NCBI GenBank assembly: GCA_958295695.1
Contig: OY282363.1
Coordinates: 2,608,225 to 2,672,224 of the forward strand
Reading direction: 5' to 3'
Length of the DNA: 64,000 nucleotides
Source: an uncultured Alphaproteobacteria bacterium
GTDB taxonomy: Bacteria; Pseudomonadota; Alphaproteobacteria; SP197
Position 1 is the stretch's first letter. Every line of letters begins with the position of its first letter. The translations under genes and the position numbers were made by a program. Positions 1 to 64,000 of the stretch are shown here, in pieces. The notes beneath the pieces are model-generated. The model searched no databases. It worked only from the letters and a program-made list of their open reading frames with translations, and was not told where the DNA came from.

Positions 1-283
1 GCTGGCCGTGGCGCTCGACGGCCGAAAGGACATCCACGCGCTGGCCTGCGACACCGACGGCGTCGACGGCCTCGGCGAGGCGGCCGGCGCGGTCGCGACG
101 CCCGACACCCTGGCCCGCGCGAAAGCGCTCGGCCTGGACCCCGCCGACGCGCTGGACCGCCACGACAGCGGCGGCTTCTTCGCCGCCCTCGGCGACGCGG
201 TCGTCACCGGGCCGACGCGCACGAACGTCAACGACTTCCGTGCTATCGTGGTCGCGTCGCCGGACGGCGTGTCCGGACCGTGA
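1..283 (+). CDS. ttuD: Glycerate 2-kinase, C-terminal fragment (MOFRL family)
   Basis: Only the last 94 or so residues are present, because the gene begins before the window. The frame is open from base 2 and the GTG at base 8 is internal. The residues DTDGVDG, an EAAGA stretch, RHDSGGFF and the ending GPTRTNVNDFRAIVV match the MOFRL-domain C-terminus of glycerate 2-kinases (GckA/TtuD), which phosphorylate D-glycerate to 2-phosphoglycerate in the cytosol. The stop lies just before pyruvate kinase on the same strand. That is the ttuD-ttuE order known from tartrate/glycerate loci, so the two probably form one operon feeding pyruvate. The family call is secure; the in vivo substrate is inferred. 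Confidence 0.88.
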   Translation, partial: LAVALDGRKDIHALACDTDGVDGLGEAAGAVATPDTLARAKALGLDPADALDRHDSGGFFAALGDAVVTGPTRTNVNDFRAIVVASPDGVSGP

Positions 284-294
284 AGGTGAGACCC

Positions 295-1698
295 ATGCGC
301 CGGGACCGACAGGCCAAGATCGTCGCCACGCTGGGGCCGGGCGCGTCGTCCAGGAACGCGATCTCCGCGCTGTTTCACGCCGGCGCCGATGTCTTCCGGC
401 TCAACATGAGCCATGGCTCCCGCGAGGACCATCGCGCGCGCTGCGGCGTTCTGCGCGATCTCGAGTCCGCGACGGGGCGGCCCATCGGCGTGCTGGTCGA
501 TCTCCAGGGACCGAAGCTGCGGGTCGGAACCTTCGTCCGGGGCGGCGTCGACCTGGAGCGCGGCCAGGCCCTGCGCCTCGATCTCGATCCCGCGCCCGGC
601 GACGAAACGCGCGTCGGCCTGCCCCATCCCGAGGTGTTCGCCGCGGTCGAGACCGGGAACCGCATCCTGCTCGACGACGGGCGGGTCGCGCTCAGGGTCG
701 AGGGCCGCGGCGACGACTTCGCGCAAACGACGGTCGAGGCGGGCGGCCGCCTCTCCGACAACAAGGGCCTCAACCTGCCGGGCGTCCGGCTCCCCATCGC
801 GGCGCTCACGGAGAAGGACCGAGACGACCTCGCGTTCGCGCTGGAGATCGGCGCGGACTGGATCGCGCTCTCCTTCGTTCAGCGGCCCGGCGACATCGTC
901 GAGGCCCGCGATCTCGCCGGCGGTCGCGCGGCCGTCATGGCGAAGCTGGAGAAGCCCTCGGCCATCGACAGCCTGGCCGGGATCATCGAGTTGGCCGACG
1001 GCGTCATGGTCGCGCGCGGCGACCTCGGCGTGGAGATGAAGCCGGAGGAGGTGCCCGGCCTGCAGAAGCGGATCGTGCGGGCCTGCCGGCAGGCGGGCAA
1101 GCCCGTCGTCGTGGCGACCCAGATGCTGGAATCGATGATCGCCTCGCCGACGCCGACCCGCGCCGAGGCGTCCGACGTGGCGACCGCGGTCCATGACGGC
1201 GCGGACGCCCTGATGCTCTCGGGCGAAACGGCGGTCGGCGAGTATCCGGCCGAGACCGTCGGGATCATGAGCCGGATCGTGCGCGCCGTGGAGAACGACC
1301 CGCTCTACGACACTCTCGCCACCGCGCCCGAGGCGACCGGCGCGGACGCCATCTCGGCCGCGGCGCGGCAGGTGGCGCGAACCGTCAACGCGAGCGCCAT
1401 CGTGGCCTATTCCGTGTCCGGCGCGACCACGCTGCGGGCGTCCCGCGTGCGGCCGGACGCGCCGATCCTGGGCCTGACGCCCAAGACCGAATCGGCGCGC
1501 CGCCTGGCTCTCGCCTGGGGCGTCCATTCGGTCCATACCGAGGACGCCAAGGACTTCGCGGACATGGTGCGCCGCGCCTGCGCCCTCTCGAAGCGGGAGG
1601 GTTTCGCCGCGCCGGGCGACCGCATCGTCATCACCGCCGGCGTTCCCTTCGGCACGCCGGGCGCGACCAACACGCTCAGGATCGCCTGGGTCGATTAG
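295..1698 (+). CDS. pyk: Pyruvate kinase
   Basis: This protein of 467 residues converts phosphoenolpyruvate and ADP to pyruvate and ATP. The barrel begins with KIVATLGPGAS. It keeps NMSHGSREDH, the LSFVQRP strand, the MVARGDLGVEM segment and MLSGETAVGEYPAETV around the active site, and ends with the allosteric-type C-terminal domain. I chose ATG 295 because an AAGGTGAG ribosome site lies 5-12 bases upstream; a GTG at 280 overlapping the kinase stop is possible but has no better site. It follows the glycerate kinase gene with almost no gap, so glycerate-derived 2-phosphoglycerate would flow to pyruvate. Its 3' end overlaps the convergent TPR gene by four bases. Confidence 0.96.
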   Translation: MRRDRQAKIVATLGPGASSRNAISALFHAGADVFRLNMSHGSREDHRARCGVLRDLESATGRPIGVLVDLQGPKLRVGTFVRGGVDLERGQALRLDLDPAPGDETRVGLPHPEVFAAVETGNRILLDDGRVALRVEGRGDDFAQTTVEAGGRLSDNKGLNLPGVRLPIAALTEKDRDDLAFALEIGADWIALSFVQRPGDIVEARDLAGGRAAVMAKLEKPSAIDSLAGIIELADGVMVARGDLGVEMKPEEVPGLQKRIVRACRQAGKPVVVATQMLESMIASPTPTRAEASDVATAVHDGADALMLSGETAVGEYPAETVGIMSRIVRAVENDPLYDTLATAPEATGADAISAAARQVARTVNASAIVAYSVSGATTLRASRVRPDAPILGLTPKTESARRLALAWGVHSVHTEDAKDFADMVRRACALSKREGFAAPGDRIVITAGVPFGTPGATNTLRIAWVD

Positions 1699-2258
1699 AT
1701 CGGTTCGCCCTCGATCTCGCGGCTCAGCTCGTCGGCCCGCTGGCGGATGCCCTCCATGTGCGGGTTCTGCTTGAGCGCCTCGCGGAACCAGAAGAGCGCG
1801 GCCTCGTCGTCGTCGCGCGCGCCGTGGATCAGGCCGAGGCCCGAGAGCGCGCCGAAGTGGCGGGGTTCCAGCTCGATCGTCTTCATGCAGTCGGCGATCG
1901 AGTCGTCGTAGCGCCCGATCATGTAGTAGGCCGTCGCGCGCTTGTTCCAGGCTTCCGCGAACTTCGGAGCGACCTCGATCAGATGCGTGAAGCGGCCGAT
2001 GGCGGCGTCGAGGTCGCCCGCCTGCATGGCCTGGGCGCCGCCATGCATGAGGGCGTTGAGCGCGTCGTCATGGCCATCGAGCCAGATCGCCCAGATATGG
2101 CTCTGGATCAGCCACGCCTCGGCGGGATCGGCCGTCGCGTGAAGCCGCTCGAACAGGTCGTCGAGCCGCGGATCGTCCTGCGCCGCCCGGGGCTCGGGTC
2201 CGGCCACGGCAAGAAACGAACCCGCGACGACGACAAGCAGGATGCGTTCGAGGGTCAT
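1695..2258 (-). CDS. Exported tetratricopeptide repeat protein
   Basis: The product has 187 residues. An N-terminal hydrophobic segment (residues about 5-20, ending near AVAGPEPRAAQ) reads as a signal peptide. The rest is helical with about three TPR motifs: AGDLDAAIGRFTHLIEVAPKF, AEAWNKRATAYYMIGRYDDS and a third ending FREALKQNP. Proteins of this kind act as periplasmic scaffolds, but no specific partner is visible. No good ribosome site precedes ATG 2258. Instead a palindromic repeat hairpin ends a short way upstream, which could limit translation. It lies downstream of the arfA-like gene on the same strand and converges with pyk. Function unknown. Confidence 0.85.
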   Translation of the reverse strand: MTLERILLVVVAGSFLAVAGPEPRAAQDDPRLDDLFERLHATADPAEAWLIQSHIWAIWLDGHDDALNALMHGGAQAMQAGDLDAAIGRFTHLIEVAPKFAEAWNKRATAYYMIGRYDDSIADCMKTIELEPRHFGALSGLGLIHGARDDDEAALFWFREALKQNPHMEGIRQRADELSREIEGEPI

Positions 2259-2269
2259 GGCGCGAGCCT

Positions 2270-2328
2270 ATTGCGTTTCCGTCGAAGACGGAAACGCAAT
2301 GGATTGCTTGTCGCTCGCGGCAAGCGAG
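2270..2328. repeat. Palindromic intergenic repeat, family A, copy 1
   Basis: A 14-bp perfect stem (2270-2283 with 2287-2300, 3-base loop, core TTTCCGTC/GACGGAAA) is followed by a second imperfect palindrome around CGCTCGCGGCAAGCG. The same layout and sequence recur at 27563-27622 and 58090-58147, always in the same orientation and between genes. It looks like a REP-type element. This copy lies directly upstream of the TPR gene start codon. Confidence 0.8.
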
Positions 2329-2340
2329 CCTGTGAGCCCG

Positions 2341-2490
2341 GTCCGAATCGAAAGGGCCGCGGCGTTCCGGGCCGCGGCCCTTCCTGGTGTAGCGCTTCCG
2401 GTTCCGGACCACCCGGAGCCGGAAGCGGGCGTCGGCGAGCGCCCGGGCGGGACCCGACCGCCGCCGCGCGCCCCTGCGTCCGCGCGCCAT
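2341..2490 (-). CDS. arfA: Probable alternative ribosome-rescue factor A (ArfA-like), non-stop gene
   Basis: The start ATG at 2490 has a clear GGGAGAG ribosome site. The peptide is very basic. Its core, ARALADARFRLRVV followed by RNRKRYTRKGRG, lines up with E. coli ArfA (ALLHDPLFRQRV, then NKKGKGSYMRKGKHG). ArfA rescues stalled ribosomes with RF2 when tmRNA is unavailable. No stop codon occurs in frame until about 2068, well inside the next gene, and a perfect 12-bp GC hairpin sits on codons 37-47. Hairpins inside arfA frames, acting as terminators or RNase III sites, are known to give non-stop mRNA and tmRNA control. I therefore end the feature just past the hairpin, near codon 50. The KGKGS stretch is reduced, so homology is probable rather than certain. 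Confidence 0.62.
2344..2382 (-). terminator. Hairpin terminator inside the arfA-like frame
   Basis: On the minus strand AAGGGCCGCGGC (2382-2371) pairs perfectly with GCCGCGGCCCTT (2363-2352) around a 7-base loop, followed by TTTCGATT. The 12-bp GC-rich stem with a short U-rich tail fits intrinsic termination or RNase III cleavage. It lies within codons, not after a stop. Confidence 0.65.
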
Positions 2491-2580
2491 GACGGCTCTC
2501 CCTTTCTGGCGGAGTTCCAAGATGGCGCCGGTTTGCCGGCGTCTCAAGACCTTCCGATGACGAAAGGCCCCGGACCGGCG

Positions 2581-3867
2581 CTACGGCGGGTCTCGCAGCG
2601 CCTCGGGCTTCGGGCCGCCGGTGGCCCAGTCGAGAAGCTGCGCGGGATGGACCACGGGCTTGTCGAGGCCGCCCGCGATCTGGACCATGCAGCCGACATT
2701 GCCCGCCGCCACCGCGTCCGCCCCGGTCGCTTCGATGTTCTCGCACTTGCGCGCCAGCAGCCGCGCGGCCATCGCGGGCTGGAGTATGTTGTAGGTTCCG
2801 GCCGAACCGCAGCAGATGTGACCCTCGGGAATCTCCCGCACCGTGAAGCCGGCGCGGCGCAGCAACGCGGCGGGCTCGCCGACGATCCCCTGGCCGTGCT
2901 GGAGGGAGCAGGCGGCGTGATAGGCGACGGTCGGCGCGCCGGCGGGCGCCGCGCAGCCGCCCATGAGCCCGTCGACGACCTCGGCGATGTCGCGCGCCTT
3001 GCCGGAGACCTCGGCGGAGGTCCCGGCCCAACCGGGATCGTCCTTGAAGAGAAAGCCGTACTCCTTGAGTTGCGTGCCGCAGCCCGATGCGTTGGCGACG
3101 ACGGCGTCGAACGGTCCCGCGGCCTTCCAGGCCGCCAGATTGGCGCGCGCCGCGGTCAGCGCCTTCTCGCGCTCGCCCATGTGCAGCGCCAGCGCGCCGC
3201 AGCAACCGCTCCCCCCGGCCACGACGACCTCGCAGCCCAACCGCGTGAGCAAGCGGATGGTGGCTTCGTTGACCTCCGGCGCGAGCGCCTGCTGCGCGCA
3301 GCCGTTGAGCAGCGCGACCCGCATGCGGCGCTCGCCCCGGGCCTCGTGGACCGCGGGCGCGTCAGCCCAGGAAGGGGACGGGAGCCGTCGCGGCGCCATG
3401 CCCGCGAGAGGGGCCAGCCGGGCCGGCAGGAGCGGTCCGAACGGCCGGGCCAGCAAGGCGCAGACCAAGGCGAGACGAAAGAGGCGCGGGCGGGGAACCG
3501 TCAGCGCGACGAGGCGCCGGACGAGCCTCTCCATCGGCGGCCGGGGGCGCGTCTCGTGGATGTGCGCGCGGGCGTGGTCGACCAGATGCATGTAGTTCAC
3601 GCCCGAGGGGCATGCGGTCATGCAGGAGAGGCACGACAGGCACCGGTCCACGTGGCGCGCCGTCGTGGCGTCGGCGCCTCGGTCCTGTTCCAGCATGTCC
3701 TTGATCATGGAGATCCGGCCGCGCGGACTGTCGCGTTCGTCGCCGGTCAGCAGATAGGTCGGGCAGGTCGCGAGACAAAAGCCGCAGTGGACACACGCCC
3801 TCAGGATGCGTTCCGCCTCCCGGATCTGCGGATCGGCCAGCCTGGCGAGATCGAAGCGCGTTTCCAT
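2581..3867 (-). CDS. glcF: Glycolate oxidase iron-sulfur subunit
   Basis: The product of 428 residues is the Fe-S subunit of the GlcDEF complex, which oxidises glycolate to glyoxylate and passes electrons to the respiratory chain. Two ferredoxin-type clusters lie at the N-terminus (CVHCGFCLATCP, Cys 25-35, and CLSCLSCMTACP). They are followed by two CCG domains (GCCGALALHMGE and CCGSAGTYN). Start ATG 3867 follows the glcE stop by two bases, so translation is probably coupled. It is the last gene of the glcD-glcE-glcF unit. The frame extends upstream to 4092, but that extension overlaps glcE and has no homology. Confidence 0.95.
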   Translation of the reverse strand: METRFDLARLADPQIREAERILRACVHCGFCLATCPTYLLTGDERDSPRGRISMIKDMLEQDRGADATTARHVDRCLSCLSCMTACPSGVNYMHLVDHARAHIHETRPRPPMERLVRRLVALTVPRPRLFRLALVCALLARPFGPLLPARLAPLAGMAPRRLPSPSWADAPAVHEARGERRMRVALLNGCAQQALAPEVNEATIRLLTRLGCEVVVAGGSGCCGALALHMGEREKALTAARANLAAWKAAGPFDAVVANASGCGTQLKEYGFLFKDDPGWAGTSAEVSGKARDIAEVVDGLMGGCAAPAGAPTVAYHAACSLQHGQGIVGEPAALLRRAGFTVREIPEGHICCGSAGTYNILQPAMAARLLARKCENIEATGADAVAAGNVGCMVQIAGGLDKPVVHPAQLLDWATGGPKPEALRDPP

Positions 3868-3869
3868 GG

Positions 3870-5087
3870 TCAGGCCCCGCGGGCCATGCGGCCCGGGTTG
3901 AGGATGCCCGCGGGATCGAACCCGTCCCCTATGCGCCGTCCGAGGGCGGCGCGGCCCGCGGGCTGGGGATGGAAGACCGGCACGGCCTCCTTCAGGGCTC
4001 CGGGCGCGCGGACCAGCGTGGCGTGGCCGCCGTGGGCGTCGGCCTGCGCCCGGACGGCCGCCGAGACCGCCCGCGTCGCGGGCGCGCCGCACCAGACGAG
4101 ACCGCCTCCCCAGTCGAGATAGCCTTCGACGCCGTGCTCCGCGAGCCCGTCGAGGACGGCGCCGCCGGAGGCCGGCGGAATGTGCAGCCGCCAGACCGCG
4201 TCGGCGTCTCCGATCGGCCCGGCGACGTCGCGGATCTCCCGCCAGAACCGTCCGGAGTTATGGCCGTGCAACTCCTCGACCGCGCCATGCGCCGACAGCA
4301 GGCCCCGCAGGGCCTCGGTGCGCGCCGCGACCGAGACCGGGGGGCCCTCCACCCGCACCGCGGTGGCGGACGCGCCGGCGCCGCCGACGTAGGCGACCGA
4401 CGAGCGCGCGGCGGCGGCTTCGGGAACGTGGGCCGCCGCCGTCGCCTCGTGCGGGCTGGCGAGCGCGGCGCCCATGGCGTCGCACGCCTCCCCGGGGGAA
4501 AGGCCGGCGACGAGGACCGTGCGCGTCTTCTCGGCCGCGGGCAGGACCTTCACGGAGACCCGGGTCAACACGCCCAGCGTGCCCCAGGAGCCGCACATCA
4601 GCTTCGTGAGGTCGTAGCCCGACACGTTCTTGACGACCCGGCCGCCGGACTTGATGAGTTCGCCCCGGCCCGTCGCCACCTCCACGCCCAGGGCGTGGTC
4701 GCGGGCCGCGCCGGCCCGCACGCGCCGGGGTCCCGACAGGTTGCAGGCGAGGATTCCTCCCAGGGTCGCCCTCCCCGCGGCTTCGCCGAGGAGAGGGCCG
4801 AGGTCGGGCGGCTCGAACGCGAGGCGCTGGCCGGACTGGCGCAGCAGCGCCTCGATCTCGGCGATGGGCGTCGCCGCGCGGGCGGTCAGCACCAGCTCCG
4901 CCGGCTCGTGGTCGACGACGCCGGAAAGGCCCGAGAGATCGAGGCGGTAGCCGGCCTCGACCGCGTGGCCGAAGGCGCGCTTCGTGCCGGCTCCGACGAT
5001 CTCGACGGGCGCTTTCCCGGCGGCGGCCCAAGCCAGAAACTCGCGCACCGCGGCGGCGTCGCCGGGACGGACCGTTTGCGCCGTCAC
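3870..5087 (-). CDS. glcE: Glycolate oxidase FAD-binding subunit
   Basis: About 405 residues belong to the FAD_binding_4 family: PVEIVGAGTKRAFG, LGGILACNLSGPRRVRAG and KNVSGYDLTKLMCGSWGTLG are typical GlcE segments, and the end FDPAGILNPGRM is the usual C-terminus. GlcE is the second flavin subunit of glycolate oxidase. The open frame runs back into glcD without a stop. No ATG is available, so GTG 5087, five bases after the glcD stop, is the likeliest start. It sits between glcD and glcF with minimal gaps. The exact start is the only real uncertainty. Confidence 0.92.
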   Translation of the reverse strand: MTAQTVRPGDAAAVREFLAWAAAGKAPVEIVGAGTKRAFGHAVEAGYRLDLSGLSGVVDHEPAELVLTARAATPIAEIEALLRQSGQRLAFEPPDLGPLLGEAAGRATLGGILACNLSGPRRVRAGAARDHALGVEVATGRGELIKSGGRVVKNVSGYDLTKLMCGSWGTLGVLTRVSVKVLPAAEKTRTVLVAGLSPGEACDAMGAALASPHEATAAAHVPEAAAARSSVAYVGGAGASATAVRVEGPPVSVAARTEALRGLLSAHGAVEELHGHNSGRFWREIRDVAGPIGDADAVWRLHIPPASGGAVLDGLAEHGVEGYLDWGGGLVWCGAPATRAVSAAVRAQADAHGGHATLVRAPGALKEAVPVFHPQPAGRAALGRRIGDGFDPAGILNPGRMARGA

Positions 5088-5092
5088 GGCGG

Positions 5093-6586
5093 TCAGAACC
5101 GGGGCAGGTCGGGGAACGGCAGGTCGCCCTTGTGGACGTGCATGTGGCCCAGTTCGGCGCAGCGGTGGAGAACGGGGAAGACCTTGCCGGGGTTGAGGAG
5201 CCCGTCCGGATCGAAGGCGCACTTCACGCGCTGCTGCTGCTTGAGGTCGGCCGCGGTGAACATCGTCCCCATCAGGTCGCGCTTCTCGACGCCGATGCCG
5301 TGCTCGCCGCTCAGCACGCCGCCGACCTCGACGCAGAGCGTCAGGATGTCCGCGGCCAGCGCCTCGGCCTTCTCGAGGTCGCCGTCGCGCGCAGCGTCGT
5401 ACATGATGAGCGGGTGAAGGTTGCCGTCGCCGGCGTGGAAGACGTTGACCACGCCCAAGCCGTGTTTTTCGGAGAGCGCGTCCAGGCGCGTCAGCACCTC
5501 GGACAGGCGGCCTCGGGGGATCGTGCCGTCGATGCAGTAGTAGTCGGGCGAGATCTTGCCGACCGCGGGGAAGGCCGACTTGCGGCCCAGCCAGAAGCGT
5601 TGGCGCTCGTCCTCGCTCCGCGCCCGACGCACGGTCGTGGCGCGGCAGGCGCGGGCGATCGCCTCGACGCGCTCCGAAAGCTCCGCGACCTCGGCCTCGG
5701 GCCCGTCGAGCTCGCAGATCAACAGCGCCTCCACGTCGAGCGGATAGCCGGCCTTGCTGTAGTCCTCGGTGGCGCGTACCGCGGACCTGTCCATCATCTC
5801 GAGCCCGGCGGGTATGACGCCGTCGGCGATGATCCGCGCCACGCAGTCGCCGGCCGAGGCGAGATCGGCGAACCCGAGCAGCAGCGCGCCCACCGAATCC
5901 GGTTTCGGCAGGATGCGCACCGTGACCTCGGTGATCACGCCCAGCAGCCCCTCCGATCCGGTCAGGACGCCGAGAAGGTCGTAGCCGTCGGGATCCATGT
6001 GCTTGCCGCCGACGCGGACCGCGTCGCCGTTCATGAGCACGACCTCGAGGCCCAGCAGGTTGTTGGTGGTGACGCCATACTTCAGGCAGTGCACGCCGCC
6101 CGAGTTCTCGGCCACGTTGCCGCCGATCGAGCAGGCGATCTGGCTGGAGGGATCGGGCGCGTAATAGAAACCCGCAGCCGACACCGCCTGGGAGACGGCG
6201 AGGTTCGTCACGCCGGGCTGAACCGTGACGCAGCGGTTGGGGTAGTCGATCTCGAGAATACGGTTGAACTTGCCCAAGCCCAGCAGGATGCCGTCCACGA
6301 GCGGCAGGGCGCCGCCGGAGAGGCCGGTGCCGGAGCCGCGCGGCACCACCTTCACCCCGTGCTCCAGGCAGAGCTTCAGCACCTCGGAAACCTCCCCGAC
6401 GGTTTCCGGCAGCACGACGGCGAGCGGCAAGGCGCGGTAGGCCGAGAGCGCGTCGCACTCGTAGGTCTTGAGGCCGACCGGATCGGCGATCAGGTTGTCG
6501 GCGGGAACGATCGCGGCCAAGGCGCCGAGAAACGAATCGCGGTTTTCCAGAACCCGATCGTCCGGCTTCGGCATCGCGAGGGTCAT
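5093..6586 (-). CDS. glcD: Glycolate oxidase catalytic flavoprotein subunit
   Basis: This 497-residue FAD-linked oxidase has the phosphate-binding PRGSGTGLSGGALP stretch, CSIGGNVAENSGGVHCLKYG, and the C-terminal GEHGIGVEKRDLM motif with a closing FDPDGLLNPGK. It catalyses glycolate to glyoxylate as part of GlcDEF, associated with the inner membrane. It leads a three-gene unit with glcE and glcF. ATG 6586 gives MTLAMPKPDD; an internal ATG at 6574 is equally possible since neither has a clear ribosome site. D-lactate dehydrogenase is the main alternative within the family, but linkage to glcE and glcF supports glycolate. Confidence 0.95.
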   Translation of the reverse strand: MTLAMPKPDDRVLENRDSFLGALAAIVPADNLIADPVGLKTYECDALSAYRALPLAVVLPETVGEVSEVLKLCLEHGVKVVPRGSGTGLSGGALPLVDGILLGLGKFNRILEIDYPNRCVTVQPGVTNLAVSQAVSAAGFYYAPDPSSQIACSIGGNVAENSGGVHCLKYGVTTNNLLGLEVVLMNGDAVRVGGKHMDPDGYDLLGVLTGSEGLLGVITEVTVRILPKPDSVGALLLGFADLASAGDCVARIIADGVIPAGLEMMDRSAVRATEDYSKAGYPLDVEALLICELDGPEAEVAELSERVEAIARACRATTVRRARSEDERQRFWLGRKSAFPAVGKISPDYYCIDGTIPRGRLSEVLTRLDALSEKHGLGVVNVFHAGDGNLHPLIMYDAARDGDLEKAEALAADILTLCVEVGGVLSGEHGIGVEKRDLMGTMFTAADLKQQQRVKCAFDPDGLLNPGKVFPVLHRCAELGHMHVHKGDLPFPDLPRF

Positions 6587-6702
6587 CGGCGCGGGTTTCC
6601 CGTCATGACGGGACCAGCTTCGGCGCGGGAGGCGGAAACGTCAACGCCGGGCGCGTAGGCCGGCGCGGCGGACGGACCGGCACCCGAGACGGCGGCGGCG
6701 GA

Positions 6703-6828
6703 TCAACCCTGGCGCGCCTTGAAACGGGCCTTCTCCTTGTTGATCACGTAGACGCGGCCCTTGCGGCGCACCGTGCGGCACTTCATGTGGCGCTTCTTCA
6801 TCGAGCGCAGCGAATTCACGATCTTCAT
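6703..6828 (-). CDS. rpmJ: 50S ribosomal protein L36, type B (zinc-free)
   Basis: The 41-residue product reads [17 protein letters not shown], then [13 protein letters not shown], and ends RFKARQG. This is the longer L36 form common in Alphaproteobacteria. It lacks the CxxC...CxxxH zinc ligands of the 37-residue form (a single Cys is left), so it is the zinc-independent paralogue type. L36 binds 23S rRNA in the large subunit. It stands alone between glcD and a GreB-like gene on the same strand. No second L36 gene is visible here. Confidence 0.95.
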
Positions 6829-6881
6829 CGTCCGACCCTCGGAGGCCGGGACCCGTCGCCCGATCCCGGAAGGCGCGGACC

Positions 6882-7415
6882 CTACCGATCCGGCTCGTCC
6901 GCGTCAACGGCCGGTCGGGGATAGGAAATCGCGGCGATCTCGAGCTCCAGGTCGCCGGCCGGGCGGCGCCACGTGACGACATCGCCGACGCCGGCCCCGT
7001 TCAACGCGCGCGCCAACGGGCTGATCCAACTGACGAGGCCCTTGGCGATGTCGGCCTCGTCCTCCCCGACGATCCGCCAGACGCGGTCCCGGCCGTTCTC
7101 GTCGCGCACCGCGACGCGCGCGCCGAAGGCCACCTCATGCCGGGGCTGTTTCGCCATGCCGACCACGACCGCATGGCCGATCCGGCCCTCTATGTAGCGC
7201 AGGTCGCGCCCGACGCGCGCGAGCCTGCCCGAGTCCAGTATGGTCCCGGTATGCGGTTCGAGCTCCTCGCGCTCCTTTCTCAGCGCCGCGCGCCGCGCCT
7301 CCAGCGCCGCCATGCCCTCGGGCGTGACGTAGTTGGGAATGGGCTGCTGCGGCAGTTCGGGAAGCGTGTCGACGACCTCGTCGCCATCGGGCTCCCGCAC
7401 GAACGCGCGGCTCAT
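6882..7415 (-). CDS. greB: GreA/GreB-family transcription elongation factor
   Basis: The protein has 177 residues from the internal ATG at 7415 ([14 protein letters not shown]). An N-terminal coiled coil ([17 protein letters not shown] onward) would enter the RNA polymerase secondary channel. The C-terminal FKBP-like domain has [31 protein letters not shown] and the [14 protein letters not shown] stretch typical of GreB. It restarts backtracked polymerase by stimulating transcript cleavage. The open frame extends further upstream but that part lacks family features. GreB rather than GreA is suggested by the extra N-terminal segment; the distinction is not certain. Confidence 0.85.
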
Positions 7416-7548
7416 GGGCGTGTCTCCATACGGCAAGCGGGGCCGCCAGCCGCGCACTATGGCGGCAACGCCGCGGCGCGCCAAGCGCGCCCCGATCCGA
7501 GGCCCGCGCCACGGCGGGGTGGCGGTCGCGCCGGGAGCGGGGATGTCC

Positions 7549-7688
7549 CTCGATCCTTCGATACGCGCCCCCGCGGGGCGCGCCTCGGGGATGAGAGAGG
7601 TTGGGCGGGGAACGGGAAACCCTCATCCCGAGGTGACGCGCCAGCGCCGTATCGAGAGCCTGTCCCGAGCTTGCCGAAGGGGACGGAC
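7549..7688. repeat. Palindromic intergenic repeat, family B, copy 1
   Basis: The outer arms CTTCGATACGC (from about 7556) and GCCGTATCGAGAG (about 7646) and the inner arms CTCGGGGATGAG and CTCATCCCGAG form a long nested palindrome, trailed by CCGAGCTTGCCGAAGGGGAC. The arrangement recurs at 32266, 33207 and 37616. Such elements are common between genes in Alphaproteobacteria. The remaining intergenic bases, 7416-7548, hold nothing recognisable. Confidence 0.8.
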
Positions 7689-7691
7689 ACG

Positions 7692-8948
7692 CTAGAACCG
7701 GTCGGGGCGGAAGGCGCTCAGGTCGAGGCCGGGGTCGCGTCCGGCGACGAGGTCGGCGACGATCAGGCCGCTGCGCGCCGCCAGCGACAGGCCGAGGTGC
7801 TGGTGTCCGAAGTCGAACCAGACGTTGGAGAAGCCCGGCGCCGGTCCCAGCGCCGGCAGATAGTCCGGCAGGGTCGGCCGGCGGCCCATCCACTTCGTGA
7901 CCTTCGAGGCCCGGGAGCGGTCGAAGTGGCGCAGCACATGCCGGCCGCGCTCGACCATCGCGTCCGCGCGGCGATAGTCGGGCGCCGCCTCGAGGCCGGC
8001 CAGTTCGACGGTGCCGGCGAACCTGACGCCCTCGTCCATCTGGTTCACGCCGAAGCGGTGCTCAGCATGGATCACCGGGATCCCGAGGCCCGTGTCGACG
8101 CCATGGAAGACGGTGTGATAGCCGCGTTCGGTATCGAGCAGGACCTTGAGGCCCATCATCGCGGCGACCTTGTGCGACCAAGCGCCCGCGGCGACCACGA
8201 GCCGGTCGATCCCGTGCTCGCCCTCGGTGGTTTCGAGCCCGGTCACGCGGCCCGATCCATGGCGCACGGCCGTGACCTCGCGCCGCTCGATCCGGCCGCC
8301 CCCGGCGACGAACCGGTCGGCGAGGCCGCGCGTCAGCTTGTAGGGATTGATGGTGCTGTAACAGCCCGTGAAGAAGCTGGCGCGCGTCACGGACGAGGCG
8401 AGCGCCGGCTCGGTCTGGCGGATCTCGTCGCCGCCCAGCTCCGCGGCCTCGACCCCCAGTTCGCCGAGCAGAGCGCGTTTGCCCGCGTCGCCGTCGTAGC
8501 CGTCGTCGGTGTCGTAGGCGATCAGCAGCCCGCGTTTGCGGATCAGGTCGGCGTTGGGCGTGCCCCGGGTGAGGGTGTCGTAGGCCGCCGTGGTCCCGTC
8601 GAGCAGCGCATGGAGGGCGCGCGCGTTGGCCATGCGCGTGGCGCCGTTCGAGGCCCTCAGAAAGGCGACCAGCCAAGGCAGCAGGCTCGGCAGATAGCTC
8701 CAGCGGATGGTGAGGGAGCGCCGGCTGTCCATCAGCATCTTCGGCACGTCCCGGATGACGCCGGGCGACGGGAGCGGAAGCGCGGAGCCGGTGTCGCAGA
8801 TCATGCCGGCGTTGCCGAAGGAGCAGTTCTCGCCGGGGCCGTCGCGGTCCACGATCGTGACGTCGTGCCCGTCGCGCAGCAGCGCGAGACCGGCGCAGAC
8901 GCCGACGACGCCCGCGCCGACGACGGTGACGCGATGCCGTCCGGCCAT
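7692..8948 (-). CDS. FAD-dependent D-amino-acid dehydrogenase (DadA-like)
   Basis: The 418-residue product begins with the dinucleotide-binding VVGAGVVGVCAGLALL motif. It contains ENCSFGNAGMIC, the INPYKLTRGLADRF segment and the C-terminal FGHQHLGLSLAARSG signature of the DadA branch of the DAO family. Such enzymes oxidise D-amino acids (or proline/hydroxyproline epimers) to 2-oxo acids, feeding electrons to the quinone pool. The ATG at 8948 is used because the open frame upstream has no homology and crosses the soe genes. It stands 3' of soeABC on the same strand. The true substrate cannot be read from sequence. Confidence 0.85.
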   Translation of the reverse strand: MAGRHRVTVVGAGVVGVCAGLALLRDGHDVTIVDRDGPGENCSFGNAGMICDTGSALPLPSPGVIRDVPKMLMDSRRSLTIRWSYLPSLLPWLVAFLRASNGATRMANARALHALLDGTTAAYDTLTRGTPNADLIRKRGLLIAYDTDDGYDGDAGKRALLGELGVEAAELGGDEIRQTEPALASSVTRASFFTGCYSTINPYKLTRGLADRFVAGGGRIERREVTAVRHGSGRVTGLETTEGEHGIDRLVVAAGAWSHKVAAMMGLKVLLDTERGYHTVFHGVDTGLGIPVIHAEHRFGVNQMDEGVRFAGTVELAGLEAAPDYRRADAMVERGRHVLRHFDRSRASKVTKWMGRRPTLPDYLPALGPAPGFSNVWFDFGHQHLGLSLAARSGLIVADLVAGRDPGLDLSAFRPDRF

Positions 8949-8995
8949 GGATCGACACTGCCCCACGACCGGCCCCGCGGTCAACGCGCCGGCCC

Positions 8996-9946
8996 TCAGA
9001 CCCGTTCGGCGCCGTAGTACAGCGCCACCTTGTGTTTCGCCTCGGCGAAGAAGAGCCAGCGCTCGATCAGCGTTCCGGCGAGGCCGCAACCGGCGGCGAG
9101 GACCGTGAGGGCCGCCCCCGCGACGCCGCCGGCCAGAGCGCCGGCCGCGAGCAGCGCCATCGGCGCCGCGACGCCGACGACGAGCGCGCTCCGGCGCAGC
9201 TTGCGCGCGTGCTTGCGGCCGATGTGGAAGATCATTTCCCGCTGCAGGTAGTTCTCGCTGCTGTTGGGCGCCTCCAGCATCCTGCCGCCCCGGAGGCGGT
9301 CCCCCATGCCGAGCGCGGTGGCGAGGTCGCTCCCGGCCGGATGTTCGGCATGCGCCCAGGCGCACGCCTTGACCGCAGCCGCGCACGGCGGCGCCAGGAG
9401 GGCGACGACGAGGAGGCCGCCCGGAACCGGCGCCCCGCCCAGGGACGCCGCGGCGCAGACCAGCAGCGCGCCTCCAGCCAGTCCGATGGCCAGGAAACAC
9501 GGCACGGTCCAGACGTTCGACCACTGCGGCACCGTCCACAGCGAACGGTAGATCATGGCGGTGCAGATCATGGTCCCGACGGCGCACAGGACCATCGCGA
9601 GGCCGGCCGGCGCGAGAACGCCGCCGCCGGGCCCGGCGACGATCGATCCGCCGAGAAAGGCCAACGCCGGCGCGAACGTGATCATGGCCATCACGCCCTC
9701 GCGCGAGAGCCAGGACGAACGCCATTGCGAGAGCGCGCGCCAGGCCCGTTCGGGATGGCGCAGATGGAAGGTGGACGCCAGGAGACCGGCTACCACGAGG
9801 GCCAGCGCGAGCACCGTGGAGGTCACGACGAACGGCGTGTCCCGGGGCGGCAGCCCGAGCGCATGCAGCGCGCCGAGCCAAACCAGCGCGCCCAAGCCGG
9901 CGCCGGACAGGCTCGTGAAGAGAACGAGCGAAACGGCCGGACGCAA
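8996..9946 (-). CDS. soeC: Membrane anchor subunit of sulfite dehydrogenase (SoeC, DmsC/NrfD type)
   Basis: About 316 residues with roughly eight hydrophobic helices and the HPERAWRALSQWRSSWLSREG loop of the DmsC anchor family; ENYLQREMIFHIGRKHA follows near the C-terminus. In SoeABC it anchors the catalytic and Fe-S subunits to the cytoplasmic face of the membrane and passes electrons to quinone. No ATG exists near the start: TTG 9946 is chosen, while a CTG overlapping the soeB stop by four bases is the alternative. It is the last gene of the soeA-soeB-soeC unit. DMSO reductase anchor is the alternative label. Confidence 0.8.
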   Translation of the reverse strand: MRPAVSLVLFTSLSGAGLGALVWLGALHALGLPPRDTPFVVTSTVLALALVVAGLLASTFHLRHPERAWRALSQWRSSWLSREGVMAMITFAPALAFLGGSIVAGPGGGVLAPAGLAMVLCAVGTMICTAMIYRSLWTVPQWSNVWTVPCFLAIGLAGGALLVCAAASLGGAPVPGGLLVVALLAPPCAAAVKACAWAHAEHPAGSDLATALGMGDRLRGGRMLEAPNSSENYLQREMIFHIGRKHARKLRRSALVVGVAAPMALLAAGALAGGVAGAALTVLAAGCGLAGTLIERWLFFAEAKHKVALYYGAERV

Positions 9947-9951
9947 GGGCT

Positions 9952-10680
9952 TCAGTCCGACAGCACGCGGTCGAGCCAGTCCAGAAAACCGGACGGTTGC
10001 CCGGCGTCCGCGCCGACGGCCATCGGCGCTGGGCCGGCATGTCGCGCACGCGGCGGCAAGTAGCGGTTGACCGGTCCGGCGCCGCTTTCGGGCATCGGCG
10101 CCGCGCCGCCCCGGTCCGCCACCAGCTTCGAGACTTCGGATTCCGGATCGCCCAGATCGCCGAAGTGGCGGGCCGACGTCGGACAGGTCCGCACGCAAGC
10201 CGGAACGCGGTCGGCCTCGTCGAAATCGCCGTTGTCGATCCGGTCGGCGCATAGCGTGCACTTCTTCATGACGCCCGTGGCGTCGTCGAGCTCGCGAGCC
10301 CCGTAGGGGCAGGCCCAGGCGCACAGACCGCAGCCGATGCACAAATCCTCGTCGACCAGGACGATGCCGTCCCTGGCGCGCTTGTAGGAGGCGCCGGTCG
10401 GGCACACCGTGACGCAGGGCGCGTTGTCGCAGTGAAGGCACGAGCGCGGGAAATGGAGCGTGAAGCCGCCCTGTCCGTCCTCGACCTCGTAGGTGTGAAC
10501 GCGGTTGAGCCAGACGCCCGATGCCTCCGGGCCGTAGGGGGTCGTATCGCTCAGCGGCGCGGCCGCGCCGATCGAGTTCCAGGATTTGCAGGCCACCGCG
10601 CAGGCGTGGCAGCCCACGCAGATGTCGAGATCGATGACGAGACCGAGCTTCTTGCCGGCGCCTTGCGGCAACGAGGTCAC
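9952..10680 (-). CDS. soeB: Iron-sulfur subunit of sulfite dehydrogenase (SoeB, four 4Fe-4S clusters)
   Basis: The product of 242 residues carries four cysteine groups: CVGCHACAVACK, CLHCDNAPCVTVCP, CIGCGLCAWACP and CTLCADRI...CVRTCP. That is enough for four 4Fe-4S clusters relaying electrons from the molybdenum subunit to the membrane anchor. GTG 10680 overlaps the soeA stop (GTGA), a sign of coupled translation. Domain order and size match SoeB and DmsB. The identity of the complex rests on soeA. Confidence 0.88.
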   Translation of the reverse strand: MTSLPQGAGKKLGLVIDLDICVGCHACAVACKSWNSIGAAAPLSDTTPYGPEASGVWLNRVHTYEVEDGQGGFTLHFPRSCLHCDNAPCVTVCPTGASYKRARDGIVLVDEDLCIGCGLCAWACPYGARELDDATGVMKKCTLCADRIDNGDFDEADRVPACVRTCPTSARHFGDLGDPESEVSKLVADRGGAAPMPESGAGPVNRYLPPRARHAGPAPMAVGADAGQPSGFLDWLDRVLSD

Positions 10681-13508
10681 CGGACGGTCCCCACCACCGG
10701 CGCTCCGGCTTCGAGCGTTTCCAGGCGCGGCTCGCTCGGCGCGCTCTGCCGCTCGGCGCGGCGGACGCGGACCGTCAGGTCGTACCACGCCGCCTGCCCG
10801 GTCACGGGATCGGAATTCGAGTAGCGGTAGCCGTCCTCGCGGACGGGCAGCAAGTCGTCGATCAGGTGGTTGAGCAGAAACCCGTGGGTCGCCTCGACCG
10901 CGTCGGGACTCAGCGCCCAGGCGCCCGAGCGCTTGCCGATGGCGTTCCAGGTCCAGACGGTGTCGGGGTTGACGCCGTCGGTTACGGCCACGCGCGCCTT
11001 GATCCGGCCGTGGCGGCTTTCGACCTCGGCCCAGTCGCCGTCCTCCAGGCCCTCCCGCTCGGCGACGGGGCGTCCGATGTAGAGGCGGTTGTGGCCGTGG
11101 ATCTGCCGCAGCCAGGCGTTCTGCGAGCCCCATGCGTGATACATCGCCATGGGACGCTGGGTGATGGCGTGGAGCGGGAACTCGCCGCGGGCAGGTTCGA
11201 ACGGCGGATACCAGAACGGGAGCGGATCGCAGTAGGTCTCGACGCGCCCGCGGTCGCGCTCCGGCGGCCGGTGGACGCCGTGGCCCCGGGCCGCCAGACG
11301 GAACTTCTGGAGCTCCTCGCTGTAGATCTGGAGCGTGATCGGCGTGTCGCGGTCGATCAGCCCCAGGCCCACCGCCTCGGCGAGGTAGCCGGCGTTGGCG
11401 AACTTGTAGAAGCGGTGTTCCTCGCCCAGCTCCCGGCGCCAGTGACAGCCGTTGGCGATGTAGGCCTCGAGCTGGTTCGGATTGACCTCGCCCTTGCCGT
11501 GGTCCCCGCCGTCCGCTCCGCGCCAACCGGCGAGCGACCCCACGGCCGGCTTGCGGAGGTGGTTCACGATGTAGTCCGCGTAACCGCCCGGATAGCGCGG
11601 CCCGCCCTCGGCGGCGCACAGCGCCGGAAACTCCAGCCGGTGGCCCAGGTCCAGCAGGACGTCCTGGAACGGACGCACGTCCCGGCCCGGCGTCGCGACC
11701 GGTCGCCGGATGGCGTCGGCCGGCGCGTCGGGATCGCCGATCGGCCTGTCGAGCAGCGAGATGCAGTCCCAGCGCTCCAGATAGGTCGTGTCCGGCAGAA
11801 CGAGGTCGGCGAAGGCGACCATCTCGGACTGGTATGCGTCGGCGTAGATGATGTGGGGGATCCGGTGGTCGCCCGTCGCGGGGTCGACATCGGTGAGCAT
11901 GGCCGCCGTGCCCGTGGTGTTCATGGCGGAGTTCCACGCCATGTTGGACATGAACATGAAGAGCGTGTCGATTCGATAGGGATCGCCCTTCCAGGCGTTC
12001 GCGATGACGGCGTGCATCATGCCGTGGATCGCGAGCGGCGCTTCCCAGGAATAGGCCTTGTCGATGCGTACCGGCGTGCCGTCCGGCTCGACGAGCAGGT
12101 CCTCCGGCCCCCCCGGGAATCCGAGCGGCAGGCCCGGCATCGCCTGGCAGGCGACGATCTGGTCGGGCTTGCCGGTCGGCTTCGCCGGGCACGGGATGTG
12201 CCGCGGATAGGGCGGCCGGTAGCGGTGGCCGCCGGGCGTGTCGACGCTGCCCAAGAGGATCTGGAGAATGTGAATCGCGCGGCAAGTATGGAAGCCGTTG
12301 CTGTGGGCGGAGACGCCGCGCATCGCGTGCATGCTGACAGGCCGGCCGACCGTGCGGTCGTGGCGGCGGCCCCAGCTGTCCGTCCACGGCTGCTCGACCG
12401 CGACCTCCCGTTCGAAGGCGGCCTGCGCGAGTTCGGCCGCGATCCGGCGGATGTCGTCGGCCCCGATGCCGGTCCGGTCCGCGACGTTGTCGGGACTGTA
12501 ACGGTCCTCCAGGCAGCGCCGGGCGATCAGCTCGAAGGCGGGAACGGCCCTCCGGCCGTCGGGGAGGATCGCCTCGCCCTTCATGGCGGGCGCGGCGGCG
12601 GGCTCGTCGAACGCGACGGGCGTGCGGCGCTTGCGGTCCCAGACGAGCGGCGCGCCGGCCTCGTCCCGGGCCAGCAGCCCGTCATCGGCCTCGCCGGGGG
12701 CCTGGATCACCAGTTGGGGCGCGTTGGTGTAGCGGATGAGGTAGTCCAGATCGACGCGGCCCGTCCGCAGCAGTTCGTGGCAAAGCGCCATCACGAAAAG
12801 GCCGTCGGCGCCGGGCGTGATGGCGAGCCATTCGTCGGCGATGGCCGAATAGCCGGTCCGCACCGGATTGACCGACAACACCTTGACGCCCCGGGACTTG
12901 AGCAGGCCCAGGCCGATCTTCAGCGGGTTGCTGGCGTGGTCCTCGGCGACGCCGAACAGCACCAGGTATTCGGTGCGCTCCCAGTCCGGCTCGCCGAACT
13001 CCCAGAACGAGCCTCCGGTCGTGTAGAGGCCGGCCGCGGCCATGTTGACGGAGCAGAACCCGCCGTGGGCGGCGTAGTTGGGCGTGCCGAACTGGGCCGC
13101 CCACCAGCCCGTGAACGCCTGGCTCTGGTCGCGGCCGGTGAACATCGCGAGCTTCTTCGGATCCTCGTCGCGGATCGGCTTGAGCCAGGACACCGCGAGA
13201 TCGAGGGCCTCGTCCCAGGAGATCGCCTCGAAGCGGTTCTCGCCGCGCCTGCCGACCCTCCTCATCGGCGCGGTCAGCCGCGCGGGCGAGCGGTGGTTCA
13301 TCAAGCCGGCCGCGCCCTTGGCGCACAACACGCCCCGATTGACCGGGTGGTCGGCGTCGCCGTCGATGTAGACCGGTTCGCCGTCCTTCTTGTGGACCCG
13401 TATGCCGCAGCGGCAGGCGCACATGTAGCAGGTCGTGGAGACGATCTCGTCGGCGACCGGCGGCATCTCCGCGATGCGGCGTTCGAAACGTCGGCTTTCG
13501 TCGGACAA
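10677..13508 (-). CDS. soeA: Molybdopterin catalytic subunit, SoeA-type sulfite dehydrogenase
   Basis: This 943-residue protein belongs to the DMSO-reductase superfamily. An N-terminal 4Fe-4S site (Cys 27, 30, 34 and 62 in TTCYMCACRCGIRVH...GVLCAKG) precedes the GRDQSQAFTGWWAAQFG, NYAAHGGFCSVNMAAAG and FGVAEDHASNP segments. These closely follow alphaproteobacterial SoeA as I know it. The Cys of GGFCSVN is a possible Mo ligand. There is no Tat signal, which fits SoeABC facing the cytoplasm and oxidising sulfite to sulfate, and argues against a periplasmic DMSO or thiosulfate reductase. The molybdenum cofactor genes moaD, moaE and moeA lie elsewhere in the window. Substrate is inferred from family resemblance. 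Confidence 0.82.
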   Translation of the reverse strand: MSDESRRFERRIAEMPPVADEIVSTTCYMCACRCGIRVHKKDGEPVYIDGDADHPVNRGVLCAKGAAGLMNHRSPARLTAPMRRVGRRGENRFEAISWDEALDLAVSWLKPIRDEDPKKLAMFTGRDQSQAFTGWWAAQFGTPNYAAHGGFCSVNMAAAGLYTTGGSFWEFGEPDWERTEYLVLFGVAEDHASNPLKIGLGLLKSRGVKVLSVNPVRTGYSAIADEWLAITPGADGLFVMALCHELLRTGRVDLDYLIRYTNAPQLVIQAPGEADDGLLARDEAGAPLVWDRKRRTPVAFDEPAAAPAMKGEAILPDGRRAVPAFELIARRCLEDRYSPDNVADRTGIGADDIRRIAAELAQAAFEREVAVEQPWTDSWGRRHDRTVGRPVSMHAMRGVSAHSNGFHTCRAIHILQILLGSVDTPGGHRYRPPYPRHIPCPAKPTGKPDQIVACQAMPGLPLGFPGGPEDLLVEPDGTPVRIDKAYSWEAPLAIHGMMHAVIANAWKGDPYRIDTLFMFMSNMAWNSAMNTTGTAAMLTDVDPATGDHRIPHIIYADAYQSEMVAFADLVLPDTTYLERWDCISLLDRPIGDPDAPADAIRRPVATPGRDVRPFQDVLLDLGHRLEFPALCAAEGGPRYPGGYADYIVNHLRKPAVGSLAGWRGADGGDHGKGEVNPNQLEAYIANGCHWRRELGEEHRFYKFANAGYLAEAVGLGLIDRDTPITLQIYSEELQKFRLAARGHGVHRPPERDRGRVETYCDPLPFWYPPFEPARGEFPLHAITQRPMAMYHAWGSQNAWLRQIHGHNRLYIGRPVAEREGLEDGDWAEVESRHGRIKARVAVTDGVNPDTVWTWNAIGKRSGAWALSPDAVEATHGFLLNHLIDDLLPVREDGYRYSNSDPVTGQAAWYDLTVRVRRAERQSAPSEPRLETLEAGAPVVGTVR

Positions 13509-13652
13509 ACGGAGACTCCGGGTCGATCGGACGGCCCCGCCCGGCGCCGTCGGAACCGCGCGGCCCGAGCTCGGCGGCGGGAACGCGCAGGTTGTGCCGA
13601 AACTCCCCGGCGATCAAGGGGAGCGATGGACCAGCCGGTCGGAAGCCGTGTG

Positions 13653-15263
13653 TCAGGCCGCGTCGTGATAGTCGGCGTTGGCGGGCGGCGGGGGCCAGGA
13701 TCGTGTCGGCGACCTTTTCGCCGATCATCATGGACGGCGCGTTGAGATTGCCGCTGACGATCGAGGGCACGATCGAACTGTCGACGACCCTCGGGCCCTC
13801 GACGCCGTGAACCCGGCATTGGGGATCGACCACGGCCATGGCGTCCCCGTTCCCATCCCGCGCGCGCCGCAGGGATGATAGGCGCTCTCGGCCGTCTCCC
13901 GGATGAGCCGGTCGATCTCGCGATCCGTCCGGGCGGAAGCCCAGGGCTCCCCGGCCGGTCCCCCGGAACGGATCGAAGGCCCTTTTCGAGACGACGTCCC
14001 GGGCCTGGTGGACGCAGGCGCGCAAGTCGTCGAGATCGCGCGGATCGTCGAGAAAGTTGAAGTCGGTCGACGGCCGGTCCGCCGGGTCGGCCGAAGCCAG
14101 ACGCACGCTGCCCCTGCCGCGCCCGCGCAGGGCGCCGACGCACAGGCAGAAGCCGCCGCGGGCGGCGCTCGCGGTCCAGCCCTCCATCGGGAACGGGAAA
14201 AAGCGATACTGGATGTCGGGGTGCGGTTTGTCTGGCGACGAGCGGGTGAAGGCGCCGACCTCGACCTGGCTCGAGGCGCCGATCCCGTCGTGCGCGAGGA
14301 ACCAGCGCGCGCCGACCGCCATCCGGCCGAGCGGCCGGGCGAACCGGTTGTGGGTGCGGCGCATGTCCGAGCGCCACTGGATGCGGACCTCCAGGCGATC
14401 CTGCAGGTTGCCGCCGACCCCCGGCAGGTCGTGCGCGACGCCGATTCCGTGCGCGCGCGGACGATCGGCCAGCCCGACGCCCGAGAGCATGAGAAGGTGC
14501 GGCGACGAAAAGGCGCCCGCCGCCACGACGGCCTCCCGTTCGGCGGTCGGGCGTTCGCCGCCCATCAGTTCGACGCCCCTCGCGCGGCGTCCCTCCATGA
14601 CGATGCGGGCGGCTTGGACGCCGGTCCGGATCTCGAGGTTCGGCCGGCCCCGGGCCGGTTTCAGATAGGCGTGCCAGATGCTCGCGCGCCGTCCCTTGTG
14701 GATGGTCATGTCGAAGGGGCCGAACCCCTCCCGACGATAGCCGTTGACATCCCCGGTGACGGGAAAACCGGCTTGCGCGCCGGCCTCGACGAAGGCCCGG
14801 TCGATCGGGAAGCGGACGCCGTGGCAGACCGTGGCGACGGGCCCACAGCCGCCGCGCCAGGCGTCCTCCTCCGGCCGTGGCTCTCGCGGCGCTTGGAGTA
14901 GGCCAGGACGTCGGCATAGCCCCAGCCGGCCGCGCTTTCCTCCGCCCAGCGTTCGCGGTCGCGCGCATGGCCGCGGATGTAGGCCATGCCGTTGATCGCG
15001 GACGAGCCGCCCAGACCCTTGCCGCGCGGCTGGTGGATCCGCCGCCCCGCCAGGTTCTTCCGCGGCGCCGACTCGTGGGACCGGTTACAGGGACCGCCCA
15101 GGAAATGCATACCGTACGCGGCCGGCATGCGGATCGACCGGCGGTCCGTCGAACCGCCCGCCTCGATCGGCAGAACCCGGACATCGGGCTCCTCGCTCAG
15201 CCGGGCCGCCAGGGCGCCGCCGGCCGAGCCCGCGCCGACGACGATGTCGTCGTGGGCCGACAT
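13653..15263 (-). pseudogene. Frameshifted GMC oxidoreductase (choline dehydrogenase-like)
   Basis: Three readable blocks of a GMC flavoprotein lie in different frames. MSAHDDIVVGAGSAGGALAA to WGYADVLAYSKRRESH is in one. RGGCGPVATVCHG through MTIHKGRRASIWHAYLKP to KRAFDPFRG is in the next. A block reading EIDRLIRETAESAYHPCG lies in a third, before the frame returns at AVVDPQCRVHGVEG...SGNLNAPSMMIGEK. Frame breaks fall near 14866-14880, 13955-13966 and 13843-13855. A fourth near 13690-13700 is needed to reach the plausible end PPPANADYHDAA. The neighbours soeA and betC are intact, so decay is likelier than sequencing error. It follows choline sulfatase by 9 bases, which suits a former choline dehydrogenase. 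Confidence 0.8.
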
Positions 15264-15272
15264 CGAAGCCTT

Positions 15273-16802
15273 CTAGCGCCTCTTGTCGCTCCGGCCCGCG
15301 CCGTAGATTCCCTGGACATCGCTTTCGTCGCGCACGTACTCGCGCGAGGCGTCGCGGATCGGACTCCAGTCCCATGGAGAGCGCCGGCCGATGGCGAGCG
15401 CGGCATGCAGGAACTTCCGGCGGCGTTGGCTCTCCAGCACCCTCTCCTTCAGGTCCGCGGGGTCCCATTGACGATGGACCTCGGCGTCGAGGTCCGCCTC
15501 GACGTCGCCGACCGCCTCGCGGCCGGCCAGGTTCGTCAACTCGTCGGGGTCGGCCGCGAGGTCGTAGAGCAGCGGCGGGTCGTCGTCGCAGTGGATGTAC
15601 TTCCACCGGCCCCGGCGAACCATGAGAACCGGCGATTCCGTGCCCTCGCCGCAATACTCGCTGTAGGCGGTATCGGGCCAGCCCTCGACGCCGCCGCCGG
15701 CGAGGCTGGCCAAACCGCCGCCGTCGATCGGCGCGAAGAGCTCCGGCATCCGCCCGTCGCCGGCCCATTCCAGGAAGGTCGGGAAGAGGTCGAGCAGCGA
15801 GACGTTCTCCTTGACCCGACGCGGCCGGTAGAGGCCCGGCGCATGGACGATCATGGGCACGCGCACGGACCATTCATGGAATCCCATCTTGAACCACAGG
15901 CCCCGCTCACCAAGCATGTCGCCGTGATCGGCGCTGACGACGACGATGGTGTCGTCCTTCGCGCCGATGGCCTCCAGCGTATCGAGGACACGGCCGATCC
16001 GGTCGTCGAGCCAGCTCATCACAGCGTAATAGGCGCGCCGCGCGCGGCGAATGTCGCCGGGTCCGATCTCGTCCATGTGTCGGCCGGTCGTGTAGTAGAG
16101 CCTGCGGCTGTGGGGATCGCGCTCGTCGAGCGGTATGTCGTCCACCCTGGGATCGTCGATCTCGTCGTCGGTATAGAGCTCCCAGTGACTCGGCGGCGCC
16201 AGATAGGGGTCGTGGGGACCGATGAAGCTGGCCGCCAGGAAGAACGGCTTGCCGTCGACCCGGTCGGCGTGGTCGTGGAGCCATCGGCAGGCTTCGACCG
16301 CGACCTCCTCATCGTAGTTCGTGTTGACGCTGCGCCGCCAGGGGCCGGCGTCGAGGACGGCGCGCATGGAGTGATACCAGGGCGTCCAGTGGGTCGGCCC
16401 GAGCGACCAGTCGGTCGTCCACGAGAAGTCGGACGGGTAGACATCGGTCGTCACCCGGTCCTCGAAGCCGTGGAGCTGATCGGCGCCGATGAAGTGCATC
16501 TTGCCCGACAGGCAGGTGCGGTAGCCCATCGTGCGCAGGTGATGGACGAAAGTCGGAATCTCGGACGGGAGCTCGCTGGCGTTGTCGTAGGCGCCGATCC
16601 GGCTCGGCATCCGCCCCGACATGAAACCGAAGCGGGACGGCGCGCAGATCGGGTAGTTGCAGTAGGCGTTCTCGAACACGACGCCGTCGGCCGCCAGCCG
16701 TTCGAGGCGGGGCGTCCGGCACACCGTGCCGCCATAGGGCTTCAGCACCTGCGGCGCGAGCTGGTCCATCATGACGAAGAGGATGTTGGGCTGGCGGGTC
16801 AT
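15273..16802 (-). CDS. betC: Choline-sulfatase
   Basis: The 509-residue enzyme hydrolyses choline-O-sulfate to choline and sulfate. The sulfatase signature CAPSR (Cys 53, the formylglycine precursor) sits in AYCNYPICAPSRFGFMSGR. Metal ligands begin with the Asp of FVMMDQ and continue in VSADHGDMLGERGLW. The segments ASELPSEIPTFVHHLR and GKMHFIGADQLHGFE are specific to choline sulfatases, and the tail WDWSPIRDASREYVR matches the BetC-type C-terminus. No signal peptide, so it is cytoplasmic. The choline product would normally go to the next gene's enzyme, but that gene is broken. The start ATG at 16802 faces the divergent oxidase gene across 77 bases. Confidence 0.9.
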   Translation of the reverse strand: MTRQPNILFVMMDQLAPQVLKPYGGTVCRTPRLERLAADGVVFENAYCNYPICAPSRFGFMSGRMPSRIGAYDNASELPSEIPTFVHHLRTMGYRTCLSGKMHFIGADQLHGFEDRVTTDVYPSDFSWTTDWSLGPTHWTPWYHSMRAVLDAGPWRRSVNTNYDEEVAVEACRWLHDHADRVDGKPFFLAASFIGPHDPYLAPPSHWELYTDDEIDDPRVDDIPLDERDPHSRRLYYTTGRHMDEIGPGDIRRARRAYYAVMSWLDDRIGRVLDTLEAIGAKDDTIVVVSADHGDMLGERGLWFKMGFHEWSVRVPMIVHAPGLYRPRRVKENVSLLDLFPTFLEWAGDGRMPELFAPIDGGGLASLAGGGVEGWPDTAYSEYCGEGTESPVLMVRRGRWKYIHCDDDPPLLYDLAADPDELTNLAGREAVGDVEADLDAEVHRQWDPADLKERVLESQRRRKFLHAALAIGRRSPWDWSPIRDASREYVRDESDVQGIYGAGRSDKRR

Positions 16803-16879
16803 GGCGGCTCCGGGCCTGCGAAGGTCTGGTGTGTGTCCACGGCGGAGGCTAGACTGGCGGGCCCGCCGGGGGAACCGCC

Positions 16880-18169
16880 TTGAACCTGCCCGACAGCCTG
16901 TGGGCCGCCAGCGCCGCCCCCGCCGCCGACACGCCGCCGCTCGCCGGAAAGCAAGGCGCCGACGTGGCCATCGTGGGCGGCGGTTTCACGGGCCTTTCGG
17001 CGGCGCTCCACCTCGCCGAGGCCGGCAAGTCGGCGATCGTGATGGAGGCCGGCGAGCCGGGCTGGGGCGCGTCGGGGCGCAATGGCGGCCAGGTCAATCC
17101 GGGCTGGCGCATCGCGCCCTCCGAAATCGCCGCGAAATACGGCGGCAACCGCGCGCCCGCGGTGCTCGACATGCTCGACAGGGCGCCCGACCTCGTGTTC
17201 GACCTGATCGGCCGCCACGGCATCGCCTGCGACCACGAGCGTCCGGGCTTCGTGCACGCCGGTTTCGGCCGTTTCGGCAAGGCCTATCTGGAAGCCTGGG
17301 TGAAGGAATGGGGCGAACTGGGCGTGACCGTCGAGCGGTACGACAGGGCCGGCCTCGAGGCGTTGATCGGCACCGGCTTCTATCATCTCGGCATGCGCGA
17401 CCCCCGCGGGGGACACCTGCAGCCGTTGTCCTACGCCCGCGGGCTGGCGCGCGCGGCCATCGCCAAGGGCGCCGCCATCCACGGCAAGACGCGCGTCCGC
17501 GGCGTCCACCGGGAAGGCCGCGGCTGGCGCCTCGCGACCGACGGCGGCGAGGTGGAGGCCGAGCACGTTCTGCTATGCACCAACGGCTACACGGACAAGG
17601 TCTGGCCCGGCCTCGGGAAGGCCGTGGCGCCGCTGACCAGCTTCATCGCGGCGACCGAGCCGCTCGACGCCGAACGCCTGAGGCAGGTGCTGCCCGGACG
17701 CCACGCGGTGGCCGAGACCCGGCGCGCCCTCCACTACTTCAGGCTCGACCGCGACAACCGCTTCGTGATCGGCGGGCGCGGAAACTTCACCAATCTGAAC
17801 GAACCCGGCTCGGTCGAGCATCTCAAGAGGGTGGCCACGCGGATCTATCCCGCCCTCGAAGGCGTCGGCTGGCGCTACAAGTGGGGCGGCCGGGCGGCGC
17901 TGACGCCCGACCACACGCCGCGCCTGTTCAAGCTGGCGGATCGTGTCCACGCCGGCCTGGGCTTCAACGGACGGGGCGTCGCCATGGGTTCGATGTTCGG
18001 CGTCCAGCTCACCCGCGCCGTCCTGGGCGAGGAGACCGACATGCCGATCGAGCCCATCGACGTCATCCCCAACCACGCCTTCCGCCAGTTCGGCCTGACC
18101 TGGTTCCTGGTGACGGGACGCCTGCTCGACCGCGGCGACGCCCGGGAAACCCCGCCCGCGTTCGGTTAG
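16880..18169 (+). CDS. FAD-dependent amine oxidoreductase (OrdL/PuuB-like)
   Basis: This 429-residue DAO-family flavoprotein has VAIVGGGFTGLSAALHLAEAG near the N-terminus, GASGRNGGQVNPGW, and RLFKLADRVHAGLGFNGRGVA near the C-terminus. That layout is typical of gamma-glutamylputrescine oxidase and related N-substituted amine oxidases. It begins with a TTG preceded by GGGGGAA, the only start compatible with the conserved N-terminus. It is divergent from betC and its stop is 57 bases from the convergent MttB-type gene. A role in oxidising secondary amines or methylated amino acids is inferred. Confidence 0.82.
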   Translation: MNLPDSLWAASAAPAADTPPLAGKQGADVAIVGGGFTGLSAALHLAEAGKSAIVMEAGEPGWGASGRNGGQVNPGWRIAPSEIAAKYGGNRAPAVLDMLDRAPDLVFDLIGRHGIACDHERPGFVHAGFGRFGKAYLEAWVKEWGELGVTVERYDRAGLEALIGTGFYHLGMRDPRGGHLQPLSYARGLARAAIAKGAAIHGKTRVRGVHREGRGWRLATDGGEVEAEHVLLCTNGYTDKVWPGLGKAVAPLTSFIAATEPLDAERLRQVLPGRHAVAETRRALHYFRLDRDNRFVIGGRGNFTNLNEPGSVEHLKRVATRIYPALEGVGWRYKWGGRAALTPDHTPRLFKLADRVHAGLGFNGRGVAMGSMFGVQLTRAVLGEETDMPIEPIDVIPNHAFRQFGLTWFLVTGRLLDRGDARETPPAFG

Positions 18170-18226
18170 GGCGGTCCCGGCTTTACTCGAACCGCTCCGG
18201 GGCCGCGACCGCGGCCCGTCCGTGTT

Positions 18227-19768
18227 TCAGTCCTCGGCGGTCGCGCCGCCTTCCGCCTTGCGGCGGCCGATGAAGTCGGTGAGCTCCTCCCGGACGGCGG
18301 GGTCCATGGCGGGCTCTTCGTATTCCTGGAGCAGTTGCTTGTAGATCCTGTGGGCGCGCTGGGTCGCGTCGAGGGCGCCGTCCTGCCTCCAGGTCTCCCA
18401 GTTGCGCCAGTCCGACAGGAGGGGCTCGTAGAAGGCGGTCTCGTAACGCTCCAGGGTATGGGCCGCGCCGAAGAAGTGGCCGCCGGGGCCGACGTCGCGC
18501 ATGGCCTCGACGCCGAGTTCCGGTTCGGAGAAGTCGACGGGCTCGAGCGCCTTCATCAGGGTCTGGACCATTTCGAGGTCGATCACGATCTTCTCGAAGG
18601 ATCCGCGCAGGCCGCCTTCGAGCCAGCCGAAGCTGTGGATGACCATGTTGGTGTGGCTCATGACCGTCGCCCAGAGCGACATGGCGCCTTCGTAGGTCGA
18701 CTGGGCGTCGGGCCAGTTCGCGGCGTTCACGTTGGACGAGCGATAGGGCAGGCGATAGCGCCGCGCCATCTGGCCGCCCAGCAGGACGGCCTTGACGTAT
18801 TCCGGCGTGCCGAAGGCGGGCGCGCCCGACTTCATGTCGACATTGCTGGTGAAGCCGCCGTAGACCACCGGAGCGCCGGGCCGGACCGTCTGGCAGAAGG
18901 CGATGCCCGCCAGCGCCTCGGCGTTCTGCTGGGTCAGGGCGCCGGCGATCGTGACCGGCGCCATCGCGCCCGCCAGCGTGAAGGGCGTCACGACCACGAC
19001 CTGGTTGCGGCGCGACATCTCGATCATGCCGAGAAGCATCGGGATATCGAGCCGGAGCGGCGAGTTGCAGTTCACCACGGTCCAGAGACTCGGTTCGGCG
19101 AGCAGCGTCGCCTCGTCGATGCCGCGGGCGATGCGCACCATCTCGATCGCATCCAGGATCTTGCGTCGGCCCAGGGAGTAGCCGAACGCGACCTTGTCGG
19201 TGATGAAGAGCTGCTCGCCGACGATGTCGAGGTAGCGGATGTTGGGTTCGATCTCGACCGGCTCCAGCATGGGTGTGCAGCCGTGGACGGCGTTGATCGC
19301 CTGGGCGAGGCGGAGCAGGTCGCGGTAGTCCCTCAGGTTGCCCGCGCGCCGCCCGCCCTCGATGTCGGAGACGTTGGGGTTGCCCGCGACCGGCAGGAAG
19401 TTGATGTGGTTGCCGCCGAACACCCGGTCGCGTTCCGGGTTGCGCGCGTGGAGCGTCCATTCCGAGGGCGCCCGCGCGACCGCCTGCTCGATGAAGCCGC
19501 GGTCGAAACGGACGCGCGCCTCGCCCGGCTTCACGTCGACGCCGGCGGCCTTCAGGATGTCCCGCGCCTCGTCCAGCAGGATATCGAGGCCGATCTCCTC
19601 AAGGACGCGCAACGAGGCGTCGTGGACCGTCTCGATCTCGTCGGCGCCGGCGATCTCGATCGGCGGCAGGCGGTTGCGCACCGCGGTCCAGGGAAGCTGC
19701 GGCACCTTGCGGGAGCCGGCCTCGCTCCGCCTCCTGCCGCCCGCCCGCCTGTTCGCGCGCCTGGCCAT
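18227..19768 (-). CDS. MttB-family corrinoid methyltransferase, non-pyrrolysine
   Basis: The 513-residue product belongs to the COG5598 trimethylamine/glycine-betaine methyltransferase family. Typical segments are VLEEIGLDILLDEAR near the N-terminus, ARNPERDRVFGGNHINF, TLAGAMAPVTIAGALTQQNAEALAG and YGGFTSNVDMKSGAPAFGTPEY. The frame has no internal amber codon, so it is of the non-pyrrolysine kind; characterised examples move a methyl group from glycine betaine or related quaternary amines to a corrinoid protein. No corrinoid protein gene lies beside it. Start is the ATG at 19768 (MARRANRRAGG). Two binding-protein genes lie upstream on the same strand and may supply the substrate. Confidence 0.85.
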   Translation of the reverse strand: MARRANRRAGGRRRSEAGSRKVPQLPWTAVRNRLPPIEIAGADEIETVHDASLRVLEEIGLDILLDEARDILKAAGVDVKPGEARVRFDRGFIEQAVARAPSEWTLHARNPERDRVFGGNHINFLPVAGNPNVSDIEGGRRAGNLRDYRDLLRLAQAINAVHGCTPMLEPVEIEPNIRYLDIVGEQLFITDKVAFGYSLGRRKILDAIEMVRIARGIDEATLLAEPSLWTVVNCNSPLRLDIPMLLGMIEMSRRNQVVVVTPFTLAGAMAPVTIAGALTQQNAEALAGIAFCQTVRPGAPVVYGGFTSNVDMKSGAPAFGTPEYVKAVLLGGQMARRYRLPYRSSNVNAANWPDAQSTYEGAMSLWATVMSHTNMVIHSFGWLEGGLRGSFEKIVIDLEMVQTLMKALEPVDFSEPELGVEAMRDVGPGGHFFGAAHTLERYETAFYEPLLSDWRNWETWRQDGALDATQRAHRIYKQLLQEYEEPAMDPAVREELTDFIGRRKAEGGATAED

Positions 19769-19817
19769 GGCGTCCTCCGATCCGCCGTCCGCGCATAGCA
19801 CATCCGGAGCCGGAGAA

Positions 19818-19849
19818 GAAAAGCGCCGGCGGGAATTCCCGCCGGCGCT
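19818..19849 (-). terminator. Intrinsic terminator after the first binding-protein gene
   Basis: A perfect 12-bp stem AGCGCCGGCGGG/CCCGCCGGCGCT with an AATT loop is followed on the minus strand by TTTCTTCT. It ends the transcript of the 19872-21464 gene. A near copy lies exactly 1740 bases away after the second binding-protein gene. Confidence 0.88.
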
Positions 19850-19871
19850 CCCCGGAACGAACGAAGCCGGA

Positions 19872-21464
19872 TCAGGCCATGGACTCGTCGATCCAGACCT
19901 CGTGATAGGGCCAGCCCGCTCCCATCTGGTTGGCGGGGCTGCCGTGGAAGTTCTGGATGCGCGAACGGATGCCGTTGATGTCGCTGGTGAAGAACGGCAG
20001 GAACAGGCCGCCGTCGTCGTGCAGCAGCGTGCACGCCTCGCAGTAGATCTCCAGCCGCCTGGCGGGATCGGTTTCCTTCCGGCCCAGGACCAGCAGCTCG
20101 TCGAACCGCTCGTTGCACCAGAAGGTCTCGTTCCAGGACCCGCCGCACTGATGGGCGATCGTGAGGATGGCGTCGGCCGTGGGCCGCGAGTTCCAGCCCG
20201 TCACGCAGAACGGCACCTGCATCCAGGTGTGGCTCCAGTAACCGTCGTCCGGGACGCGGTTGACCCCGATCTCGATGCCGGCGTGGCGCGCCTGCTCCTG
20301 CAGGATGATCGTGCAATCGACCGCGGCCGAATGGGCCGCGTTGGACACGTCGATCTGGATCGAGGACAAGCCCGTCTTGTCCCAGTGCCACTTGGCCTTC
20401 TCGGGGTCGTAGTCGTGCCGCGGGATGGCGTCGCAGTAGGTCGGCAGCCCCGGATTGACCGGGAAGTCGTTGCCGACCTGGCCGAAGCCCAGCAGCACGT
20501 TGTCGACAAGGTGTTGACGGTCGACCGCGTGCTTCATGGCGAGCCGGAGGTGGAGGTCGTCGGTCGGAGCGCGGTCGGTCGCCATGATCCAGGCGAACCA
20601 CGCGCCCGACGCCGAATCCACCACCTCGACGCCTTCCTCGGCCTGCATCAGGTTCGCGACGCGCGGTTCGATGTTGCGCGCGATGTCGATGTCGCCCGAC
20701 CGGAGCGCGCTGGTGCGCGCCGTGTTGTCCGGGATGCCGCGGGTGATGAAGCTGTCGACATGGCCGGCGTCGCCGTCCCAGTAGTTGGCGAAGCGCTCGG
20801 TGACGGACTCGAGGCCGGGCCGGAACTCGGAGAGCTTGTAGCAACCGGTGCCGTTCACCGGATCGCCATCGACCCAGCCGTCGGCCACGATCGACGTGTG
20901 GTAGTCATAAGCCAGGAGCGTCGGGAAGTCGGCGTTGCCGGAATCGAGCGTGATCGTCACCGTGTCGCCGTCCGTCTTCATGTCGGCGATCGACGACAGC
21001 AGCGGCTTGGCCGGCGATTCCGAGCCTTCCTTGATGTGCTCGTTGATCGAGTAGACCACGTCCGCGGCCGTGAACGGCTTGCCGTCGTGGAACTCGACGC
21101 CGTCGCGCAGCTTGAAGGTCCATTCCGCCGCGTCGTTGGCCGCTTCCCACTCGACGGCGAGATTCGGAACGACGTTGAGGTCGCGGTCGAGGTTCGTCAG
21201 CCGGTCGTAGACTTGGTAGCTGCGCTGGATGTCCGTCGAGTTGGTCATCTTGGTGGGATCGAAGGTCTCCTCCGCGCCGGCGTACTCCGTGGCCACGGAG
21301 ACCGAGCCCCCCTTGATCGGCTCGGCCGCGACGGCGGCTTCCGACAGGAGCGAGGCGGCCACCGTCGCGCCCACGCCGAGCGCCCCGGCGCGACCGATGA
21401 ACTCACGGCGGCCCATCCTGCCCGCCGTGACCTGTCCGATCATCCAATGGATACGTTCGTCCAT
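19872..21464 (-). CDS. Tat-exported ABC substrate-binding protein, family 5 (copy 1)
   Basis: This 530-residue periplasmic protein is of the peptide/nickel/opine class (SBP_bac_5). It has a long N-terminal lead before a twin-arginine motif (GRREFIGRAGALG) and a hydrophobic stretch ending AAVAAEP. The family segment VEWEAANDAAEWTFKLRDGVEFHDG is followed by FTAADVVYSINEH. The ligand is unknown. It is a tandem duplicate of the gene at 21612-23219, with its own terminator, and lies upstream of the MttB-type gene. No permease or ATPase genes are near, so it must work with a transporter encoded elsewhere. Confidence 0.88.
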   Translation of the reverse strand: MDERIHWMIGQVTAGRMGRREFIGRAGALGVGATVAASLLSEAAVAAEPIKGGSVSVATEYAGAEETFDPTKMTNSTDIQRSYQVYDRLTNLDRDLNVVPNLAVEWEAANDAAEWTFKLRDGVEFHDGKPFTAADVVYSINEHIKEGSESPAKPLLSSIADMKTDGDTVTITLDSGNADFPTLLAYDYHTSIVADGWVDGDPVNGTGCYKLSEFRPGLESVTERFANYWDGDAGHVDSFITRGIPDNTARTSALRSGDIDIARNIEPRVANLMQAEEGVEVVDSASGAWFAWIMATDRAPTDDLHLRLAMKHAVDRQHLVDNVLLGFGQVGNDFPVNPGLPTYCDAIPRHDYDPEKAKWHWDKTGLSSIQIDVSNAAHSAAVDCTIILQEQARHAGIEIGVNRVPDDGYWSHTWMQVPFCVTGWNSRPTADAILTIAHQCGGSWNETFWCNERFDELLVLGRKETDPARRLEIYCEACTLLHDDGGLFLPFFTSDINGIRSRIQNFHGSPANQMGAGWPYHEVWIDESMA

Positions 21465-21556
21465 GACGTCCTCCGAGAGTTTCGTTGCGGCATGTCCCGC
21501 ACGGCGCCATTAGAGATGAATTCCCGGCGGGGTGGAAGCGTCCGGAACCGGGCGGG

Positions 21557-21587
21557 GAAAAGCGCCGGCGGGATACCCCGCCGGCGC
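21557..21587 (-). terminator. Intrinsic terminator after the second binding-protein gene
   Basis: GCGCCGGCGGG (21562-21572) pairs with CCCGCCGGCGC (21577-21587) around a four-base loop, and the minus-strand continuation is CTTTTCCCC. It duplicates the terminator at 19818-19849, so the duplicated unit includes gene and terminator. Confidence 0.85.
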
Positions 21588-21611
21588 CTCCGGAAACGTC
21601 GGGCCTGGGGA

Positions 21612-23219
21612 TCAGGCCATCGACTCGTCGACCCAGATCTCCTCGTAGGGCCAACCCGCGCCCTGGGCGAAGGCGGGGCTGCCATGGTAGTTCTGGACGC
21701 GGGCGGCGGTCGCCTCGATGTAGTTCGTGAAGAACGGCAGGAACAGGCCGCCGTCGTCGTGCAGCAGCGTGCAGGCCTCGCAGTAGATCTCCAGACGCTT
21801 CGCGTCGTCGGTCTCCAGGCGGCCCATGACGAGCAACTCGTCGAACCGCTCGTTGCACCAGAAGGTTTCGTTCCACGAACCGCCGCAGGCGTGCGCCACC
21901 GTGAGGATCCCATCGGCGGTGGGCCGCGAGTTCCAGCCCGTCGCGCAGAACGGCACCTGCATCCAGGTGTGGCTCCAGTAACCGTCGTCCGGGACGCGGT
22001 TGACCCCGATCTCGATGCCGGCGGCCCGCGCCTGTTCCTGCAGGATGACGCTGGCGTCGATGGCGTTGGCGTGCGCGGCGTTCGAGACCGCCAGTTCGAT
22101 GGAGCCGAGACCGGTCTTGTCCCAGTGCCACTTGGCCTTCTCGGGATCGTAGTCGTGCTGCGGGATCGCGTCGCAATAGGTCGGCAGACCGGGATTCACC
22201 GGGAAGTCGTTGCCCACCTTGCCGTGACCCAGAAGGACATTGTCGACCAGGAAGCTTCGGTCGGCGCAGTGCTTCATGGCGAGCCGCAGGTTGAGGTCGT
22301 CGGTCGGCGCGCGGTCGGTCGCCATGATCCAGGCGAACCAGGAGCCCGACGCGGTCGAATGCACCCTGACGTTCGGATCCTCCGACAGCAGACCGGCGAC
22401 ACGGGGTTCGACATTGGGGTCGATATCGATGTCGCCGGAGCGCAATGCGCTGGAGCGCGCCGTGTTGTCGGGAATGCCCTGGGTCACGAAGGTCTGGACG
22501 TGACCGGCGTCCTCGTTCCAGTAGTTGGCGAACTTCTCGGTCACCGACGCCAGACCCGGCGTGAATTCCTCCAGCCGGTAAGGGCCGGTACCCACCACGG
22601 GATCGCCGTCCTTCCAGCCCGCCTGCACGATCGAGGTGTGATAGTCGTGGCCCAGCGTGACGGGGAAATCGGCGTTGCCGCTGTCGAGCGTGACCACCAG
22701 CACGTTCGGCCCGTCGGCCTTCATGTCGACGATCGGCGCCAGAAGCGGCTTCGACGGCGATTCGGAGCCTTCCTTGATGTGTTCGCCGAGCGAATAGACG
22801 ATGTCCTCGGCGTCCAGCGTCTTGCCGTCGTGGAACTCGACGCCCTCGCGCAGCTTGAAGGTCCATTTGCTGGCGTTGTCGGCCGCTTCCCACTCGACCG
22901 CCAGGTTCGGCACGACGTTCATGTCGCGGTCCAGATTGGTCAGGCGGTTGTACACCTGATAGGCGCGCTGGATGTCCGTGCTGTTGGTCATCTTCGTCGG
23001 ATCGAAGGTCTCCTCCGCTCCGGTGTATTCCGGGGCCACGTTGACCTCGCCGCCCTTGATCGGAGACTGCGCCACACCGGCGCTCGTCAGCATGCCGCCG
23101 GCCGCCGTCGCGGCCACGCCCAGGGCCCCGGCCCGGCCGACGAACTCGCGACGGTCCATGCGGCCCGCCTTCACCCGGTCGATCATCCATTGGAGCCGCC
23201 TGTCGTCCATCGGTCGCAT
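21612..23219 (-). CDS. Tat-exported ABC substrate-binding protein, family 5 (copy 2)
   Basis: The 535-residue paralogue of the preceding entry has the same design: a twin-arginine signal (DRREFVGRAGALG), then VNVAPEYTGAEETFDPTKM, VEWEAADNASKWTFKLREG and a matching C-terminus ending in WVDESMA. Most residues agree with copy 1, and some DNA stretches are identical (see findings). The protein binds an unidentified solute in the periplasm for an ABC importer. It is the upstream member of the tandem pair and ends in its own terminator, so the two genes can be expressed separately. The ATG at 23219 is used because the signal peptide begins there. Confidence 0.88.
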   Translation of the reverse strand: MRPMDDRRLQWMIDRVKAGRMDRREFVGRAGALGVAATAAGGMLTSAGVAQSPIKGGEVNVAPEYTGAEETFDPTKMTNSTDIQRAYQVYNRLTNLDRDMNVVPNLAVEWEAADNASKWTFKLREGVEFHDGKTLDAEDIVYSLGEHIKEGSESPSKPLLAPIVDMKADGPNVLVVTLDSGNADFPVTLGHDYHTSIVQAGWKDGDPVVGTGPYRLEEFTPGLASVTEKFANYWNEDAGHVQTFVTQGIPDNTARSSALRSGDIDIDPNVEPRVAGLLSEDPNVRVHSTASGSWFAWIMATDRAPTDDLNLRLAMKHCADRSFLVDNVLLGHGKVGNDFPVNPGLPTYCDAIPQHDYDPEKAKWHWDKTGLGSIELAVSNAAHANAIDASVILQEQARAAGIEIGVNRVPDDGYWSHTWMQVPFCATGWNSRPTADGILTVAHACGGSWNETFWCNERFDELLVMGRLETDDAKRLEIYCEACTLLHDDGGLFLPFFTNYIEATAARVQNYHGSPAFAQGAGWPYEEIWVDESMA

Positions 23220-23366
23220 CCTCCCTCATGTATCGCGGCGTCCGCGGCGCCGCCTTGACGAAGGATGATCGCAGACTTGCGCCCGAAGTGGAAGCAGACG
23301 CCGCCGCGCGCCCCCGCCGGCGATGTTCCCACCGTTCGCGCGGCCGTCTCCGCGAGGCCCCCGGGA

Positions 23367-24692
23367 TCAGACGTCTCGGGACGCGGCCCGGACCGGCAGG
23401 ACGATCCGGGCGCGCAGACCGCCCGAAGGCGATTCGGCCAGCACAAGGTCGCCGCCGTGGCCGCGCGCCACATCGCGGGCGATGGCGAGGCCCAGTCCTC
23501 CTCCTCCACGGTTCGGATCGCGCGACTCATCGAGCCGGACGAAGGGCCGCAGCGCCTCCGCGCGCCGGTCCTCCGGGATGCCGGGGCCGTCGTCGTCGAT
23601 GGTGACGGTCACGGTCTCCGGCGACCGCCGGGCGGCGATCGTCACGGTCCGGCCGTGGCGGCGGGCGTTGTCGATCAGGTTCGCGAGGCAGCGCTTCAGG
23701 GCGTTGGGCTTGCCGGTCAGGCCCAGGTCCCCGGTCGTGGCGATCCCGATGTCGCCCGCCGCGTCCGAGGCGGCGTCCCGTATGACGGCGCCGAGGTCCA
23801 CCGTCCGCGCCCGTTCCCCGCCCTCGCCGCGGACGAAGGCGAGATAGACCTCGATCGTGTGCTCCATGTCCTCGATATCGGTCCGCAGGCTCCGGGCCTC
23901 GTCGCTGTCCGCGAGCAGCGCCAGCTCCAGCTTCATCCGGGTGAGTGGCGTGCGCAGGTCGTGGCTGACGCCGGCCAGCATCAGCGTGCGTTGCTCGATG
24001 TGGCTCTGGATGCGTTCGCGCATGGACAGGAACGCCTGGGCCGCCTGGCGCACCTCGCGCGCCCCCGAAGGCTTGAAGTCGGGATCGGCCATGCCCTTGC
24101 CGAAGCGGTCCGCGGCCGTCGCCAGCCGCCGGATGGGCCGGATCTGCTGGCGCACGAAATAGGCGGCGACGAGCGCCAGAACGACGGACGTCCCGATCAT
24201 CCAGAAGACGAAGATATCGGTCGTGCGGTTTTCCAGGCGTCGCTTGGGCACAAAGACGTCGAGCACGCCGCCGGTCAGTTCCACGCCGACGAGCGTGGTG
24301 TCGCCGGGCGCCCCGGTGTCGATCGCGTAAGGACGCCCGACACGGTCGTCGAGCGCGGCGGCGAGCAACCGCTCGACGCGCGAGGCGCCGGGTTCCGGCG
24401 GCGGATCGGGCAGGCGCGCCCCATCGTGGAAACGGGCCTCGACACCCAGGTGGATCCGTCCGAGGCGGAAGGCGAGGTCGCCGTCGTCCTGCTCCGAATA
24501 GGCGTTCATCATCCAGATCAGGGTGGAGATGTCGCCCGCGACGGCGTCGGCGAGATGCCGCGTCACGTTCTCCCAGTGCCGTTCGTAGAACACGAGGGCG
24601 AGCACGATCTGCAGGACGACCATGGGCGCCAGCACGATCAACAGCGATCGCCCGAAGATCGAGCGCGGCAGGAACTGCTTGAAGCGCGTCAT
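23367..24692 (-). CDS. Sensor histidine kinase (EnvZ-like)
   Basis: The 441-residue inner-membrane kinase has a first membrane helix at about residues 12-33, a periplasmic sensor region of about 120 residues, a second helix (IFVFWMIGTSVVLALVAAYF) and a HAMP linker. The phospho-acceptor His is in LAGVSHDLRTPLTRMK. ATP-binding boxes NLIDNARRHG, DDDGPGIPEDRR and GGGGLGLAIARDVARGHGG follow. The ATG overlaps the stop of the methyltransferase gene (ATGA). The operon also holds an OmpR-type regulator and a MarR protein, so the kinase probably phosphorylates that regulator. The signal sensed is unknown. Confidence 0.92.
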   Translation of the reverse strand: MTRFKQFLPRSIFGRSLLIVLAPMVVLQIVLALVFYERHWENVTRHLADAVAGDISTLIWMMNAYSEQDDGDLAFRLGRIHLGVEARFHDGARLPDPPPEPGASRVERLLAAALDDRVGRPYAIDTGAPGDTTLVGVELTGGVLDVFVPKRRLENRTTDIFVFWMIGTSVVLALVAAYFVRQQIRPIRRLATAADRFGKGMADPDFKPSGAREVRQAAQAFLSMRERIQSHIEQRTLMLAGVSHDLRTPLTRMKLELALLADSDEARSLRTDIEDMEHTIEVYLAFVRGEGGERARTVDLGAVIRDAASDAAGDIGIATTGDLGLTGKPNALKRCLANLIDNARRHGRTVTIAARRSPETVTVTIDDDGPGIPEDRRAEALRPFVRLDESRDPNRGGGGLGLAIARDVARGHGGDLVLAESPSGGLRARIVLPVRAASRDV

Positions 24693-25429
24693 CGGCGGGG
24701 TCGGGCGCGCCGCGCCAGGAGCTTGATGCCGCGTCCGAAGTTGAAACGCAGGCGGATCGCCTGGAAGCCATGCTTCGCGAGCATCCGGCGGATGTTGCCG
24801 GGCGAGAAGTAGAGCTTGTGGTCGGGCGCGCCGAAATCGCGCCACCGCGCCGGGTCGCCGCCTTTCGTGTATTCGCGCAACGCCGGTGTGGTGAGGTAGA
24901 GCGCCGCCCTCGAGGCCATCGCGCGGACGATGGCCTCGAGGAAGAGGTTCGCGTCGACGACATGTTCGATGACCTCGGAGCAATAGACGCCGTGGAACGT
25001 CCCGGCGGGCAGGTCGGCCTCCTCGAAGGCGCCGGCCATGAAAAGGCCGGCGGGATAGCGGTTCCGCGCTTCCCGGACGAGCACGGGGTTGATCTCGACG
25101 CCCGTTGCGTCGAGGCCCTGCTCCGCGCCCGCCGCGACCAGACAGCCGATGTTGGAACCGACGTCCAGCAGCCGGGGGCCCGGCATGAGGCGCTTCAGGG
25201 TCCGGACACGCCGCCTCGAGCGCCGCATCTTGCTGTCCAGCTTCCCCATGTAGCCATCGATATAGCCGCGGCCAGCCGCGGCGTCCCGCACTCCGGCGGC
25301 CTCATCCATGCCGGGCATCGGCGAGAGCCAGGCGAAACCGCAGTCGTCGCAGCGCGCCCAACGGTAGGGCGGCTGCTCGACGAAAGGCGAGGCCCGCGGG
25401 CTTTCGCAGACCTGGCAGACCTCCGTCAT
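24689..25429 (-). CDS. SAM-dependent methyltransferase with N-terminal zinc-ribbon-like motif
   Basis: The 246-residue protein starts with CQVCESPRASPF and WARCDDCGFAWLSP, two CxxC pairs that resemble a zinc ribbon. It continues with a class I methyltransferase fold: LLDVGSNIGCLVAAGAEQG is motif I and ATGVEINPVLVREA binds SAM. The CSEVIEHVVDANLFLEAI stretch is of the Methyltransf_23 type often found with glycan or small-metabolite enzymes. Its start overlaps the response regulator stop and its stop overlaps the kinase start, four bases each. It therefore sits inside a two-component operon where such a gene is not usual. Substrate unknown. Confidence 0.85.
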   Translation of the reverse strand: MTEVCQVCESPRASPFVEQPPYRWARCDDCGFAWLSPMPGMDEAAGVRDAAAGRGYIDGYMGKLDSKMRRSRRRVRTLKRLMPGPRLLDVGSNIGCLVAAGAEQGLDATGVEINPVLVREARNRYPAGLFMAGAFEEADLPAGTFHGVYCSEVIEHVVDANLFLEAIVRAMASRAALYLTTPALREYTKGGDPARWRDFGAPDHKLYFSPGNIRRMLAKHGFQAIRLRFNFGRGIKLLARRARPRR

Positions 25430-26106
25430 CGGGTCTCCGCGCGCAGGACATAGCCCGCGCCCCACACGGTCTGAAGGTACCGGGGCATGCGCGGGTCGTC
25501 CTCGATCTTGCGGCGAAGACGCGCGACCTGCACGTCGATCGCGCGCTCGCCCGAGCCGCTTTGCCGCGAGAGGCTCATGCGGGACAGGGTCGCGCCGGGG
25601 TTGCGGGCGAAGACACGCAGCAGGGCCGCCTCGCGCGAAGTGAGCGCCACCGGCTCGTCGCCGCGCCTGAGCTCCATGCGCTCGGGATCGAACGCGAAGG
25701 GGCCGAACCGCGCGGCCTCGAAGACGGGCGCGGCGGCGTCGCGCCGCAGGACGCTGCGGATGCGCAGGACCAGCTCGCGCGGCTCGAAAGGCTTCGGCAG
25801 ATAGTCGTCGGCGCCGCTTTCCAGGCCCGCGATGCGGTCGTCGTTCCCGCCGCGAGCCGTCAGCATGATGACCGGGATGCCGGCCTTTCCGCGCAGGCGC
25901 CGGGTGAAGCTCATACCGTCCTCGCCCGGCATCATCACATCGACGATCATCAGGTCGAAGGCCAGGCTTCGCAGCTTGGCCTCGGCGTCCGCCGCGTCCT
26001 CGGCGGTGCTGACGAGAAAACCATTCTCCATCAGATACTTCCGCAGGAGCCGCCGCAGGCGCAGGTCGTCGTCGACGACCAGGATGTGGGGGTCGCCGGG
26101 GTTCAC
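25426..26106 (-). CDS. petR: OmpR-family response regulator (PetR-like)
   Basis: The 226-residue regulator has an N-terminal receiver (ILVVDDDLRLRRLL, phospho-acceptor Asp in LMIVDVMMPGEDG, conserved Lys in YLPKPFEPREL) and a C-terminal winged helix (LTSREAALLRVFARNPGATLSR and VARLRRKIEDDPRMPRYLQTVWGAGY). Start is GTG 26106, overlapping the marR stop as GTGA. The MarR plus OmpR pair next to a branched-chain aminotransferase gene matches the petP-petR arrangement of Rhodobacter, where PetR is needed for respiratory and photosynthetic growth. The symbol is by this resemblance and is tentative. Confidence 0.85.
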   Translation of the reverse strand: MNPGDPHILVVDDDLRLRRLLRKYLMENGFLVSTAEDAADAEAKLRSLAFDLMIVDVMMPGEDGMSFTRRLRGKAGIPVIMLTARGGNDDRIAGLESGADDYLPKPFEPRELVLRIRSVLRRDAAAPVFEAARFGPFAFDPERMELRRGDEPVALTSREAALLRVFARNPGATLSRMSLSRQSGSGERAIDVQVARLRRKIEDDPRMPRYLQTVWGAGYVLRAETR

Positions 26107-26597
26107 GGCCCGCGCCCCGGCCGCCCGACGCGGGCGCGGCCCTCGTCGTCCACCATGCCGGTGAGGACCCGGCGGTAGCCCGCCACCGCGTCCGCGCCGG
26201 CCTCCCGGTACGCGCGCGCGATCCGCGCCCGCTGGTCGGCGGTCAGTCTGGCCTCGAGTTCGGCGCCGGCGGCGGTGAGAAAGAGCAGGCGGTGGCGGCC
26301 GTCCTCGACGCCCCGGCGCTGCTCGACGAATCCCTTGGCGACGAGCCGGCGCAGCACGCGCGCCAGGCTCTGTTTGGTGATCTTGAGGATCGCGAGCAGT
26401 TCCTTGACCGCGATCCCGGGATGGCGTCCCACGAAGTAGATCACCCGGTGATGCGCCCGGCCGAACCCGTGTTCGGCGAGGATCGCATCGGGCTTGGTCG
26501 TGAAATCCCGGTAGGCGAAGAACAGCATCTCGATCCCCTCGCGCAGGTCCTCGTCGCGAAGGAACAGGGGGTTGGAACCGCGATTTACGTCAGTCAT
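26103..26597 (-). CDS. petP: MarR-family regulator (PetP-like)
   Basis: The 164-residue winged-helix protein starts at ATG 26597 (MTDVNRGSNPLFLRDE). DNA-binding segments include GIAVKELLAILKITKQSLARVLRRLVAKGFVEQRRG, read from about residue 60, with the wing EDGRHRLLFLTAAG. It is the first gene of a four-gene unit with the response regulator, methyltransferase and kinase. A 7-bp inverted repeat overlaps its start codon and is a plausible autoregulatory operator. The PetP label rests on gene order as well as sequence. The effector is unknown. Confidence 0.85.
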   Translation of the reverse strand: MTDVNRGSNPLFLRDEDLREGIEMLFFAYRDFTTKPDAILAEHGFGRAHHRVIYFVGRHPGIAVKELLAILKITKQSLARVLRRLVAKGFVEQRRGVEDGRHRLLFLTAAGAELEARLTADQRARIARAYREAGADAVAGYRRVLTGMVDDEGRARVGRPGRGP

Positions 26598-26606
26598 ATT
26601 GACGTA
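26586..26606. promoter_or_regulatory. Inverted repeat over the marR start codon, probable operator
   Basis: TACGTCA at 26586-26592 and TGACGTA at 26600-26606 form a perfect 7-bp inverted repeat with a 7-base spacer that contains the marR start codon. Its AT-rich surroundings stand out in GC-rich DNA. It lies in the marR/ilvE divergent region, so it could control both directions. Binding by the MarR product is inferred. Confidence 0.6.
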
Positions 26607-26682
26607 TATGCCCGCCGCTGGTATCCGGCGCAAGTCTTTTGCGACAGGCGAGTCGCCTCGCCCTCAGACCGGGGATCGCACC

Positions 26683-27561
26683 ATGGCCGACCTCATCCCG
26701 TTCGACGACCGCGACGGCAAGATCTGGTTCGACGGCAAGCTCGTCGATTGGCGCGACGCCAGGGTGCATGTACTCACGCACGGCCTGCACTACGCCAGCA
26801 GCGTCTTCGAGGGAGAACGCAGCTACGGCGGCGCGATCTACAAGGCGCGCGAGCATGGCGAGCGGCTCTTCGCGTCGGCCGGGATGATGGGTTTCACGAT
26901 CCCCTACAGCCTCGAGGAGCTCGAGAGGGCGCGCTACGACGTGCTGGAGGCCAACGGCATCGCCGACGGGTATGTCCGCCCCATCGCCTGGCGCGGAAGC
27001 GAGATGATGGGAGTGTCGGCGCTGCGGAACGCCATCCATGTCGCGATCGCGGCCTGGGACTGGCCGAGCTACTTCTCGCCGGACGCGCGCATGCGCGGCA
27101 TCCGGCTGGCGATCTCCGACTGGAGGCGTCCTTCGCCGGACTCGGCGCCGGTGCACGCCAAGGCGGCGGGCCTCTACACGATCTGCACGCTGTCGAAGCA
27201 CAAGGCGGAGCAGGAAGGTTTCGATGACGCGATGATGTACGACCATCGCGGCTTCCTGGCCGAGGCGACGGGCGCGAACCTGTTTCTGGCGATCGACGGC
27301 AAGCTCCACACACCGACGCCGGACTGCTTCCTCGACGGCCTGACCCGCCAGGCCGTGATCGCCATCGCCGGGCGCCGCGGCGTCGAGGTGGTCGAGCGCC
27401 ACATGACCGACGAAGACCTGGCCAGGGCGAGCGAGGTCTTCATCACCGGGACGGCCGCCGAGGTGACGCCGGTCGGCCAGATCGGCGACCGCTTCTTCCA
27501 GCCCGGCCAGCTCTGCAAGCTGATGATGGACGAGTACGGCGCCGAGGTGCGGGGCGGCTGA
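26683..27561 (+). CDS. ilvE: Branched-chain amino acid aminotransferase
   Basis: The 292-residue fold-type IV PLP enzyme interconverts Val, Leu and Ile with their 2-oxo acids using glutamate. It has KIWFDGKLVDWRDARVHVLTHGLHYASSVFEGER, read from about residue 11, then HAKAAGLYTICTLSKHKAE carrying the PLP lysine region, GFLAEATGANLFLA and EVFITGTAAEVTPVGQI. The start ATG 26683 is preceded by GGGGATC; the open frame upstream crosses the marR operator and is not conserved. It is divergent from the marR operon, a gene order also known beside petPR in relatives. Confidence 0.94.
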   Translation: MADLIPFDDRDGKIWFDGKLVDWRDARVHVLTHGLHYASSVFEGERSYGGAIYKAREHGERLFASAGMMGFTIPYSLEELERARYDVLEANGIADGYVRPIAWRGSEMMGVSALRNAIHVAIAAWDWPSYFSPDARMRGIRLAISDWRRPSPDSAPVHAKAAGLYTICTLSKHKAEQEGFDDAMMYDHRGFLAEATGANLFLAIDGKLHTPTPDCFLDGLTRQAVIAIAGRRGVEVVERHMTDEDLARASEVFITGTAAEVTPVGQIGDRFFQPGQLCKLMMDEYGAEVRGG

Positions 27562-27562
27562 T

Positions 27563-27622
27563 CCACGGCGGTTCCGTCAAGGACGGAAACGCCGTGGCTT
27601 GCCTGTCGCTCGCGGCGAGCGG
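27563..27622. repeat. Palindromic intergenic repeat, family A, copy 2
   Basis: CCACGGCGGTTCCGTC pairs with GACGGAAACGCCGTGG (one mismatch, AAG loop), followed by the perfect palindrome CGCTCGCGGCGAGCG. It lies between the convergent ilvE and moaE genes, starting right after the ilvE stop, where it may also stop transcription from both sides. Copies 1 and 3 share the layout. Confidence 0.82.
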
Positions 27623-27655
27623 TCCTGGAGCGGTTCCGGCGAGACCGGGACCCCT

Positions 27656-28120
27656 CTATCCCGTGGCGTCCTCGCGCCGCCACTTCGAGGCGGCCGCGTC
27701 GTCGGAGGCGCGGGCCTCGACCCATCTCGCGCCCTCCGGCGTCTCCTCGAGCTTCCAGAACGGCGCCCGGGTCTTGAGCCAGTCGATCAGGAAGGCGCAG
27801 GATTCGAGCGCGGCCCGGCGGTGGGCCGAGGCGGTGACGACCAGGACGATCCGTTCGCCCGGCTCGAGCCGGCCGTGGCGGTGCACGATCAGGCTGGCCT
27901 CCAGCGGCCATCGCCGGTGGGCCTCTTCGTCGATCTCGGCCAGCATCCTTTCGGTCATGCCGGGATAGTGCTCCAGCGTCATGGCGCTCTCGCCGGCGCC
28001 GCCCGCCATGTCGCGCACCAGCCCGACGAAGCTCGCCACGCCGCCGACGCCGGTGTTGGCGGCGGTCAGCGCCCGAATCTCCGCGCCGATGTCGAAATCG
28101 TCCGCCTGGACGCGGATCAT
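27656..28120 (-). CDS. moaE: Molybdopterin synthase catalytic subunit
   Basis: The 154-residue MoaE forms the large subunit of molybdopterin synthase, which adds dithiolene sulfurs to precursor Z (cPMP). Recognisable segments are GGVASFVGLVRDMAG, LEHYPGMTERMLAEI, VHRHGRLEPGERIVLV and the lysine-bearing LKTRAPFWKLEE. It starts six bases after moaD, its partner, and ends the uvrC-pgsA-moeA-moaD-moaE series. The cofactor made here would serve the SoeA-type enzyme in the same window. Confidence 0.95.
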   Translation of the reverse strand: MIRVQADDFDIGAEIRALTAANTGVGGVASFVGLVRDMAGGAGESAMTLEHYPGMTERMLAEIDEEAHRRWPLEASLIVHRHGRLEPGERIVLVVTASAHRRAALESCAFLIDWLKTRAPFWKLEETPEGARWVEARASDDAAASKWRREDATG

Positions 28121-28125
28121 GGCCG

Positions 28126-28377
28126 TCAACCGCCCGTCACCGGCGGGAAGAGCGCCACTTCGTCGTCGTCGCCAACCGGCGTGTCGGGTCCGGCATAGGC
28201 CTGGTTGACGGCCACGCGGACGATGGCGTCGTCCCCGAGCGCTTCGGCATAGCCGCCGCCGCGGCCCCTGAGCCAGTCGATGACTCCCGCCACGTCGCCC
28301 ACGCCGGCGGGCAGCGCGACATCCTCGGCGTCCGTCCCGATCTTCTGCCTGAGCCACGCAAAGTAGAGAATCTTCAC
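28126..28377 (-). CDS. moaD: Molybdopterin synthase sulfur carrier subunit
   Basis: The 83-residue ubiquitin-like protein begins MKILYFAWLRQKIG and ends PPVTGG. The C-terminal Gly-Gly is the site thiocarboxylated by MoeB before sulfur transfer by MoaE. Size and ending match MoaD. Its start overlaps the moeA stop by four bases and moaE follows after five, so the three are translated together. Confidence 0.95.
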   Translation of the reverse strand: MKILYFAWLRQKIGTDAEDVALPAGVGDVAGVIDWLRGRGGGYAEALGDDAIVRVAVNQAYAGPDTPVGDDDEVALFPPVTGG

Positions 28378-29630
28378 CCGACCACCTCGCTGAAGGGCAG
28401 GACATCGATCATGCCGCCCCTTTCCAGCCGCGTCATGTCCTCCGGCAGTTCGGCCAATCCGTCGGTTTCCACCAGCGAGGACAGGAGGCCGGCGCCCTCC
28501 CGCGCGAAGGCGTGGGCCTCCAGAACGCCGTCGGGCGCGCGCTCCAGATGGACGCGCACGTATTCGCGCCGGCCGCCCTTCTTGTCGCGGTCGAAGGCGG
28601 CGCGCACGGCGAAGACCAGGGGATCGACCTCCCTGGCCCCCGCGAGCCGCAGCAGCAGCGGACGGGCGAACCGCAGGAAGGTCACCATGGCCGCGGCGGG
28701 ATTGCCGGGCAGGCCGACGAAGGGGACGCCGCCGATCTGGCCCAGCATGAGCGGACGGCCCGGTTTGATCGCCATGTACCAGGCGTGCAGCGCGCCCTCG
28801 TCCACGATGGCCTGGCGCACGTGGTCCTCGTCGCCGACGGAGACGCCGCCCGACGTCATGAGCGCGTCGTGCGACGCCGCGGCCTCCACGATGGCGGCGC
28901 GGGTCCGCGGGCCCTCGTCGGGCAGGATGCCGAGATCCGTGACCGCGCAGCCGAGGCCTTCCAGGAGGCCGCGGACCGCATACCGGTTGGCGTCGTAGAT
29001 CGCGCCGGCGCGCAGGGCCTCGCCGGGCTCCGTGACCTCGTCGCCGGTCGAGAACAGGGCCACCTTCAAAGGCTCGCGGCAGGGCAGGGACGTGACGCCG
29101 CAGGACGCCGCGAGCCCGGCGTCCTGCGGCTTGAGACGGCGGCCGGCGCGCAGGATCGCGGAGCCGGCTCCGACGTCCTCGCCCGCCTCCCGCCGGTTGG
29201 CGCCGCGCCTGACGCCGGCGGGCAAGGCGACCTTGCCGCCGGCCTCGCGGGCGTCCTCCTGCATCGCCACGGTGTCGGGACCCTCGGGCATGGGCGCGCC
29301 GGTGAAGACGCGGATGGCCTCGCCGCGCGCGGCGGGCCGGTCCAGCGCATGGCCCGCCGGCACGCGGCCCGCGACGGGCAGCACGGTCTCGCCTTCGGCC
29401 GCGAGGTCGTCGTGAAAGAAGGCGTAGCCGTCGACCGCGGCGTTGGGGTGCGGCGGCACGTCCATGGACGAGACGACATCGTCCGCGAGAATGCGGCCGG
29501 TCGCGTCGGCGAGAGCGACCGGCTCGACGCCGGTGACCGGCCGCGCGACCCGGGCGATCAGGTCGAGCGCCTCGGCGGCCGTCATCAGCCGGTCGCCGTG
29601 AGCGAAGCAGTCGTCGGTCGGCCGCGTCAT
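28374..29630 (-). CDS. moeA: Molybdopterin molybdenumtransferase
   Basis: The 418-residue MoeA inserts molybdenum into adenylylated molybdopterin. It shows PPHPNAAVDGYAFFHDD near residue 60, RVPAGHALDRPAARGEAIRVFTGAPMPEG, the central MoCF-binding domain (TSGGVSVGDEDHVRQ) and MLGQIGGVPFVGLPGNPAAAMVTF. The order of domains is standard. It starts 31 bases after pgsA and overlaps moaD. It completes the cofactor for molybdoenzymes such as the soeA product. Confidence 0.94.
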   Translation of the reverse strand: MTRPTDDCFAHGDRLMTAAEALDLIARVARPVTGVEPVALADATGRILADDVVSSMDVPPHPNAAVDGYAFFHDDLAAEGETVLPVAGRVPAGHALDRPAARGEAIRVFTGAPMPEGPDTVAMQEDAREAGGKVALPAGVRRGANRREAGEDVGAGSAILRAGRRLKPQDAGLAASCGVTSLPCREPLKVALFSTGDEVTEPGEALRAGAIYDANRYAVRGLLEGLGCAVTDLGILPDEGPRTRAAIVEAAASHDALMTSGGVSVGDEDHVRQAIVDEGALHAWYMAIKPGRPLMLGQIGGVPFVGLPGNPAAAMVTFLRFARPLLLRLAGAREVDPLVFAVRAAFDRDKKGGRREYVRVHLERAPDGVLEAHAFAREGAGLLSSLVETDGLAELPEDMTRLERGGMIDVLPFSEVVG

Positions 29631-29661
29631 GATGTTGAGATCGGCGGTCGCGGCCGGCGCG

Positions 29662-30225
29662 TCAAGACGGGGCCTCGCGGAGCTCGCGCACGCCGGCCTT
29701 CAGGTAGCTCCAGCCCGAGACCGCGGTGAGCGCGGCGGCGACCCACAGCAGGCCCTGGCCGGCATCCAGCGTGGAGCCGGCCTCGCCGAACGGGATCCCG
29801 GCGGCGCCGGGCAGCAGGAACCCGACGGCCAGCATCTGGACGGTCGTCTTCCATCTGGCGAGCGTCGTGACGCGCAGGACGACGGCGCGCGAGGCAAGGT
29901 GTTCGCGCATGCCGGAGACCAGGAGCTCGCGGAAGACGATCGCGGCGGCCGGGATCGCGGGCGCGTCGCCGGTGGCGCAGAGCGCCACGGTCAGGCTGCC
30001 GATCAGCACCTTGTCGGCGATGGGATCGAGCATGCGGCCGAAGGGCGAGGCGGCGTCGAGCCGGCGGGCGAGCCAGCCGTCGAGGACGTCCGTCAGGCAG
30101 GCGGCGACATAGAGGGCGAGGGCGATCCAGCGCGCGGCCGGGTCGCCGATCAGCAGCAGCGCGACGATCGGAACGGCCGCCGCGATCCGGAAGATCGTGA
30201 GCGCGTTGGGAAGGGCCTTCCGCAT
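29662..30225 (-). CDS. pgsA: CDP-diacylglycerol-glycerol-3-phosphate 3-phosphatidyltransferase
   Basis: The 187-residue inner-membrane enzyme makes phosphatidylglycerophosphate, the first step to phosphatidylglycerol. The CDP-alcohol phosphotransferase motif is complete: DVLDGWLARR followed by FGRMLDPIADK with all four metal-binding aspartates. About five hydrophobic helices are visible. It lies 33 bases downstream of uvrC, the usual proteobacterial order, and leads into the moe/moa genes. Confidence 0.95.
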   Translation of the reverse strand: MRKALPNALTIFRIAAAVPIVALLLIGDPAARWIALALYVAACLTDVLDGWLARRLDAASPFGRMLDPIADKVLIGSLTVALCATGDAPAIPAAAIVFRELLVSGMREHLASRAVVLRVTTLARWKTTVQMLAVGFLLPGAAGIPFGEAGSTLDAGQGLLWVAAALTAVSGWSYLKAGVRELREAPS

Positions 30226-30258
30226 GACGGGCGCTTATACCATCGCGCCCGGCTCCGC

Positions 30259-32193
30259 TCATCCGTCGGGATGGAAGTGGTCGCGGATGCGGCGGGCGAC
30301 GTTGCGGTCGATTCCCCCGACCTTCTCGAGATCGACGAGCGGGGCGTCCGCCACGGCCCTGGCCGAGCCGAAGTGGTGAAGCAGCGCCTTCTTGCGGCGC
30401 GGCCCGACGCCCGCGATGTCGTCGAGCACGGAACGGCCGATCCGGTTCGTCCGTTTCGCGCGGTGGGCGCCGATGGCGAAACGGTGGGCCTCGTCCCGGA
30501 TACGCTGGACGAAATAGAGCACGGGGTCGCGCTCGGGCAGCATGAAGGGCTTGCGGTCCGGCAGGAAGAAGCGCTCGCGTCCCGCGTCGCGGTCCGGACC
30601 CTTGGCGACGCCGGCGAGCGCCACGTCCGCGATCCCGAGGTCCTCGAACACCGCGGCCGCGATGGAGAGCTGGCCCTGTCCGCCATCGACGATCGCGAGG
30701 TCCGGCCATGTCTCCCGGTCGCGTTCCGGGTCTTCCCGGATCAGGCGGGAGAAACGGCGGGTCAGCACCTCGCGCATCATGCCGTAGTCGTCGCCCCCGA
30801 TGGCGTCCCGGCGCGCCGCCTCGCCCTTGATCGAGAACTTCCGGTACTGGTTCTTCATGAAGCCGTCGGGTCCGACCGCGATCATCGCCCCCACGGGCTG
30901 GGCTCCCTGGATGTGGCTGTTGTCGTAGACCTCGATGCGCCGGGGCGGGGCGTCGAGGCCGAGCCGTTCGGCCAGCCGCTCCAGAAGCTCGCGCTGGGTC
31001 GCGCTTTCGGCCATGCGGCGGGCGAGCGCGTCCCTGGCGTTGTGGAGGGCGTGACGCATCAGGGCGCGCCGGCCGCCGCGCCGGGGCGTCGAGATCTCCA
31101 CCTTGCGGCCGGCCCGGCTGGCGAGCGCCTCGGTCATCAGCCCGGGATTCTCGGGCATGGCCGAGACCAGGATCAGGCGCGGCGGCTCCTTGTCCTCGTA
31201 GAACTGGCCCAGGAAGGCGGCGATCACCTCGCCCTCCGTCTGGTCCTTCGTGCGGCTCGGATAGTAGGCGCGGTTGCCGTAGTTGCGCCCCTGGCGCACG
31301 AAGAAGACCTGGACGCCGGCCTGACCGCCCGCCCGGTGGAGCGCGACCACGTCGGCCTCCTCGATGGCCGAGATGTTGACGCCCTGGTGCGCCTGGATGT
31401 GGTTGAGCGCGCGGATGCGGTCGCGCAGGCCCGCGGCGTGTTCGAAGTCGAGCGTGTCGGCCGCCTCCTGCATGCGCGCGGCGAGCCCGTCCTGCACCTC
31501 GCGGGTGCGGCCCTTCAGGAAGGCGCGGGCCTCGTCGACCAGCCGGGCGTAGTCCTCCCGCGCCGCCCGCCCGACGCAGGGCGCGACGCAGCGCTTGATC
31601 TGGTGCTGGAGGCAGGGACGGGCGCGATTGGCGAAGACGTGGTCCGTGCAGCTCCTCAGGGGGAAGGCGCGCTGCAGCGCGGTCACGGTCTGGTTGACCG
31701 CGCCGGCGCTCGCGAAGGGGCCGAAGTAGTCGCCCTTCCCGCGCCGGGCGCCGCGGTGCTTGACCACCTGCGGCCAGTCGTGGTCGAGGCGGAGCAGGAT
31801 GTAGGGAAACGACTTGTCGTCGCGCAGCACCACGTTGTAGCGCGGCTTGAGCTTCTTGATGAGGTTGGCTTCCAGCAGCAGCGCCTCGGCCTCGGTCGCC
31901 GTGGTGACGACCTCCACGGCGGCCGTCGCCGCGACCATGCGGTGGAGGCGCGGGTCCAGCCGGCCCGGCTGGGCGTAGGCCGCGAGCCGGCGCCTCAGGC
32001 TGCGCGCCTTGCCGACATAGAGCGCCTCGCCTTTCCCGGAGAGCATGCGGTAGACGCCCGGCGCTTCCGGCATCGCCCTGAGCGCCGCCCGGATCGCCCC
32101 GGTCCCGCGCTCGCCCGGCGCGCCGTCGACCTCCTCGATCGCGGGCCCCCCGATCTCCGGCGCCGGCCGTTCGTCCCTGTCCGCCTTGGCCAT
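30259..32193 (-). CDS. uvrC: Excinuclease ABC subunit C
   Basis: The 644-residue nuclease cuts both sides of lesions bound by UvrB. In order: GIY-YIG domain (PGVYRMLSGKGEALYVGKA), the Cys-rich RPCLQHQIKRCVAPC, a UVR motif (MQEAADTLDFEHAAGLRDRI), the RNase H-like C-terminal nuclease (EVYDNSHIQGAQPVGAMI, AIVDGGQGQ) and tandem helix-hairpin-helix motifs (DDIAGVGPRRKKALLHHFG). The start at ATG 32193 follows GGGGACC. It heads the run through pgsA to moaE. Confidence 0.96.
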   Translation of the reverse strand: MAKADRDERPAPEIGGPAIEEVDGAPGERGTGAIRAALRAMPEAPGVYRMLSGKGEALYVGKARSLRRRLAAYAQPGRLDPRLHRMVAATAAVEVVTTATEAEALLLEANLIKKLKPRYNVVLRDDKSFPYILLRLDHDWPQVVKHRGARRGKGDYFGPFASAGAVNQTVTALQRAFPLRSCTDHVFANRARPCLQHQIKRCVAPCVGRAAREDYARLVDEARAFLKGRTREVQDGLAARMQEAADTLDFEHAAGLRDRIRALNHIQAHQGVNISAIEEADVVALHRAGGQAGVQVFFVRQGRNYGNRAYYPSRTKDQTEGEVIAAFLGQFYEDKEPPRLILVSAMPENPGLMTEALASRAGRKVEISTPRRGGRRALMRHALHNARDALARRMAESATQRELLERLAERLGLDAPPRRIEVYDNSHIQGAQPVGAMIAVGPDGFMKNQYRKFSIKGEAARRDAIGGDDYGMMREVLTRRFSRLIREDPERDRETWPDLAIVDGGQGQLSIAAAVFEDLGIADVALAGVAKGPDRDAGRERFFLPDRKPFMLPERDPVLYFVQRIRDEAHRFAIGAHRAKRTNRIGRSVLDDIAGVGPRRKKALLHHFGSARAVADAPLVDLEKVGGIDRNVARRIRDHFHPDG

Positions 32194-32265
32194 GGTCCCC
32201 GTATAGACCATTCTCCGGGAGGGCGCATGGACGGCGGGGCCATCGCCTTCGGCGGGCCCGGGGCC

Positions 32266-32388
32266 GGCTCCCGATACGGCGCTGGCGCGCCGCCTCGGGA
32301 TGGGGGGATCCATGCCTTGTCCCCACCCGGAATTCCCCCTCGCCCCGAGGCGCCGCCGGAGGCGGCGTATCGAAGGGTCCGGCCCGCC
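32266..32388. repeat. Palindromic intergenic repeat, family B, copy 2
   Basis: The element runs from CGATACGGCGCTGGCGCGCC with CTCGGGATGG to CTCGCCCCGAGG with GGCGTATCGAAGG, with a longer, partly degenerate middle. Same design as copies at 7549, 33207 and 37616. It fills most of the space between uvrC and the peroxiredoxin gene. Confidence 0.75.
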
Positions 32389-32393
32389 CGCCG

Positions 32394-33056
32394 TCAGCCT
32401 TGCGGTTCCGGGACGATGCGGAGGTAGGGCTTGGGCGCGTCCCACCCGTCGGGGAAACGCTCCCTGGCCTCGTCGTCCTTGACGGCCGGCACGATGATGA
32501 CGTCCTCGCCGCTCCGCCAGTTCGCGGGCGTCGCCACCTTGTGCCGGGCGGTGAGCTGGCAGGAATCGAGCAGGCGCAGGACCTCGTCGAAGTTCCGCCC
32601 CGTGGACATCGGATAGCTGAGCATGGCCTTGATCTGCTTGTCGGGGCCGATGACGTAGACGGTGCGCACGGTCGCGTTGTCGACCGGGGTGCGGCCTTCC
32701 GCGCTCTCGCCGGCGTTCGCCGGGAGCATGTTGTAGGCCTTGGCGACCGAAAGGTCCGAATCGGCCAGCAGCGGATAGTTGAGCGCGTTGCCGGTGACGT
32801 CCTCGATGTCCCGCGACCAGCCTTCATGATCGGCCACGCCATCGACCGACAGGCCGATGAGCTTGCAGCCGCGCTTGTCGAACTCGGGCTTCATGCCCGC
32901 CACCGCGCCCAGTTCCGTGGTGCAGACCGGCGTGAAGTCCTTGGGGTGCGAGAACAGGATGCACCACGACTCGCCGATGTAGTCGTGGAACCCGATGCGC
33001 CCGGCGGTCGAGTCCTGCTCGAAGTCGGGCGCGGTGCTGCCGATGGAAAGCGTCAT
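32394..33056 (-). CDS. 1-Cys peroxiredoxin (Prx6/AhpC-TSA family)
   Basis: The 220-residue thiol peroxidase reduces hydrogen and organic peroxides in the cytosol. The peroxidatic Cys lies in HPKDFTPVCTTELGAVAGM, about residue 45. The long C-terminal domain (ATVRTVYVIGPDKQIKAML, then DDEARERFPDGWDAPKPYLR) and the lack of a second CxxC pair mark the 1-Cys Prx6 class. Start is ATG 33056 with AGAGAAAACCC just upstream. It lies downstream of the DUF3501/rubrerythrin unit but is separated from it by a repeat element, so it is probably transcribed on its own. Confidence 0.93.
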   Translation of the reverse strand: MTLSIGSTAPDFEQDSTAGRIGFHDYIGESWCILFSHPKDFTPVCTTELGAVAGMKPEFDKRGCKLIGLSVDGVADHEGWSRDIEDVTGNALNYPLLADSDLSVAKAYNMLPANAGESAEGRTPVDNATVRTVYVIGPDKQIKAMLSYPMSTGRNFDEVLRLLDSCQLTARHKVATPANWRSGEDVIIVPAVKDDEARERFPDGWDAPKPYLRIVPEPQG

Positions 33057-33206
33057 GGGTTTTCTCTCCCGGTGGGTTTGCGTTGCGAACTCCACCGCAC
33101 ACCCGCGGCGGGTCCGCGGCGGCTCGATCCGGCCGCGCGCATGCGTATGAGGGGAAGATGGGAACGCCGCGAGACGATGGCAACGGCAAGACCGGCCCCA
33201 TGGCGC

Positions 33207-33330
33207 GCCGCCCTTCGATACGCGGCCCCCGGCCGCCGTCCGGGGCGAGGGACGTTTGCGGTCGCCCTCGTCCCGAGGTGGCGCGAAGCGCCGTATCGAG
33301 AGCTCGCCCCGAGCCCGCCGGAGGGGACGG
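33207..33330. repeat. Palindromic intergenic repeat, family B, copy 3
   Basis: CCTTCGATACGCGG at the left and CGCCGTATCGAGAG at the right frame an inner CTCGTCCCGAGG. The tail CGCCCCGAGCCCGCCGGAGGGGAC resembles that of copy 1. It occupies most of the 300-base gap between the DUF3501 gene and the peroxiredoxin gene; nothing else is seen there. Confidence 0.78.
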
Positions 33331-33356
33331 AACCGCTCCGGAGACGCGGCCGTGGA

Positions 33357-33938
33357 TCAGGCGAGGTCGGCGGCGAGCGCCTCGCGGGTTTCGCCCGCGA
33401 TCGAGGCGCCGTGGCCGTAGTTCTCGTGGCCGATGTCGAGGCTCGCCCGCGCGCCGGGGTCCCGGAAGGCCGCCGCCGCCGCGTCGTCGAAACGGAAGAC
33501 CAGGAAGTGCACGCTGCTCGTCTTGCCGTCGGGCGTGTTGCGCTCCGTCTCCCGCAACGGCTCGGCGCGGATGGCGTGGCCGCCCGCGTGGAGCACGACC
33601 GTCCCGTCGATCCAGCCCAGCTCCCGCAGGACGGCGGCGCGGCGGCGCTCGTCGTCGATCTCGATCATCATCGTGCAGCGCAGGTCGCGGCCCTCGGGGA
33701 TGAGCGGGTTGTAGGCGTCGAGCTCGTCGGCGACCTGCTCCTCGCCGCCCCTCTCGATGTGGAGCATCTCGTGGACCTGGTGCCACATGGTCTCCCGGTT
33801 CTCGAAGTAGAAGGAGACGAAGGGGCCGACATCGACGCGGCGGTGGCGCTTGACGGCGCGCGCGGCGCGGCGGTGCGCGGCGCGGCCGGCGGCGTAGGCT
33901 TCGGGATCGAGGATGTCGTCGCGGGCGAGCTTGGTCAT
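33357..33938 (-). CDS. DUF3501 family protein
   Basis: The 193-residue protein matches the DUF3501 family: [19 protein letters not shown] at the start, VSFYFENRETMWHQVHEMLHIER, DELDAYNPLIPEGRDLRCTMMIEIDD and KTSSVHFLVFRF. No biochemical role is established. Its start overlaps the stop of the Fe-S protein gene by four bases and a rubrerythrin gene lies just upstream. This trio is a recurrent neighbourhood, which suggests a role in peroxide or iron handling. No signal peptide or membrane helix is visible. Confidence 0.88.
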   Translation of the reverse strand: MTKLARDDILDPEAYAAGRAAHRRAARAVKRHRRVDVGPFVSFYFENRETMWHQVHEMLHIERGGEEQVADELDAYNPLIPEGRDLRCTMMIEIDDERRRAAVLRELGWIDGTVVLHAGGHAIRAEPLRETERNTPDGKTSSVHFLVFRFDDAAAAAFRDPGARASLDIGHENYGHGASIAGETREALAADLA

Positions 33939-35311
33939 GGCGATCGCTTTCCGTGTCCGGGCAGGCCGTAGGCCCGGGCGAGGAGCTGGACCGGGTGGGC
34001 CGCCTCGGGCGGCGGCGCGGCGCGGCCGTCCATCTCCTCCACGCCCTGGCGGATGTGGAGACCGGCCAGCGGGCATTCGGAGACGATGTAGCCGGCGCCT
34101 TCCGGATCGTGCCGGGCGGCGTTGCGCGCGACCGGCCGGCCCACCTTCATGCCGGTCTCGAAGGTCCCCTTCTTGACGCCCCACGCGCCGCCGTGGCCCG
34201 AGCAGCGCTCGACCACGTTGATCTCGATCCCGGGGATCAGGCGCAGCATCTCGGCGGCCTTGGCCCCCATGTTCTGGGCCCGGGCGTGGCAGGCGATGTG
34301 GAGCGTGACGGGCGCGTCCAGGGCCGCCATGCCCTCGACGAGGCCCTCGGTCCCGGCGATCTCCACGACGTATTCGCTGACGTCGCGGGTCGCCGCGGCG
34401 AGACGCGCGACATCGGGGTCGCCGGGCGCGATGAGCGGCCATTCGAACTTCATCATGAGCGCGCAGCTCGGCGCGAGCGCCACCACGTCCCAGCCCTCGT
34501 CGACATAGGGCAGCAGCGCCCCGGCGACGGTCCCGGCGCGTCTGGCGACCTCGCCGAGGTCGCCCAGCTCGAGCTTCGGCATGCCGCAGCAGGCCGGGTG
34601 GAGGACGACGGTCTCGACCCCGTTGTGGGCGAGCAGGCGCCGCGCCGCCTCGCCGATCGCGGCGTCGTTCCAGTTGGAGAAGCAGGTGGCGTAGATCGCC
34701 GCCCTGCGGCCGTGGGCCGGCGCGGCCCCGTTGGGCGCCGCGGGATCGGCCCCGGCCCGGGCCACGAGGCTCCCCGCGTTGAACGCCGGCAGCGCGGCCC
34801 TGGCGTCGACGCCCGCGACCTTCTCCATCGCGGGCCGGGTCAGGCGGTTGTCCTTCCGGCAGGCCCAGTTCGCGAGCGGCGAGAAGGTCGTGCCGAGCTT
34901 CCCGTTCGCGTCGGTGTCGGCGAGCCGCCTCGCCATGAACCCGACCTCGCCGCGCCGGAACTCGGCGGCCCGGACGCGGAGCATCAGGTGCGGGAAGTCG
35001 AGGTCGAACGCGTGCGGCGGGACATAGGGGCACTTCGTCATGAAGCACATGTCGCAGAGCGTGCAGGCGTCGGAGACCGGCTTGAAGTCCTCGCTCGCGA
35101 CCGTGTCGAGCTCGCCCGACTCGCTCCCGTCGATCAGGTCGAACAGCCGCGGGAAGGCGTCGCAGAGATTGAAGCAGCGCCGGCAGCCATGGCAGATGTC
35201 GAACACGCGGCGCAGCTCGGCGTCGATCCCGCCGGGATCGGCGAAGTCCGGGTTCCGCCAGTCGATGGCGTGGCGGGTCGGGGCGTCCAGGCTGCCTTCA
35301 CGGGCGGTCAT
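33935..35311 (-). CDS. CCG-domain iron-sulfur oxidoreductase (HdrD/GlpC-like)
   Basis: The 458-residue protein has two N-terminal 4Fe-4S motifs, [15 protein letters not shown] and [18 protein letters not shown]. These are followed by two CCG-type halves: [14 protein letters not shown], then a [12 protein letters not shown] segment with [11 protein letters not shown]. It resembles heterodisulfide reductase subunit D and GlpC, which pass electrons from flavoproteins to thiol or quinone acceptors. No flavin subunit is adjacent. Coupling to rubrerythrin and DUF3501 suggests it reduces the rubrerythrin or a related peroxidase. That link is inference. Confidence 0.86.
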
Positions 35312-35437
35312 GCGGTCTCTCCCGCGCGGGCGGAGCTCGACGGTTCGCGGACCCGGCGACGCGCTCGCCGCGCTCGCCGGCGATGGAAACCCGGCGGAGA
35401 CGGGGCCCCGCGCGGCCGGAGCCCCGGAACGTCCGGA

Positions 35438-35857
35438 TCAGGCGTCGAGGGCGTCGAGCGCCTTCTGGAAACGGCCGGCGTGGCTCTTCTCGGCCTTCGC
35501 GAGGGTCTCGAACCAGTCGGCGATCTCGTCGAAGCCCTCGTCGCGGGCGGTGCGCGCCATGCCGGGATACATGTCGGTGTACTCGTGGGTCTCGCCGGCG
35601 ATGGCGGCCTTCAGGTTGGCCCCGGTCGGACCGATCGGCTCGCCGGTCGCGGGATCCCCGGTCTCCTCGAGGAACTCGAGGTGGCCGTGGGCGTGGCCGG
35701 TCTCGCCTTCCGCGGTCGACCGGAACACGGCGGCGACATCGTTGTAGCCCTCGATGTCGGCCTTCTGCGCGAAGTAGAGGTAACGGCGGTTGGCCTGGCT
35801 TTCGCCGGCGAACGCGGCCTTGAGGTTGTCTTCGGTCCTGGTGCCACCGAGCGGCAT
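35438..35857 (-). CDS. rbr: Rubrerythrin-family di-iron protein
   Basis: The 139-residue four-helix di-iron protein has paired ligand motifs: [20 protein letters not shown] with [13 protein letters not shown], and [19 protein letters not shown] with [13 protein letters not shown]. The C-terminal rubredoxin domain of classical rubrerythrin is absent. It is expected to reduce hydrogen peroxide in the cytosol. A strong GGGAGAG ribosome site precedes ATG 35857 and an ICE-like iron box lies about 90 bases upstream. It is the first gene of the unit with the CCG protein and DUF3501. Confidence 0.92.
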
Positions 35858-35948
35858 GGCTCTCTCCCTTTCCGGGCGCGTCCCCGGGGACCGCCCGCGT
35901 CCTGTCGTGTCGGAACGTGGCGCGGCGGACGCCGCCGCGCGCCATATA

Positions 35949-35965
35949 CTTAGAACGGTTCTAAG
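35949..35965. promoter_or_regulatory. Iron control element (ICE) for Irr, upstream of rubrerythrin
   Basis: CTTAGAAC-G-GTTCTAAG is a perfect 8-bp inverted repeat that fits the ICE box (TTTAGAA-N3-TTCTAAA) bound by Irr in Alphaproteobacteria. It lies 7 bases after the irr stop and about 90 bases before the rubrerythrin start, in the promoter position for the rubrerythrin unit. Irr binding is inferred from the motif and the adjacent irr gene. Confidence 0.8.
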
Positions 35966-35971
35966 GAAGTG

Positions 35972-36439
35972 TCAAGACGCCGGCGCGGGAAAATCCGTCG
36001 CGGACGCCGCCCGGGGCTTCGCGGGCCCGACGCGGACGACGACGTCGACGCCCGCCACCGCCGTGCCCGGCGGCGGCGCGGGCAGACCGCCCACGGTCAC
36101 GCCGTCGGCCGGGATGTCCGTGAGCTCCTGGCTCGCCGTGTCGAAGAAATGGTGGTGGGGGCCGGTGTTGGTGTCAAAATGGGCCCGGCCGGAGTCGACG
36201 ACCACCTCGCGCAGCAGGCCCGCTCCGGTGAACCGGTGCAGCGTGTTGTAGACGGTGGCGAGCGAGACCCGGACGCCGGCCCGCAGGGCCTCGCGATGCA
36301 GGGCCTCCGCGGTCGCATGGCGATGGCCGCCCCGGAACAGCAGGCCCGCGAGCTCCTCGCGCTGGCGCGTGGGCCGGAGGCCCGCCGCGCGCAGAAGCCC
36401 GCGCGGGCCGTCCGCCGGCGATTCGGCGCGCTTCGTCAT
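35972..36439 (-). CDS. irr: Iron response regulator Irr (Fur family)
   Basis: The 155-residue Fur-family protein has the winged helix (LRPTRQREELAGLLF, VSLATVYNTLHRFTGAGLLREV). It also has HFDTNTGPHHHFF, the His-rich motif of Irr where heme binds, followed by ELTDIPADGV. Irr controls iron genes in response to heme rather than free iron, acting when iron is low. No N-terminal heme regulatory CP motif is seen, as in the rhizobial type. It is divergent from an AT-rich gene and lies directly upstream of the ICE box and rubrerythrin unit. Confidence 0.88.
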   Translation of the reverse strand: MTKRAESPADGPRGLLRAAGLRPTRQREELAGLLFRGGHRHATAEALHREALRAGVRVSLATVYNTLHRFTGAGLLREVVVDSGRAHFDTNTGPHHHFFDTASQELTDIPADGVTVGGLPAPPPGTAVAGVDVVVRVGPAKPRAASATDFPAPAS

Positions 36440-36661
36440 GCGGACACTATACGGCCGGAATCCGGAACGGCTACAAACTTCGGTCGCGTCCCGGTCCGGA
36501 ATCCCGGGACACGCCGCGCCGCGCCCGCCATGCGCCGGGTCGTGGGAGCGGGATGCTTGACAACCCACGAGGGGACAGGGGACGCTGTCCGCGCCCTTCC
36601 CGCGGGGGACCGGCCCTCCGCCCTTGAAAGCCGCCGCGCGACAACCGGACGGGAGGCGAAA

Positions 36662-37543
36662 ATGAGCCTGGGCAAAAGCCGATACGCCATGGCGAGCGCG
36701 GCGGCGCTCCTGGTTTTTGTCTTTTCGTTCGATGCTTTTGGAGTGAAAGGTAAAATATATTGCGGTGACAGCGATATACAACAGTATAATAAATCCAAAA
36801 AATGGTTAAAAGATACCTCCGATGAATATTATTTATATACATTATATGAATTAGGCCTTATATATTTCTGTATAGGAAAACCCGCCGAGGCAATGAGCTA
36901 TTTTCAACAGGCTTTCGACTTAGGCCATATTTTATCCGCATTCATATTAGGAAGATCTTATGAAACAAATCATACTTTTGACAGTTTACACGCGCCCCCC
37001 GATACTCAAGAAAATTTAGACGCGGCTATTTATTACTACGAGGAAGCTGCGGAGCGGGTGAATAACATACCTGACTACCCTGACGGAGCTTCAAGAGATA
37101 TGCGTAGCCTTGAGAATGAATGGCAACCCAGCTATTATATATTCACCCGACTGCCTTGGTTGTATTTTCATGGATACGATACGGCTCTTCAAGATGTCGT
37201 CGACAGCGAGGAGAAGGTGGACTATACCGACTCTCTGGATGTTCTGGACGCCATGCTCGATTCCGCCCGGAACTGCCTGGAAAGGCCGGCATTAGCCGCT
37301 TGGATGAGCACAAAACAAGAGGTCTATTCCCATCAGCAAACCGTCTGTGGCGCGTTTTTCGATTTCGCGAGTCAAGCATCGCCCTTGGAGGAGGAAAGAA
37401 TGACGATAGCGCGGGATTGCGCGGCTCCCTTGAGTGAATGCCCGGAGCATCGAGAAATATACAGTCAAATAGATCAACTGAAAAGCGAAATGTTTTCACA
37501 ATTGAACCAACTTCCTGATAGATTTGATCCTACTTTCCAATGA
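36662..37543 (+). CDS. Exported TPR/Sel1-like protein with AT-rich coding sequence
   Basis: The 293-residue protein has a signal peptide (MSLGKSRYAMASAAALLVFVFSFDAF) and a mature part with TPR/Sel1-like helices: AEAMSYFQQAFDLGHILSAF and LDAAIYYYEEAAERVN. Several Cys and many Tyr occur. The ribosome site GGAGGCG precedes ATG 36662. Codons for the mature part up to about 37200 are rich in A and T (ATA, TTA, AAA), unlike any neighbour, while the signal-peptide codons are GC-rich and native-looking. The region is probably foreign DNA fused behind a local export signal. No specific function is recognised. Confidence 0.8.
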   Translation: MSLGKSRYAMASAAALLVFVFSFDAFGVKGKIYCGDSDIQQYNKSKKWLKDTSDEYYLYTLYELGLIYFCIGKPAEAMSYFQQAFDLGHILSAFILGRSYETNHTFDSLHAPPDTQENLDAAIYYYEEAAERVNNIPDYPDGASRDMRSLENEWQPSYYIFTRLPWLYFHGYDTALQDVVDSEEKVDYTDSLDVLDAMLDSARNCLERPALAAWMSTKQEVYSHQQTVCGAFFDFASQASPLEEERMTIARDCAAPLSECPEHREIYSQIDQLKSEMFSQLNQLPDRFDPTFQ

Positions 37544-37615
37544 ATGTCAATGGATGGCGGCCGGTCGAATCCGGCTCCGCCCCGCCCCGCGGCCCCGGGA
37601 TTCCAGACCGGGACG

Positions 37616-37830
37616 CCACCGCCCGCCGTCCCTCGATACGGCGCTGGCGCGCCTACTCGGGATGAGGGGAGGAGGCCGGGATGAGGGGAGGAGGCCGGGA
37701 CGAGGGGAGTCGCGCCTCGTTCCCATCCCGAACACCCCTCGCCCACCCAAAAACACCCCTCGCCCACCTAAAACACCCCTCACCCTGAGTAGCGCCCCCG
37801 CGGGGGCGCGTATCGAAGGGCGCGCGACAC
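37616..37830. repeat. Expanded palindromic repeat, family B, copy 4, with short tandem repeats
   Basis: The outer arms CCTCGATACGGC and CGCGTATCGAAGG and the inner CTCGGGATGAGG and CACCCTGAG match the other family B copies. The loop is enlarged by about three 19-base tandem units of GGATGAGGGGAGGAGGCCG (37661-37710) and three units of about 20 bases built on ACACCCCTCGCCCACC (37732-37785). The 422-base gap between the TPR gene and the metallo-hydrolase gene holds nothing else. Confidence 0.8.
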
Positions 37831-37965
37831 GGCGCAACAGCCCGACACGACCCGAACTTCGGGGCGGGACGGGCCCCGGCCGTCCTTTCACCCGCCCCGG
37901 CGCGCGGTTTCGGGCTTCCGTCGCGTCCGGCGGCGGTCCACGATCGCGCCCGGAGGAGCGCTTCC

Positions 37966-38862
37966 ATGTCCATCCCGTTCGTCCATGAGGACAGCGTCGT
38001 CTACGGCGTGGCGACGGCGGTCTCGCCCCTGGTGAGGCGGGTGATGGCGGACAACCCGTCGGCCTTCACCTATCGCGGCACGGGCGCCTACATCGTCGGA
38101 CGCGGCGAGGTGGCGGTGATCGACGCGGGGCCGGCGCTCGAACGCCACGTGGACGCGATCCTGGCGGCCACCGGGGGCGAGACGATCACGCACCAGTTCG
38201 TCACCCACGCCCACGGCGACCATTCGCCCGCCGCGGCGCTCGTGAAGCAGGCCACCGGCGCCGAGATCTGGGCGTTCGGACCGCACGGGACGGAACGGGA
38301 CGCAGACGGCGCGGCGGTGGAGGAAGGCGTCGACGCCGCCTTCCGGCCCGACCACCGGGTGCGCCACGGCGACGCGATCGAGGGCGCGGGCTGGACCGTG
38401 GAGTGCGTCTTCACGCCGGGCCACACCTCGAACCACATGTGCTACGCCCTGCGGGACGAAAGGACGCTCTTCAGCGGCGACCACGTCATGGGCTGGTCGA
38501 CCACCGTGGTCTCGCCGCCCGACGGCGACATGGCGGCCTACATGCGGAGCCTGCGCCTGCTGCTGGAGCGCGACGACGCCGTGTTCCGTCCGACCCATGG
38601 GCCGGCCATCGCCGATCCCCGCCGCCACGTCGCGGCTCTCGTCGCGCACCGCGAGGCGCGGGAGGCGCAGATCCTGGCCTGCCTGGAGGACGGCGTCGCG
38701 ACGATCCCGGAGATGGTGGAGCGCATGTACGCGGACGTCGACCGCCGCCTCCACCCCGCCGCGCGGCGGTCGGTCCTGGCCCACGTCGTCCACATGGCCG
38801 AGACCGGCCGCGCCGCGGCCGACGGCCCGGTCACGGAAGACGGGACCTACCGCCCGGTGTGA
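37966..38862 (+). CDS. MBL-fold metallo-hydrolase
   Basis: The 298-residue enzyme has the zinc motif THAHGDHSPAAAL, a second ligand in FTPGHTSNHMC, GDHVMGWSTTVV and PTHGPAIADP. It ends in a winged-helix-like domain typical of the LACTB2/endoribonuclease-like branch. The reaction is hydrolysis of an unidentified ester, thioester or phosphodiester. Its last 16 bases overlap the convergent epimerase gene. The start ATG has GGAG a few bases upstream. Confidence 0.9.
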   Translation: MSIPFVHEDSVVYGVATAVSPLVRRVMADNPSAFTYRGTGAYIVGRGEVAVIDAGPALERHVDAILAATGGETITHQFVTHAHGDHSPAAALVKQATGAEIWAFGPHGTERDADGAAVEEGVDAAFRPDHRVRHGDAIEGAGWTVECVFTPGHTSNHMCYALRDERTLFSGDHVMGWSTTVVSPPDGDMAAYMRSLRLLLERDDAVFRPTHGPAIADPRRHVAALVAHREAREAQILACLEDGVATIPEMVERMYADVDRRLHPAARRSVLAHVVHMAETGRAAADGPVTEDGTYRPV

Positions 38863-39869
38863 GCGGGGCGGGACGGGTCCGGGGCGTCGCCCTCCCGGAC
38901 CCGGGAATCCGGAGCCGCGCCGACATGCGGCGACCGCCGGCCCGTCCAGGCTTCCGCCGTTTCCGCGAGCCCCTCGTCGACGGAGAAGGGCGGCGTCCAG
39001 CGGAAGGCGCGCCGGAACCGGCCGGAATCGACTTCCAGGGAACCCAGCAACCGCCGCTCGACGTCCACGCGCCCCGCGGCGCGCAGGAGGGCGCGCAGGA
39101 CCGCGGCGGGAACCGGAAAGCAGGGCGCGCGGCGTCCCAGATGGCGGCGCAGGCGCCGGACCAGATCGGCGGTGGACAAGTCCTCGCCATCGCTCAGCAG
39201 ATAGACGCCGGGAACCGGCTCCGGAACGGCGAGAGCCCGTTCGATCGCCGCGCACAGATTGCCGAGGCCCAGCAGGCCGCGGCGGTTCTCCACGAGGCCG
39301 CCGAGGGGCAGCGGCAGCGGCGTATCGCATAGCCTCAGCAGCGCGCGAAAGGCGCCCCTGGCCCCGGGCCCGTAGATTAGCGGCGGACGCAGGACGGTCG
39401 CGGTCGTCGCCGAGCCGGCGACGGCTTCCGCCAGCACGCGCTCCGCTTCGAGTTTCGACCGTCCGTAGGGGGTTTCCGGCGCCGCGGGACCATGCTCGGC
39501 GAGGGGCTTCCCGCCGGTGGATTCGCCCTGCGCCTTGACGCTGCTCACGAAGACGAAGCGGCGGACGGAGGCCCGCGCCGCCGATTCGGCCAGCCTCCGC
39601 GTCGCCTCGGCGTGGGCGTCCCGAAAGGCGGCGTCCGGATCCCGCGGCGCATGGGCGCGGTAGGCGAGATGGACCACGGCGTCCATATCCGCCGTCAGCG
39701 GCGCCAGCTCCGCCCGTTCCAGGTCGGCGGCGACGAGGTCGTGGACGCCGGCGGGACGGTCGCCGCGCGGACGCCGGACCGATGCGCGGACCCGATGGCC
39801 CGTCGCCGCCAGGCGGCGCGCCACGGCCGCGCCGGCGAAGCCTCCGGCGCCGGTGACCAGGACCTTCAC
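38847..39869 (-). CDS. NAD-dependent sugar-nucleotide epimerase/dehydratase
   Basis: The 340-residue extended SDR protein starts at GTG 39869 (KVLVTGAGGFAGAAVARRLAATG). It has the catalytic YGRSK of AAPETPYGRSKLEAERVL with the Ser of FVFVSSVKAQGE, and LRPPLIYGPGARGAF. It converts or reduces a nucleotide-sugar, as in O-antigen or capsule pathways. GTGA overlap with the preceding glycosyltransferase stop shows coupled translation. It is the last gene of the glycan cluster and overlaps the convergent metallo-hydrolase gene. The exact sugar is unknown. Confidence 0.86.
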   Translation of the reverse strand: MKVLVTGAGGFAGAAVARRLAATGHRVRASVRRPRGDRPAGVHDLVAADLERAELAPLTADMDAVVHLAYRAHAPRDPDAAFRDAHAEATRRLAESAARASVRRFVFVSSVKAQGESTGGKPLAEHGPAAPETPYGRSKLEAERVLAEAVAGSATTATVLRPPLIYGPGARGAFRALLRLCDTPLPLPLGGLVENRRGLLGLGNLCAAIERALAVPEPVPGVYLLSDGEDLSTADLVRRLRRHLGRRAPCFPVPAAVLRALLRAAGRVDVERRLLGSLEVDSGRFRRAFRWTPPFSVDEGLAETAEAWTGRRSPHVGAAPDSRVREGDAPDPSRPAHTGR

Positions 39870-41059
39870 CGGGCCTCCCCGCCCGCCGCCAGCAGGCGCC
39901 GCCACAACGCGAGCGTCTCCGCCGCGATGCGCGCCTCGGAGAACTCCCGCTCCACCAGCGCCCGGCCGGCGGCGCCGAGGCGGGCGCGGAGCGCCGCGTC
40001 TCCGGCCAGCCGCAGGACCGCCCCGGCCAGCGCGTCCGCGTCCCGCGGCGGGACCAGCAGCGCCGTCTCGCCGTCGCGGGCGATTTCCCGGCTGCCCGGC
40101 GCGTCCGCGGCGACGATGGGCCGTCCGCAGGCCGCCGCCTCCAGCAGGGACTTGGGAAGGCCCTCCCCGTAATAGGACGGCAGGACCGCGATGTGCGACT
40201 CCCTCCACACCGCCGCGATGTCGGCGCTCCGGCCCCGCCATTCCACGAGGCCCTCGCCGCGCCACGCCTCCAGCCTCGCCGCCGGAACCGCGGCCGGGTT
40301 GCTTTCGTCGGGCGCGCCGACCAGGACGAAGCGCAGGTCCGGGTCGCGCGGGCGCGCCAGCCGGGCCGCCGCGACGAACTCGCCCACGCCCTTGTCCCAC
40401 AGCATCCGCGAGACCATGGCGACGCGGATGGGCCCGTCCGGCTCCGGCGTCGGCGCGAAGCGGGCGGTATCCACCCCGGAGCCCGGAATCACCGCGATGC
40501 GGCGCCGGTCCACGCCGAGTCCCGCGATGAAGGCGGAGTCGTCCGGGTTCTGGGTCAGGCAGAGGCTCCCCCGCGCTCCCAGCACCCAACGAAGCGCCCC
40601 GCGCAGCAGCGGGCGCAGCAACCGCGCCCGCGGGTCGGAAGACGAGAACGCGTACCCCAGCCCCGTCAGCGCGCCGACGGACGCGGGAACTCCGGCGAAC
40701 CGCGCGGCGGCGCCGCCGAAGAGCACCGGCTTCATGGCGACATGATGGACGAGGTCGGGCCGTTCGACCCGATAGACACGCCACAGCGCGGCCAGGGCGC
40801 GGAGGTCGGACAGGGGCGCGACGCGCCCCCGCTTCATGGGAACGGGCAGCACCCGCACCCCTTGCGCCCGGATCGCGTCGCCGTGGGCCGCGACCGGGCA
40901 GGCGACGGCGACATCGAAGCCCGCGTCCAACGCCGCGCGCGCGACCGCCATCCGGTGCGAAAGGAAAAAACCGTCGTCGCCGTCCGTGAACAGCAGCTTG
41001 GGCACGCTCCGACTCCCCCGGTCGGCGGGCATTGTACGAGCCGCGCCCGCATCGGTCAT
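39866..41059 (-). CDS. Glycosyltransferase family 4 protein
   Basis: This product of about 397 residues has the GT-B fold: an N-terminal acceptor domain (LLFTDGDDGFFLSHRMAVARAAL) and a C-terminal GT4 donor domain (VAMVSRMLWDKGVGEFVAAA, PSYYGEGLPKSLLEAAACG, VAADAPGSREIARDGETALL). It probably adds a sugar to a lipid-linked oligosaccharide at the cytoplasmic membrane. ATG 41059 is chosen; a later ATG is possible. It lies between asnB and the epimerase on the same strand. Confidence 0.87.
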   Translation of the reverse strand: MTDAGAARTMPADRGSRSVPKLLFTDGDDGFFLSHRMAVARAALDAGFDVAVACPVAAHGDAIRAQGVRVLPVPMKRGRVAPLSDLRALAALWRVYRVERPDLVHHVAMKPVLFGGAAARFAGVPASVGALTGLGYAFSSSDPRARLLRPLLRGALRWVLGARGSLCLTQNPDDSAFIAGLGVDRRRIAVIPGSGVDTARFAPTPEPDGPIRVAMVSRMLWDKGVGEFVAAARLARPRDPDLRFVLVGAPDESNPAAVPAARLEAWRGEGLVEWRGRSADIAAVWRESHIAVLPSYYGEGLPKSLLEAAACGRPIVAADAPGSREIARDGETALLVPPRDADALAGAVLRLAGDAALRARLGAAGRALVEREFSEARIAAETLALWRRLLAAGGEAR

Positions 41060-41088
41060 CGCCGGACCCGGTCGGCGGAGCGCGGCGT

Positions 41089-43038
41089 TCACGCGCCGCC
41101 GATTCCCCAGGCCTCGCGCCACGCCTCGAACATCAGGACAGGCCAGAGCCGATACTGGTGGCTCCCGGACCCGGCGAGGTGCCCGGCCCAGGCACCGCGG
41201 ACCGGCGCCGGCCGGAAGTAGCCGCCGTCCCGCAGACGGTCCTCCGCGAGCAGGCTCTCCGTCCAGTCCCTGAGCGCGCCCCGCAGCCAACGGTCGATCG
41301 GCACGCCGAAGCCCATCTTCGGGCGGTCCGTGAGCCGTTCCGGGACATGGCGGCGGAGCACCTGGCGCAGCAGCCACTTGCCCTGTCCGCCGCGCGCCTT
41401 CATGGCCGGCGGCAGGCTCCACGCGAATTCGACGACCCGGTGATCGAGCAGCGGCACCCGCGCCTCGAGGCCCACCGCCATGCTGGCGCGGTCGACCTTG
41501 GCGAGGATGTCGTCGGGCAGGTAGGTCACGGCGTCCATGAACTGCATGCGGTCCGTGAAATCCGCGAAGTCGCGGCGGAGCGCCGGGTCCCAGAGGACGC
41601 CGCGCGGCTCCCGTCCGCCACGGACCACCGCTTCGGGGTCCTTCCACTGCGAGACCAGCCGCCGGTAGAGCGCGTCCTCGTCCGTCATGGACGACAGGAC
41701 GCCGGCGAGCGCGTGCGCCTTGTCGCCGGCCTGCGGCGGCCTGACGGACGGCGGCAGCGCCCGGGACAGGAGGTCCCAGACGGACGGGGGCGCGGCGCGC
41801 AGGACGGCGGCGAGCGCGGAGCGCGGAAGGCGCGGCCACGACCCGAACGACCGCCACAACAGGCGCGCCCAACGGTAGCGGTTGTAGCCCGCGAAGAGCT
41901 CGTCGCCGCCGTCGCCGGAGAGCGCCACCGTCACATGGCGCCGGGCCATCCCGGACACCAGACAGGTCGGAATCTGCGAGGCGTCGGCGAAGGGTTCGTC
42001 GAACCAGGAGGCGAGCCGGGGCAGAAGCGCGAGCGCATGATCGTGCGTGACGCGCAACTCGGTGTGGTCCGTCCCCAGATGCTCCGCGACGCGCCTGGCG
42101 TGCCGCGATTCGTCGTAGCCCGCCTCGTCGAAACCGATGGAGAAGGACTTGACCGGCCGGCCGCTCTGGGCCTGCATCAGGGCGAGCACGGTCGAACTGT
42201 CGATGCCGCCGGAGAGGAAGGCGCCGAGCGGCACGTCCGCGACCATCCGCCGTTTGACGGCGTCGCGCAGGAGCCCGTCGAGCGCCTCGACGGCCGCCTC
42301 GTCGTCGAGCGCGACGCGGTCGCGCGAGGCGTCGCGCGCCAGGCTCCGGAGGTCCCAGTAGCGGCGGCGCGATTCCGTTCCGTCCGCGCCGATCTCCACC
42401 AGGCAACCCGGCTCCAGCTTCCCGACGCCCTTGAAGATGGAGTGCGGCGCGGGGACGTAGCCGTGCCTGAGGTAAGCGGCGAGCGCGTCCCGGTCCACCT
42501 CCGGGCGCCAGGCGGGGTGGTCGAAGAAGGCCTTGGGCTGGGAGCCGAAGAACAGCACCCCGCCGCGCCGGCCCCAGTAGAGCGGCTTGATCCCCAGACG
42601 GTCGCGCGCCAGGGTGAGCCGCCGGGCGTCCGCGTCCCAGAACGCGAACGCGAACATCCCGACGAACCGCGACACCGCGCGCTCCACGCCCCAGGCCTCG
42701 CAGGCCTCCAGCACCGCCTCGGTGTCGGAGCCGCCGCGGAACCGGTGTTTCTCCGCCTCGAGCGCGCGGCGGATGTCGGCGAAATTGTAGACCTCGCCGT
42801 TGTAGGCGATGACCGAGCGCCCGCTCGCCGAGACCATCGGCTGGCGGCCGGCCGCCGTCAGGTCGATGATCGCGAGACGGCGGAAGCCCAGGGCGATGCC
42901 GGCGGAAGGCGAAACCCAGGCGCCCGCGTCGTCCGGCCCCCGGCTTTCGAGGCGGGCGGCCATGCGCGCCGCCAGGCGCGTCATCTCGTCGGCGCCGAGC
43001 GCTCCCGGCTCACCGAGGAAACCGACGAAGCCGCACAT
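41089..43038 (-). CDS. asnB: Glutamine-hydrolysing asparagine synthase-like amidotransferase
   Basis: The 649-residue protein has the class II glutaminase domain with nucleophile Cys2 (MCGFVGFLGE) and a synthetase domain with the ATP pyrophosphatase loop GAFLSGGIDSSTVLAL. LSGDGGDELFAGYNRYRW and LPDDILAKVDRASMAVGLEAR follow. Members outside primary metabolism, when placed in glycan clusters as here, often amidate uronic acids or other sugar carboxylates. Both neighbours are glycosyltransferase genes, so such a role is plausible. Ordinary asparagine synthesis remains possible. Confidence 0.9.
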   Translation of the reverse strand: MCGFVGFLGEPGALGADEMTRLAARMAARLESRGPDDAGAWVSPSAGIALGFRRLAIIDLTAAGRQPMVSASGRSVIAYNGEVYNFADIRRALEAEKHRFRGGSDTEAVLEACEAWGVERAVSRFVGMFAFAFWDADARRLTLARDRLGIKPLYWGRRGGVLFFGSQPKAFFDHPAWRPEVDRDALAAYLRHGYVPAPHSIFKGVGKLEPGCLVEIGADGTESRRRYWDLRSLARDASRDRVALDDEAAVEALDGLLRDAVKRRMVADVPLGAFLSGGIDSSTVLALMQAQSGRPVKSFSIGFDEAGYDESRHARRVAEHLGTDHTELRVTHDHALALLPRLASWFDEPFADASQIPTCLVSGMARRHVTVALSGDGGDELFAGYNRYRWARLLWRSFGSWPRLPRSALAAVLRAAPPSVWDLLSRALPPSVRPPQAGDKAHALAGVLSSMTDEDALYRRLVSQWKDPEAVVRGGREPRGVLWDPALRRDFADFTDRMQFMDAVTYLPDDILAKVDRASMAVGLEARVPLLDHRVVEFAWSLPPAMKARGGQGKWLLRQVLRRHVPERLTDRPKMGFGVPIDRWLRGALRDWTESLLAEDRLRDGGYFRPAPVRGAWAGHLAGSGSHQYRLWPVLMFEAWREAWGIGGA

Positions 43039-43046
43039 GGCGCCGC

Positions 43047-44285
43047 TCAGTCTCCCGCGGGCGTCGCGCTGTCGATCAACTCGGACACGGAACCGGAGCG
43101 CCCCTCGATCAGACCCGCATACAACGCCGTGTAGCGCGCGACGCAGACGTCGAGCGAGAACCGCGTTTCGACCCGGCGCCGCCCCGCCTCGCCCATCGAC
43201 CGGCGCTTCCGGCCGTCGGCGGCGAGCGTCCGGATCGCCGCGCCCAGGGCCTCGCGGTCGCGCGCGCCGACGACGATGCCGGTCTCGCCGTCGACGACGG
43301 CTTCCGGATTCCCGCCGACATCTGTGACCACCAGGGGCAGCCCCGCCGCCATCTTCTCCAGCACGCTGTTCGAGAACCCTTCCTCGTGGGAGCACAGAAT
43401 CCCGATGTCCGCCGCGCCCAGTATGGAAGCCACATCGTCCCGCCGGCCGAGAAAGAGGATATGGGCCTCGAGATCCAACGCGCAGGCCAGACGGCGCAGC
43501 GAGGTCTCCTCGCGCCCGGTCCCCACCAGCAGAGCCACCCAGTCCGCGGGCAGGTCCTCCTCGATGTCCGCCAGGGCGCGAAGGAAATCGGCGTGGCCCT
43601 TGTAGGAGATGAGGTTGGCGACCTTCACCAAGACGAGAGCGGCGTCCGGCAGGCCGAGGCGGGCGCGGAGCGCGGGGCGCGGCGCCTGTGCGCGAAAGGG
43701 CCGGCCGTCGATGCCGTTGTGGATCAGGCCGAGGCGGCGCTCGGGCGCGCCTTCCTCGCGGAGCTGCGCGAGAACCGCGCGGGAATTGGCGAGAATCCCG
43801 GTCATGCGCGGGTGCAGCCATCGCTCGATCCGCGCGGTGACGGGGCGGTCGCGCTGGTAGTCGCTCAGGCTGCGGCGGCTCATGACGCACACGCCGACGG
43901 GCGCCAGGAGGTTCAGCAGCCCACCCAGAACATAGGCCCTCGGCAGAAAGAAGTGGATCACGCGGGGGCGCATGCGGAAAAGAACGAAGAGGAGGGCGAA
44001 GGAACAGGCCGCCAGGACAGCGACGCGGCGGAACCCCCAAGGCAGACGCCCGAGCGCCGCCGCGAACGGCGGCTCGATCACGGGTATGCCCCGCTCTTCC
44101 AAGCGCGGCGCGAGACGGCCCCTGTGCGAGATCGTGAAGACCGACGGCCTCAGACCGGACGCCGCCAATTCGGGAAGGACCCGGACCAAGTGGGTCTCCG
44201 CGCCGCCCACATCCAGGGAGCCGATGACATACAACAGCGAGCGGTCCGGATGCCGGCCCATGTCACGGCGGCGAAGCGATCGCAT
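43047..44285 (-). CDS. Glycosyltransferase (GT4 family)
   Basis: About 412 residues with GT-B features: YVIGSLDVGGAETHLVRVLPELA at the start, ILANSRAVLAQLREEGAP, LIHNGIDGRPF, VKVANLISYKGHADFLRALAD and the donor-binding CSHEEGFSNSVLEKMAAGLP. A hydrophobic helix near residue 85-105 may touch the membrane. ATG 44285 is used; ATG 44261 and a TTG at 44315 are alternatives and none has a clear ribosome site. It lies between asnB and the GT8-like gene. Confidence 0.86.
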   Translation of the reverse strand: MRSLRRRDMGRHPDRSLLYVIGSLDVGGAETHLVRVLPELAASGLRPSVFTISHRGRLAPRLEERGIPVIEPPFAAALGRLPWGFRRVAVLAACSFALLFVLFRMRPRVIHFFLPRAYVLGGLLNLLAPVGVCVMSRRSLSDYQRDRPVTARIERWLHPRMTGILANSRAVLAQLREEGAPERRLGLIHNGIDGRPFRAQAPRPALRARLGLPDAALVLVKVANLISYKGHADFLRALADIEEDLPADWVALLVGTGREETSLRRLACALDLEAHILFLGRRDDVASILGAADIGILCSHEEGFSNSVLEKMAAGLPLVVTDVGGNPEAVVDGETGIVVGARDREALGAAIRTLAADGRKRRSMGEAGRRRVETRFSLDVCVARYTALYAGLIEGRSGSVSELIDSATPAGD

Positions 44286-44351
44286 GGCAAGCAGCGGTGA
44301 GACGGCGGATCCCAAGGCCGATGGCGCGACCGCCGATTACAATGCCCGAGC

Positions 44352-45350
44352 TCAGCGACACAACCGACCGAGCCGGTCCGAAGGTGTTTTCAACAAGCGC
44401 CGGAGACGGCTTCTCAGGCCGAAACGGTGTCGGTTTTTCCACAGTTTCTCCAGCGATTCACGGGTCGCGGCGTGCGCCCGGGGGACCCTGGGCAACCGCG
44501 CCTTGTAGTCGTCCCACGAGCGGTTGAGGGAAATCACCTTGTTCTCCCCAAGGCCAAAGCTGTTGCCGAGCCAGAGAGTGGCGTCGTCCTCGAAAGACTT
44601 CGAGTAACGCGGCGCCGCGGGAAGAATCTCCAGATCGCCGATCGAAAGGCCATCTGTTTCCTCAAGCGCGAACCAGATCGCGGATTGTCCAAAGTCCCGC
44701 CAACGATCCGGCGGGCTTACCCTGTCGATCTGTCTCATCCAGTTATCGATGAACCGATCGGTTCGACCGGTCAGGTTGAAACCGATGAAGGCGCCCAGAA
44801 CCTTGTATGCATGATTTTGCTCCCATCGCCTCAGGTACATCGAGACATCGTGGTCCGCGACGACTTCGAAGAACGAATCGAGCGATCCACGAACGTAGAC
44901 ATCCGCATCGCTGTGGAGGACACAATCGTATCCGTCATCGCGAGCTTGGCGAAGCACCGCGGCCATGGACCGGTAGCGCTGCGTGACGGTGTAGAACATT
45001 TTGAGATGGCGGTTCTCGTCCGTCAGCGTGCCGCGGGAGACCTGCCACCGCCACTTGTCCAGTGTCGCCGCGTCGATGCCGAGCGAGTCCGCCAAGGCCG
45101 GCCGGTCGATCGTCTCGTTGTGAATCTCCATGTTGGTGTAGACGTTCCGCAGCAACGCCATGTCTTCGTCCCCGAGGTCTCGGCCATCGACGCGCACATG
45201 GATTCGTTCACCGTGGTGTCGACGGAACGATTCGAGAAACAGTTCCGCCCAAGCCAGATAGTTGGCGGTGAGGAAAACATGGACCAAGATCCGGTCATGG
45301 GACGGGCGCGCCTCCCGGACCGAACCGGCATCGAGGATCGGGTCGTTCAT
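44352..45350 (-). CDS. Putative GT-A glycosyltransferase
   Basis: The 332-residue protein starts MNDPILDAGSVREARPSHD. It has a nucleotide-sugar transferase look: VHVFLTANYLAWAELFLESFRRHHG, MKMFYTVTQRY-like context (read as LKMFYTVTQRY), DYDCVLHSDADVYVRGS-like core (read as DGYDCVLHSDADVYVR) with an Asp-x-Asp metal site, and a downstream WRDFGQSAIWFALEE segment. These resemble GT8-like enzymes only loosely. The G+C content is visibly lower than that of the asnB side. It is divergent from sqdB across 263 bases holding presumed promoters. Confidence 0.68.
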   Translation of the reverse strand: MNDPILDAGSVREARPSHDRILVHVFLTANYLAWAELFLESFRRHHGERIHVRVDGRDLGDEDMALLRNVYTNMEIHNETIDRPALADSLGIDAATLDKWRWQVSRGTLTDENRHLKMFYTVTQRYRSMAAVLRQARDDGYDCVLHSDADVYVRGSLDSFFEVVADHDVSMYLRRWEQNHAYKVLGAFIGFNLTGRTDRFIDNWMRQIDRVSPPDRWRDFGQSAIWFALEETDGLSIGDLEILPAAPRYSKSFEDDATLWLGNSFGLGENKVISLNRSWDDYKARLPRVPRAHAATRESLEKLWKNRHRFGLRSRLRRLLKTPSDRLGRLCR

Positions 45351-45613
45351 GGCAGGTGACCGCGTCCTTTCATCGAGGCCGGTCCCGTTTGGAGCGATCG
45401 GACCCGGACGCGGGGAAAGACGCGCCACGGCGCGAACGCGATGAGGCGACTCCGGCCGTTCGGAAACGACGCCCGACGCCGCGAACCGGCGTTCGACCGT
45501 TCCGGTTTTCCCTCGACATCGGCATATCCATCCGCCAGAAGGCGTCTTCCACGTTCGCGTGTCCCTCGATAGCGGCGGCGCTTTACGGACCTCGGCCCTG
45601 GGAATGAAACCGC

Positions 45614-46771
45614 ATGCGCATCCTGATTCTCGGCGGCGACGGATTTTGCGGCTGGCCGACGGCGCTGTATCTGTCCGATCGGGGCCACGACGTTACGATC
45701 GTCGACAACCTGTCGCGCCGCAACATCGACAACGAGCTCGAGGTCTCGTCGCTGACGCCGATCCGGCCGATCGGCCAACGTCTCGCCGCGTGGCGGGACG
45801 TCAGCGGCAGAACGATGGAATTCCATCGCTTCGATATCGCCGAGCATTACCATCGGCTCCTGGTTCTGCTTGAAGAATGGGAGCCCGACGCCGTGGCGCA
45901 CTTCGCCGAGCAACGAGCCGCACCCTACTCCATGAAGTCGTCCTGGCACAAGCGCTACACGGTTTCCAACAACCTGAACGCGACCAACAACCTGTTGGCG
46001 GCCCTCGTCGAGGCCGGTGTCGATTCTCACGTCGTGCACCTCGGGACCATGGGGGTGTACGGCTACGGTACGGCGGGCATGCGAATCCCGGAAGGCTATC
46101 TCGAGGTCAAAGTCGAGACCGGGGACGACCGGGAGGAACGCCGGGAGATTCTCTATCCGGCCGATCCGGGTAGCATCTATCACATGACCAAGACGCAGGA
46201 CCAACTGCTCTTCGCGTTCTACAACAAGAACGACCGGCTGAAAGTCACCGATCTGCACCAGGGCATCGTCTGGGGAACGGAGACAAATCAGACCAAGAGG
46301 GACGAGCGCCTGATCAATCGTTTCGACTACGACGGCGATTACGGCACGGTCCTCAATCGCTTCGTCATGCAAGCCGCGATCGGCTATCCGTTGACCGTGC
46401 ATGGCGCCGGCGGGCAGACCCGCGCCTTTATTCATATTCGCGATACCGTGCGATGCATCGGGCTGGCGATCGAGAACCCGCCGCGGCGGGGCGAACGTGT
46501 CCGCATCATGAACCAGATGACGGAAACCCACCGGATTCGCGACCTCGCCCGGATGATCTCGGAGATAACCGGGGCTGAGATTTCGAATCTGGAAAACCCG
46601 CGCAAGGAAGCGGACGAGAACGAACTGCGCGTTTCCAACGACACCTTCCTCTCCCTCGGGCTCGACCCGACGACCTTGGAAGCCGGGCTCCTCGAGGAGA
46701 TTTCGGAAATCGCCGGGAAATACGGCGACCGATGCGATCGATCCAAGATCCCATGCGTTTCCAAATGGTAG
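45614..46771 (+). CDS. sqdB: UDP-sulfoquinovose synthase
   Basis: The 385-residue extended SDR protein converts UDP-glucose and sulfite to UDP-sulfoquinovose. Diagnostic segments are [18 protein letters not shown], the [11 protein letters not shown] loop, [52 protein letters not shown] and [16 protein letters not shown], all characteristic of SQD1/SqdB. No sqdX or sqdD is adjacent. The gene lies among glycosyltransferases with an exporter, so the product may enter a surface glycan rather than only sulfolipid. Lower G+C than the window average. Confidence 0.9.
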
Positions 46772-46799
46772 CCGAAGCTCCGGGGAGACCGCCGTCCGG

Positions 46800-47080
46800 C
46801 GGCCGTATGGCGGATCGCCGATCCAGACCGCGCCGCGCCGGGGCCGCGACAACCCGAAGAACGGCGCGAGGATCGACAAACCGTCGACCGGTCGGCCCCA
46901 CAGGACCGAGAAGACGTAGCGTCCACCCGCCGCTTCGAAGGCGCGGACGTATGTCATCGCCATTGGATGCGCTCGCCGGTCGCCAATCCCGTCGAGCGCG
47001 GCGCGGCCTTTGTCAAGCCAATGGATGACATCTTCCGCCTCCCGCATGGCCGGCTGACGGGAAATCGACAGCACGGCGGC
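46800..47080 (-). pseudogene. Scrambled relic of an ABC exporter gene
   Basis: On the minus strand the text VLSISRQPAMREAEDVIHWLDKG matches the C-terminus of the intact exporter nearby (VLSISHQPAMREAADVVYRLDRG). Next comes RAFEAAGGRYVFSVLWGRPVDGLSIL, like its transmembrane helix (RVFAVAGGLYAFVAVWSQPVEGLLVL), then RPRRGAVWIGDPPYG, like RPQSGEVWIDGLPMR. The order of pieces is changed, so this is a rearranged fragment and not a working gene. DNA around 47035-47090 is nearly the same as at 48590-48640. It fills the gap between sqdB and the CgeB-like gene. Confidence 0.75.
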
Positions 47081-47204
47081 CTCGCCCCGCCAGCCGCCGA
47101 ATCGTGACCGCGACGCCCACCCCGGGCGCGGGCGTGGGCGTGGCATCCCGCACCGACATGCGGGCGCGGCGAGGCTGCCGGGGCCACCTCCCCTCCGCCT
47201 TCGT

Positions 47205-48221
47205 TCAGGCGGAACACCCCTGTATCGCCTCGCGGATTTCCTCACCATGCCGGGCCAAGTCGTAGTCGCGCAAAAACATTGCCCTTCCCGCCTCGGAAAT
47301 CCGCTCGCGCTCCGTGTCATTATGAGCGTAGTGCGACAGTTTGTCCCGAAGGTCGTCCAAATCCTCGAACACGACGAAGTGCTCGCCTTCACGGACGTTC
47401 AACGGAAGAACCAGGTCGCGCAACGACTTGGTGCTGACCATGAAGGACCCCATGCCCCAAATCTCCAAATGCCTGAACGTGAACTCGCCCCAGCCCTCTA
47501 ACGCCAAGTTTATCCTGGACGCCGACATCGTCTTCAGGTGTCGTCTGAAACCGAACTTCTTTGTCTCATGTCGACGCTCTCTATCGCCGCGATATCTTGT
47601 CAATTGCAGTCCGCCGATGGAAGACAGTCTGGAATCGACAACAGTGTCCCAGACATCGGTCCTCACCGCGCTGCTCGTGGAGCCGTTGAAATAGACATCG
47701 TGCCGGTAAGCCGGTCCGGACAAATTCCGACGGGCGTTGTGATGCCGGTCGAACAACCATAGAGCGGAAGGCATCAGGCCTAGCATTGTCGCGCGAAGTT
47801 TGGCCTTGTTTCTGTTAGCGATGGGATATCGATCGAGATCGCGGAAATGTTCGCGCTTGAAAACCAGATCGAATCGATCGAGCACATCATCTTCCGGAAC
47901 GAAGTTCGCCACGGCCTTGTTTATGAAAAGTATGCTGGGGATACTTGACGACCCGAGGCGTTTGAGAAGCTCATGGCGCTGAATTTCTCCGCCCGGAACC
48001 TCAAGCTTGTAGTTTGCCACGAGAGCGTCGTATCGCCCCAACAGATTCGGCAACTCCGGTATCGCGTCCATCGTCCGGCGACGGGTGATCTCACAGGCCA
48101 TATCCATCGCGGACTCGAAAAAACAGTCTTGGCCAAAGGCGGTTCTCCCCGTGAGGGCCGAGTAGAGCCGACTCCTGTAGTCGAGATCGGACCGATCCCG
48201 GACAACATAAAGAATCTTCAT
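47205..48221 (-). CDS. CgeB-like glycosyltransferase
   Basis: The 338-residue protein begins MKILYVVRDRSDLDYRSRLYSAL and ends with a glycosyltransferase-like segment (EFTFRHLEIWGMGSFMVSTK, EHFVVFEDLDDLRDKLSHY, RAMFLRDYDLARHGEEIRE), as in the CgeB/Glyco_trans_1_2 family. It probably transfers a sugar during glycan assembly. Codon choice is less GC-biased than in the flanks. It lies between the ABC relic and the intact ABC exporter gene. Start ATG 48221 is preferred over the upstream codon at 48245 since the conserved fold begins there. Confidence 0.74.
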   Translation of the reverse strand: MKILYVVRDRSDLDYRSRLYSALTGRTAFGQDCFFESAMDMACEITRRRTMDAIPELPNLLGRYDALVANYKLEVPGGEIQRHELLKRLGSSSIPSILFINKAVANFVPEDDVLDRFDLVFKREHFRDLDRYPIANRNKAKLRATMLGLMPSALWLFDRHHNARRNLSGPAYRHDVYFNGSTSSAVRTDVWDTVVDSRLSSIGGLQLTRYRGDRERRHETKKFGFRRHLKTMSASRINLALEGWGEFTFRHLEIWGMGSFMVSTKSLRDLVLPLNVREGEHFVVFEDLDDLRDKLSHYAHNDTERERISEAGRAMFLRDYDLARHGEEIREAIQGCSA

Positions 48222-48491
48222 GGATTGCCGTTCTCCATTAAACACACCGAAAGGGCCGGTCCGCCATACGTTTCATTTTCTTCTCGCACGCCCCGGGAGT
48301 CATCCAACGACGCGGGTCCGGTGGGGGCCGAGATCGACCGCTTGGCGCCGCCTCCGGCAAACGGTGGCGGGACCGATACGACATCCGCCACGGCGTTTCC
48401 GACCGAAGCCGGCGACGCGCGACATGGCCGTGCGGACAGGAACGGTGGGACAGCAAGAAGGCCGGCGGCCTCGTCGGTTTGGCGTCGTCCG

Positions 48492-50255
48492 TCATGACAA
48501 CGGAAGGACGCCGCCGGCTCGTCGCGCGGGCGGATCGTCGGCCCCGTCGAGCACGGCGCGACCCCTGTCCAGCCGGTAGACGACATCCGCCGCCTCCCGC
48601 ATGGCCGGCTGATGGGAAATCGACAGCACGGTGATCTCGCCGGCCAGTCGCCGGACCGTGGCCACGATGCCCGCTTCCGTCTCCGGGTCGAGCGCGGTGG
48701 TGGCCTCGTCCAGAATCAGCAGCGCGGGATCGCGGGCCAGCGCCCGGGCGATGGCGATGCGCTGGCGCTGACCGCCGGAAAGCCGCGCCCCCCGCTCGCC
48801 CACCGCAGTGTCCATGCCGTCCGGCAGCGCGGCGACGAAATCCCAGGCTTCGGCGCGGCGCAGCGCCGTCTCGACCCTGGCGCGGGACATACCGGGTTCG
48901 CCGAGCGCGACGTTGGCCACGACCGTGTCGTGGAACAGGAACGTCTCCTGCGGCACATAGCCGACCATGCCGCGCCACGCCTTCATGTCGATGTCGCGCA
49001 TGGGCAGGCCGTCGATCCACACTTCACCGCTCTGGGGCCGCAACAGCCCGATGACGAGATCGGCGACGGTCGTCTTGCCGGCCCCCGAGGAGCCCACGAC
49101 GGCGATGAACGAGCCGACGGGCAGCGTCATCGAGACGCCGTCGAGAACGGTCTCGCGGCCATAGGAGAAACTCACGTCCCCGAGCGAGATCGCCGAGGCG
49201 AGGCGGGGCGTCTCGCGACCCAGGCCGGGTTCCCGTTCCGCTTCGGCGGCCGCGATCTCGGACCGCACGAAGGCGAAGGCCGGCTGGTCCGCCGCGACGG
49301 CTTGGTAGAAGCCTTGAAGCTGGCCCGCCTTCTGCAGGGCGCGCACGAAAAGCAGCGCGAGGACCAGCAGGCCCTCGACAGGCTGGCTCCATACCGCCAC
49401 GAAGGCGTACAACCCCCCCGCCACCGCGAAGACGCGAAGGATCTCATACGACTCGGCCAGCGCTTCCCGGCTGACGACAACCGTGCGCAGGGCCTTGTTG
49501 AGCCCGGAAACATCTCCCTCGATCAAGGGTCTCGCGTTTTCCTCCAGGGCCATGGCCTTCAGCGTCTTCATGCCGTCCAGCGCCTGCAGCAGGCGGACCA
49601 TGAAGGACCTGCGAAGCCCGGTCTGGTTCTGCCCGGCGCGGCGGCTGACGGCGACGAGGCGGCCCGACACGGCCACGCCCAGGGCGCCGACGACGAGCGC
49701 GGCCGCCAGAACCCGCCAGGAGATGGCGACCGAGAGCGCCAGATAGACCAGAAGCTGGATCCCGCCGGAGAGAACGCGGCAGGAGGCCACGTAGGCGTTG
49801 GCGGCGCGCGTCGGCTCGGCGTCGGCCGCGCTCGCCAACTCGCCGGCGCGCCGGTCCACGAAATGCGTCCAGCGCGCCTCCATGAGCGCACGAACGAGCG
49901 CGAGCCGCAGGTCCGCCGCGACATGGGCCGCAGAGTATCCCACCTGCGCCATGGCCAGCAGCGTCAGCAGCGACTTCAGGGCGATCGCCGCGACGACCAG
50001 CGCCAGCAGCGCGCCGAGCGAGAGGTTCAGCCCGAGCAAGGCGAAGAGCCGCTCCGCATGGACCGTCAGGACGCCTCCGGCGCCTTCGGATCCGATCGCG
50101 AGGCCGATTACCGGCAGGAGAGCCGCGACGCCCACGCCCTCGGCCAGGGCGGCCGTCGTCAGCGCCAGCAGCATCAGCGCGCTGCGCCCCGGGTAGGCCG
50201 CGAGGAAGTGGCGGAACAGCCCGACGGACTGCCTCAACCCGTCACCGATGCGCAT
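48492..50255 (-). CDS. ABC exporter, fused membrane and ATPase domains (MsbA-like)
   Basis: The 587-residue half-transporter has about six helices in residues 20-300 and a nucleotide-binding domain. That domain has Walker A GSSGAGKTTVADL, signature LSGGQRQRIAIARAL, Walker B LLILDEATTALD and the switch His in LSISHQP. Half-transporters of this class flip lipid-linked glycans or export polymers. It closes the upstream end of the glycan cluster and was the source of the relic at 46800-47080. The cargo is not determinable. Confidence 0.9.
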   Translation of the reverse strand: MRIGDGLRQSVGLFRHFLAAYPGRSALMLLALTTAALAEGVGVAALLPVIGLAIGSEGAGGVLTVHAERLFALLGLNLSLGALLALVVAAIALKSLLTLLAMAQVGYSAAHVAADLRLALVRALMEARWTHFVDRRAGELASAADAEPTRAANAYVASCRVLSGGIQLLVYLALSVAISWRVLAAALVVGALGVAVSGRLVAVSRRAGQNQTGLRRSFMVRLLQALDGMKTLKAMALEENARPLIEGDVSGLNKALRTVVVSREALAESYEILRVFAVAGGLYAFVAVWSQPVEGLLVLALLFVRALQKAGQLQGFYQAVAADQPAFAFVRSEIAAAEAEREPGLGRETPRLASAISLGDVSFSYGRETVLDGVSMTLPVGSFIAVVGSSGAGKTTVADLVIGLLRPQSGEVWIDGLPMRDIDMKAWRGMVGYVPQETFLFHDTVVANVALGEPGMSRARVETALRRAEAWDFVAALPDGMDTAVGERGARLSGGQRQRIAIARALARDPALLILDEATTALDPETEAGIVATVRRLAGEITVLSISHQPAMREAADVVYRLDRGRAVLDGADDPPARRAGGVLPLS

Positions 50256-51007
50256 CGTCGACCGGGCTTTCCGGGCAACGCGAGCGGCGCCGAAGGCGGC
50301 GCGAAGACCGTCCTGGCTTCAGGGAATGCACATGGATCTTTCGACAGACAGACTTGTGCCGAATCCCTTTCCATCTCCGCGATATTGGAGTCATTGCAAG
50401 CGCACGTTGCACGATCCGTCGTCTTCTGGATGTCCCGGTTTTCGACGCCGATACGATCGGGCCCGCGCTCTTGGGGCTGGTGAAGCGGATGACCCGGAGC
50501 GAGGAGAGAAACGCTTCCCAACGGACATTCGGCGCATCCGCGCTCGAACGGGTGGGGCGCTTCCACGACCGCCTTCGCCATGGCGCGGGATCGTACCGGA
50601 CCGCCGCCCCCACGCTACCGCAGGCCGGGTGACGCGCGCCGCCGACCGCGCGCGCAATGTCCATGGCATGAAGACCGGGGTCAAGCTCGGTTCCCGATCG
50701 CGCGGCGGCCCGAATCGACGACCCCGGAGCGGCCTCCGAAGCTTCCGCTCCCGTGCCGGAAGGACGCGATGACGCCGGATGCGGGGAGCCTTTCGCCCGC
50801 CGCGCGCGCCACGCCGGAAGCGGTGGCGGCCGACGCCCATTGCAATCCCGAGATCCACGCCCTCGGGCGCGACCGCATCTTCCGGGCGGGCTCGCGTTGG
50901 AGCGCGCGGACGAGGTCGCGGAGCCCGGCCGCCGGAAGCGGAGGCCGTCGTCTTGGCAGGACGCCCGCCTTGCGGCACAACGCGGGACAAGAACGGAGGG
51001 CGCGGCC
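50256..51007. other. 752-base region without a recognisable gene
   Basis: Between the ABC exporter (minus) and gpt (plus) no frame shows homology or a convincing ribosome site. Short frames, for example ATG 50769 reading [20 protein letters not shown] before degenerating into Arg/Ser-rich text, may be remnants. Upstream signals for both divergent genes must lie here. No palindromic repeat of family A or B occurs. Confidence 0.5.
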
Positions 51008-51490
51008 ATGGCGGAACGGCGGAGCAAGACATTCAACGTCTCCTGGGACCAGCTTCACCGGGACGCCAAGGCCCTGTCGTGGCGGCTCTCCGAACTGGGG
51101 CCGTGGCGGTGCGCGGTCGCGATCGCCCGCGGCGGGCTCGTCCCGGCCGCGATCGTGGCGCGCGAGCTCGACATCCGCCTGATCGACACGGTCTGCATCG
51201 CCTCCTACGACCGCATGGCGCAAGGCGGGGTCCGGGTCCTCAAGCAGGTCGCGGGCGACGGCGAGGGCGCCTTGCTGGTCGACGATCTGGTCGACACGGG
51301 GCGCACCGCGCGGACCGTGCGCGAGATGCTGCCCGAAGCGTTCTTCGCCACGGTCTACGCCAAGCCGGAGGGACGGCCCCTGGTCGATCTGTTCCTCACG
51401 GAGGTAAGCCAGGACACGTGGATCCACTTTCCCTGGGACACCGAGCTCCACTACGCCCAGCCGGTCGCCGAACGCCTCTCCGGCCCGTGA
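51008..51490 (+). CDS. gpt: Xanthine phosphoribosyltransferase
   Basis: The 160-residue type I PRTase salvages xanthine or guanine with PRPP to the nucleotide. The PRPP loop is [21 protein letters not shown], with [15 protein letters not shown] near residue 40 and the closing [20 protein letters not shown] characteristic of Gpt. The ATG at 51008 follows GGAGGGCGCGGCC. It stands alone between a gene-poor stretch and a convergent quinone oxidoreductase gene. Confidence 0.93.
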
Positions 51491-51524
51491 GCGAAGCGGC
51501 GGCGACCGCCGCGGCGCGGCCCGT

Positions 51525-52496
51525 TCAGGGCGTGACGACGATCTTGCCGCGAGCGCGCCGTTCGGCGAGATCCCCGATCGCCCGCGCCGTCTCGTCCAGG
51601 ATGTAGGTCCTGGAGACCAGGGGCCTGAGCTTGCCCTCCTCCAGCCAGCCGAAGATCCTCGTGAAGGAGTCGCGGAGCACGGTCCGGCCCTTGTCGCGAT
51701 AGGTGCCCCAGTGCACGCCGACGACCGAGATGTTCTTGACCAGCACGATGTTGGCCGGCGCCTGGGGGATGCGGCCCGCCGCGAAGCCGATGACGAGCAG
51801 CCGGCCGCCCCAGGAGATGCAGCGTAGCGACTGGTCGAAGACATCGCCGCCCACCGGATCGAAGATCACGTCCGCGCCGCCTCCGGTCAACTCCTTCACC
51901 GTGTCGCGGAACTCGCCCTTCGTGTAGTCGATCGCGTGGTCGGCGCCGTGCTCCCGCGCGATGGCGAGCTTGTCGTCGCTGCTCGCCGTGGCGATCACCA
52001 GCGCGCCCATGGCCTTGCCGACCTCGACGGCCGCGAGGCCTACGCCGCCCGACGCGCCGTGCACCAGAAGGCTCTCGCCCGGCTTCAGGCCGGCCCTGTC
52101 GGCGAGCGCGATGTGGGCCGTGCCGTAGGCGACGGGCATCGACGCGGCCGTGACGCCGTCGACGGCGGCGGGGCGGGACAGCAGATGGCGTTCGGGGCAG
52201 ACGACCCGTTCGGCGAAACCGCCGGTCCCGACCATCCCGATCACCGCGTCGCCGACCCTGTATCGCTCGACGCCCTCGCCGACGGCGGCGATGGCGCCCG
52301 CCACCTCCATGCCCGGCGTGAACGGCAGGTCGGGTCTCACTTGGTACTTGCCCTGGATGATCAGCGTGTCGGCGAAGTTGACGCCGCAGCCTTCGACCCG
52401 GATAGCGACCTCGCCCGGGCCGGGCGCCGGATCGGCGGCGTCCTCGACCGAGAGGCTCTCGGGTCCGCCCCACCGGCGGCACAGCACGGCTTTCAT
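51525..52496 (-). CDS. NADPH:quinone oxidoreductase, zinc-free MDR family
   Basis: The 323-residue protein has the medium-chain fold: VEGCGVNFADTLIIQGKY, LPFTPGMEVAGAIAAVGEGV, the cofactor motif VHGASGGVGLAAVEVGKAMG, and IDYTKGEFRDTVKELTGG. It lacks structural zinc cysteines and matches the Qor group that reduces quinones or enones with NADPH. It sits with a 40-base gap downstream of the Bcr/CflA transporter gene and may be cotranscribed. The physiological substrate is unknown. Confidence 0.9.
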   Translation of the reverse strand: MKAVLCRRWGGPESLSVEDAADPAPGPGEVAIRVEGCGVNFADTLIIQGKYQVRPDLPFTPGMEVAGAIAAVGEGVERYRVGDAVIGMVGTGGFAERVVCPERHLLSRPAAVDGVTAASMPVAYGTAHIALADRAGLKPGESLLVHGASGGVGLAAVEVGKAMGALVIATASSDDKLAIAREHGADHAIDYTKGEFRDTVKELTGGGADVIFDPVGGDVFDQSLRCISWGGRLLVIGFAAGRIPQAPANIVLVKNISVVGVHWGTYRDKGRTVLRDSFTRIFGWLEEGKLRPLVSRTYILDETARAIGDLAERRARGKIVVTP

Positions 52497-52536
52497 CGTC
52501 GATCTCCCTCCGGCGGCGGCGCCGACCGCACCCTAC

Positions 52537-53745
52537 TCATCGGCGCATCCCGTGGAAATGGGCCAACCAGGCGAAAAGAGACATCGCCAGCATCATCAGG
52601 ACCACCGGCAACGGACTGTCGGCGAGACTGTGGCCGATGATCGTGATCGCGACCGCGCCGGTCCCCATCTGCAGCGCGCCCGACAGGCCCGAGGCCGTCC
52701 CGGCGCGCGCGGGATCGACGCTGACCGCGCCGGCGAACCCGTTGGGCATGCTGAAGCCGTTGCCGACCGACATGGCGCCCGAAAGCAGGAAGAACAGCGC
52801 GAGGGTGAAACCGCCGGCCAGCAGCGTCGCCAGCATCGCGCAGGCGGCGGCGAGAGAGAACGTGGTCCCGATCGCGATCATCCGGTCCGATCCGACCCGC
52901 CGCCCGATCCGCGCGGACATGAAGTTTCCGGTCATGTAGCTGAGCGAGATCAGGACGAACCACCAGCCGTATTCCGAGGCCGACCGGCCGAAGAGATCGA
53001 CGGCGACCGCCGCGGCCCCGCCGAGAAAGCTGAAAAAGGACGCCGCCGTGAACGCGACCTGGAAGCTGTATCCCCGGAAGCGCCGGATGCGCAGCAACAT
53101 CCCGCAGCCCCTGACGATCTGTCCGAACGTCTCCGTCCGGCCGCGGGCCGGATGGGTCTCGTGCAGCAGCGCGAGGCAGGCCAGGGTCACGAGGACGCCG
53201 AAGGCCAGGATGAACCAGAACACCGACGGCCAACCGAACCACTCGTAGAGATAGCCGCCGACGACCGGACCGATCATGGGCGCGACGATCATGCCGGCCG
53301 TGACATAGGCGATCATCTGGGCGGCCCGTTCCCGGTCGTAGAGGTCGCGGACGATCGCGCGCGCCAGGACGATCCCCGCGCAACCGCCCAGCGCCTGCAA
53401 CGCGCGGCCCGCGATGAGCGGCGCGATGTCCCCGGCGAGCAGGCAGCACACCGACCCCGCCAGGAACACGGCGAGACCGGCCAGCAGCACCGGCCTGCGC
53501 CCGAAGCGGTCGGACAGCGGTCCGTAGGCGAGCTGGCCCACGGTCATGCCGACCAGATACGACGTCAACGACATCTGGGCGACGCCGAAGCTGACGCCGA
53601 AGTCGCGCGCCAGGCCCGGCATGGCCGGCACCAGCGCCTGGAGCGCGAACGGACCCAGCGATGTGGCCAGGATCAATACCCAGACCGGCGGGCGCCGCGT
53701 CGGGGCATCCACGCCTTGCGCGCGACGAACGGAACGATGGGCCAT
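52537..53745 (-). CDS. Bcr/CflA-family drug or solute exporter (MFS)
   Basis: The 402-residue major facilitator protein has twelve hydrophobic helices. The loop motif GQLAYGPLSDRFGRRPVLLAG and the motif GRALQALGGCAGIVLARAIVRDLY mark the Bcr/CflA (DHA1) branch, which exports drugs and small metabolites by proton antiport. ATG 53745 (MAHRSVRRAQG) is chosen; the frame upstream crosses the divergent dehydrogenase start. Substrate unknown. Confidence 0.9.
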   Translation of the reverse strand: MAHRSVRRAQGVDAPTRRPPVWVLILATSLGPFALQALVPAMPGLARDFGVSFGVAQMSLTSYLVGMTVGQLAYGPLSDRFGRRPVLLAGLAVFLAGSVCCLLAGDIAPLIAGRALQALGGCAGIVLARAIVRDLYDRERAAQMIAYVTAGMIVAPMIGPVVGGYLYEWFGWPSVFWFILAFGVLVTLACLALLHETHPARGRTETFGQIVRGCGMLLRIRRFRGYSFQVAFTAASFFSFLGGAAAVAVDLFGRSASEYGWWFVLISLSYMTGNFMSARIGRRVGSDRMIAIGTTFSLAAACAMLATLLAGGFTLALFFLLSGAMSVGNGFSMPNGFAGAVSVDPARAGTASGLSGALQMGTGAVAITIIGHSLADSPLPVVLMMLAMSLFAWLAHFHGMRR

Positions 53746-53884
53746 GGGACCTTTCGGGACGGCGGAGCGGTGGCGCCATAACACGGGACGCGCCCGGCGG
53801 GAAAACCTCGCCGCCCTCCGGGGCTTGTCCGCCGCGCGCGCCCGAAGCAGTGTTGCGCTTCCACCGGCCCGGAGCCTCGCGTCC

Positions 53885-56302
53885 ATGAAGTCCCACGCCC
53901 GTGTCGTCGTGATCGGCGGCGGCGTCCTCGGCTGCTCCATCGCCTACCACGTCGTCAAGGCCGGATGCTCCGATGTCCTCCTGCTCGAGCGCGCCGAGCT
54001 CACGGCGGGCTCCACCTGGCACGCCGCGGCCAACATCCACGCCATGCACGGCAACGCGAGCATCGCCCGGCTGCAGGACTACACCATCCGGATCTACGAG
54101 CGGCTGGAGGAGGAAACCGGCCAGTCCGTCGGGCTGCACCGTTGCGGCGGTCTCTATCTCGCCACGAGCCGGGAGCGCTTCGACGAGCTCAGGATCCAGC
54201 GCGCCCGCGCCCGCTATCTCAACCAGGATTTCGAGATCGTCGGACCCGACGAGATCGCCCGGCTCAACCCGCTGGTGAGGATGGACCGCGTCCTCGGCGG
54301 CATGTGGGGCGCGTCGGACGGCCATGTCGATCCCGCGGGCGTCACCCAGGCCTTCGCCAAGGGCGCCCGGATGGGCGGCGCGACGATCGAGCTCGCCTGC
54401 CCGGTCACGGGTCTCGTCCAACGCGGCGACGGCGGCTGGGACGTCGCCACGCCCAAGGGCGACGTGGTCGCCGAGACCGTCGTCAACGCCGCGGGCCTCT
54501 GGGCGCGCGAGGTCGCGGCGCTCGCCGGCTACACGCTCCCCCTCGTTCCCATGGAGCACCAGTACCTCGTCACGGACGCCGTGCCCGAGGTCGCCGCGCT
54601 CGACGGGGAGATGCCGCTCACCCGCGACCAGGACGGCGAGTTCTACCTGCGTCAGGAGCGCGACGGCCTGCTGATCGGCTGCTACGAACGCGAGGGCGTC
54701 CACTGGGCCGTCGACGGTACGCCGGACGACTTCGGCATGCAGCTCTTCCCCGACGACCTCGGGCGCATGGAGAGGAACATCGAAGCCGCCATCGACCTCG
54801 TGCCCTGCCTGGGCGCCGCCGGCGTCAGGCGCGCGGTCAACGGGCCGATGATCTGGTCGCCCGACGCCGCGGCGCTCGTCGGCCCGGTCCCCGGCCTCGT
54901 CAACCACTTCGTCGCGGCGGGCATGATCCCCGGGTTCAGCCAGAGCGCCGGCGTCGGCTGGGCGCTTGCCGACTGGATCCTCGAGGGCGATCCGCCCATC
55001 GACATGATGCCGCTCGACGTCAGCCGCTTCGGCGACTGGGCCACCAAGGACTACACCCTGGCCCGCACCGCCGAGAACTACGGCAAGCGCTTCGCCATCG
55101 CCTACCCGGCCGAGGAGCGCGAGGCGGGCCGGCCGCTCAAGACGCCGCCGATCTACGACCTCCTGAAGGCCGAGGGCGCGGTCTTCGGCGCCGGCTTCGG
55201 CTTCGAGCGCCCGCTGTGGTTCGCGCGCGACGGCGAGGAGCCGCGCGATGTCCTCACCTTCCGCCGGCCCAACTGGTTCGAGGCCGTCGGCCGCGAATGC
55301 CGCGCGCTCCGCGCCGGCGTAGGCCTCATGGAGATCTCGGGCTTCGCCAAGTACGAGATCGACGGGCCGGGCGCCGAGGCTTTTCTCGACCGGGTGCTCG
55401 CCTGCGGGCTGCCGCGCAAGGACGGCCGCACCGTCCTCGCGCCGATGCTCAACCGGAACGGCGGCGTCATCGGCGACTTCACCGTCACCCGCCTTTCGGA
55501 AAGCCGCTACTATCTCGTCGGCGCCGGCGCGGCCGAATGTTTCCACCTGCGCCATTTCGCCAACCACATGCCCGGAACCGGCGTCGACCTGCGCCCGGTC
55601 ACGCTCGCCCGCGCGGGCCTCGCCATCTCCGGCCCGAACGCCCGCGCGCTCCTGTCGCGGCTGACCGGCGAGGATGTCTCGAACGAGGCGTTCCGGTTCC
55701 TCGGCGCGCGCGACATGGAGGTCGCCGGCGCGCCCTGCCGCGTCATGCGGATCGCGTTCACCGGCGACCTCGGCTATGAGTTCCACGTGCCCGCGGAACA
55801 CCAGCGCGCACTCTATCGCGCGCTTCGCGCGGCGGGCGAGGACCTCGGCCTCGCGCTCTGCGGCGCCCGCGCCCTCGACAGCCTGCGGCTGGAGAAGGGC
55901 TACGGCCGCTGGGGCAGCGAGTACACCGCCGACACGACGCCGGCCGAAGCCGGCCTCGACCGTTTCGTCGCCATGGACAAGGGCGACTTCATCGGCCGCG
56001 AGGCGCTCGTGCGCGCCGGCAACGAGGGCCCGCGCTACAGGATCGCCACCATGATCGTCGACGCCGCCGACGCCGACTGCTGGGGCAACGAGCCGGTGCT
56101 GAAGAACGGCGAGGTCATCGGGGTCGTGTCGTCGGGCGGCTACGGCCACCATGTCGGACGCTCCATAGCCATGGTCTACCTGGACCCCGATATCGCGGAA
56201 GACCAGGGCGACCTCTCGGTCGAGATCCTCGGCGAGATGCGTCCGGCGACGATCGCCGCCGAAGCGCCGTTCGATCCGGCGAACGAGCGGCTGCGCGGGT
56301 GA
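53885..56302 (+). CDS. Dimethylglycine/sarcosine dehydrogenase with folate domains
   Basis: The 805-residue protein has an N-terminal FAD domain (VVVIGGGVLGCSIAYHVV), GSTWHAAAN with the His (residue 46) that carries covalent FAD in mammalian homologues, a linker domain, and C-terminal GcvT-type folate-binding domains (GFAKYEIDGPGAEAFLDRVL, then ALDSLRLEKGYGRWGSEYTADTTPAEAGL). Such enzymes demethylate dimethylglycine or sarcosine and load the methyl carbon on tetrahydrofolate. It is divergent from the MFS gene and followed by two cytochrome c genes. Dimethylglycine and sarcosine cannot be told apart by eye. Confidence 0.9.
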   Translation: MKSHARVVVIGGGVLGCSIAYHVVKAGCSDVLLLERAELTAGSTWHAAANIHAMHGNASIARLQDYTIRIYERLEEETGQSVGLHRCGGLYLATSRERFDELRIQRARARYLNQDFEIVGPDEIARLNPLVRMDRVLGGMWGASDGHVDPAGVTQAFAKGARMGGATIELACPVTGLVQRGDGGWDVATPKGDVVAETVVNAAGLWAREVAALAGYTLPLVPMEHQYLVTDAVPEVAALDGEMPLTRDQDGEFYLRQERDGLLIGCYEREGVHWAVDGTPDDFGMQLFPDDLGRMERNIEAAIDLVPCLGAAGVRRAVNGPMIWSPDAAALVGPVPGLVNHFVAAGMIPGFSQSAGVGWALADWILEGDPPIDMMPLDVSRFGDWATKDYTLARTAENYGKRFAIAYPAEEREAGRPLKTPPIYDLLKAEGAVFGAGFGFERPLWFARDGEEPRDVLTFRRPNWFEAVGRECRALRAGVGLMEISGFAKYEIDGPGAEAFLDRVLACGLPRKDGRTVLAPMLNRNGGVIGDFTVTRLSESRYYLVGAGAAECFHLRHFANHMPGTGVDLRPVTLARAGLAISGPNARALLSRLTGEDVSNEAFRFLGARDMEVAGAPCRVMRIAFTGDLGYEFHVPAEHQRALYRALRAAGEDLGLALCGARALDSLRLEKGYGRWGSEYTADTTPAEAGLDRFVAMDKGDFIGREALVRAGNEGPRYRIATMIVDAADADCWGNEPVLKNGEVIGVVSSGGYGHHVGRSIAMVYLDPDIAEDQGDLSVEILGEMRPATIAAEAPFDPANERLRG

Positions 56303-56430
56303 GCGCCGGGCCGGTGTCCCGGCGGCCGCGCCGTTCACGGTCCCGCCGCATGACAACGGCCGCGCCGGACTGCTACGCTCCTTCCAGGCGACGGGACCTT
56401 CGCGCCACGAGGACGAGGGGGAGAGACACG

Positions 56431-56922
56431 ATGCCGATCGGGGTTCGGAAAGTTCTGGGCGTCTGCGCTCTGTGCTGCGCCATTCTCTTGGCGCCGACGC
56501 TGGCCATGACCCACGCGAGCCAGGAGGAGGCGGACACGGCCATCGCGGCGCGCCACGGCTTCATGCTGATCGTCGTCCGGGAGACCGGTCCGCTGTTCGC
56601 CATGGCCAAGGGCGACGTCGCCTACGACGCCGAGGCCGCGGCCTCCAGCGCGGCGAATCTCGATGCGCTCGCGCGCTACGATATCGGCCGCCTGTTCATC
56701 GAGGGCACGTCCAGGTCCGAGATGCCGGGCAAGACGCGGGCCCTGATGGCGATCTGGGACGACAGGGCGGGTTTCGACCGGGCCTACGCCGACATGCAGG
56801 CCTCGACCGCCGCCCTGGCGGTCGAGGCCGGAAAGGGGAAGGAGGCCCTGGTCGCGGCCGCGACCGCGCTGGGCCGGACATGCGGCAACTGCCACAGGAC
56901 CTTCCGGGCCAGGGAGCACTGA
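56431..56922 (+). CDS. Cytochrome c556-like protein
   Basis: The 163-residue protein has a signal peptide (VLGVCALCCAILLAPTLAMTHA), a four-helix bundle body and a heme site CGNCH at residues 151-155 just before the C-terminus, as in the cytochrome c556/c' class. A GGGGGAGAG ribosome site precedes ATG 56431. It lies 40 bases before the next cytochrome gene, on the same strand, so the two are likely to be exported and used together. Heme ligation by a Met in the first helix is likely but unproven. Confidence 0.87.
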   Translation: MPIGVRKVLGVCALCCAILLAPTLAMTHASQEEADTAIAARHGFMLIVVRETGPLFAMAKGDVAYDAEAAASSAANLDALARYDIGRLFIEGTSRSEMPGKTRALMAIWDDRAGFDRAYADMQASTAALAVEAGKGKEALVAAATALGRTCGNCHRTFRAREH

Positions 56923-56962
56923 GCGGCGCCCGGACACCCGCCGCCGCGCATGTCCGGCGGCC

Positions 56963-57895
56963 ATGAGCGGGAGACGCCCGCGGCTCGGTCTGGCGGCCGT
57001 CGTCCTGCTCGCCGCCCTCGCGACGGGGGGCCTCTGGCTGCTCGCGGCGCCCGCGACGCTGACGGCGGCGGACTTGCCCGACCGCGACGCCGACCCGGAG
57101 CGCGGACGGATCGTGTTCCACGCCTCGGGCTGCAACTCCTGCCACGCCGCGCCGGGGGCCGAGGACGGGGATAGGCTCGTTCTGGCCGGCGGGCTTGCGC
57201 TGGAAACGCCGTTCGGAACCTTCCGCGCGCCCAACATCTCGCCCGACCCCGTGCACGGCATCGGCGGCTGGAGCGATCTGGAGTTCGCGAACGCGGTCGC
57301 GCGCGGCGTCGCGCCCGACGGCGGCCACTACTATCCGGCCTTCCCCTACGTGTCCTACCAGCGGATGACGCTCGGGGACGTGCTCGACCTCAAGGCGTTC
57401 ATGGACACCCTGCCGGCCGCGTCGGGCGACGCGCCCGGCCACGATCTGCCCCTTCCCTTACGCCTGCGCCGCGGCATCGGGCTGTGGAAGCTGCTCGCCA
57501 TGGACGAAAAGCCGTTCGCCCCGCCGCCGGGCGCGGACGAACGGCTCGCCCGCGGCGCCTACCTCGTGAACGGGCCCGGCCATTGCGGCGAATGCCACAC
57601 GCCACGGACCCTGCTGGGCGCGCCGGACGCCGGGCGGGCTTTCTCGGGCGGTCCGGCGCCGGAGGGCGACGGCATCGTCCCCAACATCACGCCGCACGAG
57701 GACGGCATCGGCGACTGGACCGTGGGCGACATCGAGGCCGCGTTGAAGACCGGACTGTTGCCCGGTTTCGAGACCTTCGGCGGCGCCATGGCGTCGGTCC
57801 AGGAGAACATGGCCCTGTTGAGCGAGGAGGACCGGGAGGCGATCGCGGTCTATCTGCTGTCGCTGCCGCCGAAGCCGAGCTGGTGGAAGGACTGA
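56963..57895 (+). CDS. Di-heme c-type cytochrome
   Basis: The 310-residue protein has an N-terminal membrane anchor or signal (LGLAAVVLLAALATGGLWLL) and two heme sites, CNSCH (57-61) and CGECH (208-212), with NISPDPVHGIGGWSDLEF and NITPHEDGIGDWTVGDIEAAL. This pattern is that of the cytochrome subunits of membrane dehydrogenases such as alcohol dehydrogenase. No catalytic dehydrogenase subunit lies next to it apart from the dimethylglycine-type gene, which uses ETF in known cases. Its partner is therefore unclear. Confidence 0.88.
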   Translation: MSGRRPRLGLAAVVLLAALATGGLWLLAAPATLTAADLPDRDADPERGRIVFHASGCNSCHAAPGAEDGDRLVLAGGLALETPFGTFRAPNISPDPVHGIGGWSDLEFANAVARGVAPDGGHYYPAFPYVSYQRMTLGDVLDLKAFMDTLPAASGDAPGHDLPLPLRLRRGIGLWKLLAMDEKPFAPPPGADERLARGAYLVNGPGHCGECHTPRTLLGAPDAGRAFSGGPAPEGDGIVPNITPHEDGIGDWTVGDIEAALKTGLLPGFETFGGAMASVQENMALLSEEDREAIAVYLLSLPPKPSWWKD

Positions 57896-58089
57896 ACGGC
57901 TCCGTTCCGGCCCCTCGTCCGCCTCACGCCGACGCCCGCCCGCGCCCCGCCTGCGTCGCCCGGCGCCGTGCGGCGATCGGGCGGTCGCTCTCCGGCGCCG
58001 GACCGATCGGCAGATCCGGATGGAAGTTCCAGCCGGGCCGCGCTTCTCCGAATCCCGGTTTCGCTCGCCGCCATGGCGCTCCTTCCGTC

Positions 58090-58147
58090 CATGACGTGTC
58101 CGTCTTCGACGGAATCGCCATGGCTTGCCTGTCGCTCGCGGCGGGCG
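58090..58147. repeat. Palindromic intergenic repeat, family A, copy 3
   Basis: CATGACGTGTCCGTC/GACGGAATCGCCATG forms an imperfect stem with a TTC loop, followed by GGCTTGCCTGTCGCTCGCGG, the string shared with copy 2, and GCGGGCGG. It lies between the convergent cytochrome and GFA genes. The remaining intergenic bases show nothing else. Confidence 0.78.
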
Positions 58148-58163
58148 GCCTCGCGGGCCCGCG

Positions 58164-58607
58164 TCAACTCCCGGCCGGCCCGTGGCGCAGGGGCGCGCCG
58201 ACGCCGGGGAAGCCCTCGTAGCGCGGCAGGTCGTCGGCCACCTCCATCCAGGAGATGCGCTCGACATCGAAGGCGTGGGCCGTCGGCCTCAGCGTGTCCG
58301 GCTCGTCGAAGGCGCTGATGTGAAGCTCGACGATCGGGCCCAGCTCGCCGCCGTCGCCCTCCCACGTCAGCGGCGTGCCGCAGTCGCCGCAGAACGCGCG
58401 CCGAACGCCGGGCGACGAATTGTGGAACTTCCGCCCGGTCCCGCCGAACGCGACCTGCCCGGCCTTGTAGCCCGCCAGCGTGACGACCGCCGCGCCGTTG
58501 TGCTTGCGGCAACTGTGGCAGTGGCAATGGGTCACGTCGAAGGGGTCGCCCTTCGCCTCGAAGCGGACGGCGCCGCACATGCAGCCGCCGGTTCTGGTCT
58601 CGGTCAT
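58164..58607 (-). CDS. GFA-family zinc protein (formaldehyde-activating enzyme-like)
   Basis: The 147-residue protein has the two zinc sites of the GFA/CENP-V fold: GGCMCGAVRFEAKG with THCHCHSCRKHNGAA, and FCGDCGTPLTWEG. True S-(hydroxymethyl)glutathione synthase is one member, but many paralogues have no known reaction. Start ATG 58607 lies after ATTTGG-poor sequence with GGGAGCG as a ribosome site. It is 165 bases downstream of the glmL-type gene, with no clear terminator between. Confidence 0.86.
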   Translation of the reverse strand: MTETRTGGCMCGAVRFEAKGDPFDVTHCHCHSCRKHNGAAVVTLAGYKAGQVAFGGTGRKFHNSSPGVRRAFCGDCGTPLTWEGDGGELGPIVELHISAFDEPDTLRPTAHAFDVERISWMEVADDLPRYEGFPGVGAPLRHGPAGS

Positions 58608-58772
58608 CGTTTCGCTCCCATGATCGAGCGGCCCCGCCCCGATGGCGCGCCATTCATGCGAGCCGCCATTCTGCCCCCATGCGCCCACGCGCGCCACCCC
58701 GGCGGGCCGAGCCTGCCGCGGGGGGCGCCGGAGGTCGAGCGACCGGCGCCGGAGCTCGCCGCAAGGCCCGCG

Positions 58773-60161
58773 CTAACCCAGCCCCAACTCCGACGTCATG
58801 AGGCGGAAGGCCGCGTCGGGATCCCGCCCGGCCAACAGGCCGGCGGCGGCCAGGACGTAGCTCCGGTCCGTCGCGACCGCCGGACCGGCGGGCGTCAGGG
58901 CGCCCCTCTCGCGCCGTCCAAGGGCCCGGGACACGGTGTCGGCGCCCCGTCCGTCCCGCGCCAGCATCCCGCCCGTTCCGATCAGCATGGGAACCTGCCT
59001 GAGATCGGGTCCTTCCTGGACGAAGCGCGTACCCTGGTTCGGCACATAGACGGTCGAGAGCCGGCCGCAATGCCGGCGCAGCGCATGGGTCAGGCACGAC
59101 ACCGCGAGCGAGCGGTCGAACGCCCGGTGCTCGTCCGTCGCCGCGAGGAACCCGGGCGCCTCCCGGCGCGCGCGGCATCGCCGCTCGAGATCGCCGTCGG
59201 CGAGTCCGGTTTCCCGGCGAAGCCACGCGCGGTCGGCGTCGAGAACCGCGGGGGCGTTCCAGCGCATCCCAAGGTCGCCCTGCACGGTCCTGGCCAGCGG
59301 CAGGGGCGGCAGGCCCTTCGGCGCGACGCCGACCGGGAGCGGGCGCGGGGCGACCGAGGAATGCACGTCGGTCGTCGCGCCGCCGATGTCGAGGACCGCG
59401 AGGTCGCCGAGCCCGCCCCTTCCCTTCGGTCCCCGCGAGAGCAGCTCCGTCGCGACCAGCACCGCTTCGGGAGTCGGCATCGCCACCGTCTCGCCGAACT
59501 CCGCCGCCCCGGAGAGCCCCTTGCCCACGATCACATGTTCGATGAAAAGCGCGCGAATCGCCGCGCGGGCCGGCTCGATGTCGAGACGGTCGATGTCGGG
59601 CAGCACATTGGCGACGACACGGACCGTCGCGCCCCCTTCCTCCAGCCGTCGCGCCACGTCGTCGGCGACATCGCGGTTGCAGGCGACAATGACGCGCCCA
59701 CCGGGCTTCGCGCGCGCCAAGGCGTCGGCGTTGGCCAGGATCTGCCGCGCCTGCCCGCCGTCCGTGCCGCCCGAGAACAGGACGATATCGGGCCGGGCCG
59801 CGCGCAGAACCGCGAGATCGGCGTTCCGCAACCGTCCCGCGAGTACGAGATCGACCCTGGCGCCGGCGTTGAGGGCGGCCTGCCGGGCGGCGGCGGCCGT
59901 GTAGTCGCCGACGAGGCCGACGGCGGCCACACGCAAGCCGCCGCCGGCGCTCGAGGCCGCGATCCGGTCGACAACGCGGCACGCCCCACCGGTCTTCCCG
60001 AGCGCGGCGCCGAGCGCGGCGGCGTAACCCTCCATCACGTCGGTCGAGACCGTCGTCGGGACGGCCGCCGACGCGACTCGGCGTCCGGTCCCGGATGCGA
60101 CCAGGGTCAGCTTGGTGAACGTGCTCCCGAAGTCCGCGAGCGCGACGACGTCGATGGCCAC
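58773..60161 (-). CDS. glmL: GlmL/MutL-type reactivating ATPase for a B12 mutase
   Basis: The 462-residue actin/HSP70-fold protein has ADFGSTFTKLTLV at the N-terminus, VGLVGDYTAAAARQA, VLFSGGTDGGQARQI and LAVLDIGGATTDVHS, the MutL signature. Characterised relatives accompany glutamate mutase and B12 aminomutases and are thought to exchange damaged cobalamin. ATG 60161 is six bases after the B12-protein stop, so it is in the same operon. It names the class of its partner but not the substrate. Confidence 0.88.
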   Translation of the reverse strand: MAIDVVALADFGSTFTKLTLVASGTGRRVASAAVPTTVSTDVMEGYAAALGAALGKTGGACRVVDRIAASSAGGGLRVAAVGLVGDYTAAAARQAALNAGARVDLVLAGRLRNADLAVLRAARPDIVLFSGGTDGGQARQILANADALARAKPGGRVIVACNRDVADDVARRLEEGGATVRVVANVLPDIDRLDIEPARAAIRALFIEHVIVGKGLSGAAEFGETVAMPTPEAVLVATELLSRGPKGRGGLGDLAVLDIGGATTDVHSSVAPRPLPVGVAPKGLPPLPLARTVQGDLGMRWNAPAVLDADRAWLRRETGLADGDLERRCRARREAPGFLAATDEHRAFDRSLAVSCLTHALRRHCGRLSTVYVPNQGTRFVQEGPDLRQVPMLIGTGGMLARDGRGADTVSRALGRRERGALTPAGPAVATDRSYVLAAAGLLAGRDPDAAFRLMTSELGLG

Positions 60162-60167
60162 CCCGCC

Positions 60168-61931
60168 TTAGTGCGGCCCGATCGCGCCCACCGCCCCGAC
60201 CAGCACGTCGATCGAGTCCGGCGTCGCGATCCCGAGTCGGCCGAGGTCGTCGCGCACGTCGACCGGAACGTCGGAGCCCTCGATGTCCTCGTTGAGCACG
60301 CCGCCCATGAAAACCGGGACGTCCATGTCGGCGGCCCGCAACTCGTCCATCAGCTTCCTCCCGAACGACCGCGCGACTCCGTTGTGGGTCGTGATCACGA
60401 TGGCCTCGGCGTCGGTCTCGAGCGCGACCTCGACGATATCCTCGGGATCCTTGTTGATGCCGCAGTCGATCACCTTGCCGCCGACCGCGTCGAAGGTGGA
60501 GGTCAGCAGGAACTTGGCGAACTCGTGCACGTCCGTCGAGGCGACCAGGATCCTGCGCCCCCTGCAGCCCGGCGCCTCGCCGCGCTCGGCGAGTCCGTCG
60601 AGCAGCTCCTTGCGCTTCCGCATGGTCTGGCTCACCAGATCGGTGCCCAAGACGGGCTTGCGTCCGCGGATCTGGTCGTCGTCGCGCTCGCCGGCGCCGA
60701 ACATTTCCTCGCAGGTCTCCGGCCCCAGGCGCTTCATGACCAGAAGCACGCGGCCGGGGTCCTTCGTGTCGACGCCCATCTGCTCCATGGCGTCGAGCGC
60801 GTTGCGGAAGAACCTGCGCCCGCCCTCGACCAGCCGGTCGCGCATGGCCTCGATCTTCTCCCAGTCGACATAAGGGTCGATCATCGGCACGTAGTCGTCG
60901 CACTTGCGGCTGATCGACTGGACCTGGGCGACCTCCTGCCAAGTCGGGATGCGCTCGGTTTCGGTGACGGGCACGGCCAACGGAGCGCAGCCCAGCCTGT
61001 AGCGCATGTCCGTCATCTTGACGTACATGAGGTCGTTCACCAAGACGGCCATGTTGGCGTCGAAATCCCGTGTGTTGCCGATCGTGTCGCCCTGGAGGAA
61101 CGAGATCGGCACCCTGTCCGGATTGACGGCCTCGAGCGCCAGGGTGACGGCCGACTTGACGATCGGGTTCTGGGTCAGGCCGCCCCAGGAGCTGGCGTAG
61201 GCGGCGCCCATGAGGTCCTCGACGACGTAACGCTCCAGCATCGCCCAGCCGATGTAGCTCGCGTAGTCGTGGAACACGCCGGGATAGCCGTCCTCCAGAT
61301 AGGAATCGAAGACGACGCCCCTGTCCTTCTTGGACGCCAGGACGCCGCCCGCCCTGAGCACGTTGCGGAGCTGGCTCGTCTCGTCGTCCCAGTAAGGCCA
61401 GCGCCACGTGTACTGGCTGACCACGCCGATGGTGGTGATGCCCACGCGCAGCGCGTCGAGCGCGTTGTCGAGCGAGCCCGGACCGCCGATCATGTTGTCG
61501 GCGGCCTCCGGCTGGATCGGGACCGTGTGGGTCATCTCCCACCAGTCCTGCTCGGTCCACAGGCACGGCCCCGTCTCCTGCGGCGCCTCGCGGCGCTTGT
61601 CCTTGGGCAGGCCCATGCGCCGTTCGGCGATCAGGTTGAAGCGGTCCGGCGGACGGATTCCGCGCGACAGGGCGTCCTCGTAGATATTGGCCATGGCCTC
61701 CCGGGTCTCGGACCACGTGTTGAGGCCGATGTTCATGCAGGTGCAGGGTATGGACCGCTCCCTGGCGATCTCCCGCCAGCCCCGTTCGGAGACGACCCCC
61801 TTCTCCTCGCAGTAGAGCGAAAGCCCCATCTCGACGGTCTCGCCCAGCGCCCTGCCCTCGGCGACGACCTCCCGCCCGTCGGGCAGATCCTCCGGGATCA
61901 GGTCCGCGATGTCGACGGCGCGCACGTCCAT
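60168..61931 (-). CDS. Uncharacterised B12-binding mutase-like protein
   Basis: The 587-residue protein has a C-terminal Rossmann-like domain (about 459-587): RILVASTDVHEFAKFLL, GGKVIDCGINKDPEDIV, EAIVITTHNG and VPVFMGGVLNE. It parallels glutamate mutase subunit S (DCHAVGNK, NIGVLSPQEV, ILVSSLYGQG, YVGGN). Asp467 and His469 of the DxHxxG motif are kept; the Gly is Ala472. Residues about 140-420 look like a barrel (GGPGSLDNALDALRVG, SSWGGLTQNPIVKSAVTLAL, FLQGDTIGNTRDFDAN) that I cannot place in a known mutase. Location before glmL and after an SDR and a binding protein points to a new carbon-skeleton or amino-group mutase. Confidence 0.72.
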   Translation of the reverse strand: MDVRAVDIADLIPEDLPDGREVVAEGRALGETVEMGLSLYCEEKGVVSERGWREIARERSIPCTCMNIGLNTWSETREAMANIYEDALSRGIRPPDRFNLIAERRMGLPKDKRREAPQETGPCLWTEQDWWEMTHTVPIQPEAADNMIGGPGSLDNALDALRVGITTIGVVSQYTWRWPYWDDETSQLRNVLRAGGVLASKKDRGVVFDSYLEDGYPGVFHDYASYIGWAMLERYVVEDLMGAAYASSWGGLTQNPIVKSAVTLALEAVNPDRVPISFLQGDTIGNTRDFDANMAVLVNDLMYVKMTDMRYRLGCAPLAVPVTETERIPTWQEVAQVQSISRKCDDYVPMIDPYVDWEKIEAMRDRLVEGGRRFFRNALDAMEQMGVDTKDPGRVLLVMKRLGPETCEEMFGAGERDDDQIRGRKPVLGTDLVSQTMRKRKELLDGLAERGEAPGCRGRRILVASTDVHEFAKFLLTSTFDAVGGKVIDCGINKDPEDIVEVALETDAEAIVITTHNGVARSFGRKLMDELRAADMDVPVFMGGVLNEDIEGSDVPVDVRDDLGRLGIATPDSIDVLVGAVGAIGPH

Positions 61932-61946
61932 GGCCGGCGTCCTCCC

Positions 61947-62747
61947 TCAGCCCATCAGGGTCCAGCCGGCGTCCACGAGGAGATTCTGGCCGGTCATGTA
62001 GCCGGCGCCGTCGGACGCCAGGTAAACGACAGTCTCGCCGATCTCCATCGGGTCTCCCAGCCGCTTGAGCGGCGTCATGGCGACGGCCTCCTCCATGTGC
62101 TCCCTGGGGATGCCCCAGTCGGCTTCCCAGTTCGCGGCGATGGGCCCCGGCGAGACCGCGTTGACGCGAATCGCGGGCGCGAGGTCGCGCGCCAGCGCGG
62201 CCGTCATCGCACGCACCGCGCCCTTGGCGGCGCAGAACGCGATGGCGACGGAGTTCACCATGTTGTCCTGGCTCGTGCCGTTGCCGTAGGAGCCGGAGAA
62301 GTTGACGATGGACCCGGCGCCCCTCTCGCGCATCGGCGGCACGACCGCCTTGCACATCAGCAGCGACCCCTTCACGTCGATAGCGAAGATGCGGTCCCAG
62401 GCGTCCGGGTCGATGGCGTCGAAGCGGACCGCATCGGCCGGATCGATGCGCCCGGCCGTGTTGACCAGCACGTCGACGCCGCCGTAGCGGTCGACCGTGT
62501 CCGCGACGAAGGACCCGATCGAATCCGGTTCGAGGACGTCGAGGTAGCCGACATGGGCCTCGCCGCCGCCGCTCGCGATCTCGGCGACCGCCGCGTCGGC
62601 GATGTCCCGGTTCGCGCGCGCGCCCAAGGCGACGCGCGCGCCCTCGCGCCCGAGGGCGCGCGCGGCGGCGCTGCCCAGACCCCCGTTGGCGCCCGTCACG
62701 ATCGCGACGCGACCCTCCAGGCGCCGCCCGTCGCTCCAGCGCGGCAT
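61947..62747 (-). CDS. SDR oxidoreductase-like protein without the catalytic tyrosine
   Basis: The 266-residue protein has the NAD(P) motif VTGANGGLGSAAARALG, the LVNTAGRIDPADA region and the ending YMTGQNLLVDAGWTLMG, typical of classical SDRs. Where YxxxK is expected it has FCAAK: Phe171 replaces Tyr and Lys175 remains. The loop before it (SGSYGNGTSQDNMVN) is longer than usual, so a displaced tyrosine (Tyr154) might serve. The gene is 15 bases upstream of the B12-protein gene and 7 bases after the binding-protein gene. It may act on the mutase substrate or product. Confidence 0.88.
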   Translation of the reverse strand: MPRWSDGRRLEGRVAIVTGANGGLGSAAARALGREGARVALGARANRDIADAAVAEIASGGGEAHVGYLDVLEPDSIGSFVADTVDRYGGVDVLVNTAGRIDPADAVRFDAIDPDAWDRIFAIDVKGSLLMCKAVVPPMRERGAGSIVNFSGSYGNGTSQDNMVNSVAIAFCAAKGAVRAMTAALARDLAPAIRVNAVSPGPIAANWEADWGIPREHMEEAVAMTPLKRLGDPMEIGETVVYLASDGAGYMTGQNLLVDAGWTLMG

Positions 62748-62754
62748 CGCGGCG

Positions 62755-63825
62755 TCACTCGGCCGTCTTCACGGCGTTCCAGGTCTCGATGTACTTGTCG
62801 AGCCGCGGCTGAAGCTGCCAGAAGTCGAGACCGTCGAGGTACTCCGGGTCGTTGAGATGGAGCCCGGCCATCTCCTCGTCGGTCAGGCAGTCCTGCACGG
62901 CCGCCGCGTTGGCGGGCGAATAGCCGGCGACCTTGACCATGCCGCACTGCCCGCCCGGACCGGACGAGAAGTTGAGCCAGGCGTAGGCGCAATCGAGGTT
63001 CGGCGTGTCCTTGACCACGGCCCACACGTCCTGCCACCCGTCGGCCCGCTCCTCGGGGATCGCCTCGGCGACCGGAATGCCCTGCTCACGCAGAACCGAC
63101 GCCTGGTAGCCGCCCCACGTCTCGGAGACCCAGACCTCGCCCGACGCGTAGAGGCTGATGAGATCGCCGCCCGTCGACCAGTAGGTCCTGAGCAGCGGCT
63201 TCTGCTCGATCAGCTTCTGCTTGACCTCCTCGAGCTGCTCGTCGGTGAGATTGTAAACGTCGGTGTCGCGCCCGTAGAGGATGCGGGCCGCCATGAAGAT
63301 GGTCATCGACACGTCCTGCGTGGCGATGTGGCCGGCATAAGCCGGATCCCACAGGACTTCGGCCGAGGTCGGCGGTTCGTCGAACTTGTCGGTGCGGTAC
63401 ATCAGCGGAATCGAGCCCCAAGCCATCGGCACCGACCACACCTCGCCGTTCCCGCCGATCACGCCGGGATGGGTCAGGAACGAGTCGGGCATCTCGTCGA
63501 GATGATCGAGGCGGCCCCGGTCGAGCGCCTCCAGAGCGCCGAGATCGACCATGATCTGGGCGTAGTTGATGGCCGGCGAAACCATGTCGAAGGTGCCGGC
63601 GTCGGCGGCGATCTTGGCGATGATCTCGTCGTTCGAGCCGACGTAGGTCGGCGTCACCGTGCAGCCGCTCCGCGCCTCGAACTCCGAAACGAAGCTCGGG
63701 TCGGTGTAGCCTTCCCAGGTCAGCACATTGAGGTCGTTGCCCGCCTGCGGCGCCGATGACAGGCCGAAAACCGCGAGAGCGACCGAAGCGGCGGCGCACG
63801 GCAGCCTGAAACCGCGATGTGACAT
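62755..63825 (-). CDS. PotD-like ABC substrate-binding protein
   Basis: The 356-residue periplasmic protein starts at ATG 63825 (MSHRGFRLPCAAASVALAVFG, a signal peptide). Segments LNVLTWEGYTDPSFVSEFEARSGC, YVGSNDEIIAKIAADAGTFDMVSP and WSVPMAWGSIPLMYRTDKF are those of spermidine/putrescine-type binding proteins. It leads a tight operon with SDR, B12 protein and GlmL, and no permease or ATPase gene follows. The ligand is likely to be an amine or amino acid and so the probable mutase substrate. About 175 bases of promoter region precede it. Confidence 0.88.
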   Translation of the reverse strand: MSHRGFRLPCAAASVALAVFGLSSAPQAGNDLNVLTWEGYTDPSFVSEFEARSGCTVTPTYVGSNDEIIAKIAADAGTFDMVSPAINYAQIMVDLGALEALDRGRLDHLDEMPDSFLTHPGVIGGNGEVWSVPMAWGSIPLMYRTDKFDEPPTSAEVLWDPAYAGHIATQDVSMTIFMAARILYGRDTDVYNLTDEQLEEVKQKLIEQKPLLRTYWSTGGDLISLYASGEVWVSETWGGYQASVLREQGIPVAEAIPEERADGWQDVWAVVKDTPNLDCAYAWLNFSSGPGGQCGMVKVAGYSPANAAAVQDCLTDEEMAGLHLNDPEYLDGLDFWQLQPRLDKYIETWNAVKTAE

Positions 63826-63892
63826 GGTGTTCCCCCTCCAGAGACGGCCACGCGGCCCCGGACCGGACCGGGACGCGCGGCTTTGTTGATCG

Positions 63893-63910
63893 GCCAACCG
63901 ATTTGTTGGC
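63893..63910. promoter_or_regulatory. Inverted repeat upstream of the B12-mutase operon
   Basis: GCCAAC (63893-63898) and GTTGGC (63905-63910) form a perfect 6-bp inverted repeat with a 6-base spacer, about 70 bases upstream of the binding-protein start. A TTGTTG direct repeat overlaps it. It may be an operator, but no regulator gene is visible in the window. No other feature is seen in 63826-64000. Confidence 0.4.
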
Positions 63911-64000
63911 TCGTCCTCCATCATAGGCGGCGGGATCCGGGCCGTCAAAGCCGCAAGCCCCGGACCCCGGCGGCCGGCCCGACGCGTTGAGGCGCCGGGA

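Follow-up and report, generated by a model that had tools for sequence, protein, structure and literature searches.

Genes and features of the operon

The window, meaning the whole stretch of 64,000 nucleotides that was analysed, carries on its minus strand four genes in the order solute-binding protein, SDR-family protein, B12 protein and GlmL-family ATPase. The genes, domains and gene linkage were computed directly; the open reading frames were confirmed and the gaps between them are 7, 15 and 6 bases, in agreement with the tight spacing given in the original prediction. A chance open reading frame is ruled out, because relatives at 61-84% identity occur in several other lineages. The first gene is preceded, at a distance of 95 bases, by a sigma-70-like promoter candidate (TTGACG-17-TATGAT, 63920..63948, minus strand) with 10 of 12 matches, 0.2 such sites being expected by chance. 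The search for a cobalamin riboswitch around the operon was negative, as nothing there matched Rfam. Within the operon, there are neither transport membrane genes nor a MeaB-type gene.

The first gene (62755..63825, minus strand) encodes a PotD/YdcS-like periplasmic solute-binding protein of 356 amino acids, starting at the ATG at 63825 and not at an upstream TTG, with an N-terminus resembling a signal peptide. In line with the PotD-like character proposed before, it has an SBP_bac_8 domain (E 1e-27) and its nearest solved chains include polyamine-binding proteins, and the identity to the copies at loci L013 and L008 is 79% and 63%, respectively. In the alignment to 8y5h, the residues that we take to be the PotD contacts W34, Y37, Y85, W229, W255, D257 and Y293 look kept, while D168/E171 do not. 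The second gene (61947..62747, minus strand) encodes an SDR-family protein of 266 amino acids (adh_short_C2, E 1e-53). As seen in the ortholog alignment, its active-site motif YxxxK has become FxxxK (F171-K175, FCAAK; 62223..62237, minus strand), position 171 being Phe in the window, L013 and L008 and the catalytic Tyr in L009, L010 and L011, a replacement that had not been noticed in the earlier reading.

The last gene (58773..60161, minus strand, GTG start) encodes a GlmL/MutL-family ATPase, a candidate reactivase and the sole copy in the genome. The MutL signature recognized earlier is sustained by PF13941 (E 2e-135; 453 bits, cut-off 27) and by TIGR01319 glmL_fam (305, cut-off 204), and the equivalog NF040745 reached 431 bits, below its cut-off of 475. 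Among solved structures, none was found with sequence similarity to this ATPase. GlmL has been described as a reactivation chaperone of glutamate mutase (PMC4682846).

Fold and conserved residues of the B12 protein

The B12 protein (60168..61931, minus strand) has 587 amino acids and two parts, a barrel with linker helices (residues 1-452; 60576..61931, minus strand) and a C-terminal Rossmann cobalamin-binding domain of the GlmS/mutase type (residues 455-587; 60171..60569, minus strand). The latter matches PF02310 above its cut-off (E 4e-11, residues 463-546), and its best NCBIfam match is methylaspartate mutase subunit S (E 4e-10). The cobalt-ligand motif D467-V-H469 of base-off/His-on binding (60525..60533, minus strand) has both D467 and H469 invariant in the 30 aligned members of the family, thus the GlmS-like domain with DxH stands as it was first read.

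Regarding the barrel, about residues 1-455 have no match in Pfam, NCBIfam or PDB sequences, and no Pfam family was found in this part across 30 family members, as expected from the earlier statement that the N-terminal two thirds could not be assigned by sequence. Its AF2 model has a pTM of 0.84 and a moderate mean pLDDT of 75-78, with low confidence near residues 277-287 and 320-326, the latter including the Glu motif described below. When the barrel-only model was searched with Foldseek, the best PDB matches were the glutamate mutase subunit E chains 6h9e_B (E 8e-11) and 1cb7_B (E 1e-10), with a TM of 0.6, followed by the barrels of OAM and LAM. Meanwhile, the full-length model matches methylmalonyl-CoA mutase best, presumably through the contribution of the cobalamin domain and of the domain order, which the two proteins share. 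The comparison with hhalign to a GlmE profile of 14 sequences gave a score of 30.1, above all 150 shuffles (mean 17.1, maximum 27.1), at a probability of only 5% (P 0.008), and most of the score comes from a stretch of 26 columns around the Glu motif; initial runs with only three GlmE sequences found nothing. In both the fold and the profile comparison, GlmE outscores OAM.

The motif E324-x-x-R327-I-P (60945..60962, minus strand) aligns with Glu330 of GlmE, and all 30 members of the family have TE-x3-[IV]-P. The broader pattern E-x3-[ILV]-P is present in the same 30 members, in GlmE, in OAM (DEGRNVP, its Glu taken as Glu338 after a numbering shift of 3 residues) and in the methylmalonyl-CoA mutase of this genome (DEALALP). 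Glu330 of GlmE and Glu338 of OAM contact the adenosyl ribose (PMC3958899), and E324 is, by sequence alignment, their putative counterpart. Because its closest solved fold is GlmE, its profile score exceeds the shuffles and it has the adenosyl-ribose Glu motif in common with GlmE, the B12 protein belongs to the GlmE fold group, as a fused member with an apparently shifted substrate, and is not an unrelated barrel. Consequently, the original prediction that GlmE is unlike this barrel is overturned, including by the structure search that it had proposed for the N-terminal part.

The fold match, the motif and the loss of aligned substrate residues were likewise computed directly. The substrate residues of GlmE include R66, R149 and E171 (PMC9545868), each present in 13 of 14 GlmE proteins, and in this remote alignment they fall on N67, E142 and G169 of the B12 protein, while the claw residue R100 falls in a gap; these residue matches are less certain than the Glu motif, because the 26-column stretch carries most of the score. 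The B12 protein thus appears, from the aligned positions, to have lost the residues that hold glutamate. In addition, the 30-member alignment has no invariant Lys, the only highly conserved one being K473 (27 of 30), inside the cobalamin motif DVHExxK.

Distribution of the family and its gene neighbourhoods

Among 385 alphaproteobacterial genomes that were sampled, 16 have a member of the family, and viral contigs held no relatives of the B12 protein. Gene neighbourhoods were read from individual stretches of sequence with a simple G+C-position gene caller, which may miss or shorten genes. The four-gene order, whose conservation had been proposed as a check, is kept in Pseudomonadota, recurring in one alpha- and one gammaproteobacterial MAG, but Actinomycetota keep only the trio of SDR, B12 protein and GlmL, which recurs in both phyla. 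GlmL adjoins the B12 gene in all six close relatives (61-84% identity) and in several relatives at about 40%, and no genome with only the distant clade has it at full length. On the other hand, a full-length GlmL was also not seen in the genomes of G389, G394 and G307, which carry clade A members of 38-42% identity.

This genome also has a second family member, not noticed in the earlier reading, which belongs to the second clade (clade B) and adjoins a crotonyl-CoA carboxylase/reductase. Genes of clade B lie mostly beside a P5CR-like gene, sometimes with a PhyH oxygenase, and lack GlmL; the clade includes an unnamed "cobalamin-dependent protein" from plasmids of Shinella, Phyllobacterium and Neorhizobium. 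This name is all that the annotated records examined give to the family, and no paper on it was found in the literature searched, which had few subscription journals. Among the other neighbourhoods of the family, loci L009-L011 have class III aminotransferases, to which L010 adds alanine dehydrogenase and genes for agmatine degradation and L011 an AMP-binding ligase, and L073 has proline racemase and a DAO-type FAD oxidase. Elsewhere in this genome, glutamine-synthetase-like genes of the gamma-glutamylamine kind lie beside a related transporter.

Predicted reaction, alternatives and known systems

Known carbon-skeleton mutases dependent on AdoCbl are few, and several of them were found via fermenting bacteria. 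The B12 protein is probably a further one, with GlmE and GlmS parts fused, acting on a new substrate and predicted to be reactivated by GlmL. The choice of adenosylcobalamin over another cobamide form and of a mutase over other radical chemistry is inferred, as are the part played by GlmL and the class of substrate. The GlmE-type barrel and the GlmS-type domain in one chain would form the mutase, in which cobalamin would be held base-off with His469 on the cobalt. Binding of the substrate would then trigger homolysis of the Co-C bond while Glu324 holds the adenosyl ribose, and the adenosyl radical would take a hydrogen from the substrate, which would rearrange before the hydrogen is returned. 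The adjoining ATPase may exchange inactivated cobalamin, and the substrate, most likely an amine or amino acid, would be imported through the PotD-like binding protein.

Since the aligned positions no longer have the residues that bind glutamate, the substrate is predicted to be a different compound; the transporter gene and the genes nearby point to an amine or amino acid. An agmatine/putrescine route was pointed to by L010 only, proline or hydroxyproline compounds by L073 and L040, and hydroxylated amines by PhyH genes; as no candidate is common to all clusters, none is named. The original prediction, an AdoCbl mutase accompanied by GlmL, probably acting on an amine or amino acid and not found described, is supported as a prediction.

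A true glutamate mutase with fused subunits, forming 3-methylaspartate from glutamate, would account for the fold, the GlmS-like domain and the GlmL partner, and some GlmE chains do extend further at the N-terminus, such as the Roseibium aggregatum protein "methylaspartate mutase subunit E" (about 664 aa, GlmE from residue 155); however, it is very improbable, as the aligned R66, R149 and E171 are replaced, PF06368 matches neither the window protein nor any of the 30 members, and no methylaspartate ammonia-lyase adjoins, unlike in the glutamate mutase loci examined from Peptoclostridium, Ensifer, Prevotella and Rhizobium. The OAM/LAM-type barrels as next fold matches, the GlmL-like protein beside an ornithine aminomutase gene in L063 and the PotD-like protein are consistent with an aminomutase that needs PLP, of the kind of ornithine 4,5- or lysine 5,6-aminomutase, moving an amino group within an imported diamine. 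Such enzymes hold PLP as an imine with lysine (Lys629 in OAM, Lys144 in LAM; PMC3958899), and this reading is very improbable, given that the family has no invariant Lys, K473 belonging to the cobalamin motif, and that GlmE surpasses OAM.

As for a corrinoid methyltransferase with the MetH-like order of barrel, helical cap and cobalamin domain, the top PDB sequence match of the family profile is a MetH B12 fragment (residues 430-543) and four helices precede the cobalamin domain, but the barrel matches radical mutases, the ribose Glu motif is invariant and GlmL is on record as a chaperone that reactivates glutamate mutase (PMC4682846), making it very unlikely. A CoA-ester mutase like methylmalonyl-CoA mutase, suggested by the full-length matches, by the paralog beside crotonyl-CoA carboxylase/reductase and by the ligase at L011, is extremely unlikely: the barrel has no MM_CoA_mutase match in Pfam or NCBIfam and no profile match, its own fold search gives GlmE, and the operon has GlmL and no MeaB-type gene.

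Regarding the preferred reading of a mutase on a new substrate, the chances are about even that these proteins form a whole family of fused radical mutases dependent on AdoCbl that has not been described, with an unrecorded rearrangement whose substrate is probably an amine or amino acid other than those of the glutamate/lysine/ornithine set, in bacteria including soil and root-associated species. In that case, one clade would use GlmL, and the larger one, accompanied by a P5CR-like reductase and at some loci by an Fe/2-oxoglutarate oxygenase, would work without a GlmL reactivase. The same radical machinery with different substrate residues would mean a metabolic step without a record in the literature searched, and mutases with and without GlmL would offer a natural comparison bearing on the reactivation of B12 enzymes.

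Compared to glutamate mutase, with which it shares the barrel fold, the cobalamin domain type, E-x3-[IV]-P and a GlmL-family partner gene, the B12 protein is one chain with a C-terminal cobalamin domain, has no family match at the sequence level and has the aligned claw residues and E171 replaced, and its operon carries the solute-binding protein and SDR instead of methylaspartate ammonia-lyase. The long GlmE proteins of Roseibium aggregatum (L094) and of the G406 locus L088, which appear to be GlmS-GlmE fusions, also have an extra domain in the same chain, but their additional 155 or so residues are N-terminal and their GlmE part is an ordinary PF06368. OraE and lysine 5,6-aminomutase share the barrel fold group and the ribose Glu motif, and the ornithine cluster also has a GlmL-like gene close by, whereas they need a lysine-bound PLP and no such Lys is conserved here. 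Methylmalonyl-CoA mutase has the same order of barrel and cobalamin domain and the ribose motif DEALALP, differing in that the barrel of the B12 protein has no sequence match and its operon no MeaB-type partner. Clade B proteins differ in their surroundings, mostly a P5CR-like reductase, sometimes a PhyH oxygenase and no GlmL, but they belong to the same full-length family, being 30-33% identical and keeping both DxH and ExxRIP.

Gene order, relatives and clades

The operon is real, and its four reading frames lie on the minus strand in the predicted order: solute-binding protein (62755-63825, likely starting at the ATG at 63825), SDR (61947-62747), B12 protein (60168-61931) and GlmL-family ATPase (58773-60161), separated by gaps of 7, 15 and 6 bases. 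An operon start inside the window is plausible from the sequence, because the nearest upstream gene on the same strand stops about 500 bases away; a promoter-like site is present at 63920-63948 (10/12 matches, 0.2 expected). Two very long ORFs that run across the operon in different frames, at 58125-62855 (plus strand, 1576 aa) and 58654-62355 (minus strand, 1233 aa), were rejected as genes, being a product of the high G+C.

A single scan covering 84,980 species genomes returned seven relatives of the B12 protein. Those with 61-84% identity come from MAGs of Rhodospirillaceae, Acidiferrobacteraceae, Acidimicrobiaceae and Solirubrobacterales, and the remaining one (36%) from a MAG labelled Dehalococcoides. 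The latter gene (L014:6977-8716) is broken by an in-frame TGA exactly at the position of R327, invariant elsewhere; a nonsense mutation, recoding or a mistake in the assembly may account for it. Among sampled alphaproteobacterial genomes the family occurs in 16 of 385, mostly at 30-41% identity. Loci L013 and L008 keep the complete four-gene order. L009 has SDR, B12 protein, GlmL and an aminotransferase in that order; L010 and L011 pair the B12 protein with GlmL, have the SDR close by, and also contain class III aminotransferases and ABC systems of other kinds.

In a tree of 36 members, branches with 100% support separate clade A, comprising the window type and a subgroup of about 40% identity, from clade B. 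Full-length GlmL adjoins clade A genes in genomes G261, G385 (both copies), G386, G387 and G390, while in G395 the neighbouring copy is partial, lying where the contig ends. No full-length GlmL was found in G389, G394 and G307, all with clade A copies, nor in searched genomes with clade B alone. Both clades are represented in the window genome, whose single GlmL belongs to the operon. Its clade B copy (33% identity; L017:8593-10341, G000:C1:2933640-2935319) adjoins crotonyl-CoA carboxylase/reductase, with a class III aminotransferase nearby and without GlmL. Near clade B genes, a P5CR-like reductase is found in 12 of 20 loci and a PhyH-type oxygenase in five. Locus L044 (G307:C20:1-11918) holds at least five clade B genes in tandem within 9 kb, about 50-69% identical, one split by an in-frame TAA, and two P5CR-like genes follow the run.

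Fold and relationship to glutamate mutase

Pfam recognizes SBP_bac_8, adh_short_C2, MutL and, in the B12 protein, B12-binding over residues 463-546 only. For this part the nearest NCBIfam model, at 3.5e-10 and short of its cut-off, is methylaspartate mutase subunit S. The ATPase clears the threshold of the GlmL family model and not that of the GlmL equivalog. Residues 1-455, which had originally been left unassigned, match no family in Pfam or NCBIfam; across 30 relatives B12-binding was the sole domain match, bar scattered weak ones, and the family profile matched solved structures only in roughly the C-terminal third, except for weak adrenodoxin matches (E 0.07 or worse).

The AlphaFold model, built from nine rows and no templates, reached a pTM of 0.78 on the full chain and of 0.84 when confined to residues 1-442, and singled out AdoCbl radical barrels among 350,542 chains. 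Foldseek matched the whole model to methylmalonyl-CoA mutase, with a lowest E of 8e-11 and TM values reaching 0.52, and residues 1-442 to glutamate mutase E (6h9e_B, 1cb7_B). A profile alignment against 14 GlmE proteins ran collinearly through 295 columns and scored 30.1 (P 0.0076), above 150 column shuffles (mean 17.1, maximum 27.1), reversed GlmE (18.1) and other protein families, including several TIM barrels (22.1 at most). The barrel had been described as unlike GlmE, which these results contradict.

Since rotated GlmE still scored 30.1, the short stretch of residues 321-346 bears the score. It includes TETERIPT, whose counterpart is KTPHEAVGIPT in GlmE and, in GlmE-like proteins of Streptomyces, KTPAEAHRIPT; E324 is aligned to GlmE Glu330. 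According to a review (PMC3958899), the adenosyl ribose is touched by this Glu330 in glutamate mutase and by Glu338 in ornithine aminomutase. The same Glu pattern appears as DEGRNVP in ornithine aminomutase, where a numbering offset of 3 was assumed because K626 corresponds to the published K629, and as DEALALP in the methylmalonyl-CoA mutase of the window genome. Two GlmE proteins with a long N-terminal extension, L094:2033-4027 (Roseibium aggregatum), adjoining an amino-acid adenylation gene, and L088:1477-3420, are apparently GlmS-GlmE fusions.

Substrate and placement among mutases

Glutamate is held in glutamate mutase by R66, R100, R149 and E171 (PMC9545868), positions verified on the Peptoclostridium sequence. 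R66, R149 and E171 face N67, E142 and G169 of the B12 protein, which argues against glutamate as substrate, with the reservation that these columns fall beyond the part of the alignment that is best supported; R100 lies opposite a gap. In clade B, position 67 is mostly Q and position 142 mostly H. The family alignment has no invariant lysine, so PLP chemistry in the B12 protein seems unlikely.

An amine or amino acid is favoured as substrate class, with no single compound indicated, by the binding protein, a transporter locus and the neighbours of L010 and L073 combined. The window binding protein is kin to polyamine-binding proteins, and its operon has no membrane transport components. Elsewhere in the window genome, a polyamine-type ABC locus (L087, G000:C1:2366000-2385500) encodes a permease 67% identical to the one that flanks the L008 operon, together with a binding protein that shares 51% identity with its window counterpart, and may supply the membrane part for the orphan binding protein of the window. 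It also has two glutamine-synthetase-like genes, kin of gamma-glutamylputrescine synthetase, and a PhyH-like gene, labelled from similarity to PhyH proteins of L048, L046 and L008. In L010 the neighbours include genes for alanine dehydrogenase, agmatine deiminase and N-carbamoylputrescine amidase-like proteins, and in L073 they include proline racemase and a DAO-family oxidase. The SDRs are orthologous across loci, sharing an NFSGSYGNG...NSV signature. As the catalytic Tyr is Phe in three proteobacterial copies (window 62223-62237), being retained in actinobacterial orthologs, the proteobacterial SDR may not be a normal dehydrogenase.

By its predicted fold and a weak, above-chance profile match, the B12 enzyme falls among the AdoCbl radical mutases, nearest to GlmE; its arrangement is fused, its substrate site altered, and its partner a member of the GlmL family.
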